From Gulosibacter molinativorax (lineage in GTDB: Bacteria; Actinomycetota; Actinomycetes; Actinomycetales; Microbacteriaceae): a stretch of 64,000 bases of DNA. The stretch is from the NCBI RefSeq assembly GCF_003010915.2, contig NZ_CP028426.1, positions 2,852,001 through 2,916,000 on the forward strand, given 5' to 3'. The position numbers and the translations under genes were made by a program. Below are positions 1-64,000 of this stretch, piece by piece (positions within the stretch are counted from its first letter, which is position 1; every line of letters starts with the position of its first letter). The notes below the pieces were generated by a model that did no database searches, was not told the DNA's origin, and saw only the letters and a list, made by a program, of their open reading frames with translations.

Positions 1-1
1 G

Positions 2-913
2 CGGGGAACCGCGGTGTTTAGTGGCGGCCTGTCGGTCGGGCACTCCTGGAACTCTCCGAGTGGGGGGCTCGTTGTCGGGGAGACTACGAACCGAAGGCCG
101 TCAACATTTAACGGTACGACGTCACATAATGATGCGGCGTGGTTCAATGGCCCAATACGCATGCGGGACGGCGGTTGGTCATCTGAGCCGCCTGAACTGC
201 AGATTGGCGAGCCTGGCGGCTCGATACCATCGTTTTTCAATGGCGATGTTGAACTCAACGGCAATGTTGAGGTGAATGCGACCACTGCCGGGGACAACAT
301 ATTCCGTGTCGGCACGACAGATGCACCAGTGGATTCCCATATCAACGGGCCACTCACGACTCGCGGTGACCTGCGGCATTTGAACTTGATGGAAACTGCC
401 ACTCCGGATGACTACAACATTCTGATGGTGAACGTCAATGGTTTCGTGTTCAAGGGACCGAAGGTTGGCGGTATCGGTACAGGGCCGGGACCGATCGACC
501 CGGGCAATCCTGGCGCTACAGGGCTCGTGAAACCGTTCCCGTGGTCCACGGTCACGTCGGAGTTTGGGCCGCGTGAGTCGCCTGGCGGGATCGGGTCAAC
601 AAATCACCTCGGGATCGATTTCGGGTACTGGCCTGCCACATACGGCGCTGCGATTGGCGCGGTCGGGTCTGGGACGGTCACATTCGCCGGGTGGGCAGGC
701 GGCTACGGCAACGCCGTCAGGATCGACCACGGCGGCGGCATCCACTCGTATTACGCGCACCAGTCGAGCATTGTCGTGTCGGTCGGCCAGACGGTGAACC
801 AGATGCAGACGATCGGCTATATCGGTTCCACGGGCAACTCGACAGGCCCGCACCTGCATCTCGAAATCATTGTCGATGGTGTCGAGCGTAACCCGCGCAA
901 CTATCTCGTCTAG
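2..913 (+). CDS. Phage tail-associated M23 endopeptidase, 5'-partial
   Basis: The reading frame is open from the window edge, so the protein probably starts upstream; the first internal GTG is at 14 and has no visible ribosome binding site. The N-terminal part is rich in Gly and Asn with short FNG/NGN motifs, as in tail fibre or baseplate proteins. The C-terminal third is a peptidase M23 (LytM/lysostaphin) domain: HLGIDFG (H198, D202 counted from the GTG) and HLH at 280-282 are the zinc and catalytic motifs. Such domains cut peptide cross-links in peptidoglycan, and on a phage tail they locally open the wall at infection. The tail role is inferred from the phage neighbours. A hairpin terminator follows. 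Confidence 0.8.
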   Translation, partial: RGTAVFSGGLSVGHSWNSPSGGLVVGETTNRRPSTFNGTTSHNDAAWFNGPIRMRDGGWSSEPPELQIGEPGGSIPSFFNGDVELNGNVEVNATTAGDNIFRVGTTDAPVDSHINGPLTTRGDLRHLNLMETATPDDYNILMVNVNGFVFKGPKVGGIGTGPGPIDPGNPGATGLVKPFPWSTVTSEFGPRESPGGIGSTNHLGIDFGYWPATYGAAIGAVGSGTVTFAGWAGGYGNAVRIDHGGGIHSYYAHQSSIVVSVGQTVNQMQTIGYIGSTGNSTGPHLHLEIIVDGVERNPRNYLV

Positions 914-929
914 CAAGCCCTCACTCGCT

Positions 930-953
930 GCCACCTTCGGGGTGGTTTTTCTC
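930..953 (+). terminator. Rho-independent terminator after the M23 gene
   Basis: A CCACC stem, TTCG loop and GGTGG stem are followed by a run of five T. It lies directly after the M23 gene and before the ribosome binding site of the next phage gene. Confidence 0.7.
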
Positions 954-968
954 GTTAAGGAGACTCTT

Positions 969-1417
969 TTGGTTGTCTATTCCGGTTATGTTGCGACTCC
1001 GGCGAATGAGGTGCATTCGACGTCGCTCAAGCCTCGGTTGGAGGTGCGTTTGTTGGAGGCGTGTCACCACGGGGGACCCTTGTCAATACGGAGACGAAGC
1101 TGGTGGATGTCGCGTCTTCGGGTGCGTATTCGGTGGATTTGATCCCTAGCGAGCAGTTGCGCTCGCGGTCTGGCGCTCTCGCCTTGTACGAGGTTGCCGA
1201 GTCGTGGCTCGGCGAGGGTGGGCAGCCTGTGAAACGGTCGGAGTGGGGCACGTTCTATTTGCGTGCGTCGGGTGGGTCCTTGTCTGATCACGCGCAGTTC
1301 CCTGCCAGGGTTGGCGCGGTTTTCGTGCAGGAGGCTGACCCGGCGACGCAGGGCGCGGTCGCGAGGAACAGTATTTGGTTGCGCCCTTCGACGGGGCAGA
1401 TTCGGAGGATGGACTAA
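969..1417 (+). CDS. Small phage structural protein, apparently split by a -1 frameshift
   Basis: An AAGGAG ribosome binding site lies about 9 bases before a TTG at 969, which opens a frame reading LVVYSGYVATPANEV. A second frame, open from 1010 and carrying most of the product (VNTETKLVDVASSGAY onwards), ends at 1417. The two frames meet at a run of five G at 1071-1075, where a -1 shift would join them into a protein of about 149 residues. Either one G was lost from the run, or the shift is programmed. If only the downstream frame is used, a GTG at 1061 gives 118 residues. The stop overlaps the start of the SGNH gene (TAATG). No function is recognised; position suggests a tail or fibre component. 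Confidence 0.5.
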
Positions 1418-2805
1418 TGCCGTGGACTCTCGTAGGGCAGATCGCGGCGGTGACGGATCAGGACATGGCGTCGAAGCTCTCTGCGCCTACTGCGTCGCGG
1501 TCTGCGGTGGATGCGCGTATTCGTGTCCAGGCTGAGGGCATGGTTGGCGATGTGATCGCGTCGAACCCTGAGGTGACTCAGGCGGTGATCGACGGTATTA
1601 ATGCCGATCCGCTGCTGCTTGGCGAGTTGTCGTATTACAAGGGGCAGGCGACGGCAGATAGCCTCGATTCTCTGCCGGGTGGTACGCATTGGATCTCTAC
1701 CGCAAAGGCGACCGAAATGGGCCTCCCAGCCGCGGGCTCGTTACTGCTCGTTAACCGGGATAGTTCATACAAAACAGCGGTTCTCGTCGCGCTGAACCCG
1801 ACTCGGGTTTGGGCTGCGGATCGTAACGGCGCCGCTGGATGGTCCAGCTTCAGTGAAGTCACATCTCGTGTTCGGCAACTCACCACTGAGAATCTGGATA
1901 CGCTCACGACAACCGGAAGTTTTTACCAGAACTCGCCAACGTTTGCGACAAGCGAACGCAACTACCCGTTCCCAACGATGTGCACCATCGACGTGAAACC
2001 TTGGTCTGCAAACAATGCTCACGTCACTCAGGTCGCGATCCCGGACGCGACGGGCTACAGCGCGTTCGCGATCCGCTCACTGCTACAGGGGACCTGGTCA
2101 GACTGGGACCACTACTTTTCGGACGCGGCGAATGCCCAGAAATATGCGTTGAAGAGTGAGCTCTCGGGTCGTGTCAGCGTATGGGCTGGTGGATCATTCA
2201 TCGTGCTTGGTGATTCGGTCATGGCGAATGGCGCGGCCGCGCTCAATGCTGTCCGTGACGAACTTGGGTTTTCCTCGGTTGAGAACGCAGCAGTAGCGGG
2301 CCGCCCCATGTCGGATGGTTCCGCAAACGGTGTCGGGACAGTAACGACTGCTCTGACGAAAAGCTTTGTTGGTCATGACCTTGCGATTGTCGCGGCGGGC
2401 ACTAATGATTTCCGGCTGGACATGCCGGTCGGAACGCTCGGGCAAATCGGTGACGCATCGTTCGATCGAGCTACGTTCTTGGGCGCCTACCGCACAACGA
2501 TCGAGCACATTCTGACTCAGAACCCGACTATCCGCATCATGCTTTCCACACCGCTGCAGCGCGATAACGCGTCGTATGACGTGAACCACGTCAACGCGGT
2601 GGGGCACAAGCTTTTGGATTATGTCGACGCGGTGAAGGAGGTAGGCGGCCTGTACGGCCTCCCGGTGTACGACGCGTACGCGAACTCGGGGTTCACAAAA
2701 CTCACTCTGGCCACGCTCACCTCGGATGGTCTCCACCCGAACGCGGCTGGGTATGAGCGTCTCGCATCAGCATTCTCTGGGTTCCTCTGGACGGTAGGGA
2801 GTTAG
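1417..2805 (+). CDS. Phage tail protein with C-terminal SGNH/GDSL hydrolase domain
   Basis: The ATG at 1417 overlaps the preceding stop codon and gives 462 residues. The N-terminal half resembles phage receptor-binding or fibre proteins, including a GSFYQNSP / WSDWDHYF-type segment often found in pyocin-knob-like fibre domains. The C-terminal half carries the SGNH hydrolase blocks: GDS at 265-267 (nucleophile Ser267), GTND at 328-331 and D437/H440 in DGLHP. These enzymes remove acyl groups from carbohydrates or lipids. On a tail protein the likely substrate is acetylated cell-surface glycan, which is an inference. The gene lies between two peptidoglycan hydrolases of the same phage. Confidence 0.8.
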   Translation: MPWTLVGQIAAVTDQDMASKLSAPTASRSAVDARIRVQAEGMVGDVIASNPEVTQAVIDGINADPLLLGELSYYKGQATADSLDSLPGGTHWISTAKATEMGLPAAGSLLLVNRDSSYKTAVLVALNPTRVWAADRNGAAGWSSFSEVTSRVRQLTTENLDTLTTTGSFYQNSPTFATSERNYPFPTMCTIDVKPWSANNAHVTQVAIPDATGYSAFAIRSLLQGTWSDWDHYFSDAANAQKYALKSELSGRVSVWAGGSFIVLGDSVMANGAAALNAVRDELGFSSVENAAVAGRPMSDGSANGVGTVTTALTKSFVGHDLAIVAAGTNDFRLDMPVGTLGQIGDASFDRATFLGAYRTTIEHILTQNPTIRIMLSTPLQRDNASYDVNHVNAVGHKLLDYVDAVKEVGGLYGLPVYDAYANSGFTKLTLATLTSDGLHPNAAGYERLASAFSGFLWTVGS

Positions 2806-2937
2806 CCGAGTAAGGCGCAACTTCGCGCACAACCTGATCCACGAGATTTCCAGCCGCCTCTACCGGGGTGGATTTTTCTCCGCCCTTTCGCCAATACCGG
2901 TGGGGGGCTTTTTTATGCCCAAAAGGAGGGCAAAGAA

Positions 2938-4398
2938 ATGGCTTACGAGTACACGAATATTGACGGTCACCGGGTCGAGGTGAACGTTGCAAAAGCGTTC
3001 CGCGAGATGGCCGCAGATTTCCAGAAGGCGACCGGCTATTCCCTGCATGTCTCGGATGGGACGCGCACGTGGGATGAGCAGCTCGACTTCTGGGAGGACT
3101 ACCAGGCAGGCAAGGGGAACCTTGCACTGCATCCGTCGTCACCGTTGGCGTACCACGTGGAGACGAATCCTTCTGGCCCTCGAGCTCTCGACATTCATGA
3201 CAGTGGGGATGACGCGGGCGTGACCGTCGCCGGGAATGTCCGCTCGCACTGGATCAAGGCGAACGCGTCGAAGTACGGTTTCGATCCTGCTGGGTATGGG
3301 TTCTCGCAGGTGGAGCCGTGGCACATCGAGTACCGCGGACAGATCGGCGGGAAGGTCGATACACCGAAGCCCTCGGCGGCGCAGGTGCTTGAAGCTGGCG
3401 GGCTGGTCAACTCGACCATCATCGTGAAGGCTGCGTCTGCGGTCGGCCTGGATCTCGCGATCGCGGCCGCGGTGATTCAGAAAGAGTCCGGCGGTCGCAA
3501 CGTGTTCGGTCACGACGCGGGCGGCGCGTATCACGGCGGCGGCGAGGTCACCGAAGCGAAATACAAAGACTTCATCAAGCAGGTGCGAGGCGGCAAGACA
3601 TCGAACGGCGTCGGCCCTGCACAGATCACGTGGCCAGCGTTCTTCGATGAGATGGAGAAGGCTGGACTCAAGCCGTGGGTGCCGCTGGACAACATGAAGT
3701 ACGGCTTCCGGTTGATGGTGGATTACCTCGGCGGAAAGACCGCTGATGCGGCGATCCGTAACGCTGGCAAGCGCTACAACGGCAATGCCTCGTACGGTGA
3801 CGACCTCCTCGTGAAGGTTCGGGAGTGGCGTCAGCGACTCGCGGGCCGGAACGTTTCGTCGGCGCCGGCGAAGGGCGACGAGCGCATGGCGTCGCGCCAG
3901 CGGTTCCTCAAGCACGATCGCGGCGAGGACATCACGGTGGACGGCTGGGACGGTCCCGAGACTCAGGCTGCGGTGAAGCGTTACCAGCAATTCCTTGGCG
4001 TGACCGCGGACGGTATCTGGGGCGACGCGACCGAGGCCGCGCACCTGGTGTTCAAGCAGACCGGGAAGAGTCCGAAGGCCGCGGCGTCGAAGACCTCGGC
4101 GAACAACCCATTCGGAATCCCCGACGTGCGGGGTCTGCAGAAGATAGCGCGCGAGCGCGGGTACACCGGCAAGATCGACAATATCTGGGGTAGCGGATCG
4201 GCGTACGGTTTCGCGCGGTTCCTCCGTCAGGATTGGGGTTACCCGGCGAATCAGAACGACGTGCTCGGCCCGGTCATGTGGGCGAGCATCGCGCGCTGGC
4301 TCCGTGGCCGGTGGGGCTACGTCGGGAATGATGTTCCCGGCCCGGTGATGCGTGCCGCGCTCACGCGCGCGAACGACGCGAACAAGCGGGAACTCTGA
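2938..4398 (+). CDS. Phage endolysin: M15-type peptidase, lysozyme-like domain and C-terminal wall-binding region
   Basis: A strong AAAAGGAGG ribosome binding site precedes the ATG; the product is 486 residues. Residues about 1-135 look like a VanY/M15 D,D-carboxypeptidase, with H73, D85 and H129 (EPWHIEY) as likely zinc ligands. Residues about 150-300 form a lysozyme/transglycosylase-like domain with Glu183 in IQKESGG and a GVGPAQIT block. After a short linker come one clear peptidoglycan-binding domain 1 (about 320-375, with VTADGIWGDAT) and a final Trp-rich domain of repeated LRGRWGYV-like units. Two catalytic activities in one lysin are common in actinophages. The stop overlaps the next gene (TGATG), and holin-like genes follow, forming a lysis cassette. 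Confidence 0.85.
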   Translation: MAYEYTNIDGHRVEVNVAKAFREMAADFQKATGYSLHVSDGTRTWDEQLDFWEDYQAGKGNLALHPSSPLAYHVETNPSGPRALDIHDSGDDAGVTVAGNVRSHWIKANASKYGFDPAGYGFSQVEPWHIEYRGQIGGKVDTPKPSAAQVLEAGGLVNSTIIVKAASAVGLDLAIAAAVIQKESGGRNVFGHDAGGAYHGGGEVTEAKYKDFIKQVRGGKTSNGVGPAQITWPAFFDEMEKAGLKPWVPLDNMKYGFRLMVDYLGGKTADAAIRNAGKRYNGNASYGDDLLVKVREWRQRLAGRNVSSAPAKGDERMASRQRFLKHDRGEDITVDGWDGPETQAAVKRYQQFLGVTADGIWGDATEAAHLVFKQTGKSPKAAASKTSANNPFGIPDVRGLQKIARERGYTGKIDNIWGSGSAYGFARFLRQDWGYPANQNDVLGPVMWASIARWLRGRWGYVGNDVPGPVMRAALTRANDANKREL

Positions 4399-4820
4399 TG
4401 TTGCGCGCGCTGAGGTATTGGTTTTATGACCCGCCCCAGTGGCGGCCCGTCGTGTTGCTCGGCTATGTGGTCGCGTTTGCGATGGGCATGGTGACATTGA
4501 TTGCCCCGCCGTTGACGATCGCCGGGCAGCTCGGGCACGTGCTCACGACGATCTGGGCGTGCCTGCTAATCGCAGGGAGCCTGCTCGCGGCGTGCACGGT
4601 CTATTCGGACTGGTGGTGGCTCGAGCGGCTGGGGATCAAGATCGCCGCGCTCGGCCTCGGCGTGTATCTCGGCGTCGTCGTCTACCTGTGGGGGTTCGAA
4701 GCCGGGAATCGCGGCACACAGTTTTTCGGGCTCACGCTCGGCCTGTGTTTCTTCCTGCTCCGCTTTCTACAGATTCAGGCTTGGGATTACCGCCCACGGA
4801 GACTCGACCGAGAGGACTAG
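4398..4820 (+). CDS. Phage membrane protein of the lysis cassette
   Basis: The ATG overlaps the endolysin stop (TGATG), implying coupled translation. The 140-residue product has about four hydrophobic segments (roughly residues 18-36, 44-66, 76-96 and 104-120), short charged termini and no signal peptide. The position between endolysin and holin suggests a role in lysis or membrane anchoring, perhaps as an extra holin or antiholin. No family is recognised with confidence. Confidence 0.7.
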   Translation: MLRALRYWFYDPPQWRPVVLLGYVVAFAMGMVTLIAPPLTIAGQLGHVLTTIWACLLIAGSLLAACTVYSDWWWLERLGIKIAALGLGVYLGVVVYLWGFEAGNRGTQFFGLTLGLCFFLLRFLQIQAWDYRPRRLDRED

Positions 4821-4823
4821 GGC

Positions 4824-5114
4824 GTGACTGCGGGAGAGATTGCGGCAATCATCACCGCCCTTGGACTCGGGGCGATCATCAAAGACATCTCCACGTGGGC
4901 CTACCGGGCTGTGACTGGCCGGGAGGGGAAACGGCGCGACGATTCTCAGAAAGCGTGGGATGCGTTCGATAGGGAGTCGAAGCATCGGCGCATCATCACG
5001 TCGCATGCGGCGCGTCTCGAAATCATGCTCATCCGTGCACCGTGCGTGGATGAGAAGGATATCCCACCGTGGCCCTCAGCAGGGGGCACGGGAGAAATAC
5101 GGACTAAGGAATAG
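4824..5114 (+). CDS. Small phage protein with an N-terminal membrane segment
   Basis: A GTG start three bases after the upstream stop gives 96 residues. Residues about 4-22 (IAAIITALGLGAIIKDI) are hydrophobic and could anchor the protein. The remainder is charged and helical, with Arg/Lys-rich stretches. It is tightly packed between the four-helix membrane protein and the holin, so it probably belongs to the lysis operon. No homologous family is recognised. Confidence 0.6.
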   Translation: MTAGEIAAIITALGLGAIIKDISTWAYRAVTGREGKRRDDSQKAWDAFDRESKHRRIITSHAARLEIMLIRAPCVDEKDIPPWPSAGGTGEIRTKE

Positions 5115-5117
5115 ATC

Positions 5118-5366
5118 ATGAAAATCTTCTCGAAAGACTTCCTCCGGGGCGCAATCGACAGAGCGATCAAAACTGCCGCGCAGGTGCTTCTTGCGGTGCT
5201 CCTCACGTCGGCGGGGAGTGACCTGGTGCCGACGGCTGGCATCCTCGAAATCGACTGGCTTGGCGGGCTCTCGATCACGGCGCTCGCTGTCGTGATCAGT
5301 CTGCTCACGTCGATCAGTGACCCGGAATCGACGGCACAGTCAGCCCGATCACTGCCCTCTCACTGA
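5118..5366 (+). CDS. Phage holin, r1t type
   Basis: The product of 82 residues begins MKIFSKDFLRGAIDRAIKTA, the usual opening of the r1t-holin family, followed by a first hydrophobic helix (AQVLLAVLLTSAG), a short loop with DWLGGLS and a second helix (ITALAVVISLLTS). Holins of this type assemble in the cytoplasmic membrane and release the endolysin at a set time. The gene ends the lysis cassette and is followed by a strong terminator. Confidence 0.8.
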   Translation: MKIFSKDFLRGAIDRAIKTAAQVLLAVLLTSAGSDLVPTAGILEIDWLGGLSITALAVVISLLTSISDPESTAQSARSLPSH

Positions 5367-5380
5367 ACGTCACTCAACCT

Positions 5381-5425
5381 CACTGCCCCGCTCTCTGGCA
5401 TCACGCCGGAGGGCGGGGTTTTTCG
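5381..5425 (+). terminator. Terminator of the lysis operon
   Basis: CCCCGC and GCGGGG arms flank an internal CTCTGGC/GCCGGAG-like pairing and are followed by TTTTT. It lies between the holin (+) and the convergent small ORF (-). Confidence 0.75.
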
Positions 5426-5431
5426 TTTTCC

Positions 5432-5593
5432 CTACCGCTCCGCGCCAACCTCGTAGAGATGCTCGTGGTAATCATCCACAGCCTTCGCCCGCGCGCCCTT
5501 GAAGCCCCGGACCGGCCCGCGCCAACCGCACGAGCAGACGGCCAGCCAAGAGCCCGCGAAATTACCTTTGATCGCTTTCGCCTTGTGAGACAT
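5432..5593 (-). CDS. Small prophage protein with a Cys pair (zinc-ribbon-like)
   Basis: An AGGA ribosome binding site lies 7-8 bases before the ATG at 5593, giving 53 residues. The sequence contains CSCGWRG at about 20-26, typical of small phage proteins with half of a zinc knuckle, and a charged C-terminal helix (AKAVDDYHEHLYEV). It lies just downstream of the integrase on the same strand and may be co-transcribed with it. Function unknown; it could be a small regulator or excision accessory protein. Confidence 0.55.
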   Translation of the reverse strand: MSHKAKAIKGNFAGSWLAVCSCGWRGPVRGFKGARAKAVDDYHEHLYEVGAER

Positions 5594-5606
5594 GGGGGAG
5601 TCCTTT

Positions 5607-6440
5607 CTATGCGGCGCGTGGGAGTGACTGGACGACGGCTCGCGCGCGGGAGCGGTCGGGCGCGATGTAGACGCGGGTGGTTGCGGGTGACGCGTGCCCC
5701 AGGAGGTCTTGCACGACGAGGAGATCTCCGCTGGCTCGGTGTGCGTTCGTCGCGAACCTGTGCCTGCCGGAGTGGAGTGTCCATTCGCCGGGGAGTGCGT
5801 TGGCTGCGAGCTTGCCGACATAGCGGGGTGAGAGGTGCCCGTTGTCGCGGCCGGGGAAGAAATAGCCTTCGGGGAGTTGCCGGAGTTCGCTGGCGAGGTC
5901 GTCGGAGAGTGGCACGATGCGGTCTTTGCCACCTTTGCCGTGGACGACGATCGAGTGGCCGTCGAGGTCGGGGATGAGGTCTCGGGTGTGTGCTTGTGCG
6001 ATTTCGGCGCGGCGCATACCAACTTCGGCGGCGAGGGTGAGGATGAGCGCGGTGCGGGCGTTACTGCTGGCAATGCCGAGGCTGAGGGGCGCGGCTGGGA
6101 TTGGCCGTGGCTGGGGTGGTGCGGGCTTGACTGCGGGGAGCACGGCGGCGGCGTTGACGTCCGTGCGGCCCGTGGCGACTGCCCATGCCCAGAATGACCG
6201 GTAGGTGGTGCGGCGGCCGCGGCGGGTCTCGCGTGCCCATGTGCGGGTGGAGAACCATGCGAGGAGTTGTTCGGGTTCGATGTCCCAGGGGCTGGTTTTC
6301 ATGGCCCTGGCGAGTTGCCGCAAATGTTGTTCACGTGTCGCGCAGGTCGTCAGGGGTGCTCCGCTGGCGCGCTCGTGTTGGAGGTACAGGTGGATTGCGG
6401 TTTCCCATTCGGCGGGGACCGGCCATTTTTCGAGACTCAT
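5607..6440 (-). CDS. int: Tyrosine recombinase, phage integrase
   Basis: The protein of about 277 residues has a SAM-like N-terminal core-binding domain (about 10-100) and a catalytic domain holding all conserved residues: Arg in GMRRAEI (143/144), Lys172 in GKGGKDR, H223 and R226 in HSGRHR, H249 in LGHAS and nucleophile Tyr258 in TTRVYIAP. It inserts phage DNA by recombination between attP and attB. The start is uncertain: ATG 6440 and ATG 6464 (eight residues longer) both lack a strong ribosome binding site. The frame stays open further upstream but that part runs through the att region and is unlikely to be coding. The gene sits about 120 bases from the tRNA fragment at 6559. Confidence 0.9.
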   Translation of the reverse strand: MSLEKWPVPAEWETAIHLYLQHERASGAPLTTCATREQHLRQLARAMKTSPWDIEPEQLLAWFSTRTWARETRRGRRTTYRSFWAWAVATGRTDVNAAAVLPAVKPAPPQPRPIPAAPLSLGIASSNARTALILTLAAEVGMRRAEIAQAHTRDLIPDLDGHSIVVHGKGGKDRIVPLSDDLASELRQLPEGYFFPGRDNGHLSPRYVGKLAANALPGEWTLHSGRHRFATNAHRASGDLLVVQDLLGHASPATTRVYIAPDRSRARAVVQSLPRAA

Positions 6441-6558
6441 GCTCGAAATTATGTGCCTGGTCATGAGGCGCGGGGGAACAGGGTGATGACGGGGTTGGGG
6501 TTGTCGATCTCGGGTGCGTCGGTGTTGTTTTGTGTGATATCGACTACAGAACAGAAGG

Positions 6559-6585
6559 TTGGGGGTTCGAGTCCCTCCAGGCGCA
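6559..6585 (+). other. Prophage attachment site: 3' end of a tRNA gene
   Basis: The segment folds as a T-arm (GGGGG, loop TTCGAGT, CCCTC), then the 3' acceptor strand CAGGCGC and discriminator A. The matching 5' acceptor GCGCCTG is absent in the preceding 100 bases, so this is only the tRNA 3' part. It lies next to the integrase, as expected for the att copy left opposite the intact tRNA when a tyrosine integrase uses a tRNA 3' end. The full tRNA should lie left of this window. Amino-acid identity cannot be read. Confidence 0.75.
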
Positions 6586-6626
6586 CGTATCTCGTAGAGA
6601 TAAGAATTCTGTGTGGAGACAGAACT

Positions 6627-6663
6627 GAACGGCTCGCAGCGTGTGAAACGCGGCGGGCCGTTT
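6627..6663 (+). terminator. Hairpin downstream of the tRNA fragment
   Basis: A 10-bp stem (AACGGCTCGC paired with GCGGGCCGTT, one G-T wobble) follows the att site by about 40 bases and ends in TTTCTGG. It is probably the original terminator of the tRNA gene, displaced with the chromosomal flank. Confidence 0.5.
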
Positions 6664-6702
6664 CTGGTTCCAGGGCAGCTTCTTGGTGTCCGGGTTCCTC
6701 CG

Positions 6703-8400
6703 TTACTTAACGCTGCGCAGTCCGGCCGCATCCAACGCTCTCATGAGCGCCGGTCGACGGCGGTATGTATCTCGGATCTCGGCGATCAGCGAGTCGATCT
6801 CCTTTTCCGCACCGACGGCAGCGTAGCCGTCGCGCATCCGTCGCAGGACATTCGCGACCTCGGGGTAGACCTGCGTATTGGCCTGCGGCAGGAGCTGGTT
6901 CAGGTAAGGGCGGTAAAGGTCTGCGGCTTCGCGAGGCTTTTCGGATGCGCTGGCCTCGGCGAGCTTGCGCCACGCGTGCCGGGATCCCCAACGTCCATGA
7001 GCCATCCACGCCTGCTCGATATCGTCGTCGGCGAGCGCAATCTCGATTGCCGCATCGCCGTTGCCTTCGCGGTCGGCATACGCTTCGACTGACTCGCGCG
7101 CCCAAGCTCGCTCAGTCTGATCGACGCCGAGCCGATCGGCGTACCGGATCAGCGAGCCAAACAGTGAAACGCTCGGCCGAGCAGCAAACAGTGCGTGTAT
7201 CAAGTCCAGCGCATCTTCCTGCCGTCCTGCGGAATGAAGCCAATCGACGACCTCGTCGATACCGAGCCAAAAGCTGCTGGGTTCCTTCAGCGTGATCTTG
7301 CCTGCGGCAACCGCACGGTCGAGCCATACCATCGACTCACTGAGACGGTTCGCTTCGCGCAGTCTCAAAACAATTTCGCGGTAATAGATGTATTCGCCAG
7401 TACCGAGTATCTCCACCGCTCGGTCGAGGTCGTGATCGTGATCGGCGAGTTCCAGGAGAACGGTCCGGCGGTCGAATTCCGAGGTCTCTGGATCAGCCGC
7501 ATACTTTTCGATGCCCTGGCGATATGTGCTGAGCCCAATCTCATCAAACGCGTCGACATAAAGTGAAAGAGGCGTCTCTGGCCAGCCGGGTGAAGTCCGG
7601 CGGTACGACACGAGCCAGTGTGCGAGTTTTTTCGGGTCAGGCGTCCCTTCGGCACAGGCTCTCGCGTGTAGCCCTACCGCGCGACTTAGTGCGTCGCCAA
7701 TACCGCCGTTCGAGTCATCGGCGCTCTCGGAGATAGTGCGGGCGCGCTTCAGTACGTATTCGAGCGCGGGGCGGAGAACATCGGCTGGGCTGGCCTCATC
7801 ATTTCTGCCAGGCGCAGAATCCAATATCGTTTCGTATTCATCGAGAATCGCTTCGATCTCGTATGCGACGTCGGAGGATCGTCGATAGTCAAGGTACCCA
7901 CGGAACGCGAGCCTTGCTTTGGCGTCCTCGATGTAAGGCTGTTCCGCGCTCGTGGTGTCGCCGACCGAGACGGCGGCTCTCATCTCGAGAATGAGTAGTC
8001 CAACATCGCTGAGCGAAGCGAGCTCATGCACCAGCTCCACGAGGCGCTCTCGGGAGAGCTCTGCCAGCCACGAGACGATCTGGACTTGTGCCGTCTCAGA
8101 AATCGATCGCGCGCCGTCCTCGTTAACGGGCGCGCCTCCGCTCGCGTTGAGCACGGCCAAACCGAGTGCGGTGAGGTGCTTACAAAAATACCCCTTCGCA
8201 TTGAACGGGCAGGTACACGAACCGGTCAGCTCATCCGCCCAATCGAGGTGGCACGTGTAGACCTGCCGGACGCCGATGGTTGCCATTGCACTTTTCGCGC
8301 TACTCCGCAGGCCGAACACATAAGGCACGTACTCGACGCCGCGATCGAAGATGGTGTCGCCAGCCGCCTCGAGCAGCGAATCCGCGGTAAGAGAGTTCAT
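6703..8400 (-). CDS. SWIM zinc-finger domain protein
   Basis: A product of 565 residues. The zinc-binding SWIM signature CxCx8CxH is at residues 62-75 (C62, C64, C73, H75), after a short beta-rich lead. The remaining 450 residues are predicted all-helical and Leu/Ala-rich, with TPR-like pairs of helices, as in many actinobacterial SWIM proteins. SWIM domains bind DNA or proteins; the precise role of this family is not established. The gene lies between the prophage attachment site and an IS21 element and reads toward the prophage. The ATG at 8400 is the first good start; about 80 bases of upstream DNA remain before the insertion sequence. Confidence 0.8.
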   Translation of the reverse strand: MNSLTADSLLEAAGDTIFDRGVEYVPYVFGLRSSAKSAMATIGVRQVYTCHLDWADELTGSCTCPFNAKGYFCKHLTALGLAVLNASGGAPVNEDGARSISETAQVQIVSWLAELSRERLVELVHELASLSDVGLLILEMRAAVSVGDTTSAEQPYIEDAKARLAFRGYLDYRRSSDVAYEIEAILDEYETILDSAPGRNDEASPADVLRPALEYVLKRARTISESADDSNGGIGDALSRAVGLHARACAEGTPDPKKLAHWLVSYRRTSPGWPETPLSLYVDAFDEIGLSTYRQGIEKYAADPETSEFDRRTVLLELADHDHDLDRAVEILGTGEYIYYREIVLRLREANRLSESMVWLDRAVAAGKITLKEPSSFWLGIDEVVDWLHSAGRQEDALDLIHALFAARPSVSLFGSLIRYADRLGVDQTERAWARESVEAYADREGNGDAAIEIALADDDIEQAWMAHGRWGSRHAWRKLAEASASEKPREAADLYRPYLNQLLPQANTQVYPEVANVLRRMRDGYAAVGAEKEIDSLIAEIRDTYRRRPALMRALDAAGLRSVK

Positions 8401-8530
8401 GGGCCTGTCCTCCGGTCCGGACCGATATTACCGGGGGCTGAATGACTGCTGGAGGTTCGCGGGTCCGTTAGGGGAGACTTGTCATTCATCTGATCTCTGA
8501 CGATGCAATGGCGATAGCGGTTCCTTTGTG

Positions 8531-8623
8531 TTAGCGGCCATGGAAAACTGCCCATAGGCGGCCAGGGAATTGCCCGCTGACGGCCAACCGGACTGCCCAC
8601 TGGTGGCCACAAGATCTGCCCAC
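8531..8623. repeat. Left subterminal repeats of the IS21 element
   Basis: Four direct copies of a block of about 23 bp (GGCCA, about ten bases, then CTGCCCA or TTGCCCG) are arrayed before istA. Related inverted copies occupy the right end at 11088-11165. They are probable IstA binding sites. Confidence 0.65.
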
Positions 8624-8725
8624 TTCGAATAGTGAATCCCCGCGGTGACGTAATCGCGGGGAGCCCCTTCCCGGGTTGGATGGCGATGTTCAAGTCGCAT
8701 CACTGTTACCCGGGAAGAGGCTCGT

Positions 8726-8893
8726 ATGAAGTCTGACGGAGAAATTATGGAAATGCTTGCTGCATATGATCTGACGGGATCGTTGCGTGCTGCCGCCGAG
8801 TTGGCGGGCTGTTCGCATCACACCGTCGCGCACCACGTCGCCGCGAGGGACGCGGTCGTCCCGTGGGCGCGGTCGAACCGCGAGAACGCGTGA
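8726..8893 (+). CDS. istA: IstA N-terminal HTH segment, separate frame
   Basis: The ATG at 8726 opens 55 residues that match the beginning of actinobacterial IstA proteins: MKSDGEIMEMLAAYDLTGSL, then a helix-turn-helix (RAAAELAGCSHHTVAHHV). The frame stops at 8891-8893, while the rest of IstA continues in the -1 frame from upstream of 8863. In full-length relatives both parts are one polypeptide, so a base was lost or gained between about 8845 and 8890, or the ribosome shifts frame here. Alone the fragment would bind DNA but have no catalytic domain. Confidence 0.6.
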   Translation: MKSDGEIMEMLAAYDLTGSLRAAAELAGCSHHTVAHHVAARDAVVPWARSNRENA

Positions 8894-10269
8894 CTGATCC
8901 ATTCCTGCCGAAGATCGAGGAATGGGTCGAGGCGTCCCAGGGCAAGATCCGCGCCGATAAGGCCCACGCGAAACTGGTCGCGCTTGGCTATGCGGGATCG
9001 GAACGCTCGACCCGGCGCGCGGTCGCTGAGGTTCGTGCCGCGTATCGCGCGGGCCGCGTACGGGTGCATCGGCCGTGGATCACGGAACCCGGCATGTGGT
9101 TGCAGTACGACTTCGGCGATGGGCCGGTGATCGACAAGGTGAAGACGGTCTTGTTCGTGGCGTGGCTGGCGTGGAGCCGGTTCCGGATCGTGATCGCGTT
9201 GCGGGATCGTACCGCGTCGTCGGTGTTCGCGGCGTTGGATCGGACGTTTCGGATTCTGGGTGGCGCGCCGACGTATGTGCTGACGGATAACGAGAAAACA
9301 GTGACGGTGTCGCATATCGCGGGCGTGCCGGTCCGGAACGTGCAGACGGTGGAGTTCGCGCGGCATTACGGGGTCACGGTGTTGACGTGTCAGCCCGCGG
9401 ATCCCGCGTCCAAGGGCGGGGTGGAAGCATCGGTGAAACTCGCGAAGGCCGATATCGTGCCGAAGGACACGAACCTGCTGCCCGAGTACGCGTCGTTCGG
9501 TGAGGTCGAAGCGGCCTGTGACCGGTTCATGGCCGAGGTCAATCAGCGCGAGCATCGAGCCACGCGTAGGCGGCCGGTGGACATGCTTGGTGAGGAACAG
9601 GCGCGGTTGCATCGGGTTCCGGATCGGGCGCACACGGTCGCGTTCGGGGTATCGCGCCGGGTGCCAGCGAACACGCCGATGATCACGTTCGAGAATGGTC
9701 AATACTCGGTGCCCGCGGGGTTACTGGGTGCGGAGGTGTTCGTCCGCAGCCATGGTGCCGGCGAGGGCGAGCAGGTCATCGTGGTGCATGTCAGTGACCG
9801 GGGACCTGTGGAAGCCGCTCGGCATGAGCGGGCCACGCCGGGCAGCCCGCGGGTTGATGATGCGCATTTCCCTGACCAGCCGCAGAAAACGCCGGGTGAC
9901 TACACGGTTCGGCCGCGTACTGCGGCTGAGGTCGAGTTCCTCGGGATCGGCGCGGGCGCGGAGGCGTGGCTGTTGGAAGCGGCCGCGGTGGGTACCTCCC
10001 GGATGCGGCAGAAGATGGCCGAGGCTGTGGCCCTCGCGAAGATCAGTGGGGTGGCCAGGGTTGATGAGGCGCTTGGCGAGGCGGCCACGTATGGCCGGTT
10101 CGCGACCGGGGATTTGGTGTCGTTTCTGGAGGCGGGTGTTTCTGGTCCCGCGCGGCGGGCAGACGAGTCGACCTCGCTGGCGCAGGGCACCGCGGGGTGG
10201 GCCGCGATCGGGCAGGCCAGCGCTGCCTTGACGGGTAGTGGCGAGAACGGTTCGGAGGATCGCGCATGA
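8863..10269 (+). CDS. istA: IS21-family transposase IstA, catalytic part
   Basis: From a GTG at 8863 the frame encodes 468 residues that begin VTDPFLPKIEEW-like, the region just after the N-terminal HTH in full IstA. The RNase H-fold core shows D83 (QYDFGDG), D142 (LTDNEKT) and E188 (SKGGVEAS), the DDE triad that cuts and joins DNA. A Mu-transposase-type C-terminal domain follows. istB starts inside its stop region with a 4-bp overlap. Because the HTH lies in another frame, the element may be inactive unless frameshifting restores the fusion. Confidence 0.85.
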   Translation: MGAVEPRERVTDPFLPKIEEWVEASQGKIRADKAHAKLVALGYAGSERSTRRAVAEVRAAYRAGRVRVHRPWITEPGMWLQYDFGDGPVIDKVKTVLFVAWLAWSRFRIVIALRDRTASSVFAALDRTFRILGGAPTYVLTDNEKTVTVSHIAGVPVRNVQTVEFARHYGVTVLTCQPADPASKGGVEASVKLAKADIVPKDTNLLPEYASFGEVEAACDRFMAEVNQREHRATRRRPVDMLGEEQARLHRVPDRAHTVAFGVSRRVPANTPMITFENGQYSVPAGLLGAEVFVRSHGAGEGEQVIVVHVSDRGPVEAARHERATPGSPRVDDAHFPDQPQKTPGDYTVRPRTAAEVEFLGIGAGAEAWLLEAAAVGTSRMRQKMAEAVALAKISGVARVDEALGEAATYGRFATGDLVSFLEAGVSGPARRADESTSLAQGTAGWAAIGQASAALTGSGENGSEDRA

Positions 10270-11048
10270 GCCCGGTGCAGTCGCAGCAGGCGCCCGCGTT
10301 GTCTGCCGAGGTTGAAGCGTTGATGCGGCAGTTGAAGATGCCGCATGCGAGGGCGGTCGCGCCGGAGTTGATCGCGACCGCGAAAGCGCAACGTTGGGAA
10401 CCGTCCGAGGTGATCAAAGCGTTGTTCACGGAAGAAGTCGCTGGCCGTGCCCGTTCGATGCTCGCGACCCGTCGCAAAGCTGCCGGGTTCCCGACTGGGA
10501 AAACGTTCGCGAGTTGGGACGAGGGATTGTCCTCGATCCCGTTACCCACGCAGCAGGCGTTACGGACGCTGGAATGGGTCGACCGGCGGGAGAACGTGGT
10601 GGTGTGTGGCCCGTCGGGCACGGGGAAAACGTTCTTCCTTGAAGCGCTGGGCCAGCACGCGGTCGAGGAAGGCTTGCGGGTGGCGTGGTTCCGGTTAGAA
10701 GACCTTGGCGCGCTGGTTCGCGCGCATCGTGCGGACGATTCCGTGGGCAAGGTCGTCGCGCGGGTACTGCGGGCGGACATGATCGTGGTCGATGATATCG
10801 GGCTCCTTGAAGTTGGTGCCGATGCCGCCGAGGGGTTGTACCGGTTGGTGGATGCCGCGTACGAGAAACGATCGATCGCGATTTCGTCGAATCTGCATCC
10901 GGCTGGGTTTGACGAGCTGATGCCGAAAACGCTCGCGACCGCGACGGTAGATCGGTTGTTGCATCACGCGCATGTGTGTCAGACCACGGGCGACTCGATC
11001 CGGTTGACGCAGGCGCTGGCGGGGAAGGGAGTCATGTCAATGAGCTGA
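10266..11048 (+). CDS. istB: IS21-family helper ATPase IstB
   Basis: The ATG overlaps the istA stop by 4 bases (ATGA). The 260-residue protein is an AAA+ ATPase related to DnaC: Walker A GPSGTGKT at 115-122, Walker B (MIVVDDIG) near 172-179 and a sensor-like SSNL segment. IstB binds target DNA, forms ATP-dependent oligomers and licenses IstA for strand transfer. The gene is intact, and the right end of the element begins within about 40 bases of its stop. Confidence 0.9.
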   Translation: MSPVQSQQAPALSAEVEALMRQLKMPHARAVAPELIATAKAQRWEPSEVIKALFTEEVAGRARSMLATRRKAAGFPTGKTFASWDEGLSSIPLPTQQALRTLEWVDRRENVVVCGPSGTGKTFFLEALGQHAVEEGLRVAWFRLEDLGALVRAHRADDSVGKVVARVLRADMIVVDDIGLLEVGADAAEGLYRLVDAAYEKRSIAISSNLHPAGFDELMPKTLATATVDRLLHHAHVCQTTGDSIRLTQALAGKGVMSMS

Positions 11049-11087
11049 CCTGTGTTCGGGTCATGGCCGGCGCCACCATCCCCTTTT

Positions 11088-11165
11088 GGTGGGCAGATCT
11101 GCTGGCCATGACTGGGCAGTTTTCGTGGCCACCAGTGGGTAGTTCTACTGGCCGCCCGCGGGCAG
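11088..11165. repeat. Right subterminal repeats of the IS21 element
   Basis: Three copies of the same block seen at the left end, in inverted orientation (TGGGCAG, spacer, TGGCCA/TGGCCG), lie between istB and the right tip. Confidence 0.65.
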
Positions 11166-11213
11166 AAACAAATGACCATTGACACCTTTGCAGGAAAATA
11201 GGGAGGAGTTGTC

Positions 11214-11900
11214 GTGACAACCACAATCGATCCCGGTCCGGGCGAACTCGACGCCGGCACTTGGGAGTCGATTCATTTCGACGCGTGGGTATCCGGTCTG
11301 CTCGGGGAAGAGAGCACGGTTTCCGAGTTTCGCCCACTCATCATCGGCATCGACGGCCGCGGCGGCGCTGGCAAATCGACCCTGGCGACACGCATCCAGG
11401 ATGCTCGGGCGGGAGTCGAGATCATCTCTACAGATGACATCGCGTGGCATCACTCGGTGCTGTCGTGGCATCCGCTGCTCGTGGAGCACGTGCTCGAGCC
11501 GATTCGTCGTGGCGAGCCGGTCGAGTACCGCCCGGATGCATGGGTCGAGCGAGGCAGGGAAGGTGCGATTCGAGTCACGAGGGATGCGCGCATCCTGATC
11601 GTCGAGGGAACTGGCACTCTCGATGATCAAGTTTTGCGCTATCTCGACCTGTCGATCTGGGTCCAGTGCGATTACGACCTTGCCCGGACCCGGGCTATCG
11701 ACCGGGACGTGGCGACCGGCGTGAACGGCGACCGTCAGGCTTCAGTGGCCTTCTGGGAGGACTGGCAGCGTGAGGAAGTCCCGTACTTCATTGAACAGGC
11801 ACCGTGGTCGAAAGCTGACGCGATCGTACTTGGAACGAGCGCAGTTGAAGTCTCCGAGGGACAGATTCTCATTTCCAAAGCCCCGAGATCGTCTTCGTGA
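11214..11900 (+). CDS. P-loop NTPase of the uridine kinase-like type
   Basis: A GGGAGGAG ribosome binding site precedes the GTG; the product is 228 residues. The P-loop GRGGAGKST is at 48-56, followed by STDDIAWHHS, resembling the acceptor loop of uridine/pantothenate-type kinases, and IVEGTGTL as the Walker B-like strand. Small-molecule kinase activity is likely, but the substrate cannot be told from sequence. The IS21 right end is only 30 bases upstream, so the native promoter has been replaced or displaced. Confidence 0.75.
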   Translation: MTTTIDPGPGELDAGTWESIHFDAWVSGLLGEESTVSEFRPLIIGIDGRGGAGKSTLATRIQDARAGVEIISTDDIAWHHSVLSWHPLLVEHVLEPIRRGEPVEYRPDAWVERGREGAIRVTRDARILIVEGTGTLDDQVLRYLDLSIWVQCDYDLARTRAIDRDVATGVNGDRQASVAFWEDWQREEVPYFIEQAPWSKADAIVLGTSAVEVSEGQILISKAPRSSS

Positions 11901-11986
11901 CGCCGTCGGCGTAACAAAGAAGTCCGATTCAATCGGCCGGAGTACGCTCGGGCATCAGCCACAATCGATCTCTCAAAGGAGTCTTC

Positions 11987-12343
11987 ATGACCGACGCCAC
12001 TCGCGGCTTCGTATTCCACATCGCTGACAACGACCCCGCGCGCATCCTTGCCGCAACGGCTTCGGCACGCAACGCGATCGCAGCACTCGGCGACGACGTA
12101 CAGGTCGAGATCCTGGCTCAGGGTGGCGCGGTGACCGGCGCGTCGAAGTCGGCGGCACAGGCTGGCGACCTCGTTGTTGCGCTGCAGGAGCTCCCGACCG
12201 TGAAGGTGACGCTTTGCTCGCTTGCGGCGAAGGGGCATGGGATCACGGAGGATGACCTCGTCGAGGGCGCACGGCTCGTGCCGACGGCGACTGCGCACGC
12301 CGTGCAGCGTCAGTTCGATGGCTGGGCGTACATTCGGGCGTAG
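11987..12343 (+). CDS. DsrE-family protein
   Basis: AAAGGAG lies 7 bases before the ATG; 118 residues. The sequence fits the DsrE/DsrF-like fold: an opening beta strand (RGFVFHIADND), a helix with ARILAATASARNAI, a second strand VQVEILAQGGAV and a later segment VKVTLCSLAAKGHGI carrying the single Cys (about residue 75). That residue is where sulfur-relay members hold persulfide. Such proteins handle sulfur or serve as small peroxiredoxin-like factors. No operon partner is evident. Confidence 0.7.
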   Translation: MTDATRGFVFHIADNDPARILAATASARNAIAALGDDVQVEILAQGGAVTGASKSAAQAGDLVVALQELPTVKVTLCSLAAKGHGITEDDLVEGARLVPTATAHAVQRQFDGWAYIRA

Positions 12344-12350
12344 GCTCCAC

Positions 12351-12445
12351 CTCGATACGGGCTACGCCCTACTCGGTGACCGAAGGTCGTTGAGTAGCCG
12401 CGCAGCGGCGTAGCGAAGCGCTTCGCCCTACTCGGTGACCGCAAC
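12351..12445. repeat. Dispersed palindromic repeat, family A
   Basis: The segment contains TCGATACGGGCTACGCCCTACTCGG and, inverted, TTGAGTAGCCGCGCAGCGGCGTA, followed by another CGCCCTACTCGG half. The consensus half-site is GAGTAG, a variable GC-rich core, then GTATCGA. Related copies are at 30839, 32655, 37440, 45522, 49655, 54145 and 59488. Here it fills the gap between the DsrE gene and the convergent ArsR gene. Confidence 0.75.
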
Positions 12446-12771
12446 TAACCGCGAGGCGCGAGGAGCGCAGCCACCGCGGCCAACGCATCCGCGTCGACGC
12501 GATACATGCTCCACGTGCCGGAGCGCTCGACCGTAAGGAATCCCGCAGCGACCAGCTGTTTCAGGTGGTGAGACACGGTGGACTGCGACAGCCCGAGCTC
12601 GCCGACCACCTCGCTCGTCGTCATCGGCACCGCATCCTTCGCCGAAATTAGCGACAGGATGCGCAGCCGGTGGGGATCCGCAAGGGCGTGGATGCGCGCG
12701 GCAAGATCGCGCGCATCCTCTGCCCCCAGCGGCGCGGCGTCGGGGAACCCCGGCCACGCGAACGTAGACAT
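12445..12771 (-). CDS. ArsR-family transcriptional regulator
   Basis: From ATG 12771 the product is 108 residues; the earlier ATG at 12840 would run into the upstream MarR gene, so the shorter start is preferred. The winged helix covers about 25-95, with recognition helix LSQSTVSHHLKQL (61-73) and the DPHRLRIL motif. The CxC metal site of classical ArsR is absent, so a non-metal signal or a different metal site is likely. It follows the MarR gene by 17 bases on the same strand, suggesting an operon of two regulators. Confidence 0.85.
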   Translation of the reverse strand: MSTFAWPGFPDAAPLGAEDARDLAARIHALADPHRLRILSLISAKDAVPMTTSEVVGELGLSQSTVSHHLKQLVAAGFLTVERSGTWSMYRVDADALAAVAALLAPRG

Positions 12772-12788
12772 CGCTCCGAGCTCCGTAT

Positions 12789-13250
12789 CTACTCGGGGGA
12801 TTCGGCCGAACCGTCGTGTGCTCGGAGCAGCGTCATGCACAGATCGTAGAGCTGTTCCTGCTGCTCGGGAGTGAGCGCGCGGCCGATGTGATCCTCGATG
12901 CTCCGAGTGTGCAGCCCTGCAGCCTTCCGGAACGCTCGGACGCCCGCCTTAGTGAGTTCGACGATGGTGCCGCGCGCATCCGACTCGTCGTCGCACTTCT
13001 CGACGAAGCCCCGGGCGACGAGCCGGTCGACCAGACGCGACACCGAAGACTGGGTGATAAGCACTGAGCGATTGAGGTCGCGCAGGCGCAGGCGATGCTC
13101 CGGCGCCCGATACACGTTGAAGAGCACGTCGTACTCGTTCATCGAGATGCCGAAACCGGTGAACTCTTCACGCAGATCACGCATGACGGAGACCTGGGCG
13201 CGGAACAGTGCCTCCCACGCGTCAGACGGTCGTACTGATCGGTTTGCCAT
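12789..13250 (-). CDS. MarR-family transcriptional regulator
   Basis: The 153-residue protein shows the MarR winged helix: LRLRDLNRSVLITQSSVSRL (recognition helix) and the wing VEKCDDESDARGTIVELT, followed by a C-terminal dimerisation helix (LTPEQQEQLYDLCMTLL). Members repress efflux, catabolic or stress genes and release DNA on ligand binding. Its target is not evident; the adjacent genes are also regulators. Start at ATG 13250. Confidence 0.9.
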   Translation of the reverse strand: MANRSVRPSDAWEALFRAQVSVMRDLREEFTGFGISMNEYDVLFNVYRAPEHRLRLRDLNRSVLITQSSVSRLVDRLVARGFVEKCDDESDARGTIVELTKAGVRAFRKAAGLHTRSIEDHIGRALTPEQQEQLYDLCMTLLRAHDGSAESPE

Positions 13251-13353
13251 TTACCCAGCTTAGGCGGCTGCGATCAGGCCTTGTTACACTCGCCGCGCAA
13301 AACCGGTCACGATTCGGCGAGAAATCGTTCGCCGGTCGTACACCGAATATTTG

Positions 13354-14115
13354 CTAGACGCGGTCCGGCGAAGGGCTCGGCGCGTGCACGACGCGAACGT
13401 CGGCGTGGCGGTCGAACCGGTAACCCGCGCCGCGCACGGTGCGAACGATGTCGGCGTACTCGCCGAGTCGCTGACGGAGGCGACGCACGTGCACGTCGAT
13501 CGTGCGCTCGTGCGGGCGTTCCTCGCTCGCGTCACGCCACAGCACCTCGATGATTTCTTCACGGCTCACGGTACGGCCTTCGCGAAGCACGAGCGCCTGC
13601 AGCAGCTCAAACTCCTTGTAGGTGAACTCGGCGTTCTCGCCGTGCACCTCGACGCGCTTTCGCGACGTGTCGATCGTGACCTTGGCGGATGCGCGCTTTG
13701 CTTCCTCAGCGCGCTCCTCTTCCTGGCGTGCCTGGCGGCGCTCGCGAACGGCACCCGGCTCCTGCAGGGCGAGGCGCACGAGGTCGATCGTCTCGCCACG
13801 CGCGTCACCGGGGGCGAACGCGACGGATGCGTAGCTCTGGGCGTGCGGGGCGCGGTCGGCGATGACCTGGCGAAGCGCGGTCACGAGGTCGGTGAGCGAG
13901 ATCCCATCCTGAAGCGAAGCCTCGGAGTCGAGGCCGACATAGAGTGCAAAGCCGCGGGCCTCGGGCGCCGCTGCTTCCTTGGGTTCCGTGCGCGGTGCTG
14001 CGTTGAAGGCGGGCTTCGGTACGGCTGCGAGGTTCGGGCGAGCGTGAGCGGCTGCGGGCTTAGCGTGTGTGCCTGGCTTACGTGCGGGCAGCGGTGCAAT
14101 GTTCGAGAACGACAT
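13354..14115 (-). CDS. Winged-helix regulator with OmpR/PhoB DNA-binding domain but no receiver domain
   Basis: The 253-residue protein has a basic Pro/Ala-rich N-terminus, a middle segment (about 55-125) with GFALYVGLDSEASLQDG and YASVAFAPGD that is not a response-regulator receiver (no DD...D...K set), a charged helix (RERRQARQEEERAEEAKRAS) and a C-terminal Trans_reg_C domain (about 145-240: EFTYKEFELLQALVLREGR, then the recognition segment and VRTVRGAGYRFD). It binds DNA without phosphorelay control, so the middle domain may be the sensor. A Cys-rich micro-ORF lies 130 bases upstream on the same strand. Confidence 0.8.
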   Translation of the reverse strand: MSFSNIAPLPARKPGTHAKPAAAHARPNLAAVPKPAFNAAPRTEPKEAAAPEARGFALYVGLDSEASLQDGISLTDLVTALRQVIADRAPHAQSYASVAFAPGDARGETIDLVRLALQEPGAVRERRQARQEEERAEEAKRASAKVTIDTSRKRVEVHGENAEFTYKEFELLQALVLREGRTVSREEIIEVLWRDASEERPHERTIDVHVRRLRQRLGEYADIVRTVRGAGYRFDRHADVRVVHAPSPSPDRV

Positions 14116-14245
14116 GATCGTGAAAATCCTTGAATGATGATTGAAATGACTCGTGCGTGGTCAGCGGGGCAGCTTTGCCCGAGGTCGGATTGGATGCATC
14201 CGGATGCGCAATGCCTGAATAGGCGGGAGGGCTAACGGTGCTGGA

Positions 14246-14347
14246 TTAGCGGCACATTCGACAGCACGCCATCATGCCGACCATCATCATGTCGGCACGA
14301 CCTGCCACCTCGAGGGCGGGCACAGGGCGAGCAATCGTTGCAGTCAT
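14246..14347 (-). CDS. Cys- and Met-rich micro-ORF, possible leader peptide
   Basis: ATG at 14347, stop TAA at 14246, 33 residues starting MTATIARPV and ending MMVGMMACCRMCR. The last seven residues contain three Cys, and seven Met occur overall. A TTGACT -35 hexamer at 14383-14378 with about 17 bases to a weak -10 would put transcription near the ATG, so the message may be leaderless. Short actinobacterial ORFs with terminal Cys codons are known as attenuation leaders sensing cysteine supply; assignment here is by resemblance. The gene downstream on this strand is the winged-helix regulator. It could also be a small metal-binding peptide. Confidence 0.45.
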   Translation of the reverse strand: MTATIARPVPALEVAGRADMMMVGMMACCRMCR

Positions 14348-14377
14348 AACGTTCAGCTTTCACGACGTGACGAAAAA

Positions 14378-14383
14378 AGTCAA
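14378..14383 (-). promoter_or_regulatory. Probable -35 element for the Cys-rich micro-ORF
   Basis: TTGACT on the minus strand, about 30 bases upstream of the ATG. Its first three bases belong to the target-site duplication of the ISAs1 element, so the duplication preserved the hexamer while everything further upstream was replaced by the insertion sequence. Confidence 0.4.
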
Positions 14384-14389
14384 GAATCC

Positions 14390-15663
14390 CAGGGCTCTTT
14401 CAAAGTCCTGGATGAGGCGTGCGCGCGGCGTGGCCGCTTTTAACCGATGAGAACTCCTGTTAATCCGGTGGTTACCACAACCGTTGGAACACAGGAGTTC
14501 TCACATGTCATCATCGTTGATCGACCTGATTTGCGCCACCACCACTGCTCCGACCGACTTCGAGGCTGTCCCCGAAATCGATTTCGAGGCCCTCCGCAAT
14601 CTCCTCGCGACCACCCCAGACCCACGCTCCCGACGCGGCTGCCGGTACGAATTCGCGGAACTCCTCAGCATCTTCGTGGCCGCGGTACTCTGCGGCGCAA
14701 AATCCCTCACCATGATCACCGAATGGGCCGCCCACCAAGCCCAAACCCGGCCGTTCCCATCAGGACGAACCCCCTCCCTCGCCACGATGCACCGCGTCGC
14801 GACCAGCGCCGACCCGGTCTGGCTCGACGAACACTTAGGCGCGTGGACCCGCAACCAGCACTCCGTCACCAGCAAGGTCGTCGCCATCGACGGCAAAGAA
14901 GTCCGCGGCGCGAAACACGCCAACGGGCAACGCGTGTTCCTGATGGCCGCGTTCGATCACGGTACCGGCTGTGTGATCGAGCAAGAACCCATCCCGGAGA
15001 AAACGAACGAGATCCCGCACTTCCCGATCCTGCTCGCCAGGCTCGGTGACCTGCAGGGGATGATCGTCACTGCGGACGCGCTCCACACCCAAACATCCCA
15101 CGCACACTGGTTACACGAGCACGGCGCACACTATGTCTTCACCGTGAAATCGAACCAGCGAGCACTGCGCGATCGGATCATGCAGCAGAACTGGGCCCAC
15201 CACCAACCCGGCTTTCTCGACACCGAGAAGAAACACGGCAGGATCACTCGCTGGGAAGCGACCTGCCTGCCCGCCCCGACGCGAATCAGGTTCCCGCACG
15301 CGGCACAAACAATGCGATTGACGCGCGACCGCACCAACCCCCGCACCCGCGAGTCCACGCGCGAGCACGTGTTCGTGATCACCTCGCTGCCACCCGAACA
15401 GGCCAGCCCCGCCGCCCTAGCGAGCTACATTCGCGGGCATTGGGGTATCGAGAACCGGTTGCATTGGATCCGCGATACCGCCTACCGCGAAGATGCTTCC
15501 CAGGTCCGTACCGGCAACGCCGCGCACTTGATGGCCACGATCCGAAACCTAGCGATCACCGTGCACCGTTTGGCTGGCGCGACGAACATCACCGCGGCCC
15601 TGCGCCATGCTGGCACACGCCCGAACACGATCAGAACCATCACCGGACTTTGAAAGAGCCCTG
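14390..15663 (+). mobile_element. Complete ISAs1-family insertion sequence, 1274 bp
   Basis: Perfect 19-bp terminal inverted repeats CAGGGCTCTTTCAAAGTCC bound the element. The flanks carry a 9-bp direct repeat CAAGAATCC at 14381-14389 and 15664-15672, the target-site duplication. One intact transposase gene fills the interior, and its stop codon lies inside the right inverted repeat. Intact ends, open gene and exact duplication indicate a recent insertion. Confidence 0.95.
14505..15653 (+). CDS. ISAs1-family transposase
   Basis: Start ATG 14505 is preceded by AGGAG; 382 residues. The DDE residues are D129 ([10 protein letters not shown]), D191 (TADALHTQ) and E316 in [10 protein letters not shown], the typical YREK-like/C-terminal block of this family being [10 protein letters not shown]. 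An N-terminal DDE_Tnp_1-associated segment ([13 protein letters not shown]) is present. The protein moves the element by cut-and-paste. No frameshift or internal stop is seen. Confidence 0.95.
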
Positions 15664-15688
15664 CAAGAATCCGAATGCTGAGCCAGGC

Positions 15689-16324
15689 CTACTCGGCGGC
15701 ACCGTAGAGCCGATCGCCGGCATCGCCAAGGCCGGGAACGATGAAGCCCTGCTCGTTCAGCCCCTCATCGAGTGCCGCGACGATGATGCGCACGTTGTCG
15801 TCGGGGAACCGCTCCTGCATCAGCGCGACACCCTCGGGCGCGGCGACGAGGCAGATCGCGGTGATCTCCTTCGCTCCGCCTTCGATGAGGAACTCCACGG
15901 TTGCGGCGAGCGAGCCGCCCGTCGCGAGCATCGGGTCAAGCACGAAGCACTGGCGGTCCGAAACGTCATCGGGAAGCCGCTTCGCGTAGGTCTCGGGCTG
16001 CAGTGTGTCTTCGTTGCGACGCATACCGACGAACCCCACCTCGCAGTGCGGCATGAGCTGCAGGAACCCATCGAGCATCCCGAGGCCCGCGCGGATAATC
16101 GGCACGGCCAGCGGCAGCGGTCGGCTGACGTGCTTGCCCACCATGTCCGTGACCGGGGTGGTGATTGCCACATCCTCGACGTGCAGGTCGCGACTCGCCT
16201 CATAGGTGAGGAGATTCACGAGCTCGGATACGAGCGAGCGGAAGACCGGCGACTCCGTGCGCTCGTCGCGCAGGATGGTCATCTTGTGGTCAATGAGCGG
16301 GTGGTTCGCGACGTGCAACTGCAT
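15689..16324 (-). CDS. upp: Uracil phosphoribosyltransferase
   Basis: Start ATG 16324 ([11 protein letters not shown]) gives 211 residues, the family length; the longer open frame upstream overlaps tadA and is not coding. It converts uracil and PRPP to UMP in pyrimidine salvage. The PRPP loop DPMLATGGS and the uracil-binding C-terminus [12 protein letters not shown] are present, as is the RAGLGM segment. It is divergent from tadA. Its 3' end lies 17 bases from the ISAs1 target duplication and is not disrupted. Confidence 0.97.
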
Positions 16325-16388
16325 GTGATTAGCGTACTGAGAGAATTGGCAAGACACCGACAAGCGTGCACGAAACAGAACGGCAGGG

Positions 16389-16865
16389 ATGCGAGTACCG
16401 GTAGAACTTGAGGCGCTGATGCGCATCGCCCTCGATGAAGCGCTCGCGGCGCCGAGGACTGGTGACATGCCAATCGGGGCGCTCGTCGTCGACGCGACCG
16501 GGCGCATCCTGGGCCGCGGGCGCAACCGCCGTGAGCAGACGCACGATCCGACGGCGCACGCCGAGATCCTCGCGATTCGCGAGGCGTGCGCAGCCCTCGA
16601 AAGCTCAAGACTCGACGGCTGCACGCTAGTGACGACGCTGGAGCCATGCGTGATGTGCGCGGGGGCCGCGCTCACCGCGCGAGTTGACCGCGTCGTGTTC
16701 GGCGCTTGGGACGACAAAGCGGGAGCCGCCGGTTCACGCTATGACTTGCTGCGTGACCGGCGGCTCCCGCTCAGTGCCGAAGTGATCGGCGGGGTCCTCG
16801 AGGAACACTGTGCCGCGCCACTGCGCGAATTCTTTCGCGCGAACGACGCAGCAACCGAGAATTAG
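16389..16865 (+). CDS. tadA: tRNA-adenosine(34) deaminase
   Basis: 158 residues, the usual size. Zinc-dependent deaminase motifs are HAE (H57, E59) and PCVMC (C87, C90). TadA converts adenosine 34 of tRNA-Arg(ACG) to inosine, needed to read CGN codons. ATG follows closely on the divergent upp start, so the two share a promoter region of about 65 bases. The 3' end overlaps the end of the convergent CDF-like gene by 4 bases. Confidence 0.95.
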
Positions 16866-17161
16866 TCCCAGGAGCGAATGACGATCGACTCCGTCGAAAT
16901 GTGCTTACGGTCGGGCTCGGTGACGTCCGGCTCGACGAAGACTGCGGCGTCATCGCCGACGACCTCACGCACGAGCGCGCGAAGCTGCGCGAGAACCTGC
17001 GGAAGCGAGGCGAGGTCCGGCACGTTCGTGACGGCGACGCGGACGCCAGCGACTGCGATGGCTTCCTCGGCTCCTTCCACGTGGGCTGTCAGGACTTCCT
17101 CGACATAAGGACTGGTCAGCAACGCTTCACGAATCTGTGTGGCGGGGCCGGAGTTAGGCAT
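16862..17161 (-). CDS. Small protein resembling the cytoplasmic domain of CDF metal transporters
   Basis: ATG 17161 with GGGGAG just upstream gives 99 residues. The sequence runs helix-strand-helix-strand (IREALLTSPYVEEVLTAHVE, RVAVTNVPDL, LPQVLAQLRALVREVVG) and closes with AAVFVEPDV, a pattern like the C-terminal dimer domain of cation diffusion facilitators. No membrane segment is attached, so it is not a transporter. It might be a metal or regulatory binding module; the assignment is tentative. Divergent from proC. Confidence 0.5.
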   Translation of the reverse strand: MPNSGPATQIREALLTSPYVEEVLTAHVEGAEEAIAVAGVRVAVTNVPDLASLPQVLAQLRALVREVVGDDAAVFVEPDVTEPDRKHISTESIVIRSWD

Positions 17162-17258
17162 TGTGCTCCCCTCTGGGACGGTGGCTGTGCTCAAAAGCAT
17201 ACGACCTGGTTCCGAGCGCGAGCCGAACCTGTGCATTTCCCGCAAGGACCATAGACTC

Positions 17259-18140
17259 GTGACTGTGACTTCCGCAGCAGACTCCACGAATCTTCAGCCG
17301 TCGCCGCTTCCGACGATCGCGATGATCGGCACCGGCAATATGAATGGTGCCATTTTGGCGGGGCTGCTTGCGTCAGCCGTTGCGCCCGTCGAACCGGTGC
17401 GGGTCACCACGCGCTCAGCAGCGAGCGCCGAAAAGTTTGCCGGGGATGCGCGCATCCTCGCGTTCTCAACCGAGGCGGATGCGGATGCGAATCGGAAGGC
17501 GGTCGAGGGCGCCAGCATCGTCATCCTCGGCGTGAAGCCCGCCCAGATCAAGGCCGTCGCGGCGGAGATCGCGGATTCCCTGGCCTCCGACGCGGTAGTG
17601 ATGACGGTCGCCGCCGGAATCGAGACCGCGACGGTCGAGGCTCAGGTGCCTGAGGGCATCCGCGTCGTGCGCGTCATGCCGAACACGCCCGCGACCATTG
17701 GGCTGGCCACCACCGGCGTCGCCGGTGGCAAGGCGTCGGATGCGCAGGCTCTGGCGCTCGCCCGCACCATTTTCGAGTCGGTCGGCACCGTATATGAGGT
17801 GCCCGAGGAACAGATCAGTGCTGTCGGCGCAGTTGCGGGCTCCGGGCCGGCGCACGTGTACCTCCTCATTGAGCAGATGGCGGCGGCGACCGAGCGGCTC
17901 GGGCTGTCTCGCGAAGTAGCGCTCGACATCGTCGTGCGGACGTTCAAGGGGTCGATCGAGATGGTCTTGCAGGACCCGACTTTCGACGTCGTCGAGCTCC
18001 GCCGGAAGGTCACGAGCCCGAACGGCACCACCGAGCGATCAGTCGCGGTGCTGCAGGATGCGGACCTCACGGGGACATTCGAACAGGCACTGCGCGCCAA
18101 CATCGGCCGCAGCGATGAGTTCGCAGCCGAGAACCGATGA
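17259..18140 (+). CDS. proC: Pyrroline-5-carboxylate reductase
   Basis: From GTG 17259 the product is 293 residues; GTG 17265 is a possible alternative, while the ORF further upstream overlaps the divergent gene. The NADPH-binding Rossmann motif is IGTGNMNGA, and the C-terminal signature is GSGPAHVYLLIEQMAAA with VTSPNGTTE. It catalyses the last step of proline synthesis. Its stop overlaps the ATG of the J-domain gene (ATGA), indicating coupling. Confidence 0.95.
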   Translation: MTVTSAADSTNLQPSPLPTIAMIGTGNMNGAILAGLLASAVAPVEPVRVTTRSAASAEKFAGDARILAFSTEADADANRKAVEGASIVILGVKPAQIKAVAAEIADSLASDAVVMTVAAGIETATVEAQVPEGIRVVRVMPNTPATIGLATTGVAGGKASDAQALALARTIFESVGTVYEVPEEQISAVGAVAGSGPAHVYLLIEQMAAATERLGLSREVALDIVVRTFKGSIEMVLQDPTFDVVELRRKVTSPNGTTERSVAVLQDADLTGTFEQALRANIGRSDEFAAENR

Positions 18141-19642
18141 GTAGGCGGCTGAGCTTTCCGGAGAACCTCTACGACGTCCTCGGCGTAGCCCCGGCCGCAA
18201 CTGACGAGGAGATCCGGCGCGCTGGCAGGCGCAAGCAGCGCGAGACCCACCCCGACCTCGGCGGTAACGCGGCCGAATTCACGCGGGTGCGCCTCGCCGT
18301 TGAGGTGCTCGCGGATCCGCGACACCGCGCCGAACACGACGCGTGGCTCGCCACCGAGCAGGGCGTCGTCACGCCACCGCGTGCCGACGGCGTTCGTCTG
18401 CGCAATCAGCAGCGTGCGCCGCGCTCGCGGCCGTTCGAGCCACCGAAGGCGCCGACAGGCGAGGCCGGTTCGGCCGAGTCGGCCTCTCGCTCGGCCGCCG
18501 GGCGCCGCACCGCTGGCACGAGCGAACTCGCGTTCGATCGCATCCCGAAGCCCCGCGCCGACGCGCGCAAGATGGGGTGGTACCGGCGAGCCTGGCCAGA
18601 GCATCCTGATGTGTGGCCTGGCGAGAACCCGACGCCGCCCGCGCCCACGATGCGCGAGTATGCCACCGTGCTGCCGTTCGTGGTGCTGGGCTTGGTGCTG
18701 ATTGCATCGCAGGTCATCCCGAGCTCGCCGATGGCGGCACCGTGGTGGCCGGCAACCGCGGCGCTGTGGCTGCTCGGCCTCGTGTGGATCGTGCTGCGGG
18801 CAACCGGGCGGTATCCCGCGATCACGCGCATTCTCTACTGGGCCAATCTCGCGGTCATCGCGCTCGGCGCGGCGGCGCTCTTCCTCATCGCGATGATGCG
18901 CATCTTCGATTCGGGCGACGGCGCGCTGTTGCTGACCATTCGCGCGATCGTCGCGTTGGCCGGCGTTGCGCTCGCCGCGCTTGCGTGGTGGGGCCTCGAC
19001 CCTCGAGCTCGCCGGATGGACTTCGAGCGGCTGCTGGCCGACCTCGCAAACGAGTCGGCACCGCCCGCCGACTCGGATCAGTGGGTTTGGGGCGAGCCCG
19101 GTGCCACGGCCATGACGCATTCGGCTCCCGGAGTGAACGCGGTGCGTCGCATGTACGCCGAGCAGATCGTCGGTGAGCAGCTTCGTGTGCTTGAGCGGAT
19201 GCCCGGCGTCCGGATCGTCCACGGGCTGAGGCTTCCCGGCGGCGACCCGAATGTCGCTACGATTTCCCACGCGGTACTCGCCGGTCGTCGGCTCGCGGTG
19301 ATCGACTCGGTGCTGTGGCGGGCCGGACAGTACGGCATCGACGCGCGCGGCCAAATCTGCTGCAACAACGTTCCACTTCCCGCCACGGCACAGGAATTCC
19401 CGCACCGCGTCGAACGGCTCTTTGAGTACTTCGGCGACGTCGCTGAGGTCCGCGGCTGGCTCACCGTGGTGCCGGAATCATCCGGCGATTTTTCGATCGA
19501 TTATGCGCGCACTTGGCGCCGCGTCCGCCCGGCCTCCGTCGAGTCGCTGCTGCGCGAGACGGGGGACTGGCTCGCCGAGGACGGCGCGGAAGTCGACCGC
19601 CTTCTGCTGCGTGACCTGCTCGAGCTGCGCGTCGAGCCCTAA
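18137..19642 (+). CDS. J-domain membrane protein with a NERD-like C-terminal domain
   Basis: 501 residues, start overlapping the proC stop. Residues 10-70 are a DnaJ domain with intact HPD (38-40), which stimulates Hsp70 ATPase. A Pro/Arg-rich linker (80-170) leads to four predicted membrane helices (about 176-194, 203-221, 232-254 and 268-285). Residues about 338-450 resemble the nuclease-related NERD domain: GEQLRVLERMPGVRIVHGLR, then RLAVIDSVLWRAGQYG. The Asp that usually follows Asn/Ile in NERD proteins is not clear, so catalysis is doubtful. The combination could tether DnaK to the membrane. Function unknown. Confidence 0.65.
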   Translation: MSRRLSFPENLYDVLGVAPAATDEEIRRAGRRKQRETHPDLGGNAAEFTRVRLAVEVLADPRHRAEHDAWLATEQGVVTPPRADGVRLRNQQRAPRSRPFEPPKAPTGEAGSAESASRSAAGRRTAGTSELAFDRIPKPRADARKMGWYRRAWPEHPDVWPGENPTPPAPTMREYATVLPFVVLGLVLIASQVIPSSPMAAPWWPATAALWLLGLVWIVLRATGRYPAITRILYWANLAVIALGAAALFLIAMMRIFDSGDGALLLTIRAIVALAGVALAALAWWGLDPRARRMDFERLLADLANESAPPADSDQWVWGEPGATAMTHSAPGVNAVRRMYAEQIVGEQLRVLERMPGVRIVHGLRLPGGDPNVATISHAVLAGRRLAVIDSVLWRAGQYGIDARGQICCNNVPLPATAQEFPHRVERLFEYFGDVAEVRGWLTVVPESSGDFSIDYARTWRRVRPASVESLLRETGDWLAEDGAEVDRLLLRDLLELRVEP

Positions 19643-19670
19643 CCTCGAGCCCTAACGTTTGGAGCGTGCC

Positions 19671-21089
19671 ATGAGCGATGATGCTCTGAGCCTTCGCGAC
19701 CTCGTCGCGACCGCGAGTCTCGAGACCGAGGTGCTGGCCGGCGACGGCGGGCTGTGGCGCAGTGTCCTTTGGGCCCACAGCTGCGAGCTACCGGAGCCGT
19801 GGCGCTGGCTGGGGCCGAACGAGCTGCTGATGACCGTCGGTCTCTGCGTCCCCGAGGCGGTGGATGCGCAGGTCGAGTTCGTGCGCTCGCTCGCGGATGC
19901 GGGGCTCGCGGGCCTCATGCTCGGTCGCCACGAGACGTGCCCGACGATCTCGGATGCGATGCTCGCGGAGGCCGATCGGCTCGACTTTCCCGTGCTCGCC
20001 ACCGCACCCGAGATTCCGTTCGCCGCGGTGTCCCGACACATCGCCGCGGCGAGCAGCACGCGGCAGACGATGGAGGTGCTGAGCCTCGCCAAGCTATACA
20101 GCCTCGCGGCAGAATCGAGCGAGAATCTCGCTGAGTTCACGGTATCCGTCTCGAAACTCCTGCGGATCGGCATCCGCGTGACCGATGACTTGACCTCGAG
20201 GCCGCTCGTCGAGCACCCCGGGCCGTTTGGCGGGAACGCAACCAACGTGCGGTCGCACGACTACCCGCTGCGCGCATCCGAACCGGCGACCCTCACCGTC
20301 GAAGAAGCCGAGGGCGAAGACCTCAGCTCGCTCGTGCTCGTGCACATCATGAAGCTGTTCGAACTGAGTGCCGACCGGGTGTATGCGCGCAGCCGATTCG
20401 CGTCGCAGCGGCGGTCGCTGCTGCTCGAGGGGTTGCTGCGCGGGTCGCATGACGAGGCGATCGAGACGTATCTCAAAGAGTCGCGCCTCGCCGAGGGCTA
20501 TCGTGCCGTCGCCGTCAGCGGTGAGGATTTTCGGAAGGTGAGCCTCGGGCTGTCGCTGGCGGGCATGCCAGTTCTGGCGGCGAAGCGGGGCGACGCAGGC
20601 CTGGTACTCGCGCGGCACGAGGTGTTCGCGGAGGTCCGGGGCCTCCTCGCCGAGCTCGAGGTTTCGGCCGGAGTCTCGGCCACCTTCTCGGACCCGCGCG
20701 ATGTCTCCACCGCGGCGTCGCAGGCGGCCGAGGCCCGGAGCCACGCGGCTGGCGAGGGGCTGTGGCATGAATACCGCGGCGTGCCGCTGTCCGTGCTCGC
20801 GCGCTCGTATGACGAGGCCGCCGAGATCGTCGAGCGGGTGCTCGGCGAGCTCGGCTCGGATGCGCCGAAGTCACGAGACCTCCGCGAGACGCTCTTCACC
20901 TACCTGCGCCACGACCGAAGCTGGAATGCCGCAGCTAGCGAGTTGGGCATCCACCGACAGACCCTCGCTTACCGCATCAAGAAGATCGAGGCGGCCACGG
21001 GGCTCTCGCTCACGGACACCGCCGACCTCGCGGCCCTCTGGATCGCCTATCGAGCCTGGGTACTCATCCACGATGGGACAGACGTCTAG
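19671..21089 (+). CDS. PucR-family transcriptional regulator
   Basis: ATG 19671 has a GGAG eight bases upstream and gives 472 residues. The N-terminal PucR domain (about 6-125: LSLRDLVATASLETEVLAGD, later LPEPWRWLGPNELLMT) binds a ligand. The C-terminal PucR HTH (about 405-470) contains TYLRHDRSWNAAASELGIHR and QTLAYRIKKIE. The family activates purine, amino-acid or amine catabolic genes. The flavin oxidase gene starts 120 bases downstream on the same strand, so the amine-oxidation cluster is the likely target. Confidence 0.9.
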   Translation: MSDDALSLRDLVATASLETEVLAGDGGLWRSVLWAHSCELPEPWRWLGPNELLMTVGLCVPEAVDAQVEFVRSLADAGLAGLMLGRHETCPTISDAMLAEADRLDFPVLATAPEIPFAAVSRHIAAASSTRQTMEVLSLAKLYSLAAESSENLAEFTVSVSKLLRIGIRVTDDLTSRPLVEHPGPFGGNATNVRSHDYPLRASEPATLTVEEAEGEDLSSLVLVHIMKLFELSADRVYARSRFASQRRSLLLEGLLRGSHDEAIETYLKESRLAEGYRAVAVSGEDFRKVSLGLSLAGMPVLAAKRGDAGLVLARHEVFAEVRGLLAELEVSAGVSATFSDPRDVSTAASQAAEARSHAAGEGLWHEYRGVPLSVLARSYDEAAEIVERVLGELGSDAPKSRDLRETLFTYLRHDRSWNAAASELGIHRQTLAYRIKKIEAATGLSLTDTADLAALWIAYRAWVLIHDGTDV

Positions 21090-21210
21090 TCCTCGGTGGA
21101 TTTTTAGACGGCGGTACGATCGCCCGATTTCGAGAACCTGCCTAGGCTACGAACGTATGCCGCGCCGTCGGGCGCGCATTTCAATGTCGAAATGTGAGGG
21201 GGAGCATCGG

Positions 21211-22617
21211 ATGTCGCAGGACGTAAGGGTCGCGCCAGGGTTTATCAACGGCGACGTGTCGTTCTGGATGCGCGATATCGGATTGCCGACGCAGCGCGCG
21301 TCGCTCGCGGGCGATATCGAGGTCGATGTCGCGATCGTGGGCGGCGGGCTGACCGGGCTGTGGACGGCCTACTACCTGACGAAGGCCCAGCCGGAACTTG
21401 AGATCGCCATTGTCGAGAAGTACTTCGCGGGGTTTGGCGCCTCGGGGCGCAACGGCGGTTGGATGAGCGCGGAGCCAGCCGGGCAGTTCCGTCGCTATGC
21501 CGCGGCGCACGGCGCGGAATCCGCGCGGGCCATGCAGCGGGAGATGTTTACGGCCGTGGACGAGGTCGTAACGGTGGCCCAGCAGGAAGGCTTCGCCGAG
21601 GACCTCGTGAAGGATGGGCTCATCCACGTCGCGACGAACGGCCCGCAGCTTGCTCGGGCCCGCGCGCACCTCGACGAGCTGCGCGAGCAGGGCTGGGGCA
21701 AGGACGATGTGTTCGAGCTCGGGGTCGACGATCTGCGCGAGCGGGTGAACGTGCACGGCATGCGCGGCGGGTACTGGACCCCGCACTGCGCGCGCGTGCA
21801 TCCCGCCAAGTTCACGCGCGGTCTTGCCGCGGTTGTCGAGGCACTTGGGGTCACGATTTACGAGGGCACGACCGCGGAGTCGATCGCTCCGCGCGCGGTT
21901 CGGACCGATCACGGCACCGTTCGCGCGAAGTACGTCGTGCAGGCACTCGAGGGCTACACTCACTCGCTGCCTAGGCAGGAGCGCCGACTGCTGCCGATGA
22001 ACAGCAGCATGATCGTGACTGAACGGCTGACCGAGCAGCAGCTGGATGCGATTGGCTGGCGCGGCGCGGAACTGGTGGGCGACATGGCGCACGGCTTTAC
22101 GTACATGCAGCGCACCGCGGACGGCCGCGTCGCCCTCGGCGGCCGAGCCGTTCCCTACGACTTCAACTCGAGCTTCGACGAGCGCGGTCGCACGGCCGAT
22201 CGATCGGTGGGGATGCTCTCGAAGCGGCTCGGCGAGGTTTTCCCAGCGCTGCGGAATGTGCAGATCGACCACTCGTGGTCGGGTGTCCTCGGCGTTCCGC
22301 GGGACTGGTGTGCCGCCGTGAACTTCGATCGAGACGCGGGCATCCTCTCGGCCGGCGGCTACGTGGGCCACGGGCTCAGCGGCACGAACCTCGCGGCCCG
22401 CACGCTGCGCGACCTCATCCTGGGCGAGCAGACCGACCTCGTGCGGTTGCCCTGGGTTGGTCGCACCGCGCGCAACTGGGAGCCGGAGCCGCTGCGCTGG
22501 ATCGGCGCGACCGCGCTCTACGCGGTCTACCGCGCCGCCGACGGCCGCGAAAACCACAGCCAGAGTGGCAAGACCGACGTCCTGGCCCGCGCTGCGAATG
22601 TCATCAGCGGGCGCTGA
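21211..22617 (+). CDS. FAD-dependent amine oxidoreductase (DAO family, PuuB-like)
   Basis: ATG 21211 with GAGGGGGAG upstream; 468 residues. FAD is bound by the VDVAIVGGGLTGLWTAYYL segment (GGGLTG at 44-49), with FGASGRNGG as the second FAD contact typical of gamma-glutamylputrescine or glycine oxidases. C-terminal GGYVGHGLSGTNLAART completes the FAD site. It oxidises an amine to an aldehyde with release of ammonia; the substrate is inferred as a polyamine derivative from the neighbouring amine oxidase and semialdehyde dehydrogenase. Confidence 0.85.
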   Translation: MSQDVRVAPGFINGDVSFWMRDIGLPTQRASLAGDIEVDVAIVGGGLTGLWTAYYLTKAQPELEIAIVEKYFAGFGASGRNGGWMSAEPAGQFRRYAAAHGAESARAMQREMFTAVDEVVTVAQQEGFAEDLVKDGLIHVATNGPQLARARAHLDELREQGWGKDDVFELGVDDLRERVNVHGMRGGYWTPHCARVHPAKFTRGLAAVVEALGVTIYEGTTAESIAPRAVRTDHGTVRAKYVVQALEGYTHSLPRQERRLLPMNSSMIVTERLTEQQLDAIGWRGAELVGDMAHGFTYMQRTADGRVALGGRAVPYDFNSSFDERGRTADRSVGMLSKRLGEVFPALRNVQIDHSWSGVLGVPRDWCAAVNFDRDAGILSAGGYVGHGLSGTNLAARTLRDLILGEQTDLVRLPWVGRTARNWEPEPLRWIGATALYAVYRAADGRENHSQSGKTDVLARAANVISGR

Positions 22618-22636
22618 GACGCGCACTACTAGCCGC

Positions 22637-22795
22637 GGTGTGCCTCCATTGCCGATAACGCTCGACCTTGTCGGCATTCCGGCAGGGTAAGGCCCTACCA
22701 GCAAGGTGTGGATGCGCCCACGACATCAGCAGCGTGCATCCATTGCCGAAAACGCTAGCTCTTGCCCGAACTCCGGCATGGCCAAGTACTACGCA
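22637..22795. repeat. Two copies of a dispersed ~42-bp repeat, family B
   Basis: Two direct units begin CCATTGCCGATAACGCTC (about 22645) and CCATTGCCGAAAACGCTAGC (about 22739) and end with CCGGCAGGG and CCGGCATGG. The same unit recurs between the semialdehyde dehydrogenase and mtnN genes at 26440-26646. This gap of about 280 bases also has to hold the promoter of the next oxidase gene. Confidence 0.65.
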
Positions 22796-22899
22796 CAAGT
22801 GTGAGCGCTAGGGGCACACCTGCATTCCGAACCAAACCCAATCCAATCCATCAGAACCATCTCGAATCGTCGAGATTCACGTTGACAAAGGAGTCACCA

Positions 22900-24216
22900 A
22901 TGTCGAAGCCAATCCAATCGACCGAGACCGTGGACGTCGTAGTAGTCGGTGCTGGGTTTGCGGGGGCCATCGCCGCTCGCGATTCCACCGAAGCGGGACA
23001 CACCGTAGTCGTGCTGGAGGGCCGCGACCGCGTCTCGGGCCGCACGTGGTACCGCAAATTTGAAGGAAAAGAGCAGTGGATCGAAGTCGGCGGCACCTGG
23101 GTCGCGCCGAGCCAGCAGCCGCACGTCAAGACCGAGGTCGAGCGCTACGGTATTGAACTGTTCCAGAGCCCCGAGCCGCGCGCATTCGCTTGGGGCATCG
23201 ACGGAGAAATGTCGAATGCGGCATTCCCGATCCCGGCCGCCGAATGGCCGGCACTCGAACGAGCCGTGGCGCGAATTGATCAGGATGCTGACCGCATCCG
23301 TCTCTACGAGGAACCACTCGGCCAGGAAGGCCTTGATGACCTCGACATCCCGTTCACCGAGTATGTCGACACGCTCGGACTCGCACCCAAGTCGCGAGAC
23401 TTCATCCTCGCCTGGCCCGCATTCTATTTCGGTGCCTATCCGGAAAAGCTCTCTGCCCTGCACGTGATCTCGTGGGTGACCGCGTTTGGCAGCTGTACCG
23501 GCTGGTTCACGCTTCTCACCGACAAGTTCGTCGGCGGCACTACCGGATTCGTCGAGCGGATCCTTGCCGACGCGGGCGCGGACGTTCGCCTGAACACCGC
23601 CGTCGCAAGCATCGACGATGAGGGTGAGCAAGTGCGCGTAACCACCCGCTCCGGCGAAGAAATTCTCGCGAAGTCGGTGATCGTTACCGCACCTATCAAC
23701 GCGTGGAACACCATCCAGTTCACGCCCGAGCTTCCGACGGCGTACCGCGCAATGGGCGAGGAAAAGCAGGCTGGCGAATCGGTCAAGGTGTGGGTGCTGG
23801 TGCCCGCACTCGAGACGGACTTCTACGGCGTTGGTCTGCACACCACATTCAAGTGGATCGCCTCGGAGTACACGACCGAGGACGGCACCTATCTATGTGC
23901 GTTCGCGAGTGCCGAGAAGGACCTCGACGCGACCGACCCGGACGCGGTCGAAGCGGCCGTACGCGAGTTCTTGCCGGATGCGAAGGTACTGGCGAGCGAC
24001 ACTCATGACTGGAACAACGATGAGTTCTCGCAGGGTACCTGGATGGCCTACCGTCCGGGGCAAGTCATGGAGTACTCGGCCGGACTGCAGGTGCCGCACG
24101 GGCGTATCCACTTCGCAAACTCTGACCTTGCCTCCGGCTGGGCGGGCTGGATCGACGGAGCGATCGAGTCGGGGTTGCGAGCGGCAAAGCAATCCAACGA
24201 TCTGCTCGGTAAGTAA
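22900..24216 (+). CDS. Flavin monoamine oxidase family protein
   Basis: AAAGGAG lies eight bases before ATG 22900; 438 residues. FAD motif GAGFAG at 17-22, followed by VVLEGRDRVSGRTW, the second FAD signature of MAO-type oxidases. The C-terminal block LASGWAGWIDGAIESGLRAA matches the flavin-covering end of putrescine oxidase-like proteins. It oxidises a primary amine with oxygen to aldehyde, ammonia and peroxide. The neighbours suggest putrescine or a related polyamine as substrate; this is not proven by sequence. Confidence 0.9.
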   Translation: MSKPIQSTETVDVVVVGAGFAGAIAARDSTEAGHTVVVLEGRDRVSGRTWYRKFEGKEQWIEVGGTWVAPSQQPHVKTEVERYGIELFQSPEPRAFAWGIDGEMSNAAFPIPAAEWPALERAVARIDQDADRIRLYEEPLGQEGLDDLDIPFTEYVDTLGLAPKSRDFILAWPAFYFGAYPEKLSALHVISWVTAFGSCTGWFTLLTDKFVGGTTGFVERILADAGADVRLNTAVASIDDEGEQVRVTTRSGEEILAKSVIVTAPINAWNTIQFTPELPTAYRAMGEEKQAGESVKVWVLVPALETDFYGVGLHTTFKWIASEYTTEDGTYLCAFASAEKDLDATDPDAVEAAVREFLPDAKVLASDTHDWNNDEFSQGTWMAYRPGQVMEYSAGLQVPHGRIHFANSDLASGWAGWIDGAIESGLRAAKQSNDLLGK

Positions 24217-24242
24217 TAAGGGCGAGTCCTTAGACTGGCGCG

Positions 24243-24914
24243 ATGACCTCGATAGTCCGACCCCGCATCCTGATTGTTGTGGCGCATCCGGTGCGCGACT
24301 CGCACACGTGGCGCGTCGCCGGGACACTGCGCGAATTGCTCGGCGAGCGAGGCGCGAGCGTGGAGATCGCGGACCTGCACGGGGAAGAGTTCAATCCGGT
24401 AATCACCGCGGAAGACCTCGCGCACTACGCGGGAGAGGGGCGGGCGTCGGTCGATATCGTGCGCGAGCACGAGCGCCTGTCGAGGCAGGACGCGGTGATC
24501 ATGCTGTCGCCGATGTATTGGTGGACGGTGTCGGCGATGCTCAAGGGCTGGATCGACCGCGTGTTTACCAATGGCTGGGCCTTCGGGCACGGCGCAGCCG
24601 CTGGCACGAAAGCGGAGCTGCCGTTTTCCCGAGGCGGGTTCGTCCTACTGACTTCGGGCTCGGTCGCGGACCTCGACCGCCACGGATACAGCTCCGCCGC
24701 AGCGGCCCAGCTGCCATACGGGGTGCTCAGCTACTGTGGCCGACCGGACTCCCCACTACTGTTCCTCGAAGAGTCAGAGGCCGAACTTACCCCCGAGAAG
24801 GCGGCCCACTGGCGCGGTCAGCTCGAGGGATTTCTCGACGAACTCGCGAGCGAAAACCTGGCCATCCGAGCGCTGTCACCCAGCACAACTTCATGCCCCA
24901 TCGATAGTCACTAG
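24243..24914 (+). CDS. NAD(P)H oxidoreductase, flavodoxin-like fold
   Basis: 223 residues. The N-terminus ILIVVAHPVRDSHTWRVA is the FMN-binding opening of the NQO1/KefF/MdaB family, and LSPMYWWTVSAMLKGWIDRV is the second family signature. It reduces quinones or related electrophiles with NAD(P)H. It begins 27 bases after the amine oxidase gene, so co-transcription is likely; it may detoxify quinone or aldehyde by-products, which is an inference. Confidence 0.85.
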   Translation: MTSIVRPRILIVVAHPVRDSHTWRVAGTLRELLGERGASVEIADLHGEEFNPVITAEDLAHYAGEGRASVDIVREHERLSRQDAVIMLSPMYWWTVSAMLKGWIDRVFTNGWAFGHGAAAGTKAELPFSRGGFVLLTSGSVADLDRHGYSSAAAAQLPYGVLSYCGRPDSPLLFLEESEAELTPEKAAHWRGQLEGFLDELASENLAIRALSPSTTSCPIDSH

Positions 24915-25018
24915 CACAACCCAATACACAAGCGGGCACTCTAGGTTTGAGGAGAGTGCCAAGTACACGAGCGCGGGCAACACCCGCGCTGCAACGAAGC
25001 GAAATCAGGAGAACATCA

Positions 25019-26377
25019 ATGACGACGTTTGCAGTCATCAACCCGGCAACCGGCGAGACGATCAAGGAATACCCGACCGCGACCTCCGAAGAGATCCAGG
25101 CGGGCATCGCATCCGCCCAGGATGCGTACCAGAACTGGGCACGCAAGACCACCGTTGCGGAGCGCGCGGCACTCGCGCAGCGCGCCGCCGAGCTGTTTTA
25201 CGAGCGCCAGGACGAGCTCGGCGCGATCATCAACCGCGAGATGGGCAAGCCCCTCGACCAGTCGGTAGGCGAGGCAGAGTTCTCGGGCGACATCACCGCC
25301 GCGTTTGCGAAGAACGCTGAGAAGTGGCTGGCGGATGAGCCGCTCGAGGTCGAGGACGGCCTGAAGTCGTTCTTCCGCTACCAGGGCACCGGCGTGATCC
25401 TCGGCATCATGCCGTGGAACTACCCGTACTACCAGGTCGCCCGCTTCGCGGTGCCGAACCTCATCCTCGGTAACACGATCATCCTCAAGCACGCCGCGCA
25501 GTGCCCCGAGTCGGCCCTCGCGCTCGAGCAGCTGTTCCTCGACGCAGGCTTCCCGAAGGGCGCCTACGTGAACGTTTTCGCGACGCACGAGCAGATCTCG
25601 GACATCATCGCGGACGACCGCGTCCAGGGCGTCTCGCTCACCGGTTCGGAGCGTGCCGGCGCGATCGTCGCCGAGCAGGCCGGCCGCGCGCTGAAGAAGT
25701 GCGTGCTCGAGCTTGGCGGCTCGGATGTCTTCCTCGTCCTCGACACGGATGACCTCGACCACGCGGTCGAGCACGCCGTTGGCGGTCGCATGGAGAACAC
25801 TGGCCAGGCCTGCAACGGTTCGAAGCGCATCGTCGTCATGGACAAGTACTTCGACGAGTTCTCGCAGAAGTTCAACGCCGCGATCGGCGGCCAGTCGTAC
25901 TCTGACGGTGACTTCGGCCCGATGTCCTCGGACGGCGCGACCAAGACCCTCACGAGCCAGGTCGAGGACGCCATCAAGCAGGGCGCCCAGATCGCGGTCG
26001 GCAACAACACCCCCGACGGCAACGTCTACACGCCGACCGTGCTGACCAACATCACCCCGGCGATGGACGTCTACAGCCAGGAGCTGTTCGGACCGGTCGC
26101 GCAGCTCTATAAGGTCTCGAGCGACGAGGAAGCGATCGACCTCGCAAACTCCTCGCCGTACGGCCTCGGCTCTGTCGTCATCTGCGATGACCTCGAGCGC
26201 GCCGAGCAGGTCGGCAACCAGCTCGACGTTGGCATGGTCTTCATCGGCGCCTCCGGCCTCGAGGGCGCGGATGTGCCCTTCGGTGGCGTGAAGAAGTCGG
26301 GCTACGGTCGTGAGCTTGGCCGCGTCGGCATGCTCGAGTTCGCGAACAAGAAGCTCTTCCGCTTCGCCGCGAAGTAG
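25019..26377 (+). CDS. NAD-dependent succinate-semialdehyde dehydrogenase, Sad/YneI type
   Basis: ATG 25019; 452 residues. It resembles E. coli Sad throughout: MPWNYPYYQV, TGSERAG (cofactor loop), catalytic Glu231 in LELGGSD and nucleophile Cys265 in NTGQACNGSKR. It oxidises succinate semialdehyde to succinate, the last step of putrescine/GABA breakdown into the TCA cycle. Placement after the two flavin amine oxidases supports this. A strong terminator follows 15 bases after the stop. Confidence 0.9.
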   Translation: MTTFAVINPATGETIKEYPTATSEEIQAGIASAQDAYQNWARKTTVAERAALAQRAAELFYERQDELGAIINREMGKPLDQSVGEAEFSGDITAAFAKNAEKWLADEPLEVEDGLKSFFRYQGTGVILGIMPWNYPYYQVARFAVPNLILGNTIILKHAAQCPESALALEQLFLDAGFPKGAYVNVFATHEQISDIIADDRVQGVSLTGSERAGAIVAEQAGRALKKCVLELGGSDVFLVLDTDDLDHAVEHAVGGRMENTGQACNGSKRIVVMDKYFDEFSQKFNAAIGGQSYSDGDFGPMSSDGATKTLTSQVEDAIKQGAQIAVGNNTPDGNVYTPTVLTNITPAMDVYSQELFGPVAQLYKVSSDEEAIDLANSSPYGLGSVVICDDLERAEQVGNQLDVGMVFIGASGLEGADVPFGGVKKSGYGRELGRVGMLEFANKKLFRFAAK

Positions 26378-26391
26378 TCGCGTAACGCTTG

Positions 26392-26420
26392 AGGCCCCGC
26401 AGGTTGCTGCGGGGCCTTTT
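26392..26420 (+). terminator. Terminator of the amine-oxidation cluster
   Basis: AGGCCCCGCAG / CTGCGGGGCCT stem with a short loop and a following TTTT. Confidence 0.9.
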
Positions 26421-26437
26421 GCGCGCCTGGGGGCGGT

Positions 26438-26648
26438 GGCCATTGCCGGTGGCGCTCATGATTGCCGTTAGCGCTTCCACCCCTTGCCGGTGGCGCTCAT
26501 GATTGCCGAAGTGCGGGCATGGGTGAGCGTTACCGGCAATGGTGGGGGTGGGATGCGCGTGGGCGAGAGCCAAGGGCGCATCCGCCCCTTGCCCGTAGCG
26601 CTCATGATTGCCGAAGTACCAGCATGGGTGAGCGTTACCGGCAATGGT
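26438..26648. repeat. Inverted and direct copies of the ~42-bp repeat, family B
   Basis: CCATTGCCGGTGGCGCTCA opens the left side at 26440; its inverted partner TGAGCGTTACCGGCAATGG closes the palindrome at 26525-26543 and again at 26628-26646. Between them are units with CTTGCCGGTGGCGCTCATGA and CTTGCCCGTAGCGCTCATGA. The array fills the gap between the dehydrogenase terminator and the convergent mtnN gene. The unit matches the two copies at 22637-22795. Confidence 0.7.
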
Positions 26649-26669
26649 CGGGGCGGGATGCGGTTTCGA

Positions 26670-27416
26670 CTACAGCGCGGCGAGGAGGGCTCGCACCGCG
26701 TCGCGGCTGTGGGCGGCCGCCTCGTCGACACCCATGTGGAAGTCCTGCCCGGCCGACGGGCCGCAGAGGTCGGAGATGCCGCGCACCGAGATGAAAGGTA
26801 CGCCGAACGCCGAAGCGGTCTGCGAGATGGCGCAGGACTCCATGTCGGTCGCGACCGCATCCGGGAAAGCTTCGCGCATGTCTGCGACGTTGCGCGTGGT
26901 CACGAACGTGTCGCCCGAGAGAATGCGCCCCACGCGTAGGGCGCCCGCGCTCGACCCGGGAATCCCGGCCAGAGCGGCGGCGACGAGCTCGGGGGAGGAC
27001 TCGAAGCGCACCGGCTGGCGCGGGACCTGGCCGCGCTCGTAGCCGAACTCGGTCGCATCCGCCGTGCCGTAGGTGCAGGCCTCGGCCACGGCGATGTCGC
27101 CGACCGAAATGTCAGCGGGAAGGCCGCCACCGGTACCGGCAGAGATGACCGCGGCCGGGGCAAACTCGCCTGTCGCCCACGACGCGGCGCTCGCGGCCGC
27201 AACGAGCCCGATGTTGCTCGTGACGAGCACGGCATCGATCGCCCCGCCATCGCCTACGGCGAGACGACCGCGACGCGCCGAGACACCCGCGAGTGGTGTC
27301 GACACTGCCGAGACCTCGGTGAGGAACTCGTTAAACGGCGCGGACTCTTCGTCCATTGCGCAGATGATGACGACTGGCGCGCCAGCAGACAGCGCTGCGG
27401 CTAGCGCACCCGCCAC
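26670..27416 (-). CDS. mtnN: 5'-methylthioadenosine/S-adenosylhomocysteine nucleosidase
   Basis: The GTG at 27416 overlaps the luxS stop by one base (TAGTG); 248 residues. Family blocks are MDEESAPF near the N-terminus, SAGTGGGL for ribose binding, ATDMESCAIS and the catalytic-Asp segment VRGISDLCG. It hydrolyses SAH and MTA, producing S-ribosylhomocysteine for LuxS. The direct coupling with luxS makes a compact detoxification and AI-2 synthesis operon. Confidence 0.93.
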   Translation of the reverse strand: MAGALAAALSAGAPVVIICAMDEESAPFNEFLTEVSAVSTPLAGVSARRGRLAVGDGGAIDAVLVTSNIGLVAAASAASWATGEFAPAAVISAGTGGGLPADISVGDIAVAEACTYGTADATEFGYERGQVPRQPVRFESSPELVAAALAGIPGSSAGALRVGRILSGDTFVTTRNVADMREAFPDAVATDMESCAISQTASAFGVPFISVRGISDLCGPSAGQDFHMGVDEAAAHSRDAVRALLAAL

Positions 27417-27880
27417 TATGCATCCGCCTTCATGACGTTCGTCCAGCCGTCACGGGCGAGGAGGAACTTGGCCACCGCATCCTTCGCCCCGGCGAGGTCG
27501 TGGCTCGCGGCCCAACCGCACTGCACCTCGTTCGCAGCGGGAACCTCTTCGGCGTCGAGCAGGTCACGGAAGGTCGTCTCGAGCAGCTCGAGGAACGCAT
27601 CCTCTTCAACCCCCAGGGTGAGTGCATAGAAGCCCGTCTGGCAGCCCATCGGCGAGAAGTCGATGAGCTTGTCCGTGTGATTGCGCATGAGCTCGGCCGT
27701 CGTGTGCTCGATCGAGTGCACCGTCGGCATCTCGAGGTGTTCCTCGTTTGGCTGGGCGAACCGCACGTCGTACTTGATCAGTACGTCGCCGCCGGGCAGT
27801 ACCTTGCGGTCGGCGACGCGAACGTACGGTGCCGCGACCTCGCGGTGATCGAGATTGAAGGATTCAACATTCATGCGCAT
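27416..27880 (-). CDS. luxS: S-ribosylhomocysteine lyase
   Basis: 154 residues. Metal ligands are H55 and H59 in HSIEH and C121 in VQCGW; the catalytic Cys is C80 in MGCQTGFY. LuxS splits S-ribosylhomocysteine into homocysteine and DPD, the precursor of AI-2. ATG 27880 or 27874 could be used; neither has a strong ribosome binding site. It is the first gene of the luxS-mtnN operon. Confidence 0.97.
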
Positions 27881-27934
27881 GCGACGAGCCTACGCGGTGC
27901 CACCGACACTGCGTAGACCGTCACCGCAGACTGT

Positions 27935-27993
27935 CAGCGCAGGCCGACACAGCGCAGGCCGACACGGCGAGGGCAACACCGCGCAGACCGACA
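27935..27993. repeat. Short 15-bp tandem repeat
   Basis: Two exact head-to-tail copies of CAGCGCAGGCCGACA (27935-27949, 27950-27964) and a degenerate third (27979-27993) lie between the luxS promoter and the end of the potassium-channel regulator gene. Confidence 0.6.
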
Positions 27994-28014
27994 GCGCAAC
28001 CCCGCCATAGTCAC

Positions 28015-28683
28015 CTACCGCAACGCGCTGAACCGCTCGATTCGATCCGCGGTGCCCGACACGATGATGAGATCGAGGTTCGAGATCTTCGTCTCCGGCG
28101 TCGCCTCCTTGAACTCGTTGCCGGGCGACTTCACGCCCATGATGCTCACCTGGTACTTGCTCCGAATCTGCGCCTCGCGCAAGGTGAGCCCGCGCACTGG
28201 CTTCGGCGGGTACATCTTTGCGAGCACGAACTGGTCATCGAACGCGATGTAGTCGAGCAGCCTTCCGTTGAGCAGGTGCGCGGCGCGCTCTCCGGCTTCC
28301 GCCTCGGGGTAAATCACGTGGTGCGCGCCGATGCGCTTCAGGATGCGCCCGTGAGTGCTCGACATCGCCTTCGCCCAGATCTGGGGCACTTTGAGGTCGG
28401 AGAGGTTCGCGGTGATGAGCACGCTCGCCTCGAGCGAGGTACCCACCGCGACGACCGCGATCGCAAACTCCTTCGCGCCGATCTGCTTGAGGGCGTCGAT
28501 GTTGCGGGCGTCGAGCTGGGCAGTGTGCGTCACGCGGTCCGACCACTTCTGCACGAGCCCCTCGTCGCTATCGATCGCGAGCACCTCGCGACCGAGGCGA
28601 TCGAGCTGGCCCGCCACTGCGGCACCGAAGCGACCGAGGCCGATAACGAGCACCGGGGCATTCGGGGGAATTGGTTCAGCCAA
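28015..28683 (-). CDS. ktrA: Potassium uptake regulatory subunit, TrkA/KtrA family
   Basis: 222 residues: RCK_N Rossmann domain with GLGRFG at 15-20 and an acidic end to strand 2 (VLAIDSDE), then an RCK_C domain (about 140-222: PVRGLTLREAQIRSKYQ, LIIVSGTADRIERF). It binds nucleotides and gates the membrane subunit at the cytoplasmic face. Its start overlaps the end of the KtrB-type gene by 8 bases, so both are co-translated. Confidence 0.92.
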   Translation of the reverse strand: MAEPIPPNAPVLVIGLGRFGAAVAGQLDRLGREVLAIDSDEGLVQKWSDRVTHTAQLDARNIDALKQIGAKEFAIAVVAVGTSLEASVLITANLSDLKVPQIWAKAMSSTHGRILKRIGAHHVIYPEAEAGERAAHLLNGRLLDYIAFDDQFVLAKMYPPKPVRGLTLREAQIRSKYQVSIMGVKSPGNEFKEATPETKISNLDLIIVSGTADRIERFSALR

Positions 28684-30112
28684 CGATGATCCTTTCCTCG
28701 GGCAGCGTGTAGAGCTGCCGCTTGTGTCGTGACGCGAGCGAGGCGGCGAACGTCACCGTGCCGACGCGGCCGAGCCACATGGTCGTGGTGAGAACGTACG
28801 TCGCCGATTCGGGGAGTTCTTGCGTGAGGCCGGTCGAAAGGCCGCACGTCGCGAACGCCGAAATCGAGTCGAAGAGGGCGTACTTGAACTCCGCTCCCGA
28901 CAGCTGCATCACGAGGATCGACGAGACCGCCACGATTGTCGCGCCCCAGAGCGCCACCGAGATGGCGAGGCGAAGCACATCCACTGGGATGCGCCTGCCG
29001 AATGAGTGGATGTCCGGGGAACCCTTGGCCTCGGCGACCGCGGCGAGGAAGAGAATCGCGAGCGTCGTCACCTTGATGCCACCCGCGGTCGACGCCGAGC
29101 CGCCACCGACGAACATGAGCATGTCCATGACGAGCAGCGTCGCGTCGTTCATTTCGCTGATGTCGACGGTCGAGAACCCACCTGACCGCGTCATCGCGGA
29201 CATGAAGCCAGCGGTGATCGGGCGGAACCACGGGTCATCCATCGCGAGGGTCCGGGGGTTGTCGAACTCCAAGAGGTAAATGACGATCCAGCCGATGAAG
29301 AAGAGGAGCACGGTCGTCACGAGCGTGAGTTTCACGTGCACCGACAGGCGCTGCTTCGTGCGGATGCGGCGCACGATCGCGAAGATGACGGGGAAGCCGA
29401 TCGAGCCGAGGAACACCGTGCCAGCGAGGCAACCCAAGAACCAAATGTTGTGCTCGAACGGCATGATCCCGTCCGGGTGGTGCGAGAAGCCGGTGTTCGT
29501 GAAGGCGCTCGCGGCGTAGTAGTACGCGTCGTAGATCGCCGACCAGGTGTCGTAGCCCGGGGTTGCGAGAAACACCGGCAGGATGAACAGGGCCGAGATG
29601 GTCTGGATCGTGACGAGCGAGATGGCCGCGGTCGCGAGGATGCCGCCGACCTCATCCAGCTTCACCGCCTGCGATTCCGAGACCGGGCCGGCGTGCGTGC
29701 GCAGCGGGTTGCCGTCCGAGGCCGCGATGAGTTTTTGGCGCAAACCGAGGCGGCGCGTGACGACGCGGCCGAGGAGGGATGCGAGCGTAAGCACGCCGAG
29801 CGCACCCGCCTGGATGCCGATGAAGACGAGGAGGTTGCCGAACGTCGACCAGTGCGTCGCCATATCGACAACCGCGAGCCCCGTGACGCAGATTGTCGAG
29901 ACCGCGGTGAACAGCGCATCCGCGAACGGAGTAATCTCCCCGGTTGCTGACGCCGCCGGAAGCATAAAGAGGAACGTCCACAGTGCGATGATGCTCGTGA
30001 AGATCAGCACCGCAAAGCGGCTGGGGGAGTTGGTGCTGAAGTGCGCCAGGCCGTCGCGGATGCGCTCCCAAGGGGTTCGCCGCTGCGGTTCAAGCCGATA
30101 GCGATACGGCAT
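28676..30112 (-). CDS. ktrB: Potassium uptake transmembrane subunit, TrkH/KtrB family
   Basis: ATG 30112 (MPYRYRLEPQRR) gives 478 residues; the longer open frame has no supporting start. Four MPM repeats carry selectivity-filter-like loops: VSTICVTGLAV, AASAFTNTGFS, MSAMTRSGGFS and ISAFATCGLSTG. A gating-loop segment MFVGGGSASTAGGIKVTT is typical. It forms the K+ pore with the KtrA-type ring encoded next. Confidence 0.93.
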   Translation of the reverse strand: MPYRYRLEPQRRTPWERIRDGLAHFSTNSPSRFAVLIFTSIIALWTFLFMLPAASATGEITPFADALFTAVSTICVTGLAVVDMATHWSTFGNLLVFIGIQAGALGVLTLASLLGRVVTRRLGLRQKLIAASDGNPLRTHAGPVSESQAVKLDEVGGILATAAISLVTIQTISALFILPVFLATPGYDTWSAIYDAYYYAASAFTNTGFSHHPDGIMPFEHNIWFLGCLAGTVFLGSIGFPVIFAIVRRIRTKQRLSVHVKLTLVTTVLLFFIGWIVIYLLEFDNPRTLAMDDPWFRPITAGFMSAMTRSGGFSTVDISEMNDATLLVMDMLMFVGGGSASTAGGIKVTTLAILFLAAVAEAKGSPDIHSFGRRIPVDVLRLAISVALWGATIVAVSSILVMQLSGAEFKYALFDSISAFATCGLSTGLTQELPESATYVLTTTMWLGRVGTVTFAASLASRHKRQLYTLPEERIIVG

Positions 30113-30333
30113 ATCGAACTCCTGGGGCTGACGGGCGGTGGATGGCCGAAGTTGGTCGGCCGAAAGACTAATCGAATGTGATGCTACTCGCGTAGAGCGA
30201 AGGCAGTGTAGTCGCGGGCGGTGGCGATTCTGGGAACGACACTCTAGTCTTGACGATGTACTCACAGATAACTCGTGTCACTCTAGTGTCGCCAGTTACA
30301 GTTACGACCGCGAACCGATTGGGGACATGGCAC

Positions 30334-30537
30334 ATGGCAAACGACCTGTCTGATGTCCGCTTCTTAACGGTGGCCGAAGTCGCAGAGCTCATGCGCGTCT
30401 CGAAGATGACGATTTATCGCATGGTTCACGCGGGCGAGCTTCCGGCAGTGAAGTTTGGTCGGTCGTATCGGGTGCCGGAATCGGCCGTCAAGGATGCAAT
30501 CCGAGCGGCCACCGAGGGAGAGCAGCACTCCGCGTAG
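30334..30537 (+). CDS. Excisionase/MerR-like HTH protein
   Basis: ATG 30334, 67 residues. The domain FLTVAEVAELMRVSKMTIYR-MVHAGELPAVKFGRSYRVPESAV is the HTH_17 (excisionase/BldC-like) winged helix. This size and sequence is a widespread actinobacterial DNA-binding protein rather than a phage excisionase. Upstream start codons at 30250 and 30326 are either out of frame or unsupported. It lies divergent to the Ktr genes and before the bS22-like gene. Confidence 0.85.
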   Translation: MANDLSDVRFLTVAEVAELMRVSKMTIYRMVHAGELPAVKFGRSYRVPESAVKDAIRAATEGEQHSA

Positions 30538-30671
30538 CGCAGTTCGCACTCGCGCCACGCCGCGGGTGTAGACTAGTCCGAGCGCATTTTCCGGGGAGGG
30601 TCGAACGCCCGTCTGGGTCGCACGGCCACAAGCTCCCCGATCGCATCGTCCAATCAATTTGAGGAAACAAT

Positions 30672-30770
30672 ATGGGTTCTGTCGTTAAGAAGCGCCGCAA
30701 GCGTATGTCGAAGAAGAAGCACCGCAAGCTGCTTCGCAAGACTCGCCATCAGCGTCGCAACAAGAAGTAG
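30672..30770 (+). CDS. bS22-like ribosomal protein, AURKAIP1/COX24 domain
   Basis: A 32-residue [22 protein letters not shown] and then a basic tail ending RRNKK, preceded by GAGGAAAC. The highly basic sequence matches the small actinobacterial ribosomal protein bS22 (AURKAIP1/COX24 domain), which sits near helix 44 of 16S rRNA. A TAGACT -10-like box lies about 100 bases upstream (30571), giving a long GC-rich leader. A terminator follows. Confidence 0.9.
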
Positions 30771-30788
30771 TCCGCTACTTCACGAGAC

Positions 30789-30814
30789 GGGCACCATCCT
30801 TCGGGAAGGTGCCC
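30789..30814 (+). terminator. Terminator after the bS22-like gene
   Basis: GGGCACC-ATCC, TTCG loop, GGAAGGTGCCC stem, then CGCTTCTCGTTTCC. Confidence 0.75.
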
Positions 30815-30838
30815 GCTTCTCGTTTCCTGCGCTCAGTG

Positions 30839-30915
30839 AGTGCCCGCGCAGCGGGTGTATCGAGCTGAGGCTCTCCGTTCGCCGAGAGCCAGCGACGCTG
30901 GTGTATCGAGGCGCG
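30839..30915. repeat. Degenerate family A repeat
   Basis: Two GTATCGAG half-sites (GTGTATCGAGCTGAGG and GTGTATCGAGGCG) flank a GAGAGC-type palindrome. It resembles the family A repeats but lacks intact GAGTAG ends. Confidence 0.45.
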
Positions 30916-31014
30916 GATGCGAGCCAGTCGGCATGGGTATACACTTCCACGAGGCGTGCTGGGAAGTCTGGTCAGCGAATCGTTAGACGTACCCGATTTG
31001 AAGAGGTTTCCCCT

Positions 31015-32259
31015 ATGGCAATGTTGCCGAAGCACCGCCCAGACGACACATTCTCGCTCCGCGAGCGACTCAACTCCCGCAAGGTCGGCGGCACCCTGCT
31101 CCTCGTGTCCGCCGTGATCGCAATGATCTTCGCGAACACTCCGCTCGCGGGCTTCTACAACTTCATCAAGGATTTCGACCTCTCGATTCCCGCCATCGGC
31201 ATCGATCACATGACGGTCGCGCACTGGGCGAGCGACGGCATCCTCGCGATCTTCTTCTTCGTCGTCGGTATCGAGCTGAAGCGTGAATTTGTCACCGGTC
31301 AGCTCCGCGACCCTCGCAAAGCATCCCTGCCGATTGCCGCCGCGGTCGGTGGCATGGCAGTTCCGGCGATCGTGTATGCGATCGTCGTTTCGACCTCGGG
31401 GATGGATGCACTCGAGGGCTGGGCGATCCCGGTCGCGACGGACATCGCCTTCGCGCTTGGCCTCCTCGCCGTCTTCGGTAAGGGTCTACCCTCGCCGTTC
31501 CGCGCGTTCCTGCTCACGCTCGCGGTGATGGATGACCTCCTTGGCATCGTCGTGATCGCGATCTTCTACACCGCCTCGCTGTCGCTGTGGTGGCTCGCCG
31601 CCTCCCTCGTGACGATTGCGGTGTACGCGTTGTGCGTCAACCGGGGCTGGAACGCGCGCTGGCTACTCATCCCGCTCGGCATCCTCGCCTGGTACTTCAT
31701 GCTGCGCTCCGGCGTGCACGCGACGATCGCGGGCGTGCTGCTCGGCCTCACCGTGCCTGCGCTGCCACGTGCGGGGGACAAGATTTCGCTCGCGGAGGAC
31801 ATGGAGCACGACTGGAACGCGCTCTCGCAGGGGGTCGCGCTGCCCATCTTCGCGTTCTTTGCGGCAGGCGTGCCGTTTGCGGCCGGGGACGGCACGTTCT
31901 TCGATGCTTTGTCTCACCCGGTGTTCCTCGGCGTCTTCCTGGGGCTCTTCATCGGTAAGCCTCTCGGCATCTTGCTGACCGTGGCTTTGCTCTACAAATC
32001 TCCCTACTTCAGGCTCGACAGTTCGCTGAATCTCAAAGACATCGCGGCCCTCGGCGGCCTCGCTGGCATCGGCTTCACCGTGTCCCTGCTCATTGGTGAG
32101 CTCGCATTCCGCGGCAATGAGGCGATGCTCGACTACGCACACCTTGGCGTGATCCTGGGTTCGCTCGCGGCCGCGTTCGTGGCGATCTTCACGCTCCGCC
32201 TGCGCGAGCGCGCCCACCACGCCGAGAAGCTGCCCGAAGGAAAGGTCGCGATGCCGTGA
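31015..32259 (+). CDS. nhaA: Na+/H+ antiporter NhaA
   Basis: ATG 31015 gives 414 residues with about eleven membrane helices. The key motif TLAVMDDLLGIVVIAIFY holds the paired Asp of the transport site, and VATDIAFALGLLAVFG is the assembly helix; FFVVGIELKREFVTGQL near the N-terminus is also diagnostic. It exports sodium for protons under alkaline or saline conditions. Its TGA overlaps the GTG of the glutaredoxin-like gene. Confidence 0.95.
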   Translation: MAMLPKHRPDDTFSLRERLNSRKVGGTLLLVSAVIAMIFANTPLAGFYNFIKDFDLSIPAIGIDHMTVAHWASDGILAIFFFVVGIELKREFVTGQLRDPRKASLPIAAAVGGMAVPAIVYAIVVSTSGMDALEGWAIPVATDIAFALGLLAVFGKGLPSPFRAFLLTLAVMDDLLGIVVIAIFYTASLSLWWLAASLVTIAVYALCVNRGWNARWLLIPLGILAWYFMLRSGVHATIAGVLLGLTVPALPRAGDKISLAEDMEHDWNALSQGVALPIFAFFAAGVPFAAGDGTFFDALSHPVFLGVFLGLFIGKPLGILLTVALLYKSPYFRLDSSLNLKDIAALGGLAGIGFTVSLLIGELAFRGNEAMLDYAHLGVILGSLAAAFVAIFTLRLRERAHHAEKLPEGKVAMP

Positions 32260-32615
32260 TCGGTCGATTCTTCGGGCGCGGGGAGCGGTCCGGTTCGGGT
32301 GATCCCCAGGCCGCCGACGCGCAGGTCGAACACCAGGCCGGAGCGGCCGCGGACACGACGGTAGAGTCCGAGACATCGGGGCACGTCGTGGATTTCTACG
32401 AGAAGCCGGGCTGCCACCTCTGCGAGGATGCGCTCTCGGTGGTCTCGGCCGAGGTCGAGCGGACCGGAGCGACCCTGCGCAGGCACAACATCCTCGAAGA
32501 TCGTGAACTGCAGCGGCAGTACGGAGAACTGATCCCCGTCGTCGTAATCGACGGTGTGCAGCACTCCACCTGGTTCGTACAGGATGCGCGGCTGCGGGCC
32601 GCGCTGGCCGAATAG
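32256..32615 (+). CDS. Glutaredoxin-like (DUF836-type) protein
   Basis: GTG 32256 overlaps the nhaA stop; 119 residues. Residues 1-42 are low complexity. The thioredoxin-fold domain (about 44-119) has CHLC (GCHLCED), IPVVVIDGVQHSTWFV as the cis-Pro strand and a short final helix. It is probably a thiol-disulfide oxidoreductase. A relation to NhaA beyond coupling is not evident. Confidence 0.85.
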   Translation: MIGRFFGRGERSGSGDPQAADAQVEHQAGAAADTTVESETSGHVVDFYEKPGCHLCEDALSVVSAEVERTGATLRRHNILEDRELQRQYGELIPVVVIDGVQHSTWFVQDARLRAALAE

Positions 32616-32654
32616 GCAGCGCCGCGCGATTGCCGAGCGGCGCGGCGCGGCCCG

Positions 32655-32683
32655 CTTGCCGAGTAGCGCAGCGTATCGAGGCC
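32655..32683. repeat. Family A half-repeat
   Basis: GCCGAGTAGCGCAGCGTATCGAGG is one half-site. The 250-base gap between the glutaredoxin-like and Lrp genes otherwise shows only the region just before the Lrp start (TAAAGGGAGG ribosome binding site). Confidence 0.65.
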
Positions 32684-32865
32684 GCCGGGTGCCGTGGCGA
32701 CTCTGACTCTGGCATCGAGGTCGGAGGTGCGCGCAAAATGCGTCACGGGTGGAGCCGCAGGATCGGAATGCTCCCTCCTGGAGTGCTATACGTGCCGCAA
32801 ATCGCGGCTGATGGTGGTGTGACGGGCTGTAGGGATAATTGAGAGCGAAATAAAGGGAGGCGAGG

Positions 32866-33354
32866 ATGCTCGACGACATTGATCTCGCGATTGTGCGGGC
32901 GCTGCGACGCGACGCTCGGCTGTCGATTCGGTCGCTCGCCGAGGAGGTTCACGTCTCGCGGTCGACCGCACATGAGCGGGTCAACCGGCTGCTCGAGCGT
33001 GGCGTGATCAGTGGGTTCTCGGCGATCGTGGACCCGGCTCAGGCCGGGCTCGCGGTACGAGCCATCTTGGTGGTCGATACCGGAGCGACGCCCGAGGGCG
33101 CCGACCTCGCGGATGCGCTGCTCGAGGTCCCCTTCGTGACTCGCGTGCAGACGATCGCTGGCGATATCGACTACGTCGTTGAGATCGCCGCACCAACCCA
33201 CGACGCGCTCAGTAACGTCGTGCTGCGCCGGGTGCTGCGGCTGCCGGGCGTGCATTCGGTCCGCACGCACCTCGTGATCGGAGAGCAATCCCGCGATCCC
33301 GTCCAGGAGCCGCCGGAAGACTACGAACCGGGTCCATCCGACGGCGCGTGGTGA
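32866..33354 (+). CDS. Lrp/AsnC-family transcriptional regulator
   Basis: AAAGGGAGG precedes ATG 32866; 162 residues. N-terminal HTH (about 4-50: LDDIDLAIVRALRRDARLSI, with SRSTAHERVNRL as recognition helix) and a C-terminal RAM domain (about 65-145: VAGDIDYVVEI-like, LPGVHSVRTHLVI). It lies 150 bases upstream of the 2-oxoacid dehydrogenase operon on the same strand and is the likely regulator of it, as for BkdR-type Lrp proteins. Confidence 0.92.
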   Translation: MLDDIDLAIVRALRRDARLSIRSLAEEVHVSRSTAHERVNRLLERGVISGFSAIVDPAQAGLAVRAILVVDTGATPEGADLADALLEVPFVTRVQTIAGDIDYVVEIAAPTHDALSNVVLRRVLRLPGVHSVRTHLVIGEQSRDPVQEPPEDYEPGPSDGAW

Positions 33355-33502
33355 TTCTCGGGTGCGCAAACCCGCCGGACAAATTGACCTGAAACCACTC
33401 ATGGCCCGGACGTTTGGCACCCCGCATCCGACAGAATGACCGGCTGTCGGGAGTTGCCCGATCGGGTATCAAAACCCAGGCTGACCGGCGCATCCTGGGT
33501 AC

Positions 33503-34687
33503 ATGCGAGACAACGAAGTCGAGCCGAATGCGGCCCGCGATATAGCTCCGCGTGGCCCCGAGCTCTCAATCCCAGGTTCCCACTATTCACGGCTGCTTGA
33601 CCTGCTGCCCGGCGCAGCACCCGTGCAGCTCATCGACGAGGCCGGCGAGGCCGGCGAGAACGCCACCGGCTATGCGATGCCCGATGACGCGACGCTGCAG
33701 AACGCGTACCGCCGCATGGTGATCGCCCGCCGCTGGGAAGCGCAGGTCACCGCGCTCACGCGACAGGGTCGTCTCGCGACGTACCCCTCGGCCTACGGCC
33801 AGGAGGCTGGCGAGGTCGGTAGCGTGCTGTCGCTCGAGGAGCGCGACTGGATGTTCCCGACCTACCGCGAGTCCTCGGCGCTGCTCACCCGCGGCGTGCC
33901 GCCACGCAACCTGCTGAGCTTCTTCCGCGGCGACTGGCACAACGCCTACAACCCGTACGAGTTCCGCATCAGCGCGCAGTCGACGCCGCTCGCGACGCAG
34001 TCGCTCCACGCCGTCGGGTTCGCGCACGCCGAGAAGCTGCAGGGCCGCGACACCGTCACGCTCACGTACCTCGGTGACGGCGCCTCGAGCGAGGGCGACA
34101 CGCACGAGGCGATGAACTTCGCCGCGACGTGGAACACCGCGACCGTCTTTTTCGTCCAGAACAACCAGTACGCGATCTCGACTCCGCTCGAGTCCCAGAC
34201 CCGCTCGCGGTCGATCGCGGATCGCGCGGCCGGCCTCGGCATTCGGGGCGTGTGGGTCGACGGCAACGACATTGCCGCGGTGATCGCGGTGCTTCAGGAT
34301 GCGGTGGCTCGCGCCCGCGCGGGGGAGGGCCCGACCGTGGTCGAGGCGCGCACCTACCGCCTCGAGTCGCACACCAACTCGGACGACCCGACACGCTATC
34401 GCACCTCGGAGGAGGCAGCGGCCTGGGCGCCCTATGACCCGATCGAGCGGCTCGCGACCTATCTGCGAAGCCGCGACCTCCTCGGCGAGGAACTCGAGGC
34501 CGAGATCACCGCAGAGGCCGAGGCCAACGCGTCCAAGACCCGCGACGCGATGAACGAGACCGTCGAGATCGACCCGCTCGAGCTTTTTGAGCACGTCTAT
34601 GCGACCCCGCGGTCAGCCCTGAACGAACAGCGCGCGATGCTCGCCGAAGAGCTCGCCGCACGCGAACCGCAAGGAGCCACCTCATGA
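33503..34687 (+). CDS. Branched-chain 2-oxoacid (or pyruvate) dehydrogenase E1 alpha subunit
   Basis: 394 residues. The thiamin diphosphate motif starts GDGASSEGDTHEAMNFAA and ends in VQNN (about 193-223); TYPSAYGQEAGEVGS and FPTYRESSALLTRG are typical E1alpha segments. With E1beta it decarboxylates a 2-oxoacid and passes the acyl group to E2 lipoate. The Lrp regulator upstream and the permease downstream favour branched-chain amino-acid catabolism over pyruvate, though sequence alone does not settle it. ATGA overlap with E1beta. Confidence 0.9.
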   Translation: MRDNEVEPNAARDIAPRGPELSIPGSHYSRLLDLLPGAAPVQLIDEAGEAGENATGYAMPDDATLQNAYRRMVIARRWEAQVTALTRQGRLATYPSAYGQEAGEVGSVLSLEERDWMFPTYRESSALLTRGVPPRNLLSFFRGDWHNAYNPYEFRISAQSTPLATQSLHAVGFAHAEKLQGRDTVTLTYLGDGASSEGDTHEAMNFAATWNTATVFFVQNNQYAISTPLESQTRSRSIADRAAGLGIRGVWVDGNDIAAVIAVLQDAVARARAGEGPTVVEARTYRLESHTNSDDPTRYRTSEEAAAWAPYDPIERLATYLRSRDLLGEELEAEITAEAEANASKTRDAMNETVEIDPLELFEHVYATPRSALNEQRAMLAEELAAREPQGATS

Positions 34688-35718
34688 CTTCCCTGACGAT
34701 GCCCACGCAGCCCGCCCGCGAAGAGCGGCCGAAGCGACCCTCGGGCGTGGAGACGATGTCGATTGCCGGTGCGATCAATAACGCGCTTCGCGATTCGCTC
34801 GCGGAGGACCCGCGCGTCGTGATCTTCGGTGAGGATGTTGGCCCGCTCGGCGGCGTCTTCCGCGTCACCGACAAGCTCGCCGCCGAGTTCGGCGCCGACC
34901 GCGTGTGGGATGCGCCGCTTGCAGAGTCGGGGATCGTCGGCACCGCGATCGGCATGGCGATGTCGGGGATGCGCCCGGTCGTCGAGATGCAGTTTGACGC
35001 GTTCAGCTACCCGGCCTTCGAGCAGGTGCTCTCGCACGTCGCGAAGATGCGCAATCGCACGCGCGGCAACGTCGAGCTGCCGCTTGTGATCCGCATCCCG
35101 TATGGCGGCGGCATCGGCGGCGTCGAGCACCACTCCGATTCCTCGGAGGCCTACTGGGCCCACACTCCCGGGCTCACGGTCGTCACGCCCTCGAACGCGG
35201 CGGATGCGTACCGCCTCACTCGCGACGCGATCGCGTCGAACGACCCGGTGGTGATCTTTGAGCCGAAGCGCCGCTACTGGGCCAAGGGCGAGGTCGACCG
35301 CGACCACTCGCCGGCGCCGATGAACCGCGCGCGGGTGCTGCGCGAGGGCACCGACGCGACGCTGCTCGCCTACGGGCCGACCGTCGACGTCGCGCTCGAG
35401 GCCGCGCGACTCGGGGAGGATGAAGACCTCTCGCTCGAGGTCATCGACCTCCGCACGCTGTCGCCCTTCGACGACGAGACCGTCTCGGAATCGGTGCGCA
35501 AGACCTCGCGCGCGACCGTGATCCACGAGGCCGCGCAGTTCGGCGGCTACGGCGCCGAGGTTGTCGCGCGGGTGACCGAGCGCAACTTCTACTACCTGGA
35601 TGCGCCAGTGCTGCGCGTCACGGGCTTCGATGTGCCTTATCCGACACCGAAGCTCGAGGAATATTTCTTGCCGACCGCCGAGCGCGTGCTCGCCGCGATG
35701 GACCGTTGGGAGTGGTGA
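34684..35718 (+). CDS. Branched-chain 2-oxoacid (or pyruvate) dehydrogenase E1 beta subunit
   Basis: 344 residues; the ATG overlaps the E1alpha stop. Transketolase-like pyrimidine domain with GEDVGPLGGVFRVTDKL and DAPLAESGIVGTAIGMA, then the C-terminal domain (LLAYGPTVDVALEAA, VIDLRTLSPFDDETV). It completes the active site with E1alpha. Its TGA overlaps the E2 start (TGATG). Confidence 0.93.
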   Translation: MTSLTMPTQPAREERPKRPSGVETMSIAGAINNALRDSLAEDPRVVIFGEDVGPLGGVFRVTDKLAAEFGADRVWDAPLAESGIVGTAIGMAMSGMRPVVEMQFDAFSYPAFEQVLSHVAKMRNRTRGNVELPLVIRIPYGGGIGGVEHHSDSSEAYWAHTPGLTVVTPSNAADAYRLTRDAIASNDPVVIFEPKRRYWAKGEVDRDHSPAPMNRARVLREGTDATLLAYGPTVDVALEAARLGEDEDLSLEVIDLRTLSPFDDETVSESVRKTSRATVIHEAAQFGGYGAEVVARVTERNFYYLDAPVLRVTGFDVPYPTPKLEEYFLPTAERVLAAMDRWEW

Positions 35719-37370
35719 TGACGGAAACTCAGGAATTCATCCTGCCGGACCTCGGCGAGGGCCTCGTGGAGGCGACGATCGTCGAGTGGAAGGTCGCCGT
35801 GGGCGACGAGGTCACGATCGACCAGCTCGTGGTCGAGGTCGAATCGGCTAAGTCGGTCGTCGAGCTGCCGACGCCGTACGCGGGGCGCGTCGTCGCGCTC
35901 GGCGCGGGCGAAGGCGAGGTACTGAACGCGGGGCAGATGTTGCTCTCGGTTGCGCCCGCATCGTCGGGTGAGCCTGCCTCGACGGGTGAGCCCGCCTCGT
36001 CGGAGGCCGGAGCGACGGGTGAGCCTGTCGAAGCCCCGACCGAGCCGACCGAGGCCGCCACCGCCGACGCCGAACCAAACGACGGCCGCCCGGGCTCCGC
36101 GACCGACATCGGTCGCGGCTGGAGCGGTGAGGATGCGCAGGCAGCTTCCGCAGGCAGCGAGCCTTCAGACTCGGGCTCCGGCGCAGTGCTCGTTGGCTAC
36201 GGCACGAAGGAATCGAACGCGCGCCTGCGCCGCCCGGAGGGTGGCCGCTTCAAGCGCCGCCGCCAGCAGGCCGGAAGCAACTCCGTACAGGCAGCGGCAT
36301 CCTGCGAACCCGGCACCTCGTCCGGCCGCGCGGATCTCACGCACGCGGCGGCTGACCTCGCGCAAGCAACGAACACGCACGACAACCCAGCCGCGAGCGT
36401 CACGCTGATTGATGAGCGCCGCAACTCCCCGGTCATGTCGCCCCTCGTGCGCCGCGAGGCGCAGGCCGCGGGCTTCGACGCCCGGCACCTCCAGGGCAGC
36501 GGACCCGCGGGCCTCGTCGTCCGTGCCGACGTTCAACAGGCTGCGGCCGCGCTTGCAGGCGGGGCCGCGCCGCAGGCTCAGGCAGTCGCGCCGGTGACCC
36601 AGCTGCGGGCGCAACAGTCGCAGCTGGCGCGTGCCGTGCATCCTGCCGGCCAGGCGCCAGCTGCCGGACGCGAAGCCGCGGCCGACCACCGCATCCCCGT
36701 CGAAGGGATGCGCGCGATCGTCGCGGAGCACATGGCGCAGTCGCACGCGAGCGTGCCGAAGGCGACGATCTGGCTCGATGCCGACGTCACGCCCCTGCTC
36801 GAACTACGGAAGCAGCTGCAGGACAGCACCGGCGAGCGCTTTAGCCTCACGACGCTCATCGCGCGCATCGTCGTGGCGGGGCTCAAGCAGCATCCGCGAC
36901 TCAACGCATCCTTCGATGCGGCGGCGAACGAGATCGTCGAGCACGGGCGCATCAACCTGGGCATCGCGGCGCAGACGCCGCGTGGCCTGTCGGTGCCGGT
37001 CGTGCACGGCGCGAGCGAGATGAACCTGCGAGAGCTGCGCGACGGTATCGGCGAGCTCGTCGCCGAGGCGCCGCGGGGCAAGTATTCGCCGAGCCAGCTG
37101 CAGGGCGGCACGTTCACGCTCAACAACTACGGCGGCTTCGGTGTCGATGGCTCGAGCCCGATCATCAACTTGCCGCAGGCGGCGATGCTCGGCATCGGTC
37201 GGCTCAAGGAACGCCCCTGGGTCGTCGACGGCGAGCACGCGGTGCGCACCGTCATGACGGTGAGCTTCGTATTCGACCACCGCGTGTGCGACGGGGATGC
37301 GGCGAGCGCGTTCCTGACCTACGTCACCGATCGCATGGAACGGCCAGCCCTGTTATTCGCTGACCTGTAG
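35718..37370 (+). CDS. 2-oxoacid dehydrogenase E2, dihydrolipoamide acyltransferase
   Basis: ATG 35718 overlaps the E1beta stop; 550 residues. One lipoyl domain (about 5-78) with the lipoylated Lys in VESAKSVVEL, a long Ala/Pro/Glu linker (80-230), a peripheral subunit-binding domain (about 237-275: SPLVRREAQAAGFDARHL), a second linker, and the catalytic domain ending FDHRVCDGDAASAF with the catalytic His and Asp. The linker DNA at 35955-36040 has internal repeats matching a dispersed element (see repeat at 36014). No E3 gene lies nearby. Confidence 0.92.
   Translation: MTETQEFILPDLGEGLVEATIVEWKVAVGDEVTIDQLVVEVESAKSVVELPTPYAGRVVALGAGEGEVLNAGQMLLSVAPASSGEPASTGEPASSEAGATGEPVEAPTEPTEAATADAEPNDGRPGSATDIGRGWSGEDAQAASAGSEPSDSGSGAVLVGYGTKESNARLRRPEGGRFKRRRQQAGSNSVQAAASCEPGTSSGRADLTHAAADLAQATNTHDNPAASVTLIDERRNSPVMSPLVRREAQAAGFDARHLQGSGPAGLVVRADVQQAAAALAGGAAPQAQAVAPVTQLRAQQSQLARAVHPAGQAPAAGREAAADHRIPVEGMRAIVAEHMAQSHASVPKATIWLDADVTPLLELRKQLQDSTGERFSLTTLIARIVVAGLKQHPRLNASFDAAANEIVEHGRINLGIAAQTPRGLSVPVVHGASEMNLRELRDGIGELVAEAPRGKYSPSQLQGGTFTLNNYGGFGVDGSSPIINLPQAAMLGIGRLKERPWVVDGEHAVRTVMTVSFVFDHRVCDGDAASAFLTYVTDRMERPALLFADL
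36014..36036 (+). repeat. Family C repeat inside the E2 linker
   Basis: This 23-base stretch matches the reverse complement of the intergenic element at 60915-60937 in about 20 of 23 positions (CGACGGxTGAGCCxGTCGAA core). Shorter copies of GGGTGAGCC occur at 35967 and 35985 in the same linker. In E2 it encodes part of the low-complexity linker ATGEPVEA. Confidence 0.55.
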
Positions 37371-37439
37371 GGATACCCTGGAGGGATCGACATTGCGCTC
37401 GGCCAGCCCACTATCCGGGCTGGCCGGGCGGCCGAGGCC

Positions 37440-37505
37440 AGCTCAGCTGGCTGGGTAGCCGTAGGTCACTCACGCTGGCTGAGTAGCCGAAGGCGTATCG
37501 AAGCC
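37440..37505. repeat. Family A repeat upstream of the permease gene
   Basis: GGGTAGCCGTAGG and GGCTGAGTAGCCGAAGGCGTATCGAAG are two copies of the GAGTAG half-site. The gap of about 260 bases between E2 and the permease otherwise contains an inverted CAGCC/GGCTGG-rich stretch (37400-37450) that could act as a weak terminator. Confidence 0.65.
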
Positions 37506-37632
37506 CGCCATGACGGGCACACAATCCGGCCGAAACGGCCGACCTTTCGGGATCCCCGAGCCGCAGACCGCGTGCTCGGGCGCATCCCAACTATGCCAAT
37601 TTGCGGGCGAACCCCGCTTTGGAAGGAGCGCG

Positions 37633-39033
37633 ATGACTCACCCATCGCAGCAGCAAGACAGCATCGAAATCACGAAGACCGAGGGGCTGAAGCGCTCGCT
37701 GACGAGCCGCCAGCTATCGATGATCGGCCTCGGTGGCGCGATCGGTGCGGGCCTGTTTGTCGGCTCGGGCGAGGCGATCTCGGTTGCTGGCCCTGCCGTC
37801 GTGATCTCGTACATCGTCGCGGGCCTGATCGTGATCCTGATCATGTGGATGCTCGGCGAACTCGTCGCGGAGGACCCGCAGCCGGGCGCATTCTCGGTCT
37901 TCGCGGGCAAGGCGTTCGGCGCCGTCACGGGTGGAACCGTGGGCCTGCTGTATTGGTTCCAGCTCGTCGTCGTGATTGCAGCTGAGGCGACCGCGGCCGC
38001 GGCAATCGCGTCCGCCTGGCTACCGCAGGTGCATCAGGGCGTCTGGGCGCTCGGGTTCCTCGTCGTGCTCACCGCGGTGAACCTCTTGGGCGTGCGCAAC
38101 TACGGCAACTTCGAGTACTGGTTCTCGATCATCAAGGTGGTCGCGATTATCGCCTTCCTCGCTGCGGGCTTCGCGTTCCTCTTCGGCTGGTTCCCCGACA
38201 TCCAGTCGCCGGGCATGTCGAACTGGACCGAGCACGGCGGCTTCGCGCCAGGCGGGCTGCTCGGCATGTCGGCCGCGCTCCTGATCGTGATCTTCTCGTT
38301 CGGTGGCACCGAGGTCGTCGCGATCGCGGCGGCCGAGAGCGAGAACCCGGCCCAGGGTATCCGCAAGGCGGTGCGCTCGGTGATGTGGCGCATCCTCGTG
38401 TTCTACATCGGCTCGGTGTTCGTGATCATCTCGATCCTGCCGTGGAACTCGGAGGGCGTCGCGAGCGGCCCGTTCGTTGCGGTGCTGCAGCACCTGCGCA
38501 TCCCGGGCGCGGACGTGCTGATGTCGATCCTGATCGTGATCGCCCTGCTCTCGGCGCTCAACGCGAACCTGTACGGCTCCTCGCGTATGGCATTCTCGCT
38601 CGCGGAGCGCGGTTTTGCGCCGAAGCGACTGATGCGCCTCTCGGGCAGCGGCGTCCCGCGCTGGGCCGTGCTCGCATCGGTCGCGGTGGGCTTCATCACC
38701 GTGATCTTCAACTTCATCGCGGCGGATGCGGTGCTGCCGATCCTGCTGAACCTCGTCGGCTCGACGGTGCTCATGGTCTGGCTGTCGGTGCTCGCGTCGT
38801 ATTACATGCTGCGGGTGCGCGGCCGCGGCGGGAAGGATGCGAACGGCAACATGAATCTGCGGCCTGCGATCCTGACGCTCGGCGCCGCGGTGCTGCTCGG
38901 CGCGGTATTCGTGCTCGCGCTGCTGACGCCGGGACCGCGCGAGCAGCTGCTCGCGACCGTCTCGCTCACCGTCGTCTTCTTCGTGGCGCTGTGGCTCAGC
39001 GAGCGGCGCCGGAAGGCCGCCGCGATGCGCTAG
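37633..39033 (+). CDS. Amino-acid permease, APC superfamily (AAT type)
   Basis: GGAAGGAGC precedes ATG 37633; 466 residues and about twelve membrane helices. The N-terminus KRSLTSRQLSMIGLGGAIGAGLFVGSG is the substrate-binding helix 1 of the AAT family (GABA, aromatic or branched-chain amino acids), and FSFGGTEVVAIAAAESENP is helix 6. It imports amino acids with protons. Its position after the 2-oxoacid dehydrogenase fits amino-acid catabolism. Confidence 0.92.
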   Translation: MTHPSQQQDSIEITKTEGLKRSLTSRQLSMIGLGGAIGAGLFVGSGEAISVAGPAVVISYIVAGLIVILIMWMLGELVAEDPQPGAFSVFAGKAFGAVTGGTVGLLYWFQLVVVIAAEATAAAAIASAWLPQVHQGVWALGFLVVLTAVNLLGVRNYGNFEYWFSIIKVVAIIAFLAAGFAFLFGWFPDIQSPGMSNWTEHGGFAPGGLLGMSAALLIVIFSFGGTEVVAIAAAESENPAQGIRKAVRSVMWRILVFYIGSVFVIISILPWNSEGVASGPFVAVLQHLRIPGADVLMSILIVIALLSALNANLYGSSRMAFSLAERGFAPKRLMRLSGSGVPRWAVLASVAVGFITVIFNFIAADAVLPILLNLVGSTVLMVWLSVLASYYMLRVRGRGGKDANGNMNLRPAILTLGAAVLLGAVFVLALLTPGPREQLLATVSLTVVFFVALWLSERRRKAAAMR

Positions 39034-39069
39034 TCCGAGGCAGGCGCGGCGAAGACCCACAATTTGCGG

Positions 39070-39120
39070 CACAAATAGACCCTTGAGAGGGAGCATTTCA
39101 CTCTCAAGGGTCTATTTGTG
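39070..39120. terminator. Bidirectional terminator between permease and AspRS genes
   Basis: A perfect 20-bp inverted repeat (arms 39070-39089 and 39101-39120) with an 11-base loop. A-rich and T-rich outer ends (ACAAATAGAC / GTCTATTTGT) allow termination in both directions. Confidence 0.9.
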
Positions 39121-39159
39121 TCTCGTTTTGCCGAGGGCGGCCGGTGCGGGCGGAAAGCC

Positions 39160-40470
39160 CTACGGCTGCAGGCGGTTCGGGCCGCGGAAGAGGTACGTAA
39201 CCTCGCGCAGGTTCGGCTGGTGCAGCATCAGCATCAGCATGCGCGAGAGGCCCATGCCGAAGCCGCCGTGCGGGGGAGCACCGTAGCGGAAGAAGTCGAG
39301 GTAGAACTCGAGCGCCTTCGCGTCCATGCCCTTCTCGCCGATCTGCTCGGTGAGCACGTCGAGGCGGTGCTCACGCTGCGCGCCGGTCGAGATCTCCACG
39401 CCGTTCCAGACGAGGTCATACGACTTCGTGAGCTGCGCATCCGACTCGTGACGCATGTGGTAGAACGGGCGGATCGAGGCGGGGTAGTCGGTGAGGAACA
39501 CGAACTCGCTGCCGTGCTCTTCGAGGGCCCAGCGGCCGATCTCGCGCTCGCCCTCAGGGTCCATGTCGAGGTCCTGGCGCTCGAACTTGTGGCCGCGCGA
39601 CTCGACGATCTCACGAGCCTCGAGCAGCGGCACGCGCGGGAACGGGTTCTCGGGCAGGTTGATCTCGACATCGAAGAGGCGCTTGATGTCGTCGCCGTGG
39701 CGCTCCTTGACCGCGGTGAGCGCGGTGCGGATGAGCTCCTCCTGCATGTCCATGACGTCGGCGTGCGACTCGATCCAGGAGATCTCGGCATCGACCGAGG
39801 TGAACTCGGTCGCGTGGCGGGAGGTGAACGAGGGGTCGGCGCGGAACGCCGGGCCGATCTCGAAGACCTTGCCGAAGCCGGAGGACTGCGCCATCTGCTT
39901 GAAGAACTGCGGCGACTGCGCGAGGTAGGCGACGCCGTCGAAATACTCGACCTTGAAGAGCTCGGCGTTCGACTCCGAGGCGGTCGCCATGAACTTCGGC
40001 GTGAAGATCTCGATGTAGTCGCGGTCGTACCAATAGTTGCGCATCGCGTGGGTCATCGTGGTCTGCGCGCGGAACATCACGTTGTTGCGCTCGGTACGCA
40101 GGTCGAGGAAACGCCAGTCGAGGCGCTTGTCGATCGATGAGTCGTCGGCGATGGGGGTTTCGGGGTCGGCTTCCGAGTTCACGGTGATCGAGGAGACCTT
40201 GACCTCGAGGCCGCCGAGCTTGACGCGTTCGTCCTTCTTGAGGTCGCCCTCGACGGTGAGCATCGTGCCCTGGGCGAGGCCCGAGATGGTGTCGCTGATC
40301 TCTTCGCGACCCTCGCTGCGCGGATTTACGAGCTGGCAGGCGCCAGTCTCATCGCGGAGCACGACAAACTGCACCTTCTTTTGATCACGGACGGTGTCGA
40401 CCCAGCCCTGGATCTTGACGGGACCGTCTTCGAGAGCGGCGAGTGCGTTAATAAGGGTACGTTCAGTCAC
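39160..40470 (-). CDS. aspS: Archaeal-type aspartyl-tRNA synthetase, aspartate-tRNA(Asn) ligase
   Basis: 436 residues, far shorter than the bacterial type of about 590 because the GAD insertion domain is missing. An N-terminal OB fold (GWVDTVRDQKKVQF) binds the anticodon. The class II core has motif 2 in FRADPSFTSRHATEFTSVDAE and motif 3 in GGFGMGLSRMLMLML. Enzymes of this group in bacteria are usually non-discriminating and also charge tRNA-Asn for GatCAB. The transcript converges on the permease across the palindromic terminator. Confidence 0.92.
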   Translation of the reverse strand: MTERTLINALAALEDGPVKIQGWVDTVRDQKKVQFVVLRDETGACQLVNPRSEGREEISDTISGLAQGTMLTVEGDLKKDERVKLGGLEVKVSSITVNSEADPETPIADDSSIDKRLDWRFLDLRTERNNVMFRAQTTMTHAMRNYWYDRDYIEIFTPKFMATASESNAELFKVEYFDGVAYLAQSPQFFKQMAQSSGFGKVFEIGPAFRADPSFTSRHATEFTSVDAEISWIESHADVMDMQEELIRTALTAVKERHGDDIKRLFDVEINLPENPFPRVPLLEAREIVESRGHKFERQDLDMDPEGEREIGRWALEEHGSEFVFLTDYPASIRPFYHMRHESDAQLTKSYDLVWNGVEISTGAQREHRLDVLTEQIGEKGMDAKALEFYLDFFRYGAPPHGGFGMGLSRMLMLMLHQPNLREVTYLFRGPNRLQP

Positions 40471-40560
40471 TCGACTACCTTAGCCGCAGTGGGCGTTCGG
40501 CCGCACTCGGCGGCGGCACAAGAGGCGCGCTAAGAGGGGCGCGAACGTAGACTGGCAGTC

Positions 40561-41262
40561 ATGATCTCGCAGCGCATCCACCTCGTCCGTCACGGCGAGG
40601 TCTTCAACCCCGACGGCGTGCTCTACGGTCGCCTCCCGGGCTTCGGCCTGAGCGAGCGAGGGCACCGGATGGCAAAGCTCGCGGCGGATGACCTGGCCGA
40701 GCGGCAGGTGCCAGCCACGCGGCTCGTGGTGTCGCCTCTACAGCGCACCCGGGAATCGGCCCAGCCCATCGCGGATGCGCTTGGCCTCGAGATGATCATC
40801 GACGAGCGCGTCGTCGAACCATGGAACGAGTTCGAGGGCAAGCAGTTGCGCGGCAAGAAGTCGGCACTCAGACACCCATCGAACTGGCACCTTGTGACCC
40901 GGCCGTGGGTGCCGAGCTGGGGAGAGCCGTTCGTCGAGATCGCGGCGCGGATGCGTGAGGCGCTCCTCGAGCACGCGATGGACTCGAAGACGCAGGCGCG
41001 AAAATCAGCCTCGGCGAGTATTGACGGAGGACAATCGCTTCCAGCCGCAGATGTTATCGTGGTGTCTCATCAGCTGCCGATCTGGATGGTGCATCGGGCG
41101 GTTACCCATCAACCGCTGCCGCACAACCCGGCGAAGCGCCGCTGCTCGCTTTCGAGCATTACGGCGCTCGAGTACCACCCCGCAACCGGTTTCACCGAGG
41201 CCGCGTACCGCGAACCGGCGCTGACTGAACTCGCTTCTGCGACCGATCAGGGAGCCGTGTGA
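40561..41262 (+). CDS. Histidine phosphatase family protein
   Basis: 233 residues. The RHG motif is in HLVRHGEVFNP, followed by SPLQRTRESAQ and the second catalytic His in VVSHQLPIWM. It is a phosphoglycerate-mutase-like phosphatase of unknown substrate. Its stop overlaps the tlpA start (GTGTGA), and this gene opens the cytochrome c maturation operon, a common arrangement in Actinobacteria. Confidence 0.9.
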   Translation: MISQRIHLVRHGEVFNPDGVLYGRLPGFGLSERGHRMAKLAADDLAERQVPATRLVVSPLQRTRESAQPIADALGLEMIIDERVVEPWNEFEGKQLRGKKSALRHPSNWHLVTRPWVPSWGEPFVEIAARMREALLEHAMDSKTQARKSASASIDGGQSLPAADVIVVSHQLPIWMVHRAVTHQPLPHNPAKRRCSLSSITALEYHPATGFTEAAYREPALTELASATDQGAV

Positions 41263-41873
41263 CCAACCGTATTCGCCGCCACCGACGTGGCCTCACCGCC
41301 GTTGCGTTGGCTGTCGTCGCGACCCTCGCGCTCGCCGGCTGCGCGAATGACAGCTTCGCCGAACAGTACGCCGCCGACGCCGAACAGGGTTACGTCGCGG
41401 GCGACGGCTCGTGGGAGGTCTTCACCCCGGGCGAGCGCGCCCAGCCCGTGGCGTACGAGGGCGAGAGCGAGTCGGGCGACACAGTGACGAGCGCCGACTA
41501 CGCCGGCGAGGTCGTCGTCATGAACTTCTGGTACGCCGCGTGCCCGCCGTGCCGCGTCGAGGCGAAAGACCTCGAGCAGGTCAACCAGGACTTCGCCGAC
41601 CAGGGCGTCAACTTCCTCGGCGTCAACGTCTACGACCAGGCGCCCACGGCAGAGTCGTTCAACAAGGAATTCGGGATCACCTACCCGTCCATCCTCGACG
41701 TCGAATCCGCCTCGGTGCGCCTCGCGTTCTCCGACAACGTGCCGCCGCAGGCGATTCCCTCGACCCTCGTCATTGACCAGAACGGCTCGGTCGCGGCGGT
41801 CATCCGTGGCGTCGCCGACCCCTCGGTACTCACCGAAATGATCAATACCGTCCTCGAAGAGCAGGCCGCGTGA
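41259..41873 (+). CDS. TlpA/ResA-like thiol-disulfide reductase, lipoprotein
   Basis: 204 residues with a lipoprotein signal (LALAGC, lipidated C28). The thioredoxin domain has CPPC at 95-98 in FWYAACPPCRVEAKDL and the cis-Pro segment QAIPSTLVID. Anchored outside the membrane, it keeps the haem-binding CXXCH of apocytochrome c reduced, with electrons from CcdA encoded next (4-bp overlap). Confidence 0.93.
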   Translation: MTNRIRRHRRGLTAVALAVVATLALAGCANDSFAEQYAADAEQGYVAGDGSWEVFTPGERAQPVAYEGESESGDTVTSADYAGEVVVMNFWYAACPPCRVEAKDLEQVNQDFADQGVNFLGVNVYDQAPTAESFNKEFGITYPSILDVESASVRLAFSDNVPPQAIPSTLVIDQNGSVAAVIRGVADPSVLTEMINTVLEEQAA

Positions 41874-42748
41874 TCGCACAGCTCGCAGTCAGCGCCACGC
41901 TGGCCGCCGGCCCGGCGCTCGCGGCGAGCCCGGGGGAGACGATCATGACCGGGCAGCTGCTTGTCGCGCTGCCGCTCGCGTTTCTTGCCGGGTTCATCTC
42001 CTTTGCGTCGCCGTGCGTCCTCCCGGTGATTCCGGGCTACGTCGGGATGCTCGGCTCGGTCTCGACGGCCGATGACAGCAAGGCTGTGTCCGGCAAGGAT
42101 GCATCGGATCAGTCGGCGGCCGGGGCCGGCATGGCGGCTGGGACCGGTACCAAGACCCGGACGAAGGCCCCCGCGCGCAGCCGGGTCGCGCTCGGCGCGA
42201 CCCTCTTCGTGCTCGGCTTCTCGGTGATCTACGTGCTCACCGGGGCGATCTTCGGCCAGCTCGGCGTCTGGTTCATGCAGTACCAGGGTCCGATCATGCG
42301 CGTCCTCGGAGTTCTCGTGATCATCATGGGGCTCGTGTTCGTCGGCATGGCCGGCCCATGGCAGCGCACCGTGAAATTCAACAAGGCGCCCGCGGGACTC
42401 ATCGGCGCGCCCATCCTCGGTGCGATCTTCGGACTCGGCTGGGCGCCCTGCATCGGTCCCACGCTCGTCGCGATTCAGGCACTCTCGTTTGACACCGCAT
42501 CCCCGGGCCGTGGCGCGCTCCTCGCCTTCGTCTACTGCCTCGGCCTCGGCATCCCGTTCATCCTCGCCGCCGTCTTCTGGAACGCGGCCACCAACTGGGT
42601 GGGCTGGCTCAAGCGGAACATCCGTACCATCAACCTGATCGGTGGCGGCATCATCATCCTGATTGGCCTGCTCATGGTGCTCGGCATCTGGCAGCAGTTC
42701 GTCTCCTACATTGCAGCAATGCTCCCTGGTTATGTCGCGCCCATCTGA
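41870..42748 (+). CDS. ccdA: Cytochrome c biogenesis transmembrane protein CcdA
   Basis: GTG 41870 overlaps the tlpA stop; 292 residues, six membrane helices. The redox Cys pair is in FASPCVLPVIPGYVGML and GWAPCIGPTLVAI. It carries electrons from cytoplasmic thioredoxin to TlpA. An Ala/Gly/Lys-rich cytoplasmic loop (about 65-105) is longer than usual. The 3' end overlaps resB by 17 bases. Confidence 0.95.
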   Translation: MIAQLAVSATLAAGPALAASPGETIMTGQLLVALPLAFLAGFISFASPCVLPVIPGYVGMLGSVSTADDSKAVSGKDASDQSAAGAGMAAGTGTKTRTKAPARSRVALGATLFVLGFSVIYVLTGAIFGQLGVWFMQYQGPIMRVLGVLVIIMGLVFVGMAGPWQRTVKFNKAPAGLIGAPILGAIFGLGWAPCIGPTLVAIQALSFDTASPGRGALLAFVYCLGLGIPFILAAVFWNAATNWVGWLKRNIRTINLIGGGIIILIGLLMVLGIWQQFVSYIAAMLPGYVAPI

Positions 42749-44435
42749 TCATATTGAGGCGGATCGCCCCGGCTTCGAGCCCCGCGATGTCCGCAAGCCG
42801 AGCCGCGCATCCGGCAACGGCGGCAAGCCGAAACAGACGGGTCCCGTCGTCACCGTACTGCGGGGCCTGTGGACGTGGCTGACGAGCATGCGCACCGCGA
42901 TCATCCTGCTGTTGCTGCTCGCGCTCGCCGCGGTGCCCGGCTCGCTGTTCCCGCAGCGCTCGAGTGACCCGAATGGCGTCACGGTCTACTTCAACGAGAA
43001 CCCCGATCTGGCGCCGCGGCTCGACGACTGGGGTCTGTTCGACGTGTACTCGACGTGGTGGTTCTCGTCGATCTACATCCTGCTCTTCATCTCGCTGGTG
43101 GGCTGCATCCTGCCCCGCACGACGCACCACCTCAAGGCACTTCGCTCGAAGCCGCCGCGCACGCCCGCGCGCCTCTCGCGAATGGATGCGTACGCCGAGG
43201 TCCAGCTCGACGACAAGTGGGTTGGACGCGAGGGCGAGATCATCGCGAGCGCGCGCGACACGCTGCGCAAGAGCCGCTACCGCACCGAGATCTACGACGG
43301 CGGCAAGCGCGGCATTTCAGTTTCGGCCGAGCGCGGCTACGTGCGCGAGACGGGCAACCTGATCTTCCACATCGCGATGCTCGGCGTGATCCTCTCGGTC
43401 GGGTTCCTCTCGGGCTTCAATTGGCACGGCCAGCGCGTGCTCGTCGAGGGCCAGACGTTCGTGAACGGCCTCGTGAGCTACTCGTCATTCAACCCGGGGC
43501 GCTTCTTCACCCCCGATCAGCTGCCGCCGTATTCGATGAAGCTCAACGAGCTCGATGTCACGTATGAGACCGAAAACGAGAACGCCATCGGCATCCCGAT
43601 CGACTACACGGCCCACGTGACCGTGACGCATCCGGGCGAGGGGCCGACCGACACGACCATTCGTGTCAACGACCCACTGCGCCTCGACGGTACCGACACG
43701 TACCTCCTCGCGAACGGCTACGCGCCGACGATCACGGTGCGCGACCCGGAGGGGAATGAAGTCTTCCGCGACTCCGTTGCGTTCATCCCGCAGGACAATT
43801 TCCTCACCTCGACCGGCGTCGTGAAGGTGCCGGATGGGCTGGCCGAGCAGGTTGGCTTCCTCGGTTTCTTCTACCCGACCGCGGCGCAGCTCGACTCGGG
43901 CGCGCTCACCTCGGTGCATCAGGACCTGCACAACCCGATGCTCACGTTCAACGTGTACGTCGGCGACCTCGGGCTCGACACGGGTATGCCGGTGTCGGTC
44001 TATAGCCTTGATACGACCGACCTCACGCAGATCGCGGGCCGCGACATGGCGGTGCAAGCGATCGAGCTCGCGCCGGGCGACACCGTCGAGTTGCCGAACG
44101 GCCTCGGCACCATGACGCTCGACGCCGAGATTCCCCGCTACGCCTCCTTCGACGTCCACCGCGACTACACGCGCGTGCCCGTCGCCACCTTCGTATTTCT
44201 CGCGATCGCGGGGCTCGTCACGTCGCTCCTCGTCCCTCGCCGCCGCGTGTGGGTGAAGGTGACGAAGAACGCTGAGGGCGTGCTGCTTGAGTTCGCTGGT
44301 CTCGCTCGCGGCGAGGACCACCAACTTGCCCGCGCGGTGAACGATTTGGTCGACGCCCAAACCCAGAAGCTCGTATCGTTGAGGGCAACGCCGGCGACCG
44401 CCGGAGACGCCGGAGACGGAAAGTCAGGACAATGA
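42732..44435 (+). CDS. resB: Cytochrome c maturation protein ResB
   Basis: ATG 42732 within the end of ccdA gives 567 residues. ResB features: early membrane helices (SMRTAIILLLLLALAAVPGS and a second at about 100), LIFHIAMLGVILSVGFL, a long extracytoplasmic domain and a last helix (VATFVFLAIAGLVTSLL). With CcsB/ResC it moves haem across the membrane and ligates it to apocytochrome. ATGA overlap with the next gene. Confidence 0.95.
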   Translation: MSRPSDHIEADRPGFEPRDVRKPSRASGNGGKPKQTGPVVTVLRGLWTWLTSMRTAIILLLLLALAAVPGSLFPQRSSDPNGVTVYFNENPDLAPRLDDWGLFDVYSTWWFSSIYILLFISLVGCILPRTTHHLKALRSKPPRTPARLSRMDAYAEVQLDDKWVGREGEIIASARDTLRKSRYRTEIYDGGKRGISVSAERGYVRETGNLIFHIAMLGVILSVGFLSGFNWHGQRVLVEGQTFVNGLVSYSSFNPGRFFTPDQLPPYSMKLNELDVTYETENENAIGIPIDYTAHVTVTHPGEGPTDTTIRVNDPLRLDGTDTYLLANGYAPTITVRDPEGNEVFRDSVAFIPQDNFLTSTGVVKVPDGLAEQVGFLGFFYPTAAQLDSGALTSVHQDLHNPMLTFNVYVGDLGLDTGMPVSVYSLDTTDLTQIAGRDMAVQAIELAPGDTVELPNGLGTMTLDAEIPRYASFDVHRDYTRVPVATFVFLAIAGLVTSLLVPRRRVWVKVTKNAEGVLLEFAGLARGEDHQLARAVNDLVDAQTQKLVSLRATPATAGDAGDGKSGQ

Positions 44436-45508
44436 TCGAAACGCTTTCGAACTCGTCGAACATCGCGCTGTATATCGCCATGGTGGTCTATGCGGCGGCG
44501 TTCATCTTCTTCACGATCGACCTCGCTACGCGCGGCGCGAAGAAGCAGGATGTGGCGGCTAAGTCGTCGGCGCTCGGTGCTACGGAGCGCTCGAAGCAGC
44601 TCGTCGGTGCGGGTGCCTCGGCCGAGGTTGGTGGCGAAGCGGCGGATGCGGGCATTCTGCGTTCGAGCGTCGTGACCAGCTCGGGCTCGGGGTCGGGTGC
44701 CGTTGCGGGCCAGGCCGCCAAGGCTGAGCCGCGCTGGCGCGACCAGCGCGGCACGGTCTCGCAGAAGATTGCGATGGTGCTCACCGTCGTAGCGTTCGTC
44801 GCACACCTCGCCGCGACCGTGTTGCGCGGCATCGCCGCCGAGCGCGTGCCGTGGTCGAACATGTTCGAGTACACGATGACCTCGACGCTGCTGATCGTGC
44901 TCGTGTTCCTTGCGGTGCAGTTCTGGCAGGACCTCCGCTTCCTCGGCACGTTCATTACGGGCTTCGTCGTGCTCAGCCTTGGCGTCGCGACGGTGGGCTT
45001 CTACGTTGATGTTGTCCCTCTGCAGCCCGCGCTGCAGTCGTGGTGGCTCGTGATCCACGTGTTCGTGGCCTCGCTCGGTACCGGTTTCCTCGCGCTCGGC
45101 TTCGGGCTTTCCCTGTTGCAGCTGCTGCAGGCGCGACGCGAGGCGAAGATTCGTGCGGGCGAGGGTAACAAGCGTGGCTGGCTGTCGGCCATGCCGAGCT
45201 CGGAGCGACTCGAGGATCTCGCGTTCCGTGTCAACGTGATCGGCTTCATCTTCTGGACGTTCACCCTGGTCGCCGGTGCCATCTGGGCCGAGCGCGCGTG
45301 GGGCCGCTACTGGGGCTGGGACACCAAGGAGGTGTGGACCTTCATCATCTGGGTGGTCTACGCCGGCTACCTGCACGCCCGCGGTACTCGCGGCTGGCGC
45401 GGTGCGCCTTCGGCCTGGCTGTCGATTGCAGGCTTCGCGACCGTGGTGTTCAACTTCGGCATCGTGAACGTCTTCTTTACGGGCCTCCACGCCTACTCCG
45501 GCATGTAG
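44432..45508 (+). CDS. ccsB: Cytochrome c maturation protein CcsB/ResC
   Basis: 358 residues, about eight helices. The haem-handling WWD motif is WGRYWGWDTKEVWTFIIW, with conserved His in LHARG and the end segment FTGLHAYSGM. A poorly conserved Ala/Ser-rich segment (about 35-95) precedes the core. It forms the system II haem synthetase with ResB and ends the operon. Confidence 0.95.
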   Translation: MIETLSNSSNIALYIAMVVYAAAFIFFTIDLATRGAKKQDVAAKSSALGATERSKQLVGAGASAEVGGEAADAGILRSSVVTSSGSGSGAVAGQAAKAEPRWRDQRGTVSQKIAMVLTVVAFVAHLAATVLRGIAAERVPWSNMFEYTMTSTLLIVLVFLAVQFWQDLRFLGTFITGFVVLSLGVATVGFYVDVVPLQPALQSWWLVIHVFVASLGTGFLALGFGLSLLQLLQARREAKIRAGEGNKRGWLSAMPSSERLEDLAFRVNVIGFIFWTFTLVAGAIWAERAWGRYWGWDTKEVWTFIIWVVYAGYLHARGTRGWRGAPSAWLSIAGFATVVFNFGIVNVFFTGLHAYSGM

Positions 45509-45521
45509 CCCGTCTCGCTCC

Positions 45522-45550
45522 CCGAGTAAGGCCGTAGGCCTGTATCGAGG
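45522..45550. repeat. Family A half-repeat between ccsB and menC
   Basis: CCGAGTAAGGCCGTAGGCC followed by TGTATCGAGGGG; one half-site in the 50-base gap between the convergent genes. Confidence 0.6.
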
Positions 45551-45558
45551 GGCCGCAC

Positions 45559-46566
45559 CTACGCTTCCGCGCGTGCCACGAGAACTTCGTGGCACGCGCG
45601 GATTCGTTCGTGCCACCACTTTTCTCGCTCGGCGGATGCGCGATACTCGCGCAGCAGCGACTCCCGCGGCAGCGCCACCTCAAGCGAGACCCGGCCGTTC
45701 TTCGGCCTGCGAGGCTCGGCCAGCACATCCGCAGCGAACAGCGAGACCGTGCCGAGCCCTGCCGCGAAGCGCGGTTCAGGTAGCCGTGCGGCGAGCTGCG
45801 CCCCCATGACAATCCCGACCGAGGTATCAAGCGCGCTCGACACCGTCGCGGTGAGCCCCGCATCCTTGACCACCCTGGCCGCGTTGCGGATGCCGCCGAG
45901 CGGCTGCACCTTGACGATCACGTGGTCGGCAGCGCCGGCCCGAGCGACGGCCAGCGGGTCGGTCGCCTTCCGAACCGATTCGTCGGCCGCAATCCGGGTG
46001 CCGAGATCCCGGATGCGCTGCCGCAGCTCCGCGAGCTCCGGCACGGTCGCAACCGGCTGTTCCGCGTATTCGAGGGTGATGCCGAGCTTCGCGATCTCGC
46101 GTAGCGCGTGCTCCGCCTCGTCGAGCTGCCAGCCCGCGTTCGCGTCAATTCGCAGGGATGCTTCGGGCAGCGTCGCCGCGACGGCCTCGATTCGCGCGAG
46201 GTCGTCTGCGAGGGTTTGGCCGCGCTCGGCGACCTTCACCTTGACGGTCCGACAGCCGTCGAACCGGGCGAGGACGCCCGGGACTTCCTCCGGACGCACC
46301 GCCGGAACCGTGGCATTCACATCGACCCACCCCGCGCAGAGCCGCTCCAGCGTGGGATCGAAGCCGTACTCGATCGCGGCGGTGAGCCAATTGGCGGACT
46401 CCTCCGCGTCGTATTCGAGGAAAGGCGAAAACTCGCTCCACGCCCAGGTGCCCTCGATGATCGCGGCCTCGCGCTGCGTCACTCCCCGGAACTTCGTGTT
46501 GAGCGGCAGCGACACGATGCGGGTGCGATCGAGCAGGTCGGGGAGCGAAGGCAACATGGCCTCCAT
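45559..46566 (-). CDS. menC: o-Succinylbenzoate synthase
   Basis: ATG 46566 (MEAMLPSLPDLLD) gives 335 residues; ATG 46557 is an alternative and upstream frame is not coding. Enolase-superfamily residues: KVKV (catalytic Lys), RIDANAGW, EYAEQPV and AADESV for metal binding, then VKVQPLGG. It dehydrates SHCHC to o-succinylbenzoate in menaquinone synthesis. It is transcribed opposite to the other men genes of this region. Confidence 0.93.
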   Translation of the reverse strand: MEAMLPSLPDLLDRTRIVSLPLNTKFRGVTQREAAIIEGTWAWSEFSPFLEYDAEESANWLTAAIEYGFDPTLERLCAGWVDVNATVPAVRPEEVPGVLARFDGCRTVKVKVAERGQTLADDLARIEAVAATLPEASLRIDANAGWQLDEAEHALREIAKLGITLEYAEQPVATVPELAELRQRIRDLGTRIAADESVRKATDPLAVARAGAADHVIVKVQPLGGIRNAARVVKDAGLTATVSSALDTSVGIVMGAQLAARLPEPRFAAGLGTVSLFAADVLAEPRRPKNGRVSLEVALPRESLLREYRASAEREKWWHERIRACHEVLVARAEA

Positions 46567-46717
46567 CTTGCCGGATCGAGGTGCTGTGGCCACGAGGAAT
46601 CTCGGTTTATGAGCTGGCCGTGCGCTGTGGATAACTCTCGGTCGGTCTGCAGTGCGGTCGTTATAGTCAGCGGGTCGGTCGGCACTCGCCGAGCGTGTCG
46701 CCAATGAAGGGTCAAGG

Positions 46718-47356
46718 ATGCACATGGTTCGCAGCGAGGATCAGCGCGGGAACTGGCGCCTGGGCGACCGCGGAGTTGTCGGCCGCGGGGCTGTCGGCGT
46801 GGCCGGGCTGCTGTTGGCGGTCGGGATGCTCGCTGGATGCGCCGATGCGTCAACCGAGAGTGGCGAGACTACTGCGCCGGTTGAGTCGGTTGAAGCCGAT
46901 GCGACTACTGCCGTGCCCGTCGAGTCGGCACCGGAACTCACGGACGAGGAAGCGCTGCAGATCGCGGTGGAGACCTATGAGGAGTATCTGGCGATAAGCG
47001 GCGAGTTGATTGACTCCCAGGGCGACAGCTTTGCTGACCTCGAAGCCATCACGACACCGAACATGAGCGAAGGAAACCAAGCTGCCCTCGAACAATCGAC
47101 ATCCGGTGAATTCACGACAGAAGGCGTAATTCCAGTCATCAAGAGTGAACTCGTTCAGAAGACTTCAAGCGAGATTGACATTCTGCTTTGCCTGGATTTA
47201 TCGCAGTCAAAAACTCTTGATGCGAATGGCCAACAGGTTGGGCCAGACCGCACAGGCCTGACGAATGCAGTCGATGTTCGAGTCGTAAACACGGATGGGG
47301 CATTCAAAGTGGACAGGAGTGACCAATGGACGCAATCCGAATTCTGTTCGGCGTGA
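46718..47356 (+). CDS. Secreted lipoprotein of unknown function
   Basis: 212 residues with a long charged N-region, hydrophobic core LLLAVGMLAG and lipidation Cys41. A Thr/Glu/Val-rich linker (42-75) leads to a domain of about 130 residues (LQIAVETYEEYLAISGELID to the end) with one Cys pair (C176-like CLDL and final CSA), resembling secreted actinobacterial proteins of unknown role. Parts of the gene (46980-47330) are less GC-rich than the neighbours. It overlaps the next gene by 31 bases. Confidence 0.75.
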   Translation: MHMVRSEDQRGNWRLGDRGVVGRGAVGVAGLLLAVGMLAGCADASTESGETTAPVESVEADATTAVPVESAPELTDEEALQIAVETYEEYLAISGELIDSQGDSFADLEAITTPNMSEGNQAALEQSTSGEFTTEGVIPVIKSELVQKTSSEIDILLCLDLSQSKTLDANGQQVGPDRTGLTNAVDVRVVNTDGAFKVDRSDQWTQSEFCSA

Positions 47357-48159
47357 TTCTCGCGAGTGCTTTTGTAGCCATTGGGCCAGTTCAGGCGTTG
47401 GCCGATGGGGATGTCTGTAACGGTGGCAGTTCATGGTTCGACGGCTGCACCAGCAACAACGGCTCATCCGTCTCCGTCGAGTACAACCAGACTTACGAAG
47501 CCCCACCCTCGAGTGGCGGCTACGACACCAGCTATGACTCCGGCTACAGCGACAGCTCAAACTCGAGCTCCAACTCAGGCGGCGGAGGCACCGGCACCTG
47601 CACGATCATCGCCGGGCAGAATGCCGATCGTTGCCAGGCATTCATCCAGCGTCCGGGAGCGCCGAGCGCAGGCGGAGCGGGCGGGCCGTCGGGGCCGGTG
47701 CTTCCCGCATCCTTCTCGGTTAGCGACATCCTCGAGATCGCACCGAGCACCCCGAACCTCTCCATGGAACCGAACGGCTGGGGCGTCCTCGGCCAGCCCG
47801 TGAACTTCTGGGTTGACGCCGAGACCCACCGCCAAGACGGCACGCTGCTCGACCTCCCAGTGCAGGTGCAGTTCACACCGCAGTCGGTGCGCTGGGACTT
47901 CGGCGACGGCAACGGCTGGTCGACCGAATCACTCGGCTCGAGCTGGGCGGAGCAGGGCCTGCCCGAACTCTCCGACACCGCCACGAGCCACCGCTACACC
48001 GAGCGCGGCACCGTGACGGTCACCGCCACAGTCTCGTACTCGGCGGTAGTGTTCATCGCGGGCACGAGCATCCCGGTCACCGGCGCCGTCACGTCAACTT
48101 CTGCCGGAATCTCCTTCGAGCTCTTCGAGCAGTCCACAGTTCTGACACTCGATCCCTAA
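47326..48159 (+). CDS. Secreted protein with a PKD-like domain
   Basis: 277 residues. Signal peptide about 1-27 (LFGVILASAFVAIGPVQALA). A Ser/Gly/Tyr-rich segment (35-90) and four Cys follow (C31, C41 and two near 92-103). The C-terminal half has VRWDFGDGNGW and HRYTERGTVTVTATVSY, the core of a PKD domain, which usually mediates surface protein interaction. It has no anchor; the overlapping lipoprotein could retain it. Partner and role unknown. Confidence 0.75.
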   Translation: MDAIRILFGVILASAFVAIGPVQALADGDVCNGGSSWFDGCTSNNGSSVSVEYNQTYEAPPSSGGYDTSYDSGYSDSSNSSSNSGGGGTGTCTIIAGQNADRCQAFIQRPGAPSAGGAGGPSGPVLPASFSVSDILEIAPSTPNLSMEPNGWGVLGQPVNFWVDAETHRQDGTLLDLPVQVQFTPQSVRWDFGDGNGWSTESLGSSWAEQGLPELSDTATSHRYTERGTVTVTATVSYSAVVFIAGTSIPVTGAVTSTSAGISFELFEQSTVLTLDP

Positions 48160-48260
48160 AAACGACTGATCAGGGGAGCGGGACAAGACGAGTTTCAGGT
48201 CGCTAGACTGACGAGATGCAGCGCCGCTGCAATCCCATTCATTGAAGGATTTTGCGCCAG

Positions 48261-48686
48261 ATGACGACCGAGAGCCTCTCGAGCAACAGCCGTGCACCGG
48301 AGTTCCGCCATGCGAGCGAGATTCCTTTGTCGTTGCCGGAGCAGATGCTCACCCCGCTGCGCTGGAAGGTCGGGCACTGGGCGCTCTTCGGCGCCATGCT
48401 GACGCTCATCGCGGACATCATCGCGCTGCTCTACATCTTTAACTTCTTCGGCATCGAGCGGCAGTTTGAGATCGAAATGTGGATTCTGATCGCCGGCATC
48501 CTCGGGTTCGCGAGCATCACCGCATCCCTCTATGCCATCTTCTTCAAGTCGGGCCGCGGCACGGGCATTGTCGCGCTCATCGCATCCTTCATCATCGGCG
48601 GCGCGCCAGCGTGGCTGTTCGGCAACACGATTATCCAGCTCATCATCAACGGCGGCACGCTGCCGGATGCGCCGATCAACTGGTAG
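48261..48686 (+). CDS. Conserved membrane protein, function unknown
   Basis: ATG 48261 gives 141 residues with three hydrophobic helices: WALFGAMLTLIADIIALLYIF, WILIAGILGFASITASLYAI and GTGIVALIASFIIGGAPAWLF. The N-terminal 35 residues are cytoplasmic and polar. It lies 43 bases before menB on the same strand, probably in its operon. No recognised family. Confidence 0.7.
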   Translation: MTTESLSSNSRAPEFRHASEIPLSLPEQMLTPLRWKVGHWALFGAMLTLIADIIALLYIFNFFGIERQFEIEMWILIAGILGFASITASLYAIFFKSGRGTGIVALIASFIIGGAPAWLFGNTIIQLIINGGTLPDAPINW

Positions 48687-48729
48687 CAGCCCGAGCCGAA
48701 CCGCTCCGCGAGACGATACCGTTAGGCCT

Positions 48730-49641
48730 ATGAGCAACGAGACCGTTTCAGACACGTTCGACCCGTCGCGTTGGCGCGAGGTCGAGGGCTTCAACTTCGA
48801 AGACATCACGTACCACCTCGACACGACCGGACGCATCGCCCGAGTCGCGTTCGACCGGCCCGAAGTCCGAAACGCGTTCCGCCCGCAGACCGTCGACGAG
48901 CTCTACCGCGCGCTCGACAACGCCCGCCAGAACTCCAAGGTCGGCGTCGTTCTCCTCACCGGTAACGGCCCGAGCCCCAAGGACGGCGGCTACGCCTTCT
49001 GCTCGGGTGGCGACCAGCGCATCCGCGGCCGCGACGGGTACCAGTACGCCGAAGGCGAGACCGCCGACACCGTCGACCCGGCCCGCTCGGGGCGCCTCCA
49101 CATCCTCGAGGTGCAGCGACTCATTCGCTTCATGCCGAAGGTCGTCATCTCGCTCGTCAACGGCTGGGCCGCGGGCGGCGGGCACTCGCTCTACGTCGTG
49201 ACCGACCTGTCGGTCGCCTCGCGCGAGCACGCGCAATTCAAGCAGACGGATGCGGACGTCGGTTCCTTCGACGCGGGTTACGGTTCCGCCTACTTCGCGA
49301 AGCAGGTCGGCCAGAAGTTCGCGCGCGAGGCATTCTTCCTCGCCGAGACCTACGATGCCCAGCGCGCCTACGAAATGGGCGCTGTCAACCGCGTCGTGCC
49401 GCACGCGGAGCTCGAGGCTGAGGGCATCCGCATGGCGGAGACGATCCTCGGCAAGTCGCCCACGGCGATCCGGATGCTCAAGTACGCGTTCAACGCGGTT
49501 GATGACGGGCTCGTCGGACAGCAGATCTTCGCCGGCGAGGCGACCCGCCTCGCGTACGGCACCGACGAGGCCGTCGAGGGCCGGGACTCGTTCCTGCAGA
49601 AGCGCGACCCCGACTGGTCTTCTTTCCCCTACCACTACTAG
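48730..49641 (+). CDS. menB: 1,4-Dihydroxy-2-naphthoyl-CoA synthase
   Basis: ATG 48730; 303 residues. Crotonase fold with AFCSGGDQRIRG, NGWAAGGGHSLYVVTDLSVA (oxyanion hole) and QTDADVGSFDAGYGSAYFA, the MenB-specific segment, plus C-terminal PDWSSFPYHY. It closes the second ring of menaquinone from OSB-CoA. menE follows after a repeat. Confidence 0.96.
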   Translation: MSNETVSDTFDPSRWREVEGFNFEDITYHLDTTGRIARVAFDRPEVRNAFRPQTVDELYRALDNARQNSKVGVVLLTGNGPSPKDGGYAFCSGGDQRIRGRDGYQYAEGETADTVDPARSGRLHILEVQRLIRFMPKVVISLVNGWAAGGGHSLYVVTDLSVASREHAQFKQTDADVGSFDAGYGSAYFAKQVGQKFAREAFFLAETYDAQRAYEMGAVNRVVPHAELEAEGIRMAETILGKSPTAIRMLKYAFNAVDDGLVGQQIFAGEATRLAYGTDEAVEGRDSFLQKRDPDWSSFPYHY

Positions 49642-49654
49642 AAATGACTCGATC

Positions 49655-49728
49655 GGTGAGTAGTCGCGGAGCGACGTATCGAACCGGAGCTGGCTTCGAT
49701 ACGCCGACTGCGTCGGCTACTCAACCAG
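49655..49728. repeat. Complete family A palindrome between menB and menE
   Basis: GTGAGTAGTCGCGGAGCGACGTATCGAAC and, inverted, CTTCGATACGCCGACTGCGTCGGCTACTCAACC form a head-to-head pair with a short loop. It fills almost all of the gap and leaves only the menE ribosome binding site (GAAAGGGCAG). Confidence 0.85.
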
Positions 49729-49750
49729 CGTTCAACACGAAAGGGCAGAA

Positions 49751-51073
49751 ATGGCTCGCGAATTGATCTCTATTTCGGCGGATGATCCGCTGGCCGTCTT
49801 GCGCGCCCTCGAGGATGCGATGGTCGGTTCCGGCCCCGCGATCCTGCCGGTGCCGGGGGAAGTCGCGGCGGAGCACATCCAGCTTCCCGGGATCCCCGAC
49901 GACGCGCCACAGGACGTCGTCGCGGTGATCGAGACGAGTGGCTCAACCGCGACGCCGAAGCGCGTGATGCTCACCGCCCGCTCGCTGCGCGCATCCTCCT
50001 CGGCCACCTACGAGCGACTCGACAAGCTGGCCGCCAAGCGCGGCATCAACGTCGAGGAACAGTTCCCGACGCGGCAGTGGCTGCTCGCGCTGCCCGCGCA
50101 CTACGTCGCGGGCCTGCAGGTGCTCGCGCGCTCGCTGCAGGCGGGCACCCGGCCGGTCACCTACACCGCGGAGCACTTCGACGTGCTGTACTTCGAAGAA
50201 GTCGCGGCACAGATGGACGGCGACCGCCGATACGTCTCGCTCGTGCCCGTGCAGCTGCAGCGGCTCGTCGAGGCCGTCAAGAACGAGGACGACTTTACGT
50301 TCATCGAGCGCGAGCGCATCTCGGCCCGCATGGGCCGCTTCGACGGCATCCTCGTGGGCGGTCAGGCCGTGCCGCCGCACATCGTGAAGGCCGCGCGTGA
50401 GCTCGGCTGGGCCGTCGTGCTCACCTACGGCTCGAGCGAGACCTCGGGCGGATGCGTCTACAACGGCGTGCCCCTTCGCGGCGTGACGGCGCGGGTCGAG
50501 CAGGGCGAAATCTGGCTGGCGGGCCCGGTGCTCGCCGCCGGCTATCTCGACGATCCAGAGCGCACGGGCGACACGTTCGTCGAGGCCGACGGGCAGCTCT
50601 GGTATCGCACGAACGACACCGGCACCGTCGAGCCGCCCTTCGACCCGACTGCCGCGCGCGGCGGCGAAAGCAGCCAGCGGGTGTCGGTGACGGGGCGCCG
50701 GGACAACGTCATCAATTCGGGCGGCATCAAGGTCAACCTCGACGAGGTCGAACGCGCACTCCACCAGCGGCCGGGCTTCGAGGATGCGGTCGCGGTGCCG
50801 CTCGCAAGCAAGGAATGGGGCGAATCGGTCGCCCTCGCGATCACGAACCGGGGCGCCGACGAGGCGCAGCTGCTCGTCGAGGCCACCGAGGCGGTCGTGT
50901 TTCTCGGCCCAGCCGCGCGACCGGTGCGATGCATCCAGCTGGATGCGGTGCCACGACTTGCGAGCGGCAAGCCGGACCGAGTGCGAATCGCGCACGTCGT
51001 GGCGATGACCGTGCTCGAGGAGCGCGAGGCGAGCGAGAGCTCGGCGGCCGGCGAAGGGGCCGCTGACTCTTAA
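49751..51073 (+). CDS. menE: o-Succinylbenzoate-CoA ligase
   Basis: 440 residues, shorter than typical ANL enzymes but normal for actinobacterial MenE. AMP-binding motif ETSGSTATPKRVMLT, then YGSSETSGGCVY, WYRTNDTG and the C-terminal hinge GRRDNVINSGGIKVNLDEVE; ASGKPDRV provides the terminal Lys. It activates OSB with ATP and CoA for MenB. Confidence 0.95.
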   Translation: MARELISISADDPLAVLRALEDAMVGSGPAILPVPGEVAAEHIQLPGIPDDAPQDVVAVIETSGSTATPKRVMLTARSLRASSSATYERLDKLAAKRGINVEEQFPTRQWLLALPAHYVAGLQVLARSLQAGTRPVTYTAEHFDVLYFEEVAAQMDGDRRYVSLVPVQLQRLVEAVKNEDDFTFIERERISARMGRFDGILVGGQAVPPHIVKAARELGWAVVLTYGSSETSGGCVYNGVPLRGVTARVEQGEIWLAGPVLAAGYLDDPERTGDTFVEADGQLWYRTNDTGTVEPPFDPTAARGGESSQRVSVTGRRDNVINSGGIKVNLDEVERALHQRPGFEDAVAVPLASKEWGESVALAITNRGADEAQLLVEATEAVVFLGPAARPVRCIQLDAVPRLASGKPDRVRIAHVVAMTVLEEREASESSAAGEGAADS

Positions 51074-51143
51074 GGCCGGGGCAGCCCGGTTCGGGGACGC
51101 GGGCGCACGCGCCAAAGTTTCGTGAACGCCTAGACTCTGACTC

Positions 51144-52094
51144 GTGGCGAAACAGAAGTCGAACAACCCTACCCAGCGTCCGAACAAGGCCAAGGGCAAG
51201 CAGGGCAAGCCAACCATCGGCGATTGGATTGAGGGCGCGCGCCTGCGCACGCTGCCGCTCGCGCTCGTGCCGGTGATCCTTGGTACTGCCTCGGCCGTCG
51301 CCGCCGTCCCGGGGGAGTTCCACTGGATCCGCGCGCTGGGCGCCCTCGTGGTCGCGCTCGCGCTGCAGATCGGCGTCAACTATTCGAACGATTACTCCGA
51401 CGGCATTCGTGGCACCGACGACTATCGGGTCGGCCCGCCGCGCCTGACCGGCTCGGGCCAGGTGAACCCCAAGACGGTCCGGAACGTCGCCTTCGCGTTC
51501 TTCGGCATCGCCGCGGCGGCTGGCCTCGCACTCGCGATCGCAACCCAGCAGTGGTGGCTCCTCGCTGTCGGCGCCGCGGCGATCATCGCGGCCTGGTTCT
51601 ACACCGGCGGCAAGCGGCCGTACGGATACGCGGGGCTCGGTGAGGTCTTCGTGTTCGTCTTCTTCGGCCTGGTCGCGACGGTCGGCACGACGTATGTACA
51701 GATCCTCACGGTGCCGCAGCACACCTGGGTCCTCGCCGTGGCCGCCGGCCTGTTCTCGTGCGCCGTGCTCATGGTGAACAACATCCGCGACCGGGAAACC
51801 GACGTCCTCGCGAGTAAGAAGACGCTGGCTGTGCGCGTCGGGCTGCGTGGCTCGCGCATCCTGTTCGGCCTGTTCGCACTGCTGCCGTTCGTCGCGACGA
51901 TCCTGTTCGGGCTGCTGTACCCGAACACCTTCTTCTCGTTCTTCGCGTTGCTGCTGATTGGTCCTGCAGTGGTCATCACCTCGACCTCGACGGCCGCGAA
52001 GGACCTCATCCTGGCGCTGAAGCTGACCTCGCTTGGGGCGCTCCTGTGGGCCGTGCTGATGGCGTTCGGGCTCTGGATTCCGGCGTTTAGTTAG
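51144..52094 (+). CDS. menA: 1,4-Dihydroxy-2-naphthoate polyprenyltransferase
   Basis: 316 residues with about eight membrane helices. UbiA-family motif NYSNDYSDGIRGTDD binds the Mg-diphosphate, and the second Asp-rich loop is MVNNIRDRETD. It attaches the polyprenyl chain to DHNA to form demethylmenaquinone. The basic N-terminal 25 residues are likely cytosolic. Confidence 0.95.
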   Translation: MAKQKSNNPTQRPNKAKGKQGKPTIGDWIEGARLRTLPLALVPVILGTASAVAAVPGEFHWIRALGALVVALALQIGVNYSNDYSDGIRGTDDYRVGPPRLTGSGQVNPKTVRNVAFAFFGIAAAAGLALAIATQQWWLLAVGAAAIIAAWFYTGGKRPYGYAGLGEVFVFVFFGLVATVGTTYVQILTVPQHTWVLAVAAGLFSCAVLMVNNIRDRETDVLASKKTLAVRVGLRGSRILFGLFALLPFVATILFGLLYPNTFFSFFALLLIGPAVVITSTSTAAKDLILALKLTSLGALLWAVLMAFGLWIPAFS

Positions 52095-52276
52095 CGCTGC
52101 GGGGTTGAGCCCGCGCTGCGGTCTAGCGCAGGCGGGCACTGCGGGTATATCGTCTACTTCGCCGTGCGCGTCGACCGATCGACCACACCGACGGGCACAG
52201 CTGCGCTTACCGGTGGCGGTGAAGGAAATTCGAGGTCGCTCGAAGCCCTTGAACTAGTAGCGTGGAAGGCCCTCGC

Positions 52277-52435
52277 ATGATTCAAAACCTCAACGGCTGG
52301 CACGCCATCATCGTGCTCGTCATCATCGTGCTCATCTTCGGGGCAAACAAACTGCCCCAGCTGGCGCGCAGCGTGGGGCAGTCGATGCGGATCTTCCGCG
52401 AAGAGATCAAGGCCGGTAAGCGCGACGACGAGTAG
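52277..52435 (+). CDS. tatA: Short TatA-family translocase protein
   Basis: 52 residues from ATG 52277. One membrane helix (AIIVLVIIVLIFGANKLPQL) with the FG hinge and the amphipathic helix ARSVGQSMRIFREEIKAG are diagnostic of TatA. The usual acidic C-terminal tail of 30-50 residues is absent. It contributes to the Tat pore for folded proteins. It stands alone; tatC is not in the window. Confidence 0.9.
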   Translation: MIQNLNGWHAIIVLVIIVLIFGANKLPQLARSVGQSMRIFREEIKAGKRDDE

Positions 52436-52452
52436 TCGCGCAGGGCGCTGCC

Positions 52453-52848
52453 TTACTTCTTGTCTTCGGGCTCTGCGTCTGGCTCGGCCTGGGCTGCAGC
52501 ATCGTCGGCGACGTCTTCGGGCGCGGCATCCGCGGCCTCGGTCCCCGAACCGTCCGCGTCATCAATCTGCGCGTCGATGTCCGCGTCCTCCTCGATGTCC
52601 ATCGGTCGGGGCTGCTCATTCTTCGCGGCCCTCGCCTCCGCGCGCTCCTGCATCTGTGCGGCGAGCGCCATGCGCTCGCGGTACAGGAAGATCTGTGAAA
52701 TCGAGAGGCTCACGATCGCGCCGACGATCACGCCGACCAGCCAGTTCCACTGCCAGCCCGGTAGTACGAGCATGATGATCGCGAACGGAACAATGAAGGC
52801 CAGCAGCCGTACGAGAACGTATACGAACCAGGCGCGGGAAGTTTTCAT
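52453..52848 (-). CDS. DUF4229 family membrane protein
   Basis: 131 residues. Two helices (FVYVLVRLLAFIVPFAIIMLVL and WLVGVIVGAIVSLSISQIFLY) followed by RERMALAAQMQERAEARAAK and a long acidic, Ala-rich tail ending in KK. This layout matches the DUF4229 family found near men genes in Actinobacteria; the function is not established. It converges on tatA. Confidence 0.8.
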   Translation of the reverse strand: MKTSRAWFVYVLVRLLAFIVPFAIIMLVLPGWQWNWLVGVIVGAIVSLSISQIFLYRERMALAAQMQERAEARAAKNEQPRPMDIEEDADIDAQIDDADGSGTEAADAAPEDVADDAAAQAEPDAEPEDKK

Positions 52849-52912
52849 CCCTTCAGTCTACGAAAGTCCCTTGTCGGCAAGGGCCAGGCTTCGGCGTCTA
52901 GACTGAACTCCT

Positions 52913-53398
52913 ATGTCCCGCGCACTCATTCTCGGTATCGTCGTCGCCGTAGCCCTTACCGTCTACGCGATTGTTGATTGCGCCATGTTTGATGCGAAAC
53001 GCACCAAGGTGATGCAGAAGCCGATCTGGTTGGTGGTCATCTTGCTCGTGCCGGTGATCGGTCCGTTGCTGTGGATGTTCATCGGCAAGGGGAGCAGCGA
53101 CGACAAGGCCGCAACTGGCCAGCACGTCATCCCGGACGACATCAACTACATCAGCGATCCGAAGACGGAACGCGAGCACGACTCCCGCATCGCCGAGCTC
53201 GAAGAGCAGATGCGCCTTCTCGACGAAGAGATTGAGCGCGACCGCCAGAGCACGATGCGCAATCATCCTTCGAACCACCAGACCGGCGCAATCCCCACCG
53301 TGACGCCGGACGAGGAAGACAACCCCGACGCCGAGACCGAGAAGCCAAAGACGAATGGCGAGGCAAACGGCAGCGACGACGAGGGCCGACGCAAGTGA
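52913..53398 (+). CDS. PLDc_N domain membrane protein
   Basis: 161 residues: two helices (LILGIVVAVALTVYAIVDC and PIWLVVILLVPVIGPLLWMF), the latter a PLDc_N signature as at the N-terminus of cardiolipin synthases, then a coiled-coil-like stretch (RIAELEEQMRLLDEEIER) and an acidic tail. No phospholipase domain is attached. Its TGA overlaps the menD GTG by 4 bases, so it is coupled to menD. Confidence 0.85.
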   Translation: MSRALILGIVVAVALTVYAIVDCAMFDAKRTKVMQKPIWLVVILLVPVIGPLLWMFIGKGSSDDKAATGQHVIPDDINYISDPKTEREHDSRIAELEEQMRLLDEEIERDRQSTMRNHPSNHQTGAIPTVTPDEEDNPDAETEKPKTNGEANGSDDEGRRK

Positions 53399-55395
53399 GC
53401 CCGGCGGGGCCGTCTTCCCCCGCCCTCGCCGCGGCGACCGAACTCCTCGTCGCCGCAGTGAACGGCGGAGTGCGCGATATCGTCGTGTGCCCGGGCTCGC
53501 GCTCGCAGTCGCTGGCGCTCGTCGCCGCTGAGCTCGAGCGCATCGGCGCGGTCCGCCTGCACGTGCGCATCGACGAGCGGTCGGCCGCGTTCTTCGCGCT
53601 CGGTATCGCTCGGGAATCGGGCAAGCCGGTGCCAGTCATCACGACCTCGGGCACCGCGGTCGCGAACCTCGGGCCGGCGATGCTCGAGGCGCACCACGCG
53701 GGTGTGCCGCTCGTGGCGCTCACGGCCGACCGTCCCGCCGAGCTCATGAACACCGGTGCGAACCAGACCACCCGTCAGCCCGGCCTGTTCGGCGACCTCG
53801 TGCCGCACACGTCCCTATCCGCGCCGGACGGCAGCGAGGCCTCGCTCGCCCTGGCGCGCGACGCCGGAGCGGCGCTCGCGGATGCGCGGGTCGCCTGGCA
53901 CCTCAACGTCGCCTTCCGCGAGCCGCTGTCGGATGCGGTGCCCGATTTGTCGGAGCGCGTCACGGTTCGAATCGGCGGCGAGGATGCGTCGGCTTTGATC
54001 GTCAGCTCAGATGCGGCGGAAGCGTGGCCGGGAGACGCCGGTGACCGGCGCATTCGAGCCGGGATGCCGGGCAAAGGCCTGCCCGCGGACCTCGCCGAGG
54101 CCATCGCGAAGGATCTCGCCGCCCACGCCCCCCGCGATCGCTCATTGAGTAGCACCGAAGGGGCGTATCGAAATGCGGGCGAGCCCTTCGATACGGCTTC
54201 GCCTACTCAGGGATCCTTCGATACGGCTTCGCCTACTCAGGGATCCCCGAACCGCACCGAATCGATCGACCCGGGCGAATGGCCAAACGCGCTCGTCGTC
54301 GCGGGTGACCGCGCGGGCCGCCTCGGCGAACACCTCGCGCACAAGGGCGGCTGGCCGCTCATCGCGGAAGTCTCGAGTGGCTCACGCTTCGGCCGGAATG
54401 TCATCGCCACCTACCGCGACCTCCTCGGCGAGAACAGTCCCATCCCCGCGTTGCGCGACGCGGTCGAGCTCGTGATCGTCGTCGGCCACCCGACGCTCAG
54501 CCGCGAGGTGCCCGCGCTGCTCAAGCGCGAGAGCATCCGCGTCATCGTCGTCGATCAGCCTGGCGTCCCGCCGTACCGCCCGACGTCAAACGTCGAGGCG
54601 GTCGACGAAGTTAAGGTGCTCGCGTTCGGCTCGACGATGTTCTCGAACGCCGACGAGCAGTACCTGCTCCGGAAAGAGGCGAAGCGCTGGCTACACGACT
54701 GGACGGCGGCCGACCACCAACTGCTTGTTGAGCGGGACTCCGACCCGGAGGCCCCGAACGTCGCGGCGTCGCGAAGCCAGGACTTCCGCGAACGCGCGCG
54801 CTTCGGCCGCGAAGAGCTCGCCGTCTCGCGCGAGAAGGTCACGCGCGAGATGCTCGCCGACTCGATCTGGCGGCTCACGTGGCCGCACGACCGACTCGTC
54901 GTCGCCGCATCTCGGCTCATCCGTGACCTCGACTCGCGGGTGCCGGGCAAGCGCATCCACGTGCACGCGAACCGCGGGCTTGCGGGCATTGACGGCACGA
55001 TCGCCTCGGGGCTTGGCATCGCTCACGCTTCGCAGCACGGCGACGACCTCGCGGCCCACGCGGGGCAGACCCGCGTGCTGATCGGCGATGTCGCGTTCCT
55101 CCATGACGCAAGCTCGCTGCTCGTGGGCCAGGCAGGCGAGGATGCGCCGCGCATCCAAATCGTCGTCGGCAACGATGGCGGCGGGACGATTTTCGACTCC
55201 CTCGAGGTCGCGAAGACGGCCGATCGCGCATCCTTCGACCGCGTGCAATACACGCCGACGACCGCGAACATCCAGGCGATCGCGGAGGCTTACGGCTGGA
55301 CGTATCGCCGCGCCGACACCCGCGGCAGCCTCGAGGAGGCGCTCACCGACGGCACGGCGCCGAGGATGGTCATCGAGGTCCCGCTCGATCGCTAG
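53395..55395 (+). CDS. menD: SEPHCHC synthase MenD with an in-frame repeat insertion
   Basis: GTG 53395; 666 residues, about 80-120 longer than typical MenD. N-terminal thiamin domain: VVCPGSRSQSLALVAAELE and the catalytic Glu in RIDERSAAFFALG (E61); C-terminal site: IGDVAFLHDASSLL and GNDGGGTIF. It adds the 2-oxoglutarate-derived unit to isochorismate. Residues about 251-283 are encoded by dispersed family A repeat DNA (54145-54244), including two exact copies of a decapeptide FDTASPTQG with one variable residue. The frame is kept, so the enzyme is presumably functional with a surface loop. Confidence 0.93.
   Translation: MSPAGPSSPALAAATELLVAAVNGGVRDIVVCPGSRSQSLALVAAELERIGAVRLHVRIDERSAAFFALGIARESGKPVPVITTSGTAVANLGPAMLEAHHAGVPLVALTADRPAELMNTGANQTTRQPGLFGDLVPHTSLSAPDGSEASLALARDAGAALADARVAWHLNVAFREPLSDAVPDLSERVTVRIGGEDASALIVSSDAAEAWPGDAGDRRIRAGMPGKGLPADLAEAIAKDLAAHAPRDRSLSSTEGAYRNAGEPFDTASPTQGSFDTASPTQGSPNRTESIDPGEWPNALVVAGDRAGRLGEHLAHKGGWPLIAEVSSGSRFGRNVIATYRDLLGENSPIPALRDAVELVIVVGHPTLSREVPALLKRESIRVIVVDQPGVPPYRPTSNVEAVDEVKVLAFGSTMFSNADEQYLLRKEAKRWLHDWTAADHQLLVERDSDPEAPNVAASRSQDFRERARFGREELAVSREKVTREMLADSIWRLTWPHDRLVVAASRLIRDLDSRVPGKRIHVHANRGLAGIDGTIASGLGIAHASQHGDDLAAHAGQTRVLIGDVAFLHDASSLLVGQAGEDAPRIQIVVGNDGGGTIFDSLEVAKTADRASFDRVQYTPTTANIQAIAEAYGWTYRRADTRGSLEEALTDGTAPRMVIEVPLDR
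54145..54244. repeat. Family A palindrome with a 30-bp tandem duplication inside menD
   Basis: Forward half TTGAGTAGCACCGAAGGGGCG then TATCGAA (54145-54172) is followed by two exact 30-bp inverted halves (54185-54214 and 54215-54244) reading CCTTCGATACGGCTTCGCC and TACTCAGGGAT. The 30-bp unit keeps the menD frame and encodes a decapeptide twice. Confidence 0.9.
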
Positions 55396-55454
55396 CGAGG
55401 CATCCCCGCGCGGCTCGGTGCACGTCCAGCCGCGCGGTTCTAGGCTCTGGATGC

Positions 55455-56372
55455 ATGGGTAAGAACAAAGTGAACGTCAACCCGGATGCCGCTCGGCTCG
55501 AGCTGTTTGTCGGACCCGGATTCAAGCTTGCAAACATTGACCCCAGCTCGACGCCGGGATTCGAGGGCAGCAACGGCGACTCGAAGGAGATCGCGGAGCA
55601 GATCGCGAAGGAGCGTACCCCCGAGCTGGCCGACCTGCAGGAGCGCATGTACGCGCAGGCGCGGGCCGAGAAGCCGAATGCGCCGAGCGTCCTCGTCGTG
55701 CTGCAGGGCATGGATGCGTCGGGCAAGGGCGGCATCGTGCGGCACGTATTCGGGTCGGTCGATCCGCAGGGCCTGCAGATCACGTCCTTCAAGGCACCGA
55801 CCGAGGAGGAGCGCGAACACGACTTCCTCTGGCGCATCGAGCCGCACGCGCCGAAGCCTGGATTCATCGGTGTGTTCGACCGCTCGCACTACGAGGATGT
55901 GCTGATTCAGCGGGTGCGCGAGTTCGCGCCGCCCGCGGAGATCGAGCGACGCTACGGCGCGATCGTCGAGTTCGAGCAGCGGCTCGTGCAGTCGGGCACG
56001 AAGGTGCTGAAGTTCATGCTGCACGTGAGCCCGGAGGAGCAGGAGAAGCGCCTGCGCGAGCGCATCGAGCGCCCGGACAAGCACTGGAAGTACAACACCG
56101 GCGACCTCGACGAGCGCGCCCTGTGGGGCGAATACGCCGAGGCCTATCAGATCGCCCTCGAGCGCACCTCGGTCGCGAACGCACCGTGGTGGGTCATTCC
56201 CTCCGATAAGAAGTGGTACGCGCGGCTCGCGATCAAGGCGATTCTGCTCCAGGCCATGCGGAACATGGAGCTCGAGTGGCCGGAGGTCGACCTCGATCAG
56301 GAGGCGGAGGAGGCACGCCTCGCGGAGTCCGCAAAGCTCCTACAGGAGTCGCTCGAGCGCACGCAGGGCTAG
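55455..56372 (+). CDS. ppk2: Polyphosphate kinase 2 family protein
   Basis: 305 residues. Walker A GMDASGKGG, the lid segment GVFDRSHYEDVL and the RRYGAIVEFEQRL region identify a single-domain PPK2, which transfers phosphate between polyphosphate and nucleotides. The N-terminus matches the class I type. It converges on the Crp/Fnr gene, with 7 bases between the stops. Confidence 0.92.
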   Translation: MGKNKVNVNPDAARLELFVGPGFKLANIDPSSTPGFEGSNGDSKEIAEQIAKERTPELADLQERMYAQARAEKPNAPSVLVVLQGMDASGKGGIVRHVFGSVDPQGLQITSFKAPTEEEREHDFLWRIEPHAPKPGFIGVFDRSHYEDVLIQRVREFAPPAEIERRYGAIVEFEQRLVQSGTKVLKFMLHVSPEEQEKRLRERIERPDKHWKYNTGDLDERALWGEYAEAYQIALERTSVANAPWWVIPSDKKWYARLAIKAILLQAMRNMELEWPEVDLDQEAEEARLAESAKLLQESLERTQG

Positions 56373-56379
56373 CTCGCCC

Positions 56380-57084
56380 CTAGTCCTCCGCGAGCGCGAT
56401 CAGCGCATCCACATCGAGAATCGCGATCTCGCGCGGGGAGCGATTCTCGATGACCCCCTGATCCTGCAGCCGCCGAAGGTGTCGGCTCAGGGTCTCGGGG
56501 GTCGTACCCAGCACCGACGCGATGTCCTTCTTTGCGATGGGTAACGACACGAGAATCTCGCCGTTCGTCGGGCGGCTGTCGAGCGAGAGCAGGTAGGCGG
56601 CCACGCGCGCGGCGACGTCGTCGGAGGTGACCGACACGAGGCGCGCCTCCGTCTGTTCGAGCCGCTGGCTCACATCCTGCAGCATCTTGAGGCCGATCAA
56701 TGGATACTCCTCGACGAGGGTCTGCAAATCCTCGTGCCGAAAGACGCACATGCTCCCCGCATCCAGTGCCTCGGCGAACTGCGTCGGCCGCCGGCCGGTG
56801 AGGAACTGCGATTCGCCGAGGAAATCGCCCGGGCCGATGATGCGCAAGATCTGTTCGCGGCCCTCGGAATCGATACGGAAGACCTTTACCGTGCCGGTGT
56901 GCACCACCATGAGCTCGGCGTCGGAGGAGCCCGCAGCCTGCACCGTATCGCCACGCGAGACCTGCCGCTGATTGGCCACCGAGGCGACCTTGAGCTGGTC
57001 CTCGTAGCTGAGGTTCTTGAAGATGGGCACCCGCGAGACGCAGAGATCTTCGCGCGCGGATGCGGGATGTACCTGCGTGCTCAT
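56380..57084 (-). CDS. Crp/Fnr-family transcriptional regulator
   Basis: 234 residues. Cyclic-nucleotide-like domain (about 20-140) with GDTVQAAGSSDAELMVVHTG and GPGDFLGESQFLTG, then a Crp HTH (about 150-225) with IAKKDIASVLGTTPETLSRHLRRL. An N-terminal C15 exists but not the four-Cys cluster of true FNR. It is divergent from the HMA/P-type ATPase operon, and the shared region carries an FNR-like palindrome 14 bases upstream of its ATG, so it probably controls itself and the ATPase. Confidence 0.92.
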   Translation of the reverse strand: MSTQVHPASAREDLCVSRVPIFKNLSYEDQLKVASVANQRQVSRGDTVQAAGSSDAELMVVHTGTVKVFRIDSEGREQILRIIGPGDFLGESQFLTGRRPTQFAEALDAGSMCVFRHEDLQTLVEEYPLIGLKMLQDVSQRLEQTEARLVSVTSDDVAARVAAYLLSLDSRPTNGEILVSLPIAKKDIASVLGTTPETLSRHLRRLQDQGVIENRSPREIAILDVDALIALAED

Positions 57085-57097
57085 GCATCCACCATAA

Positions 57098-57113
57098 CTT
57101 GACGCGCGTCAAG
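57098..57113. promoter_or_regulatory. FNR-like operator palindrome
   Basis: CTTGACGCGCGTCAAG is a perfect 16-bp palindrome with the TTGA-N6-TCAA spacing of FNR/ArcR-type sites. It lies between the Crp/Fnr regulator (ATG 57084) and the metal-binding protein (ATG 57198). Confidence 0.7.
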
Positions 57114-57197
57114 GCGACCGGGCGGGCATTTTCCTAATCTGAGGGCAACATCAAAGCTCGCCAGGGGCCACCTGGCCAGGCAGGAAGGGAGTCTCAA

Positions 57198-57431
57198 ATG
57201 TCTGCCGCAACCACCACCCACACCACCCTCCGCGCCGAGGGATTCTCGTGCCCGTCCTGTGTGACCAAGATCGAGAAGCGAGTCGGCAAGCTCGACGGCG
57301 TCGACGACGTCAAGGTGCACTTCGCCTCCTCGCGTATCGAGGTCGACCACGACGAGAGCAAGACCTCCGTCGACGACATCGTCGCCGCGGTCGATAAGGC
57401 GGGCTACAAGTCCGCACCGTCCGCGTTCTAG
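57198..57431 (+). CDS. Heavy-metal-associated (HMA) domain protein
   Basis: GGAAGGGAG precedes ATG 57198; 77 residues. The ferredoxin-like HMA fold carries the metal-binding pair C18 and C21 in GFSCPSCVTKIE. It is probably a soluble metallochaperone delivering copper or another soft metal to the ATPase encoded 24 bases downstream. Confidence 0.92.
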   Translation: MSAATTTHTTLRAEGFSCPSCVTKIEKRVGKLDGVDDVKVHFASSRIEVDHDESKTSVDDIVAAVDKAGYKSAPSAF

Positions 57432-57455
57432 CGCCGTACCAAGAAAGGAATAATC

Positions 57456-59474
57456 ATGAACACGCTGCAGCGATGGGTCTCGAGCAAATGGTTCGTGCCC
57501 ATCGTCTCCGGCCTGCTGATTCTGCTTTCGTTTGGGGTGCAGTACATCGCCGGAGGTGCACTGAACCCCGTCCTGTCGCCGAAGTGGTGGCTGGATGCAG
57601 GGGCGCACGACACGCACGGTGGCGTCGCGTTCATGCTGTCCGACCTCTTAATGATCGCCGCGGCGGTCCTCGCGGGGTACCGCATCCTCGTCTCGGCGAT
57701 CCGCGCGCTCACGACCGGCTTCATCGGCATCGACCTGCTCGTGTCCGTAGCCGCGATCGGCGCGATCATCATCGGCAACTTCTGGGAGGCGGCCGCGGTC
57801 ACCTTCCTCTTCGCGATCGGCCACGCGCTCGAGGCCGCAACGCTCAATAAGACCCGCTCAGCACTCGCCGAGCTCGTCGCGGTTGCCCCCGACTCCGCCG
57901 TCGTCCTGCGGGACGGCGAGCAAGTCGAGGTACCCGCGGCGCAGGTGCGGATGGGCGAAATCGTGCTCGTGAAGAACGGCGCCAAGGTGCCGGTCGACGG
58001 GCAGGTCGTCTCGGGTACCGGCGCCATCGACGAGGCCTCGATCACCGGTGAATCCATCCCGGTGGAGAAGTCGAAGTCCGACCAGGTCTACGCGGGCACC
58101 GTCTCGCGGGGCGGGTTCCTGCAAGTGCTCGCCACAGGCATCGGCGCGGACACGACGCTCGCCCGAATCATCCACCGCGTCGAAGAGGCGCAGGATGCGA
58201 AGGCGAAGACCCAGACCTTCATCGATCAGTTCTCGCGCTGGTACACCCCCGGCGTGATGGTGCTCGCGCTCATCGCGGGCCTCATCACCGGCGACGTGGT
58301 GCTCGCACTCACGCTGCTCGTGATCGGTTGCCCCGGCGCACTTGTCATCTCGATCCCGGTCGCGATCGTGGCCGGTATCGGGCGCGCAGCGCGCAACGGC
58401 ATCCTCATCAAGGGCGGCGAATACCTCGAGACCTCCGCGAAGATCTCCGCGGTAGCGGTCGACAAGACCGGCACGCTCACCGAAGGTCGCCCGCAACTCA
58501 CCGACATCGTCGTGCTCGACGCTGCGCGTGAGGCAGGGTTCGATCGTACCCAGGTGCTCCGCTGGGCCGCGGCTGCGGAAGCCGGCTCCGAGCATCCCCT
58601 CGCCCGCCCGATTATCGAGACCGCGCAGGACGAAGGCGTGGGCCCCGAGGGCATCCCGGGAGAGGTCACCCCGGTGCCAGGTAAGGGCATCGTCACGGAT
58701 GTGGACGGCACGCGAGTGCTGATCGGCAACGTGCCGCTCCTCGAGCAGTACGGCATCGAGCGGGATGCGCAGGCCGGCCGAGTCGCGAACGAGCTCGCCG
58801 CGGAGGGCGAGACGCCCATGATCGTCGCGGTGGAAGAGCGCGCCGTCGGTGTCGTCGCCGTCGCGGACCAGATCCGCGAGGACGCCGCCGAGATGGTCAA
58901 GCGGCTGCACGAAGCGGGTGTCGAAAAGGTCGTCATGCTGACCGGCGACACGCAGCTCGTCGCCGAGGCCATTGGTAAGGCGACCGGGATCGACGAGATC
59001 CACGCGTCGCTGTTGCCGGAAGACAAGCTGGATGCGGTGGCGAAGCTCCAGCGCGAGGGTCACACGGTGGCGATGGTCGGGGACGGCGTGAACGACGCAC
59101 CCGCGCTCGCGACCGCCGATATCGGGGTTGCGATGGGCGCGGCGGGATCCGCCGTCGCGGTTGAGACCGCCGACATCGCGCTCATGGGCGACAACCTGCT
59201 CAAGCTGCCCGAGGCCATCGGGCTCGCGAAGCGCACCGTCAGCATCATGCGGCAGAACATTGCGATCGCGCTCATCACGGTTGTGGTGCTGCTCGCCGGA
59301 GTATTCCTCGGGGGCGTGACGATGTCCATCGGCATGCTCGTCCATGAGGGATCCGTGCTCGTCGTGATCGCCAACGCGATGCGGCTGCTGCGCAAGCCCC
59401 GCTCGGAGAGTGCACCGCAGGCCACGTCGAAGCGGGAGTCCACTTCGGTCCGCGACTCCGTCACTACCCAGTGA
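57456..59474 (+). CDS. Heavy-metal translocating P1B-type ATPase with CPG motif
   Basis: 672 residues; no N-terminal HMA domain, which is supplied by the separate upstream gene. P-type motifs: ITGESIPVEKS, phosphorylated Asp336 in DKTGTLTEG, SEHPLARPI and MVGDGVNDAPAL. The transmembrane metal site is CPG (292-294, in VIGCPGALVISIPV) rather than the usual CPC or CPH, so metal identity is open. It exports or imports a transition metal; the Crp/Fnr regulator and operator suggest control by redox state, oxygen or metal. Confidence 0.93.
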   Translation: MNTLQRWVSSKWFVPIVSGLLILLSFGVQYIAGGALNPVLSPKWWLDAGAHDTHGGVAFMLSDLLMIAAAVLAGYRILVSAIRALTTGFIGIDLLVSVAAIGAIIIGNFWEAAAVTFLFAIGHALEAATLNKTRSALAELVAVAPDSAVVLRDGEQVEVPAAQVRMGEIVLVKNGAKVPVDGQVVSGTGAIDEASITGESIPVEKSKSDQVYAGTVSRGGFLQVLATGIGADTTLARIIHRVEEAQDAKAKTQTFIDQFSRWYTPGVMVLALIAGLITGDVVLALTLLVIGCPGALVISIPVAIVAGIGRAARNGILIKGGEYLETSAKISAVAVDKTGTLTEGRPQLTDIVVLDAAREAGFDRTQVLRWAAAAEAGSEHPLARPIIETAQDEGVGPEGIPGEVTPVPGKGIVTDVDGTRVLIGNVPLLEQYGIERDAQAGRVANELAAEGETPMIVAVEERAVGVVAVADQIREDAAEMVKRLHEAGVEKVVMLTGDTQLVAEAIGKATGIDEIHASLLPEDKLDAVAKLQREGHTVAMVGDGVNDAPALATADIGVAMGAAGSAVAVETADIALMGDNLLKLPEAIGLAKRTVSIMRQNIAIALITVVVLLAGVFLGGVTMSIGMLVHEGSVLVVIANAMRLLRKPRSESAPQATSKRESTSVRDSVTTQ

Positions 59475-59487
59475 CCCGTTCCGCCCG

Positions 59488-59557
59488 GTGAGTAGGCCGG
59501 AGGCCGTATCGAACCGCCCCTCGATGCGGCCTTCGGCCTACTCGGGGATCCCTACTC
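59488..59557. repeat. Complete family A palindrome between the ATPase and menF
   Basis: GTGAGTAGGCCGGAGGCCGTATCGAAC and, inverted, CTCGATGCGGCCTTCGGCC then TACTCGGGG form a head-to-head pair in the gap between two convergent genes; its last bases reach the menF stop. It might also help termination. Confidence 0.85.
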
Positions 59558-60877
59558 GGGAGCCTTCGGCGCGAGGGCCTCGGCGATCGGCCGGAACTTG
59601 GGGCCCGTCTCGGCGAACTCGTCGGCGGGCTCCGAACCTGCCACGATGCCACCGCCAGCGAAGGCGGTGACTCGACCATCCGCATCCACCTCGGCGCCGC
59701 GCAGCGCCACGACCCACTCGCCGTCGCCCGACGCCGACAGCCAGCCGGCTGGCCCGGCGTAGCGACGGCGATCGAACGGTTCGAGCTCATCGATCGCGGG
59801 CATCGCCTTCTGGCGCGGGGTGCCGCCGACCGCGGCGGTCGGGTGGAGGGCTTCGACGAGGTCGAGCACGCTCGAGCCGCTCGGCAGTGTCCCGCGAATA
59901 TCGCTCGCGAGGTGCCACACATTCGGCAGCCCCAGGAGGAACGGCTCGGGGGATGCGGTGAGCCCGGTATCCGGGTCCTCGTGCGTGTCGAGTCGGCGGA
60001 GCGACTCAATGGCCGAGTCGATCGCGAACTTGTGCTCGGCCCGGTTCTTCGCCGAGTCGGCGAGCGCGCGCTTCGCCGCCGCGTCCGCCGCCTCGTCTGC
60101 ACCGCGAGGGAGTGTCCCCGCGAGCACGCGCGCGGTCACCGAGCGGCCGAGGACCCGCACGAGCATCTCGGGGCTCGCGCCGATAAGCCCATCCACCGCG
60201 TACGTCCAGGTCTCCGGGTAGGCCTCGGCGAGGCGACGCACAATGTGGCGACGATCCGCATCCGCCCCGATATCACCGTGCTGATCGCGCGAGATCACGA
60301 TCTTTGTGAACTCACCCTGACCGATGCGCGAGAGCGCGGCCTCGACCGCGGCGCGGTGTCGCTGCTGCGTCATTTCCCCGGGCTCCAGCGTCGTTTCCGC
60401 GACCGGGCCGTCCGGGATGATGAGCGGGAGCCGAACGGGCACCGTCGGCACCGGGCCGGAGGAATCGATCGAGTCGGTGACAGAAATTTCGGTGAGGAAC
60501 GCGCGCCCGTCCACCCGGCCGATCACGAACTCGGGTATTTGCAGGACGCTGGGGGCAGCGGAAGTCGCCGCGAACGTGAAGGCACCGAAGGCGACCAGGC
60601 CCGAGCCAGGCACGCGCACCGCATCCTCGACCCTGCCGCTCGCGACTATCTCGGCCCACGCCTCGCGGGCGTCGTGGATGCGCCTCTCGCCTGAGAACTC
60701 GCCTCGCCACACACTGCCGCCACCGACGATGCCGTCCCCGCGGCGAAGCCAGACCGCGGGATTGCGGGGCTCGGCAAAGCGGAGCAGGTCGCCCGGGTCG
60801 CTGATCGGACGCGTGCGCGCACGGAGCCGTGGCAGCGCAGGCTCGGTCGACGCGGATCGGGGAACGTTCGTATTCAC
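59552..60877 (-). CDS. menF: Isochorismate synthase
   Basis: GTG 60877 gives 441 residues; the frame is open to 60931 without a better start. Chorismate-binding core: GQGEFTKIVISRDQHG, GLIGASPEMLVRV, GTLPRGADEA, EHKFAIDSAIESLRRL and the terminal GPAGWLSASGDGEWVVALRGAEV with FAGGGIVAGSEPADEF. It isomerises chorismate to isochorismate, the first menaquinone step. Divergent from menG across a repeat-bearing region of about 150 bases. Confidence 0.94.
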   Translation of the reverse strand: MNTNVPRSASTEPALPRLRARTRPISDPGDLLRFAEPRNPAVWLRRGDGIVGGGSVWRGEFSGERRIHDAREAWAEIVASGRVEDAVRVPGSGLVAFGAFTFAATSAAPSVLQIPEFVIGRVDGRAFLTEISVTDSIDSSGPVPTVPVRLPLIIPDGPVAETTLEPGEMTQQRHRAAVEAALSRIGQGEFTKIVISRDQHGDIGADADRRHIVRRLAEAYPETWTYAVDGLIGASPEMLVRVLGRSVTARVLAGTLPRGADEAADAAAKRALADSAKNRAEHKFAIDSAIESLRRLDTHEDPDTGLTASPEPFLLGLPNVWHLASDIRGTLPSGSSVLDLVEALHPTAAVGGTPRQKAMPAIDELEPFDRRRYAGPAGWLSASGDGEWVVALRGAEVDADGRVTAFAGGGIVAGSEPADEFAETGPKFRPIAEALAPKAPE

Positions 60878-60914
60878 TGGGTGCCAGCCTACCCGCGCGC
60901 GTCGGGCATCCCGG

Positions 60915-60985
60915 GGTTTCGACGGGCTCAACCGTCGGGGCCGACGAGCTCAACCGTCGGACCCCGAGAAGCGCACTCAGTCGAA
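60915..60985. repeat. Family C repeat upstream of menG
   Basis: GGTTTCGACGGGCTCAACCG at 60915 and a second part-copy GACGAGCTCAACCGTCGGA at 60943 form imperfect repeats in the menF-menG gap. The reverse complement of the first matches the E2 linker at 36014-36036. The downstream CACTCAGTCGAAGC belongs to the same element. Confidence 0.6.
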
Positions 60986-61024
60986 GCCTGCGCCGCACGA
61001 TCGCGGCGACGTAGGATGGAGGGC

Positions 61025-61756
61025 GTGACTTCCGCCGATCTCGAAAAACGCCCCGCCGACGTGTCGAGTATGTTCGACCGCGTGTCGGGCCACTACGACC
61101 TCACCAACGACGTGCTGTCGGTCGGCGTGACCCCATATTGGCGCCTTAAGACGCGTCAGGAGATTGATCCGCATCCCGGACAGAAGGTCCTCGACGTGGC
61201 CTGCGGCACCGGCACTGTCTCGCGCATCCTCGCCGATCACGGCTCGACCGTGACCGGCCTCGATTTTTCGCAGGGGATGATCAACCAGGCCATCGAGCGC
61301 CACGGCGACCAGCCGAACATCACGTTCCAGCAGGGGGATGCCACCGACCTGCCGTTCGAGGACGACACCTTTGACGTCACCACGGTGAGCTTCGGCATCC
61401 GCAACGTGCAGGAACCGAAGAAGGCGCTCGCGGAAATGCTGCGTGTGACCAAGCCGGGTGGCAAGATTCTCGTGTGCGAGTTCTCGCATCCGACGAACGG
61501 GCTCGTACGCTGGGGCTACGACACGTACATGAACGTGGCGATGCCGGCGATCGTGAAGCTCGTGTCCTCCGACCCGGAGGCCTACGAGTACCTCTTTCAG
61601 TCGATCCAGGCGTGGCCCGAGCAGCGCGAGTTCGCGGCATGGCTGCGCGAGGTGGGTTACGAGAACGTCGCGCACCGCAACCTCACCTACGGCATCGTCG
61701 CACTGCACCGCGGCACGAAGCCCGCAAGCAACACCCCATCCCAGGAGATTCATTGA
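61025..61756 (+). CDS. menG: Demethylmenaquinone methyltransferase
   Basis: GTG 61025 (VTSADLEKR) is preceded by AGGATGGAGGG; ATG 61016 is possible. About 243 residues. UbiE/MenG features: MFDRVSGHYDLTNDVLS, SAM motif VLDVACGTGTVSRIL, GDATDLPFEDDTFD and FGIRNV. It methylates demethylmenaquinone to menaquinone. Its TGA overlaps the TTG start of the prenyl synthase. Confidence 0.95.
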   Translation: MTSADLEKRPADVSSMFDRVSGHYDLTNDVLSVGVTPYWRLKTRQEIDPHPGQKVLDVACGTGTVSRILADHGSTVTGLDFSQGMINQAIERHGDQPNITFQQGDATDLPFEDDTFDVTTVSFGIRNVQEPKKALAEMLRVTKPGGKILVCEFSHPTNGLVRWGYDTYMNVAMPAIVKLVSSDPEAYEYLFQSIQAWPEQREFAAWLREVGYENVAHRNLTYGIVALHRGTKPASNTPSQEIH

Positions 61757-62874
61757 CCGCCCAGTCTTCGGCAACCCGGCGACCTTCCCACGGCAATGTG
61801 GGGTCGGCGTTTGCAAAGGAGCTCTTCGGCCGCCCGGCCGAGCGCAAACTCAAGGCCAACATTGAAAAGGGCCTCGAGCGCGTCGAAACGGTGCTGAGCG
61901 ATCAGGTTCAGTATGCCGACAAGGTCGCGCAGGTGACGACGACGTACCTGCTCGGTGCCGGCGGCAAACGACTGCGCCCGATGCTTGTGCTGCTGAGTGC
62001 GCAGCTCGGCCCGAACTCGGACAGCGACGCGGTGCTCACCGCGGCGGCCGCGACCGAGATCACGCACCTCGCGTCGCTCTACCACGACGACGTCATGGAT
62101 GAGGCCACCCTGCGCCGCGGCGTCACCGCCGCGCACCTGCGCTGGAGCAACTCGATGGCGATTCTCGCCGGAGACCTGCTGTTCGCGCGTGCGTCGCAGA
62201 TGTTCTCGCACCTCGGGCAGGATGCGATCCGCCTCCAGGCGACCGTGTTCGAGCGGCTCGTGCTCGGCCAGATGCACGAGACGATCGGCCCCGCCGAGGG
62301 CGAGGACCGCATCGACCACTACCTGCGCGTGCTGTCGGATAAGACCGGCTCGCTCATTGGCGCAGCCGCGGAATACGGTGTGATGCTTTCGGGCGCACCG
62401 CAGGCCTTTCGCGGTGCGCTGTCGGACTTCGGCGAGGGCATCGGTGTCGCGTTCCAGATCGTGGACGACGTGATCGACCTGTCGCCGACCTCCGAGAAGA
62501 CCGGCAAGCTCGCGGGCACCGATCTTCGCGCGGGCGTCGAAACCCTGCCCGTGCTGCTGCTCGAGCGCCGCGCGAACGGCGGCGACGCCGACGCAGCGGA
62601 CCTGCTCGAGCGCATCCGCACCCGAGTCGCGGGTACCGCGCCCGGCAGCGCCGACCAGTCGTTCGCCCGCGAGGAGCCCCGTGGGTCTGATGACCCGGCC
62701 GAGGTGGATGCGATCATCGCCGAGCTGCGCGAGCACGAGGTCTCGAAGGAGACGCTCGAGGCCGCCGAGACACACGTCGCGCGCGCGATCGAGTCGCTCG
62801 AGCCGCTGCCGAGCGGCGTCGTGAAAGAGGCGCTGCGCGAGTTCGCAGACCGCCTCATTAATCGCGACTTTTAG
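61753..62874 (+). CDS. Polyprenyl diphosphate synthase
   Basis: TTG 61753 overlaps the menG stop (ATTGA); 373 residues. First Asp-rich motif in LYHDDVMDEATLRRG, second in FQIVDDVIDLSPTSEKTGK; GGKRLRPMLVLL binds the substrate diphosphate. It makes the long isoprenoid chain used by MenA, an inference supported by coupling to menG. A disordered loop (about 300-325) is inserted near the C-terminus. Confidence 0.94.
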   Translation: MTAQSSATRRPSHGNVGSAFAKELFGRPAERKLKANIEKGLERVETVLSDQVQYADKVAQVTTTYLLGAGGKRLRPMLVLLSAQLGPNSDSDAVLTAAAATEITHLASLYHDDVMDEATLRRGVTAAHLRWSNSMAILAGDLLFARASQMFSHLGQDAIRLQATVFERLVLGQMHETIGPAEGEDRIDHYLRVLSDKTGSLIGAAAEYGVMLSGAPQAFRGALSDFGEGIGVAFQIVDDVIDLSPTSEKTGKLAGTDLRAGVETLPVLLLERRANGGDADAADLLERIRTRVAGTAPGSADQSFAREEPRGSDDPAEVDAIIAELREHEVSKETLEAAETHVARAIESLEPLPSGVVKEALREFADRLINRDF

Positions 62875-62931
62875 ACCATTCACGGTTCTGCACAATTGCC
62901 GGGCGACCGTCCCGGAGCCACTGGAGGAGAT

Positions 62932-64000
62932 ATGTCGAAGCTTCGTGTTGCCGTCATCGGGGCAGGCCCCGCCGGAATCTACGCGTCGGACATCCTGCGT
63001 AAAGAGGCCGAAGGCACCCACGAGGTATCGATCGACCTCTTCGACCGGCTGCCCGCGCCCTACGGGCTCGTGCGCTACGGCGTCGCCCCCGACCACCCGC
63101 GCATCAAGGGCGTCGTGAGCGCGCTTCGCGGGGTGCTCGACACGGGCGGCATCCGCGTCTTCGGAAACGTCGACTTCGGTAGTGACATCACGCTCGAGGA
63201 TCTCAAGGAGCGCTACAACGCCGTGATCTTCGCGACCGGCGCGATGCGGGATGCCCCGCTCAACATTCCGGGGATCGACGCGGAGGGCTCGTACGGGGCC
63301 GCCGACTTCGTGAACTGGTATGACGGCCACCCGGATGTGCCGCGCGAGTGGACCCTCGACGCCGAGCACGTCGCCGTGGTCGGCAACGGCAACGTCGCCC
63401 TCGACGTCGCGCGCGTGCTCGCGAAGCAGGCCGACGACATGCTGCCGACCGAAATTCCGACGAACGTCTATGAGGGGCTCAAGGCCTCGAAGGTGACGGA
63501 CGTGCACGTCTTCGGTCGACGCGGGCCCTTGCAGGTGAAGTTCACGCCGCTTGAGCTGCGCGAGCTCGGAGAGGTGCCCGACTCCGACCTCATCGTCTAC
63601 GAGGAGGATTTCGACCGCGATCCGGCGGCCGACGAGGAGTCGAAGCGTAACAAGCAGCTGCTCGTGATCAGCCGAATCTTCGGCAAGTGGCGCGAGCAGC
63701 AGGATGCGCTCGGGAACGCGAGCCGCCGCATCCACCTGCACTTCTGGTCGCGACCCGAAGCGGTGCTGACCAACGAAGCGGGCCGCGTCACGGGCATCCG
63801 GATGGAACGCACCGAGCCAGACGGCGATGGCGGGATCCGCAACACGGGCGAGATGCGCGACTACGAGGTGGGCCAGGTCTACCGCGCGGTGGGCTACTTC
63901 GGTTCGCCGCTCGAGGAGATTCCGTACGACCCCGTCAACGGCGTGATCCCGAACCACGGCGGTCGCGTCGTTGATGCGGCGGGCAACATCGTACCCGGCA
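62932..64000 (+). CDS. fprA: FprA-type ferredoxin/adrenodoxin-NADP+ reductase, 3'-partial
   Basis: GGAGGAGAT precedes ATG 62932; 356 codons are present and the gene runs off the window. FAD motif VAVIGAGPAGIYASDIL, APYGLVRYGVAPDHPRIKGV, NADP motif VVGNGNVALDVARVL and GRRGPLQVKFTPLELREL are all typical of FprA/adrenodoxin reductases. It transfers electrons between NADPH and ferredoxins. It lies 57 bases after the prenyl synthase on the same strand. Confidence 0.95.
   Translation, partial: MSKLRVAVIGAGPAGIYASDILRKEAEGTHEVSIDLFDRLPAPYGLVRYGVAPDHPRIKGVVSALRGVLDTGGIRVFGNVDFGSDITLEDLKERYNAVIFATGAMRDAPLNIPGIDAEGSYGAADFVNWYDGHPDVPREWTLDAEHVAVVGNGNVALDVARVLAKQADDMLPTEIPTNVYEGLKASKVTDVHVFGRRGPLQVKFTPLELRELGEVPDSDLIVYEEDFDRDPAADEESKRNKQLLVISRIFGKWREQQDALGNASRRIHLHFWSRPEAVLTNEAGRVTGIRMERTEPDGDGGIRNTGEMRDYEVGQVYRAVGYFGSPLEEIPYDPVNGVIPNHGGRVVDAAGNIVPG

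Follow-up and report, generated by a model that had tools for sequence, protein, structure and literature searches.

Results and Discussion

The menD locus and its repeat units

The menD gene of the soil bacterium Gulosibacter molinativorax lies in a 64,000 bp stretch of DNA, called the window below, which corresponds to positions 2,852,001-2,916,000 of contig 1. The genome comprises two contigs of 3,465,658 and 37,013 bp. Homologues of menD are named 2-succinyl-5-enolpyruvyl-6-hydroxy-3-cyclohexene-1-carboxylate synthase, and the PDB match is that same enzyme. Within the gene, three units of a dispersed hairpin repeat lie in frame, and two of them form an exact 30 bp tandem duplication. The features, in window coordinates, are the following:

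53395..55395, plus strand: menD, host gene of the repeat cluster; ORF of 666 aa, open throughout
54130..54243, plus strand: menD codons 246-283, with all three units inside; predicted to be disordered (AlphaFold2 pLDDT below 50)
54143..54175, minus strand: unit A, core 54147-54171 with a 4 bp outer helix per side; encodes LSSTEGAYR (residues 251-259)
54184..54212, plus strand: unit B, core 54188-54208 with a 4 bp outer helix per side; encodes FDTASPTQ (residues 265-272)
54214..54242, plus strand: unit B', core 54218-54238 with outer helix; tandem copy of unit B, encodes FDTASPTQ (residues 275-282)
54185..54214, plus strand: tandem duplication, copy 1, exact 30 bp
54215..54246, plus strand: tandem duplication, copy 2, 30 bp and two more identical bases

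The MenD linker includes the sequence FDTASPTQGSFDTASPTQGS. The initial annotation had placed a dispersed palindrome in frame within menD, together with an exact 30 bp duplication that keeps the frame, and both observations are borne out. Three core units are present at the DNA level, segments 54185-54214 and 54215-54244 are identical in an open frame, and the identity at a shift of 30 continues for 32 bp, to position 54246. A 24-base pattern with up to three mismatches was matched three times in the window and never in 100 shuffles. Short exact tandem repeats are prone to misassembly, and an assembly error might have created the duplication. Against this, the identical 666 aa MenD is on record for three contigs, presumably from separate assemblies, and strain ON4T was sequenced with PacBio and 454 technology according to PMC9477822. 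Such an error is considered very improbable.

The MenD linker in relatives and in the predicted structure

The linker between two conserved blocks of MenD measures 115 aa in G. molinativorax and 111-137 aa in its seven nearest homologues. In more distant homologues (P0027-P0030) the same segment is shorter, 35-64 aa. The expectation that the repeat makes MenD longer than usual therefore fails against the nearest relatives, and lengthening of the protein by the repeat was rejected. The repeat peptides were found in none of the 29 homologues, the seven nearest included, and the menD gene of G. chungangensis carries no repeat unit; the alignment thus agrees with the predicted absence of the segment from relatives. 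The motif [YF]Gx[WL]P is present in all seven of the closest homologues and is missing from the G. molinativorax protein. The linker has an ordinary length and lacks this motif, so the repeat took the place of native linker without lengthening the protein relative to its nearest kin. The site represents a replacement rather than a clean insertion, and for this reason the original event in menD is not reconstructable.

MenD has a long and variable linker at the same place across the genus, which could imply that the likeness to the repeat is accidental and that the segment is simply an ancient loop of the protein. This explanation is refuted by the match at the DNA level, where three core units, two of them in exact tandem duplication, stand against an expectation of zero, and also by the lack of the repeat peptides in all 29 homologues. 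Its probability is negligible.

The AlphaFold2 model of MenD has a mean pLDDT of 85.1, with residues 246-283 below 50. Residues 195-212 and 214-229 are also below 50, though they contain no repeat unit. In the model of NadB, a second protein with repeat units (mean pLDDT 71.9), residues 274-341, 343-350 and 458-505 fall below 50. The repeat segments of both proteins are thus predicted to form disordered, floppy linkers.

Sequence and structure of the repeat family

The pattern TCGATACG-N(1-30)-CTACTC matches 151 times on the two contigs of G. molinativorax, and its reversed version does not match at all. Two narrower patterns list 150 places; one overlapping place (2379460-2379497) was dropped, leaving 149 copies for analysis. 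The inner segment occurs in 78 distinct sequences among these copies. In 128 of the 149 its pairing is perfect as far as a 3-4 nt loop, mostly TTC (63 copies) or TGC (34 copies). The four outer base pairs are of Watson-Crick type in 139, 130, 131 and 130 copies, compared with 78, 57, 49 and 93 expected from the column composition. Position +7 is C in all copies except one (148/149). Covariation was assessed on copies whose inner segment is 11 bases long; of these 67 copies, all except 692264 were used, leaving 66. In the two-helix structure 93.8% of cells pair, and the covariation score is 0.623, versus 0.173 for shuffles and at most 0.082 for slid versions. The core TCGATAC/TACTC is invariant, and both of the helices flanking it covary. 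Because the helices vary in sequence while the core stays fixed, these data suggest that it is the structure that is recognised.

The folding stability of four single units as free DNA is not unusual (z 0.04 to 1.13), and the whole menD cluster is unusually stable (z -3.25). With eight flanking bases on each side, 137-143 of the 149 elements are free of stop codons in each of the three forward frames; the corresponding numbers for the three reverse frames are 141, 51 and 0. No known RNA family reached its gathering threshold within the window. A scan of viral contigs with a 14-base pattern returned at least 120 stretches, a count that is uninformative as it was obtained without a control pattern.

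Genomic placement of the copies

A simple gene finder assigned 59 of the 149 copies to spacers of convergent genes, 61 to those of co-directional genes, 11 to those of divergent genes and 18 to the genes themselves. Coding sequence makes up 87% of the fetched bases, yet only these 18 copies are located in predicted genes. For the convergent and co-directional sites, the median distance from a gene 3′ end is typically 15-40 bp. Opposed neighbours within 150 bp of each other form 29 pairs, 21 of them in -+ order. Neighbours of the same orientation form 15 pairs; in the 13 extragenic ones the start-to-start distances are not multiples of three, and in the two intragenic ones they are 30 and 42 bp. 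Exact tandem duplications of whole units occur at four intergenic loci (28, 29, 29 and 31 bp; the 31 bp locus has three units). The fifth such locus is menD, and the 42 bp pair in nadB is identical over only 32 bp. Gene conversion, which had been proposed for the exact copies in menD, is therefore not required, and as a necessary cause it was rejected, since exact duplication of whole units recurs in the genome. The copy density along the chromosome is uneven: each 200 kb interval of the first 1.2 Mb contains 1-6 copies, and the two intervals at 3.0-3.4 Mb contain 20 and 25.

Pattern matches in the window outside menD are the following:

12352..12416: opposed pair, 12352-12374 (plus) and 12392-12416 (minus, one mismatch)
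32661..32679, minus strand: single unit
37481..37501, minus strand: single unit
49658..49722: opposed pair, 49658-49682 (minus) and 49696-49722 (plus); no counterpart in the spacer of G. chungangensis
59490..59543: opposed pair, 59490-59512 (minus) and 59521-59543 (plus, one mismatch); units present in the spacer of G. chungangensis, but different ones

Two other repeats were seen in the window. Region 26440-26662 contains two 87 nt copies, 90% identical and 105 bp apart, along with shorter partial copies, and regions 8567-8623 and 11089-11164 form the arms (52-57 nt, 74-81% complementary) of an inverted repeat about 2.5 kb apart.

The placement of the copies may indicate that the hairpins serve above all as functional elements in DNA or RNA, such as terminators, 3′-end stabilisers or protein-binding sites, which are selected and duplicated, with the copies in genes as by-products. 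The prevalence of convergent and co-directional over divergent sites close to gene 3′ ends is in line with this explanation, all the more as only about 14% of the intergenic bases in the window belong to convergent spacers; the covarying helices with their fixed core are also consistent with it. However, the same placement is expected if insertions in genes and promoters are lost. Behind co-directional genes both orientations are seen (25 same, 36 opposite), and exact copies exceed 100 in only three of 11 Gulosibacter genomes, the other eight having 0-1, which implies that no general function is required. A primarily functional role is regarded as quite unlikely.

Other genes with in-frame copies

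A genome-wide count of repeats inside coding sequences, suggested as a check in the initial annotation, shows that menD is not alone: 17 of the 149 copies are in frame, in ten genes. Three copies each are found in menD and nadB, and two each in hrpA, putA and a type IIG restriction-methylation gene. The genes for an ABC-F ATPase, a small-domain methyltransferase, a DUF6153 protein and a DruE-like helicase and an aroE-like C-terminal tail contain one copy each. The names HrpA, AroE and ABC-F are those which we presume for these proteins. The rule based on codon usage assigned 17 of 150 places to genes, and the gene finder 18 of 149 copies, adding 723307 and 1243419 and dropping 1948908; the gene finder counts copy 1248690, which overlies an ORF edge, as intragenic, and this copy is excluded from the 17. 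Five of the genes (menD, nadB, hrpA, putA and ABC-F) were compared with relatives, and for the remaining five the assignment is based on frame and codon usage. The type IIG restriction-methylation gene and the DruE-like helicase gene, both with in-frame units, are part of a defence-like stretch (G000:C1:1243419-1248714).

The nadB gene has two sites. Site 2 contains three exact units, and site 1 contains another three, each of which departs from the core at one position. Site 1 of NadB measures 74 aa in G. molinativorax, 60 aa in G. chungangensis and 32 aa in another protein from Gulosibacter. Among 117 further homologues, its length has a median of 30 and a maximum of 39. The repeat peptide at this site reads PLDTACGLL in G. 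molinativorax and PLDTASGLL in G. chungangensis. As judged from these sequences, the nadB insertion is common to the two species and makes the protein longer. Site 2 measures 59 aa in G. molinativorax and 38 aa in G. chungangensis; its length alone is little informative, as other homologues range up to 69 aa (median 36).

At the first site of hrpA an insert is present in G. molinativorax and G. chungangensis and missing in five other congeners aligned, one row of this alignment (L160) being in the wrong frame. At the second site, compared without L160 (G009), G. chungangensis has a specific in-frame insert of 39 bp with one unit, which is lacking in G. molinativorax and in five congeners, although L161, among these five, carries an unrelated insertion there. 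The linker residues of PutA are missing in five of the eight homologues shown; at this site G. chungangensis has low-complexity sequence and two other homologues have short inserts. The linker preceding the C-terminal domain of the ABC-F protein is the longest among ten compared.

Turnover and distribution of the family

Comparison of the window with the syntenic region of G. chungangensis shows that, of six unit loci in G. molinativorax, only the spacer at 59490-59543 has units in both species, and these differ. Conversely, the places that match four unit loci of G. chungangensis have no unit in the window. At 45548-45620, where G. chungangensis has three units of the family, the window contains an inverted repeat of 34 nt with a 5 nt gap and another sequence.

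At least one copy was found in 102 of 249 Microbacteriaceae genomes and ten or more in 54 genomes, as counted from the table of the 249; the highest number is 1,180. Low counts can be due to chance, as one genome has 3 matches to the control pattern. G. chungangensis has 107 copies, Agrococcus lahaulensis 92, A. sediminis 34, and A. baldri NBRC 103055 and Agrococcus sp. KRD186 15 each. In the set of genomes used for the named loci, six of 15 have no copy. Within one genus, the exact pattern was counted 1180, 336, 667 and 0 times in genomes G054, G124, G178 and G227.

Search for a mobilizing enzyme and comparison with known systems

The Y1 transposase family PF01797, which holds the RAYTs, was not found in the G. 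molinativorax genome, and a RAYT encoded in this genome was therefore rejected. The family was detected in only two of the 249 Microbacteriaceae genomes, a sample that does not include G. chungangensis, and the two carriers hold 0 and 1 exact copies. The control of this search gave a match in five of 14 control genomes. Since this search, which covered the Y1 family, brought up no enzyme that could move the repeat, its movement is inferred from comparison only.

REPs inside open reading frames are described for the GTAG and CGTC families in PMC3733652; more than half of them are dimers or groups coding for 20-30 aa, and Rickettsia conorii is among the hosts. In the same source, GTAG REPs are reported from Proteobacteria, Cyanobacteria, Chloroflexi and the PVC group, and its main text contains no words beginning with Actino, Microbacter, Clavibacter, Streptomyces or Mycobacter. 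Similar to the GTAG REPs as presented there, the family studied here consists of short palindromes of high copy number (151 matches versus none for the control, with covarying helices) which form opposed pairs, lie at gene 3′ ends (59 convergent and 61 co-directional versus 11 divergent among 131 intergenic copies) and occur in some cases in frame within ORFs. Variation in the stem is compensated and an invariant GTAG adjoins the inner helix in both. In contrast to GTAG REPs, GTAG is here enclosed by a second covarying helix, so that it does not seem to be terminal, and no RAYT was found (0/1 here, 2/249 in the family). For these two reasons the repeat is not filed as a GTAG REP. The dispersed opposed pairs of short palindromes are also reminiscent of REPINs and their RAYTs, the subject of PMC3116915 and PMC2817692, from which the family differs in the lack of a RAYT and in the tandem duplication of whole units.

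It is conceivable that the copies are REPs moved by a RAYT in the past, with the gene since lost, or by one that escaped detection. GTAG, the complement of CTAC, is invariant beside the inner helix, and the opposed pairs, the high copy number and the 3′-end location resemble those of REPs in PMC3733652. The enclosed position of GTAG and the near absence of PF01797 (lacking here and in 247 of 249 family genomes, its two carriers having hardly any copies) argue against such a history, which is unlikely.

The initial annotation had compared the menD segment with Rickettsia palindromic elements, tolerated as protein loops. This likeness stands as regards the in-frame palindrome and the predicted disorder of the MenD segment (pLDDT below 50), and does not extend to a lengthening of MenD. 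In-frame insertions in genes for known proteins, missing in relatives, are found for hrpA, nadB and menD, and Rickettsia elements are likewise inserted in frame in such genes and mostly tolerated as an extra peptide, as stated in PMC3733652. The R. conorii elements end in CGTC according to the same text, whereas the present repeat belongs to a different phylum, and an alignment of 66 copies with eight flanking bases reveals no CGTC that is conserved. In its behaviour, the present family is like the ORF-internal REPs of PMC3733652. The earlier statement that no such description is known holds for this family, of which no description was found in the open-licence full-text literature, but not in general, since PMC3733652 already describes REPs in ORFs. 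The repeat thus looks like a new actinobacterial REP-like family, patchy in distribution, with up to 1,180 copies and with a RAYT-type family in only two of 249 genomes.

Proposed origin of the menD segment

We propose, with a probability of roughly 0.8, that the menD segment is a cluster of REP-like palindromic elements located in the linker that joins the N-terminal to the central domain and tolerated there. The element is about 30-40 bp long and consists of a variable 4 bp outer helix, the invariant TCGATAC/TACTC core, and a variable inner helix closed by a loop of about 3 nt. Copies arise at new sites, as the species-specific insertions show, and form opposed pairs, and whole units duplicate in tandem, as seen at the five loci. 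An intragenic copy would persist if it preserves length and reading frame, if this frame is free of stops and if the site is a loop or linker. In this proposed filter the conservation of frame is observed, the disorder is predicted for MenD and NadB, and purifying selection would probably do the sorting. Survival of copies in genes is best explained by such a filter. In MenD, the repeat occupies the place of the native linker seen in relatives, and the duplication of one unit presumably followed at a later stage. For the peptide that it encodes, an independent function is very unlikely.

In-frame palindromic insertion, known in Rickettsia and some REP families, is now extended to Actinomycetota, with the species-specific insertion in hrpA and the nadB insertion common to two species and differing in length as examples. 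A further, tentative proposal is that the mobile DNA hairpins form a superfamily which is common across Microbacteriaceae and exceeds 1,000 copies in one genome. A dedicated enzyme other than a RAYT may move them by recognising the invariant TCGATAC/TACTC core, leaving the sequence of the helices free, and the superfamily may keep adding translated linkers to proteins. The patchy and very high copy number without a RAYT-type transposase raises the question of what moves these hairpins, and the survey of 249 genomes can be used as a profile for seeking candidate enzymes.
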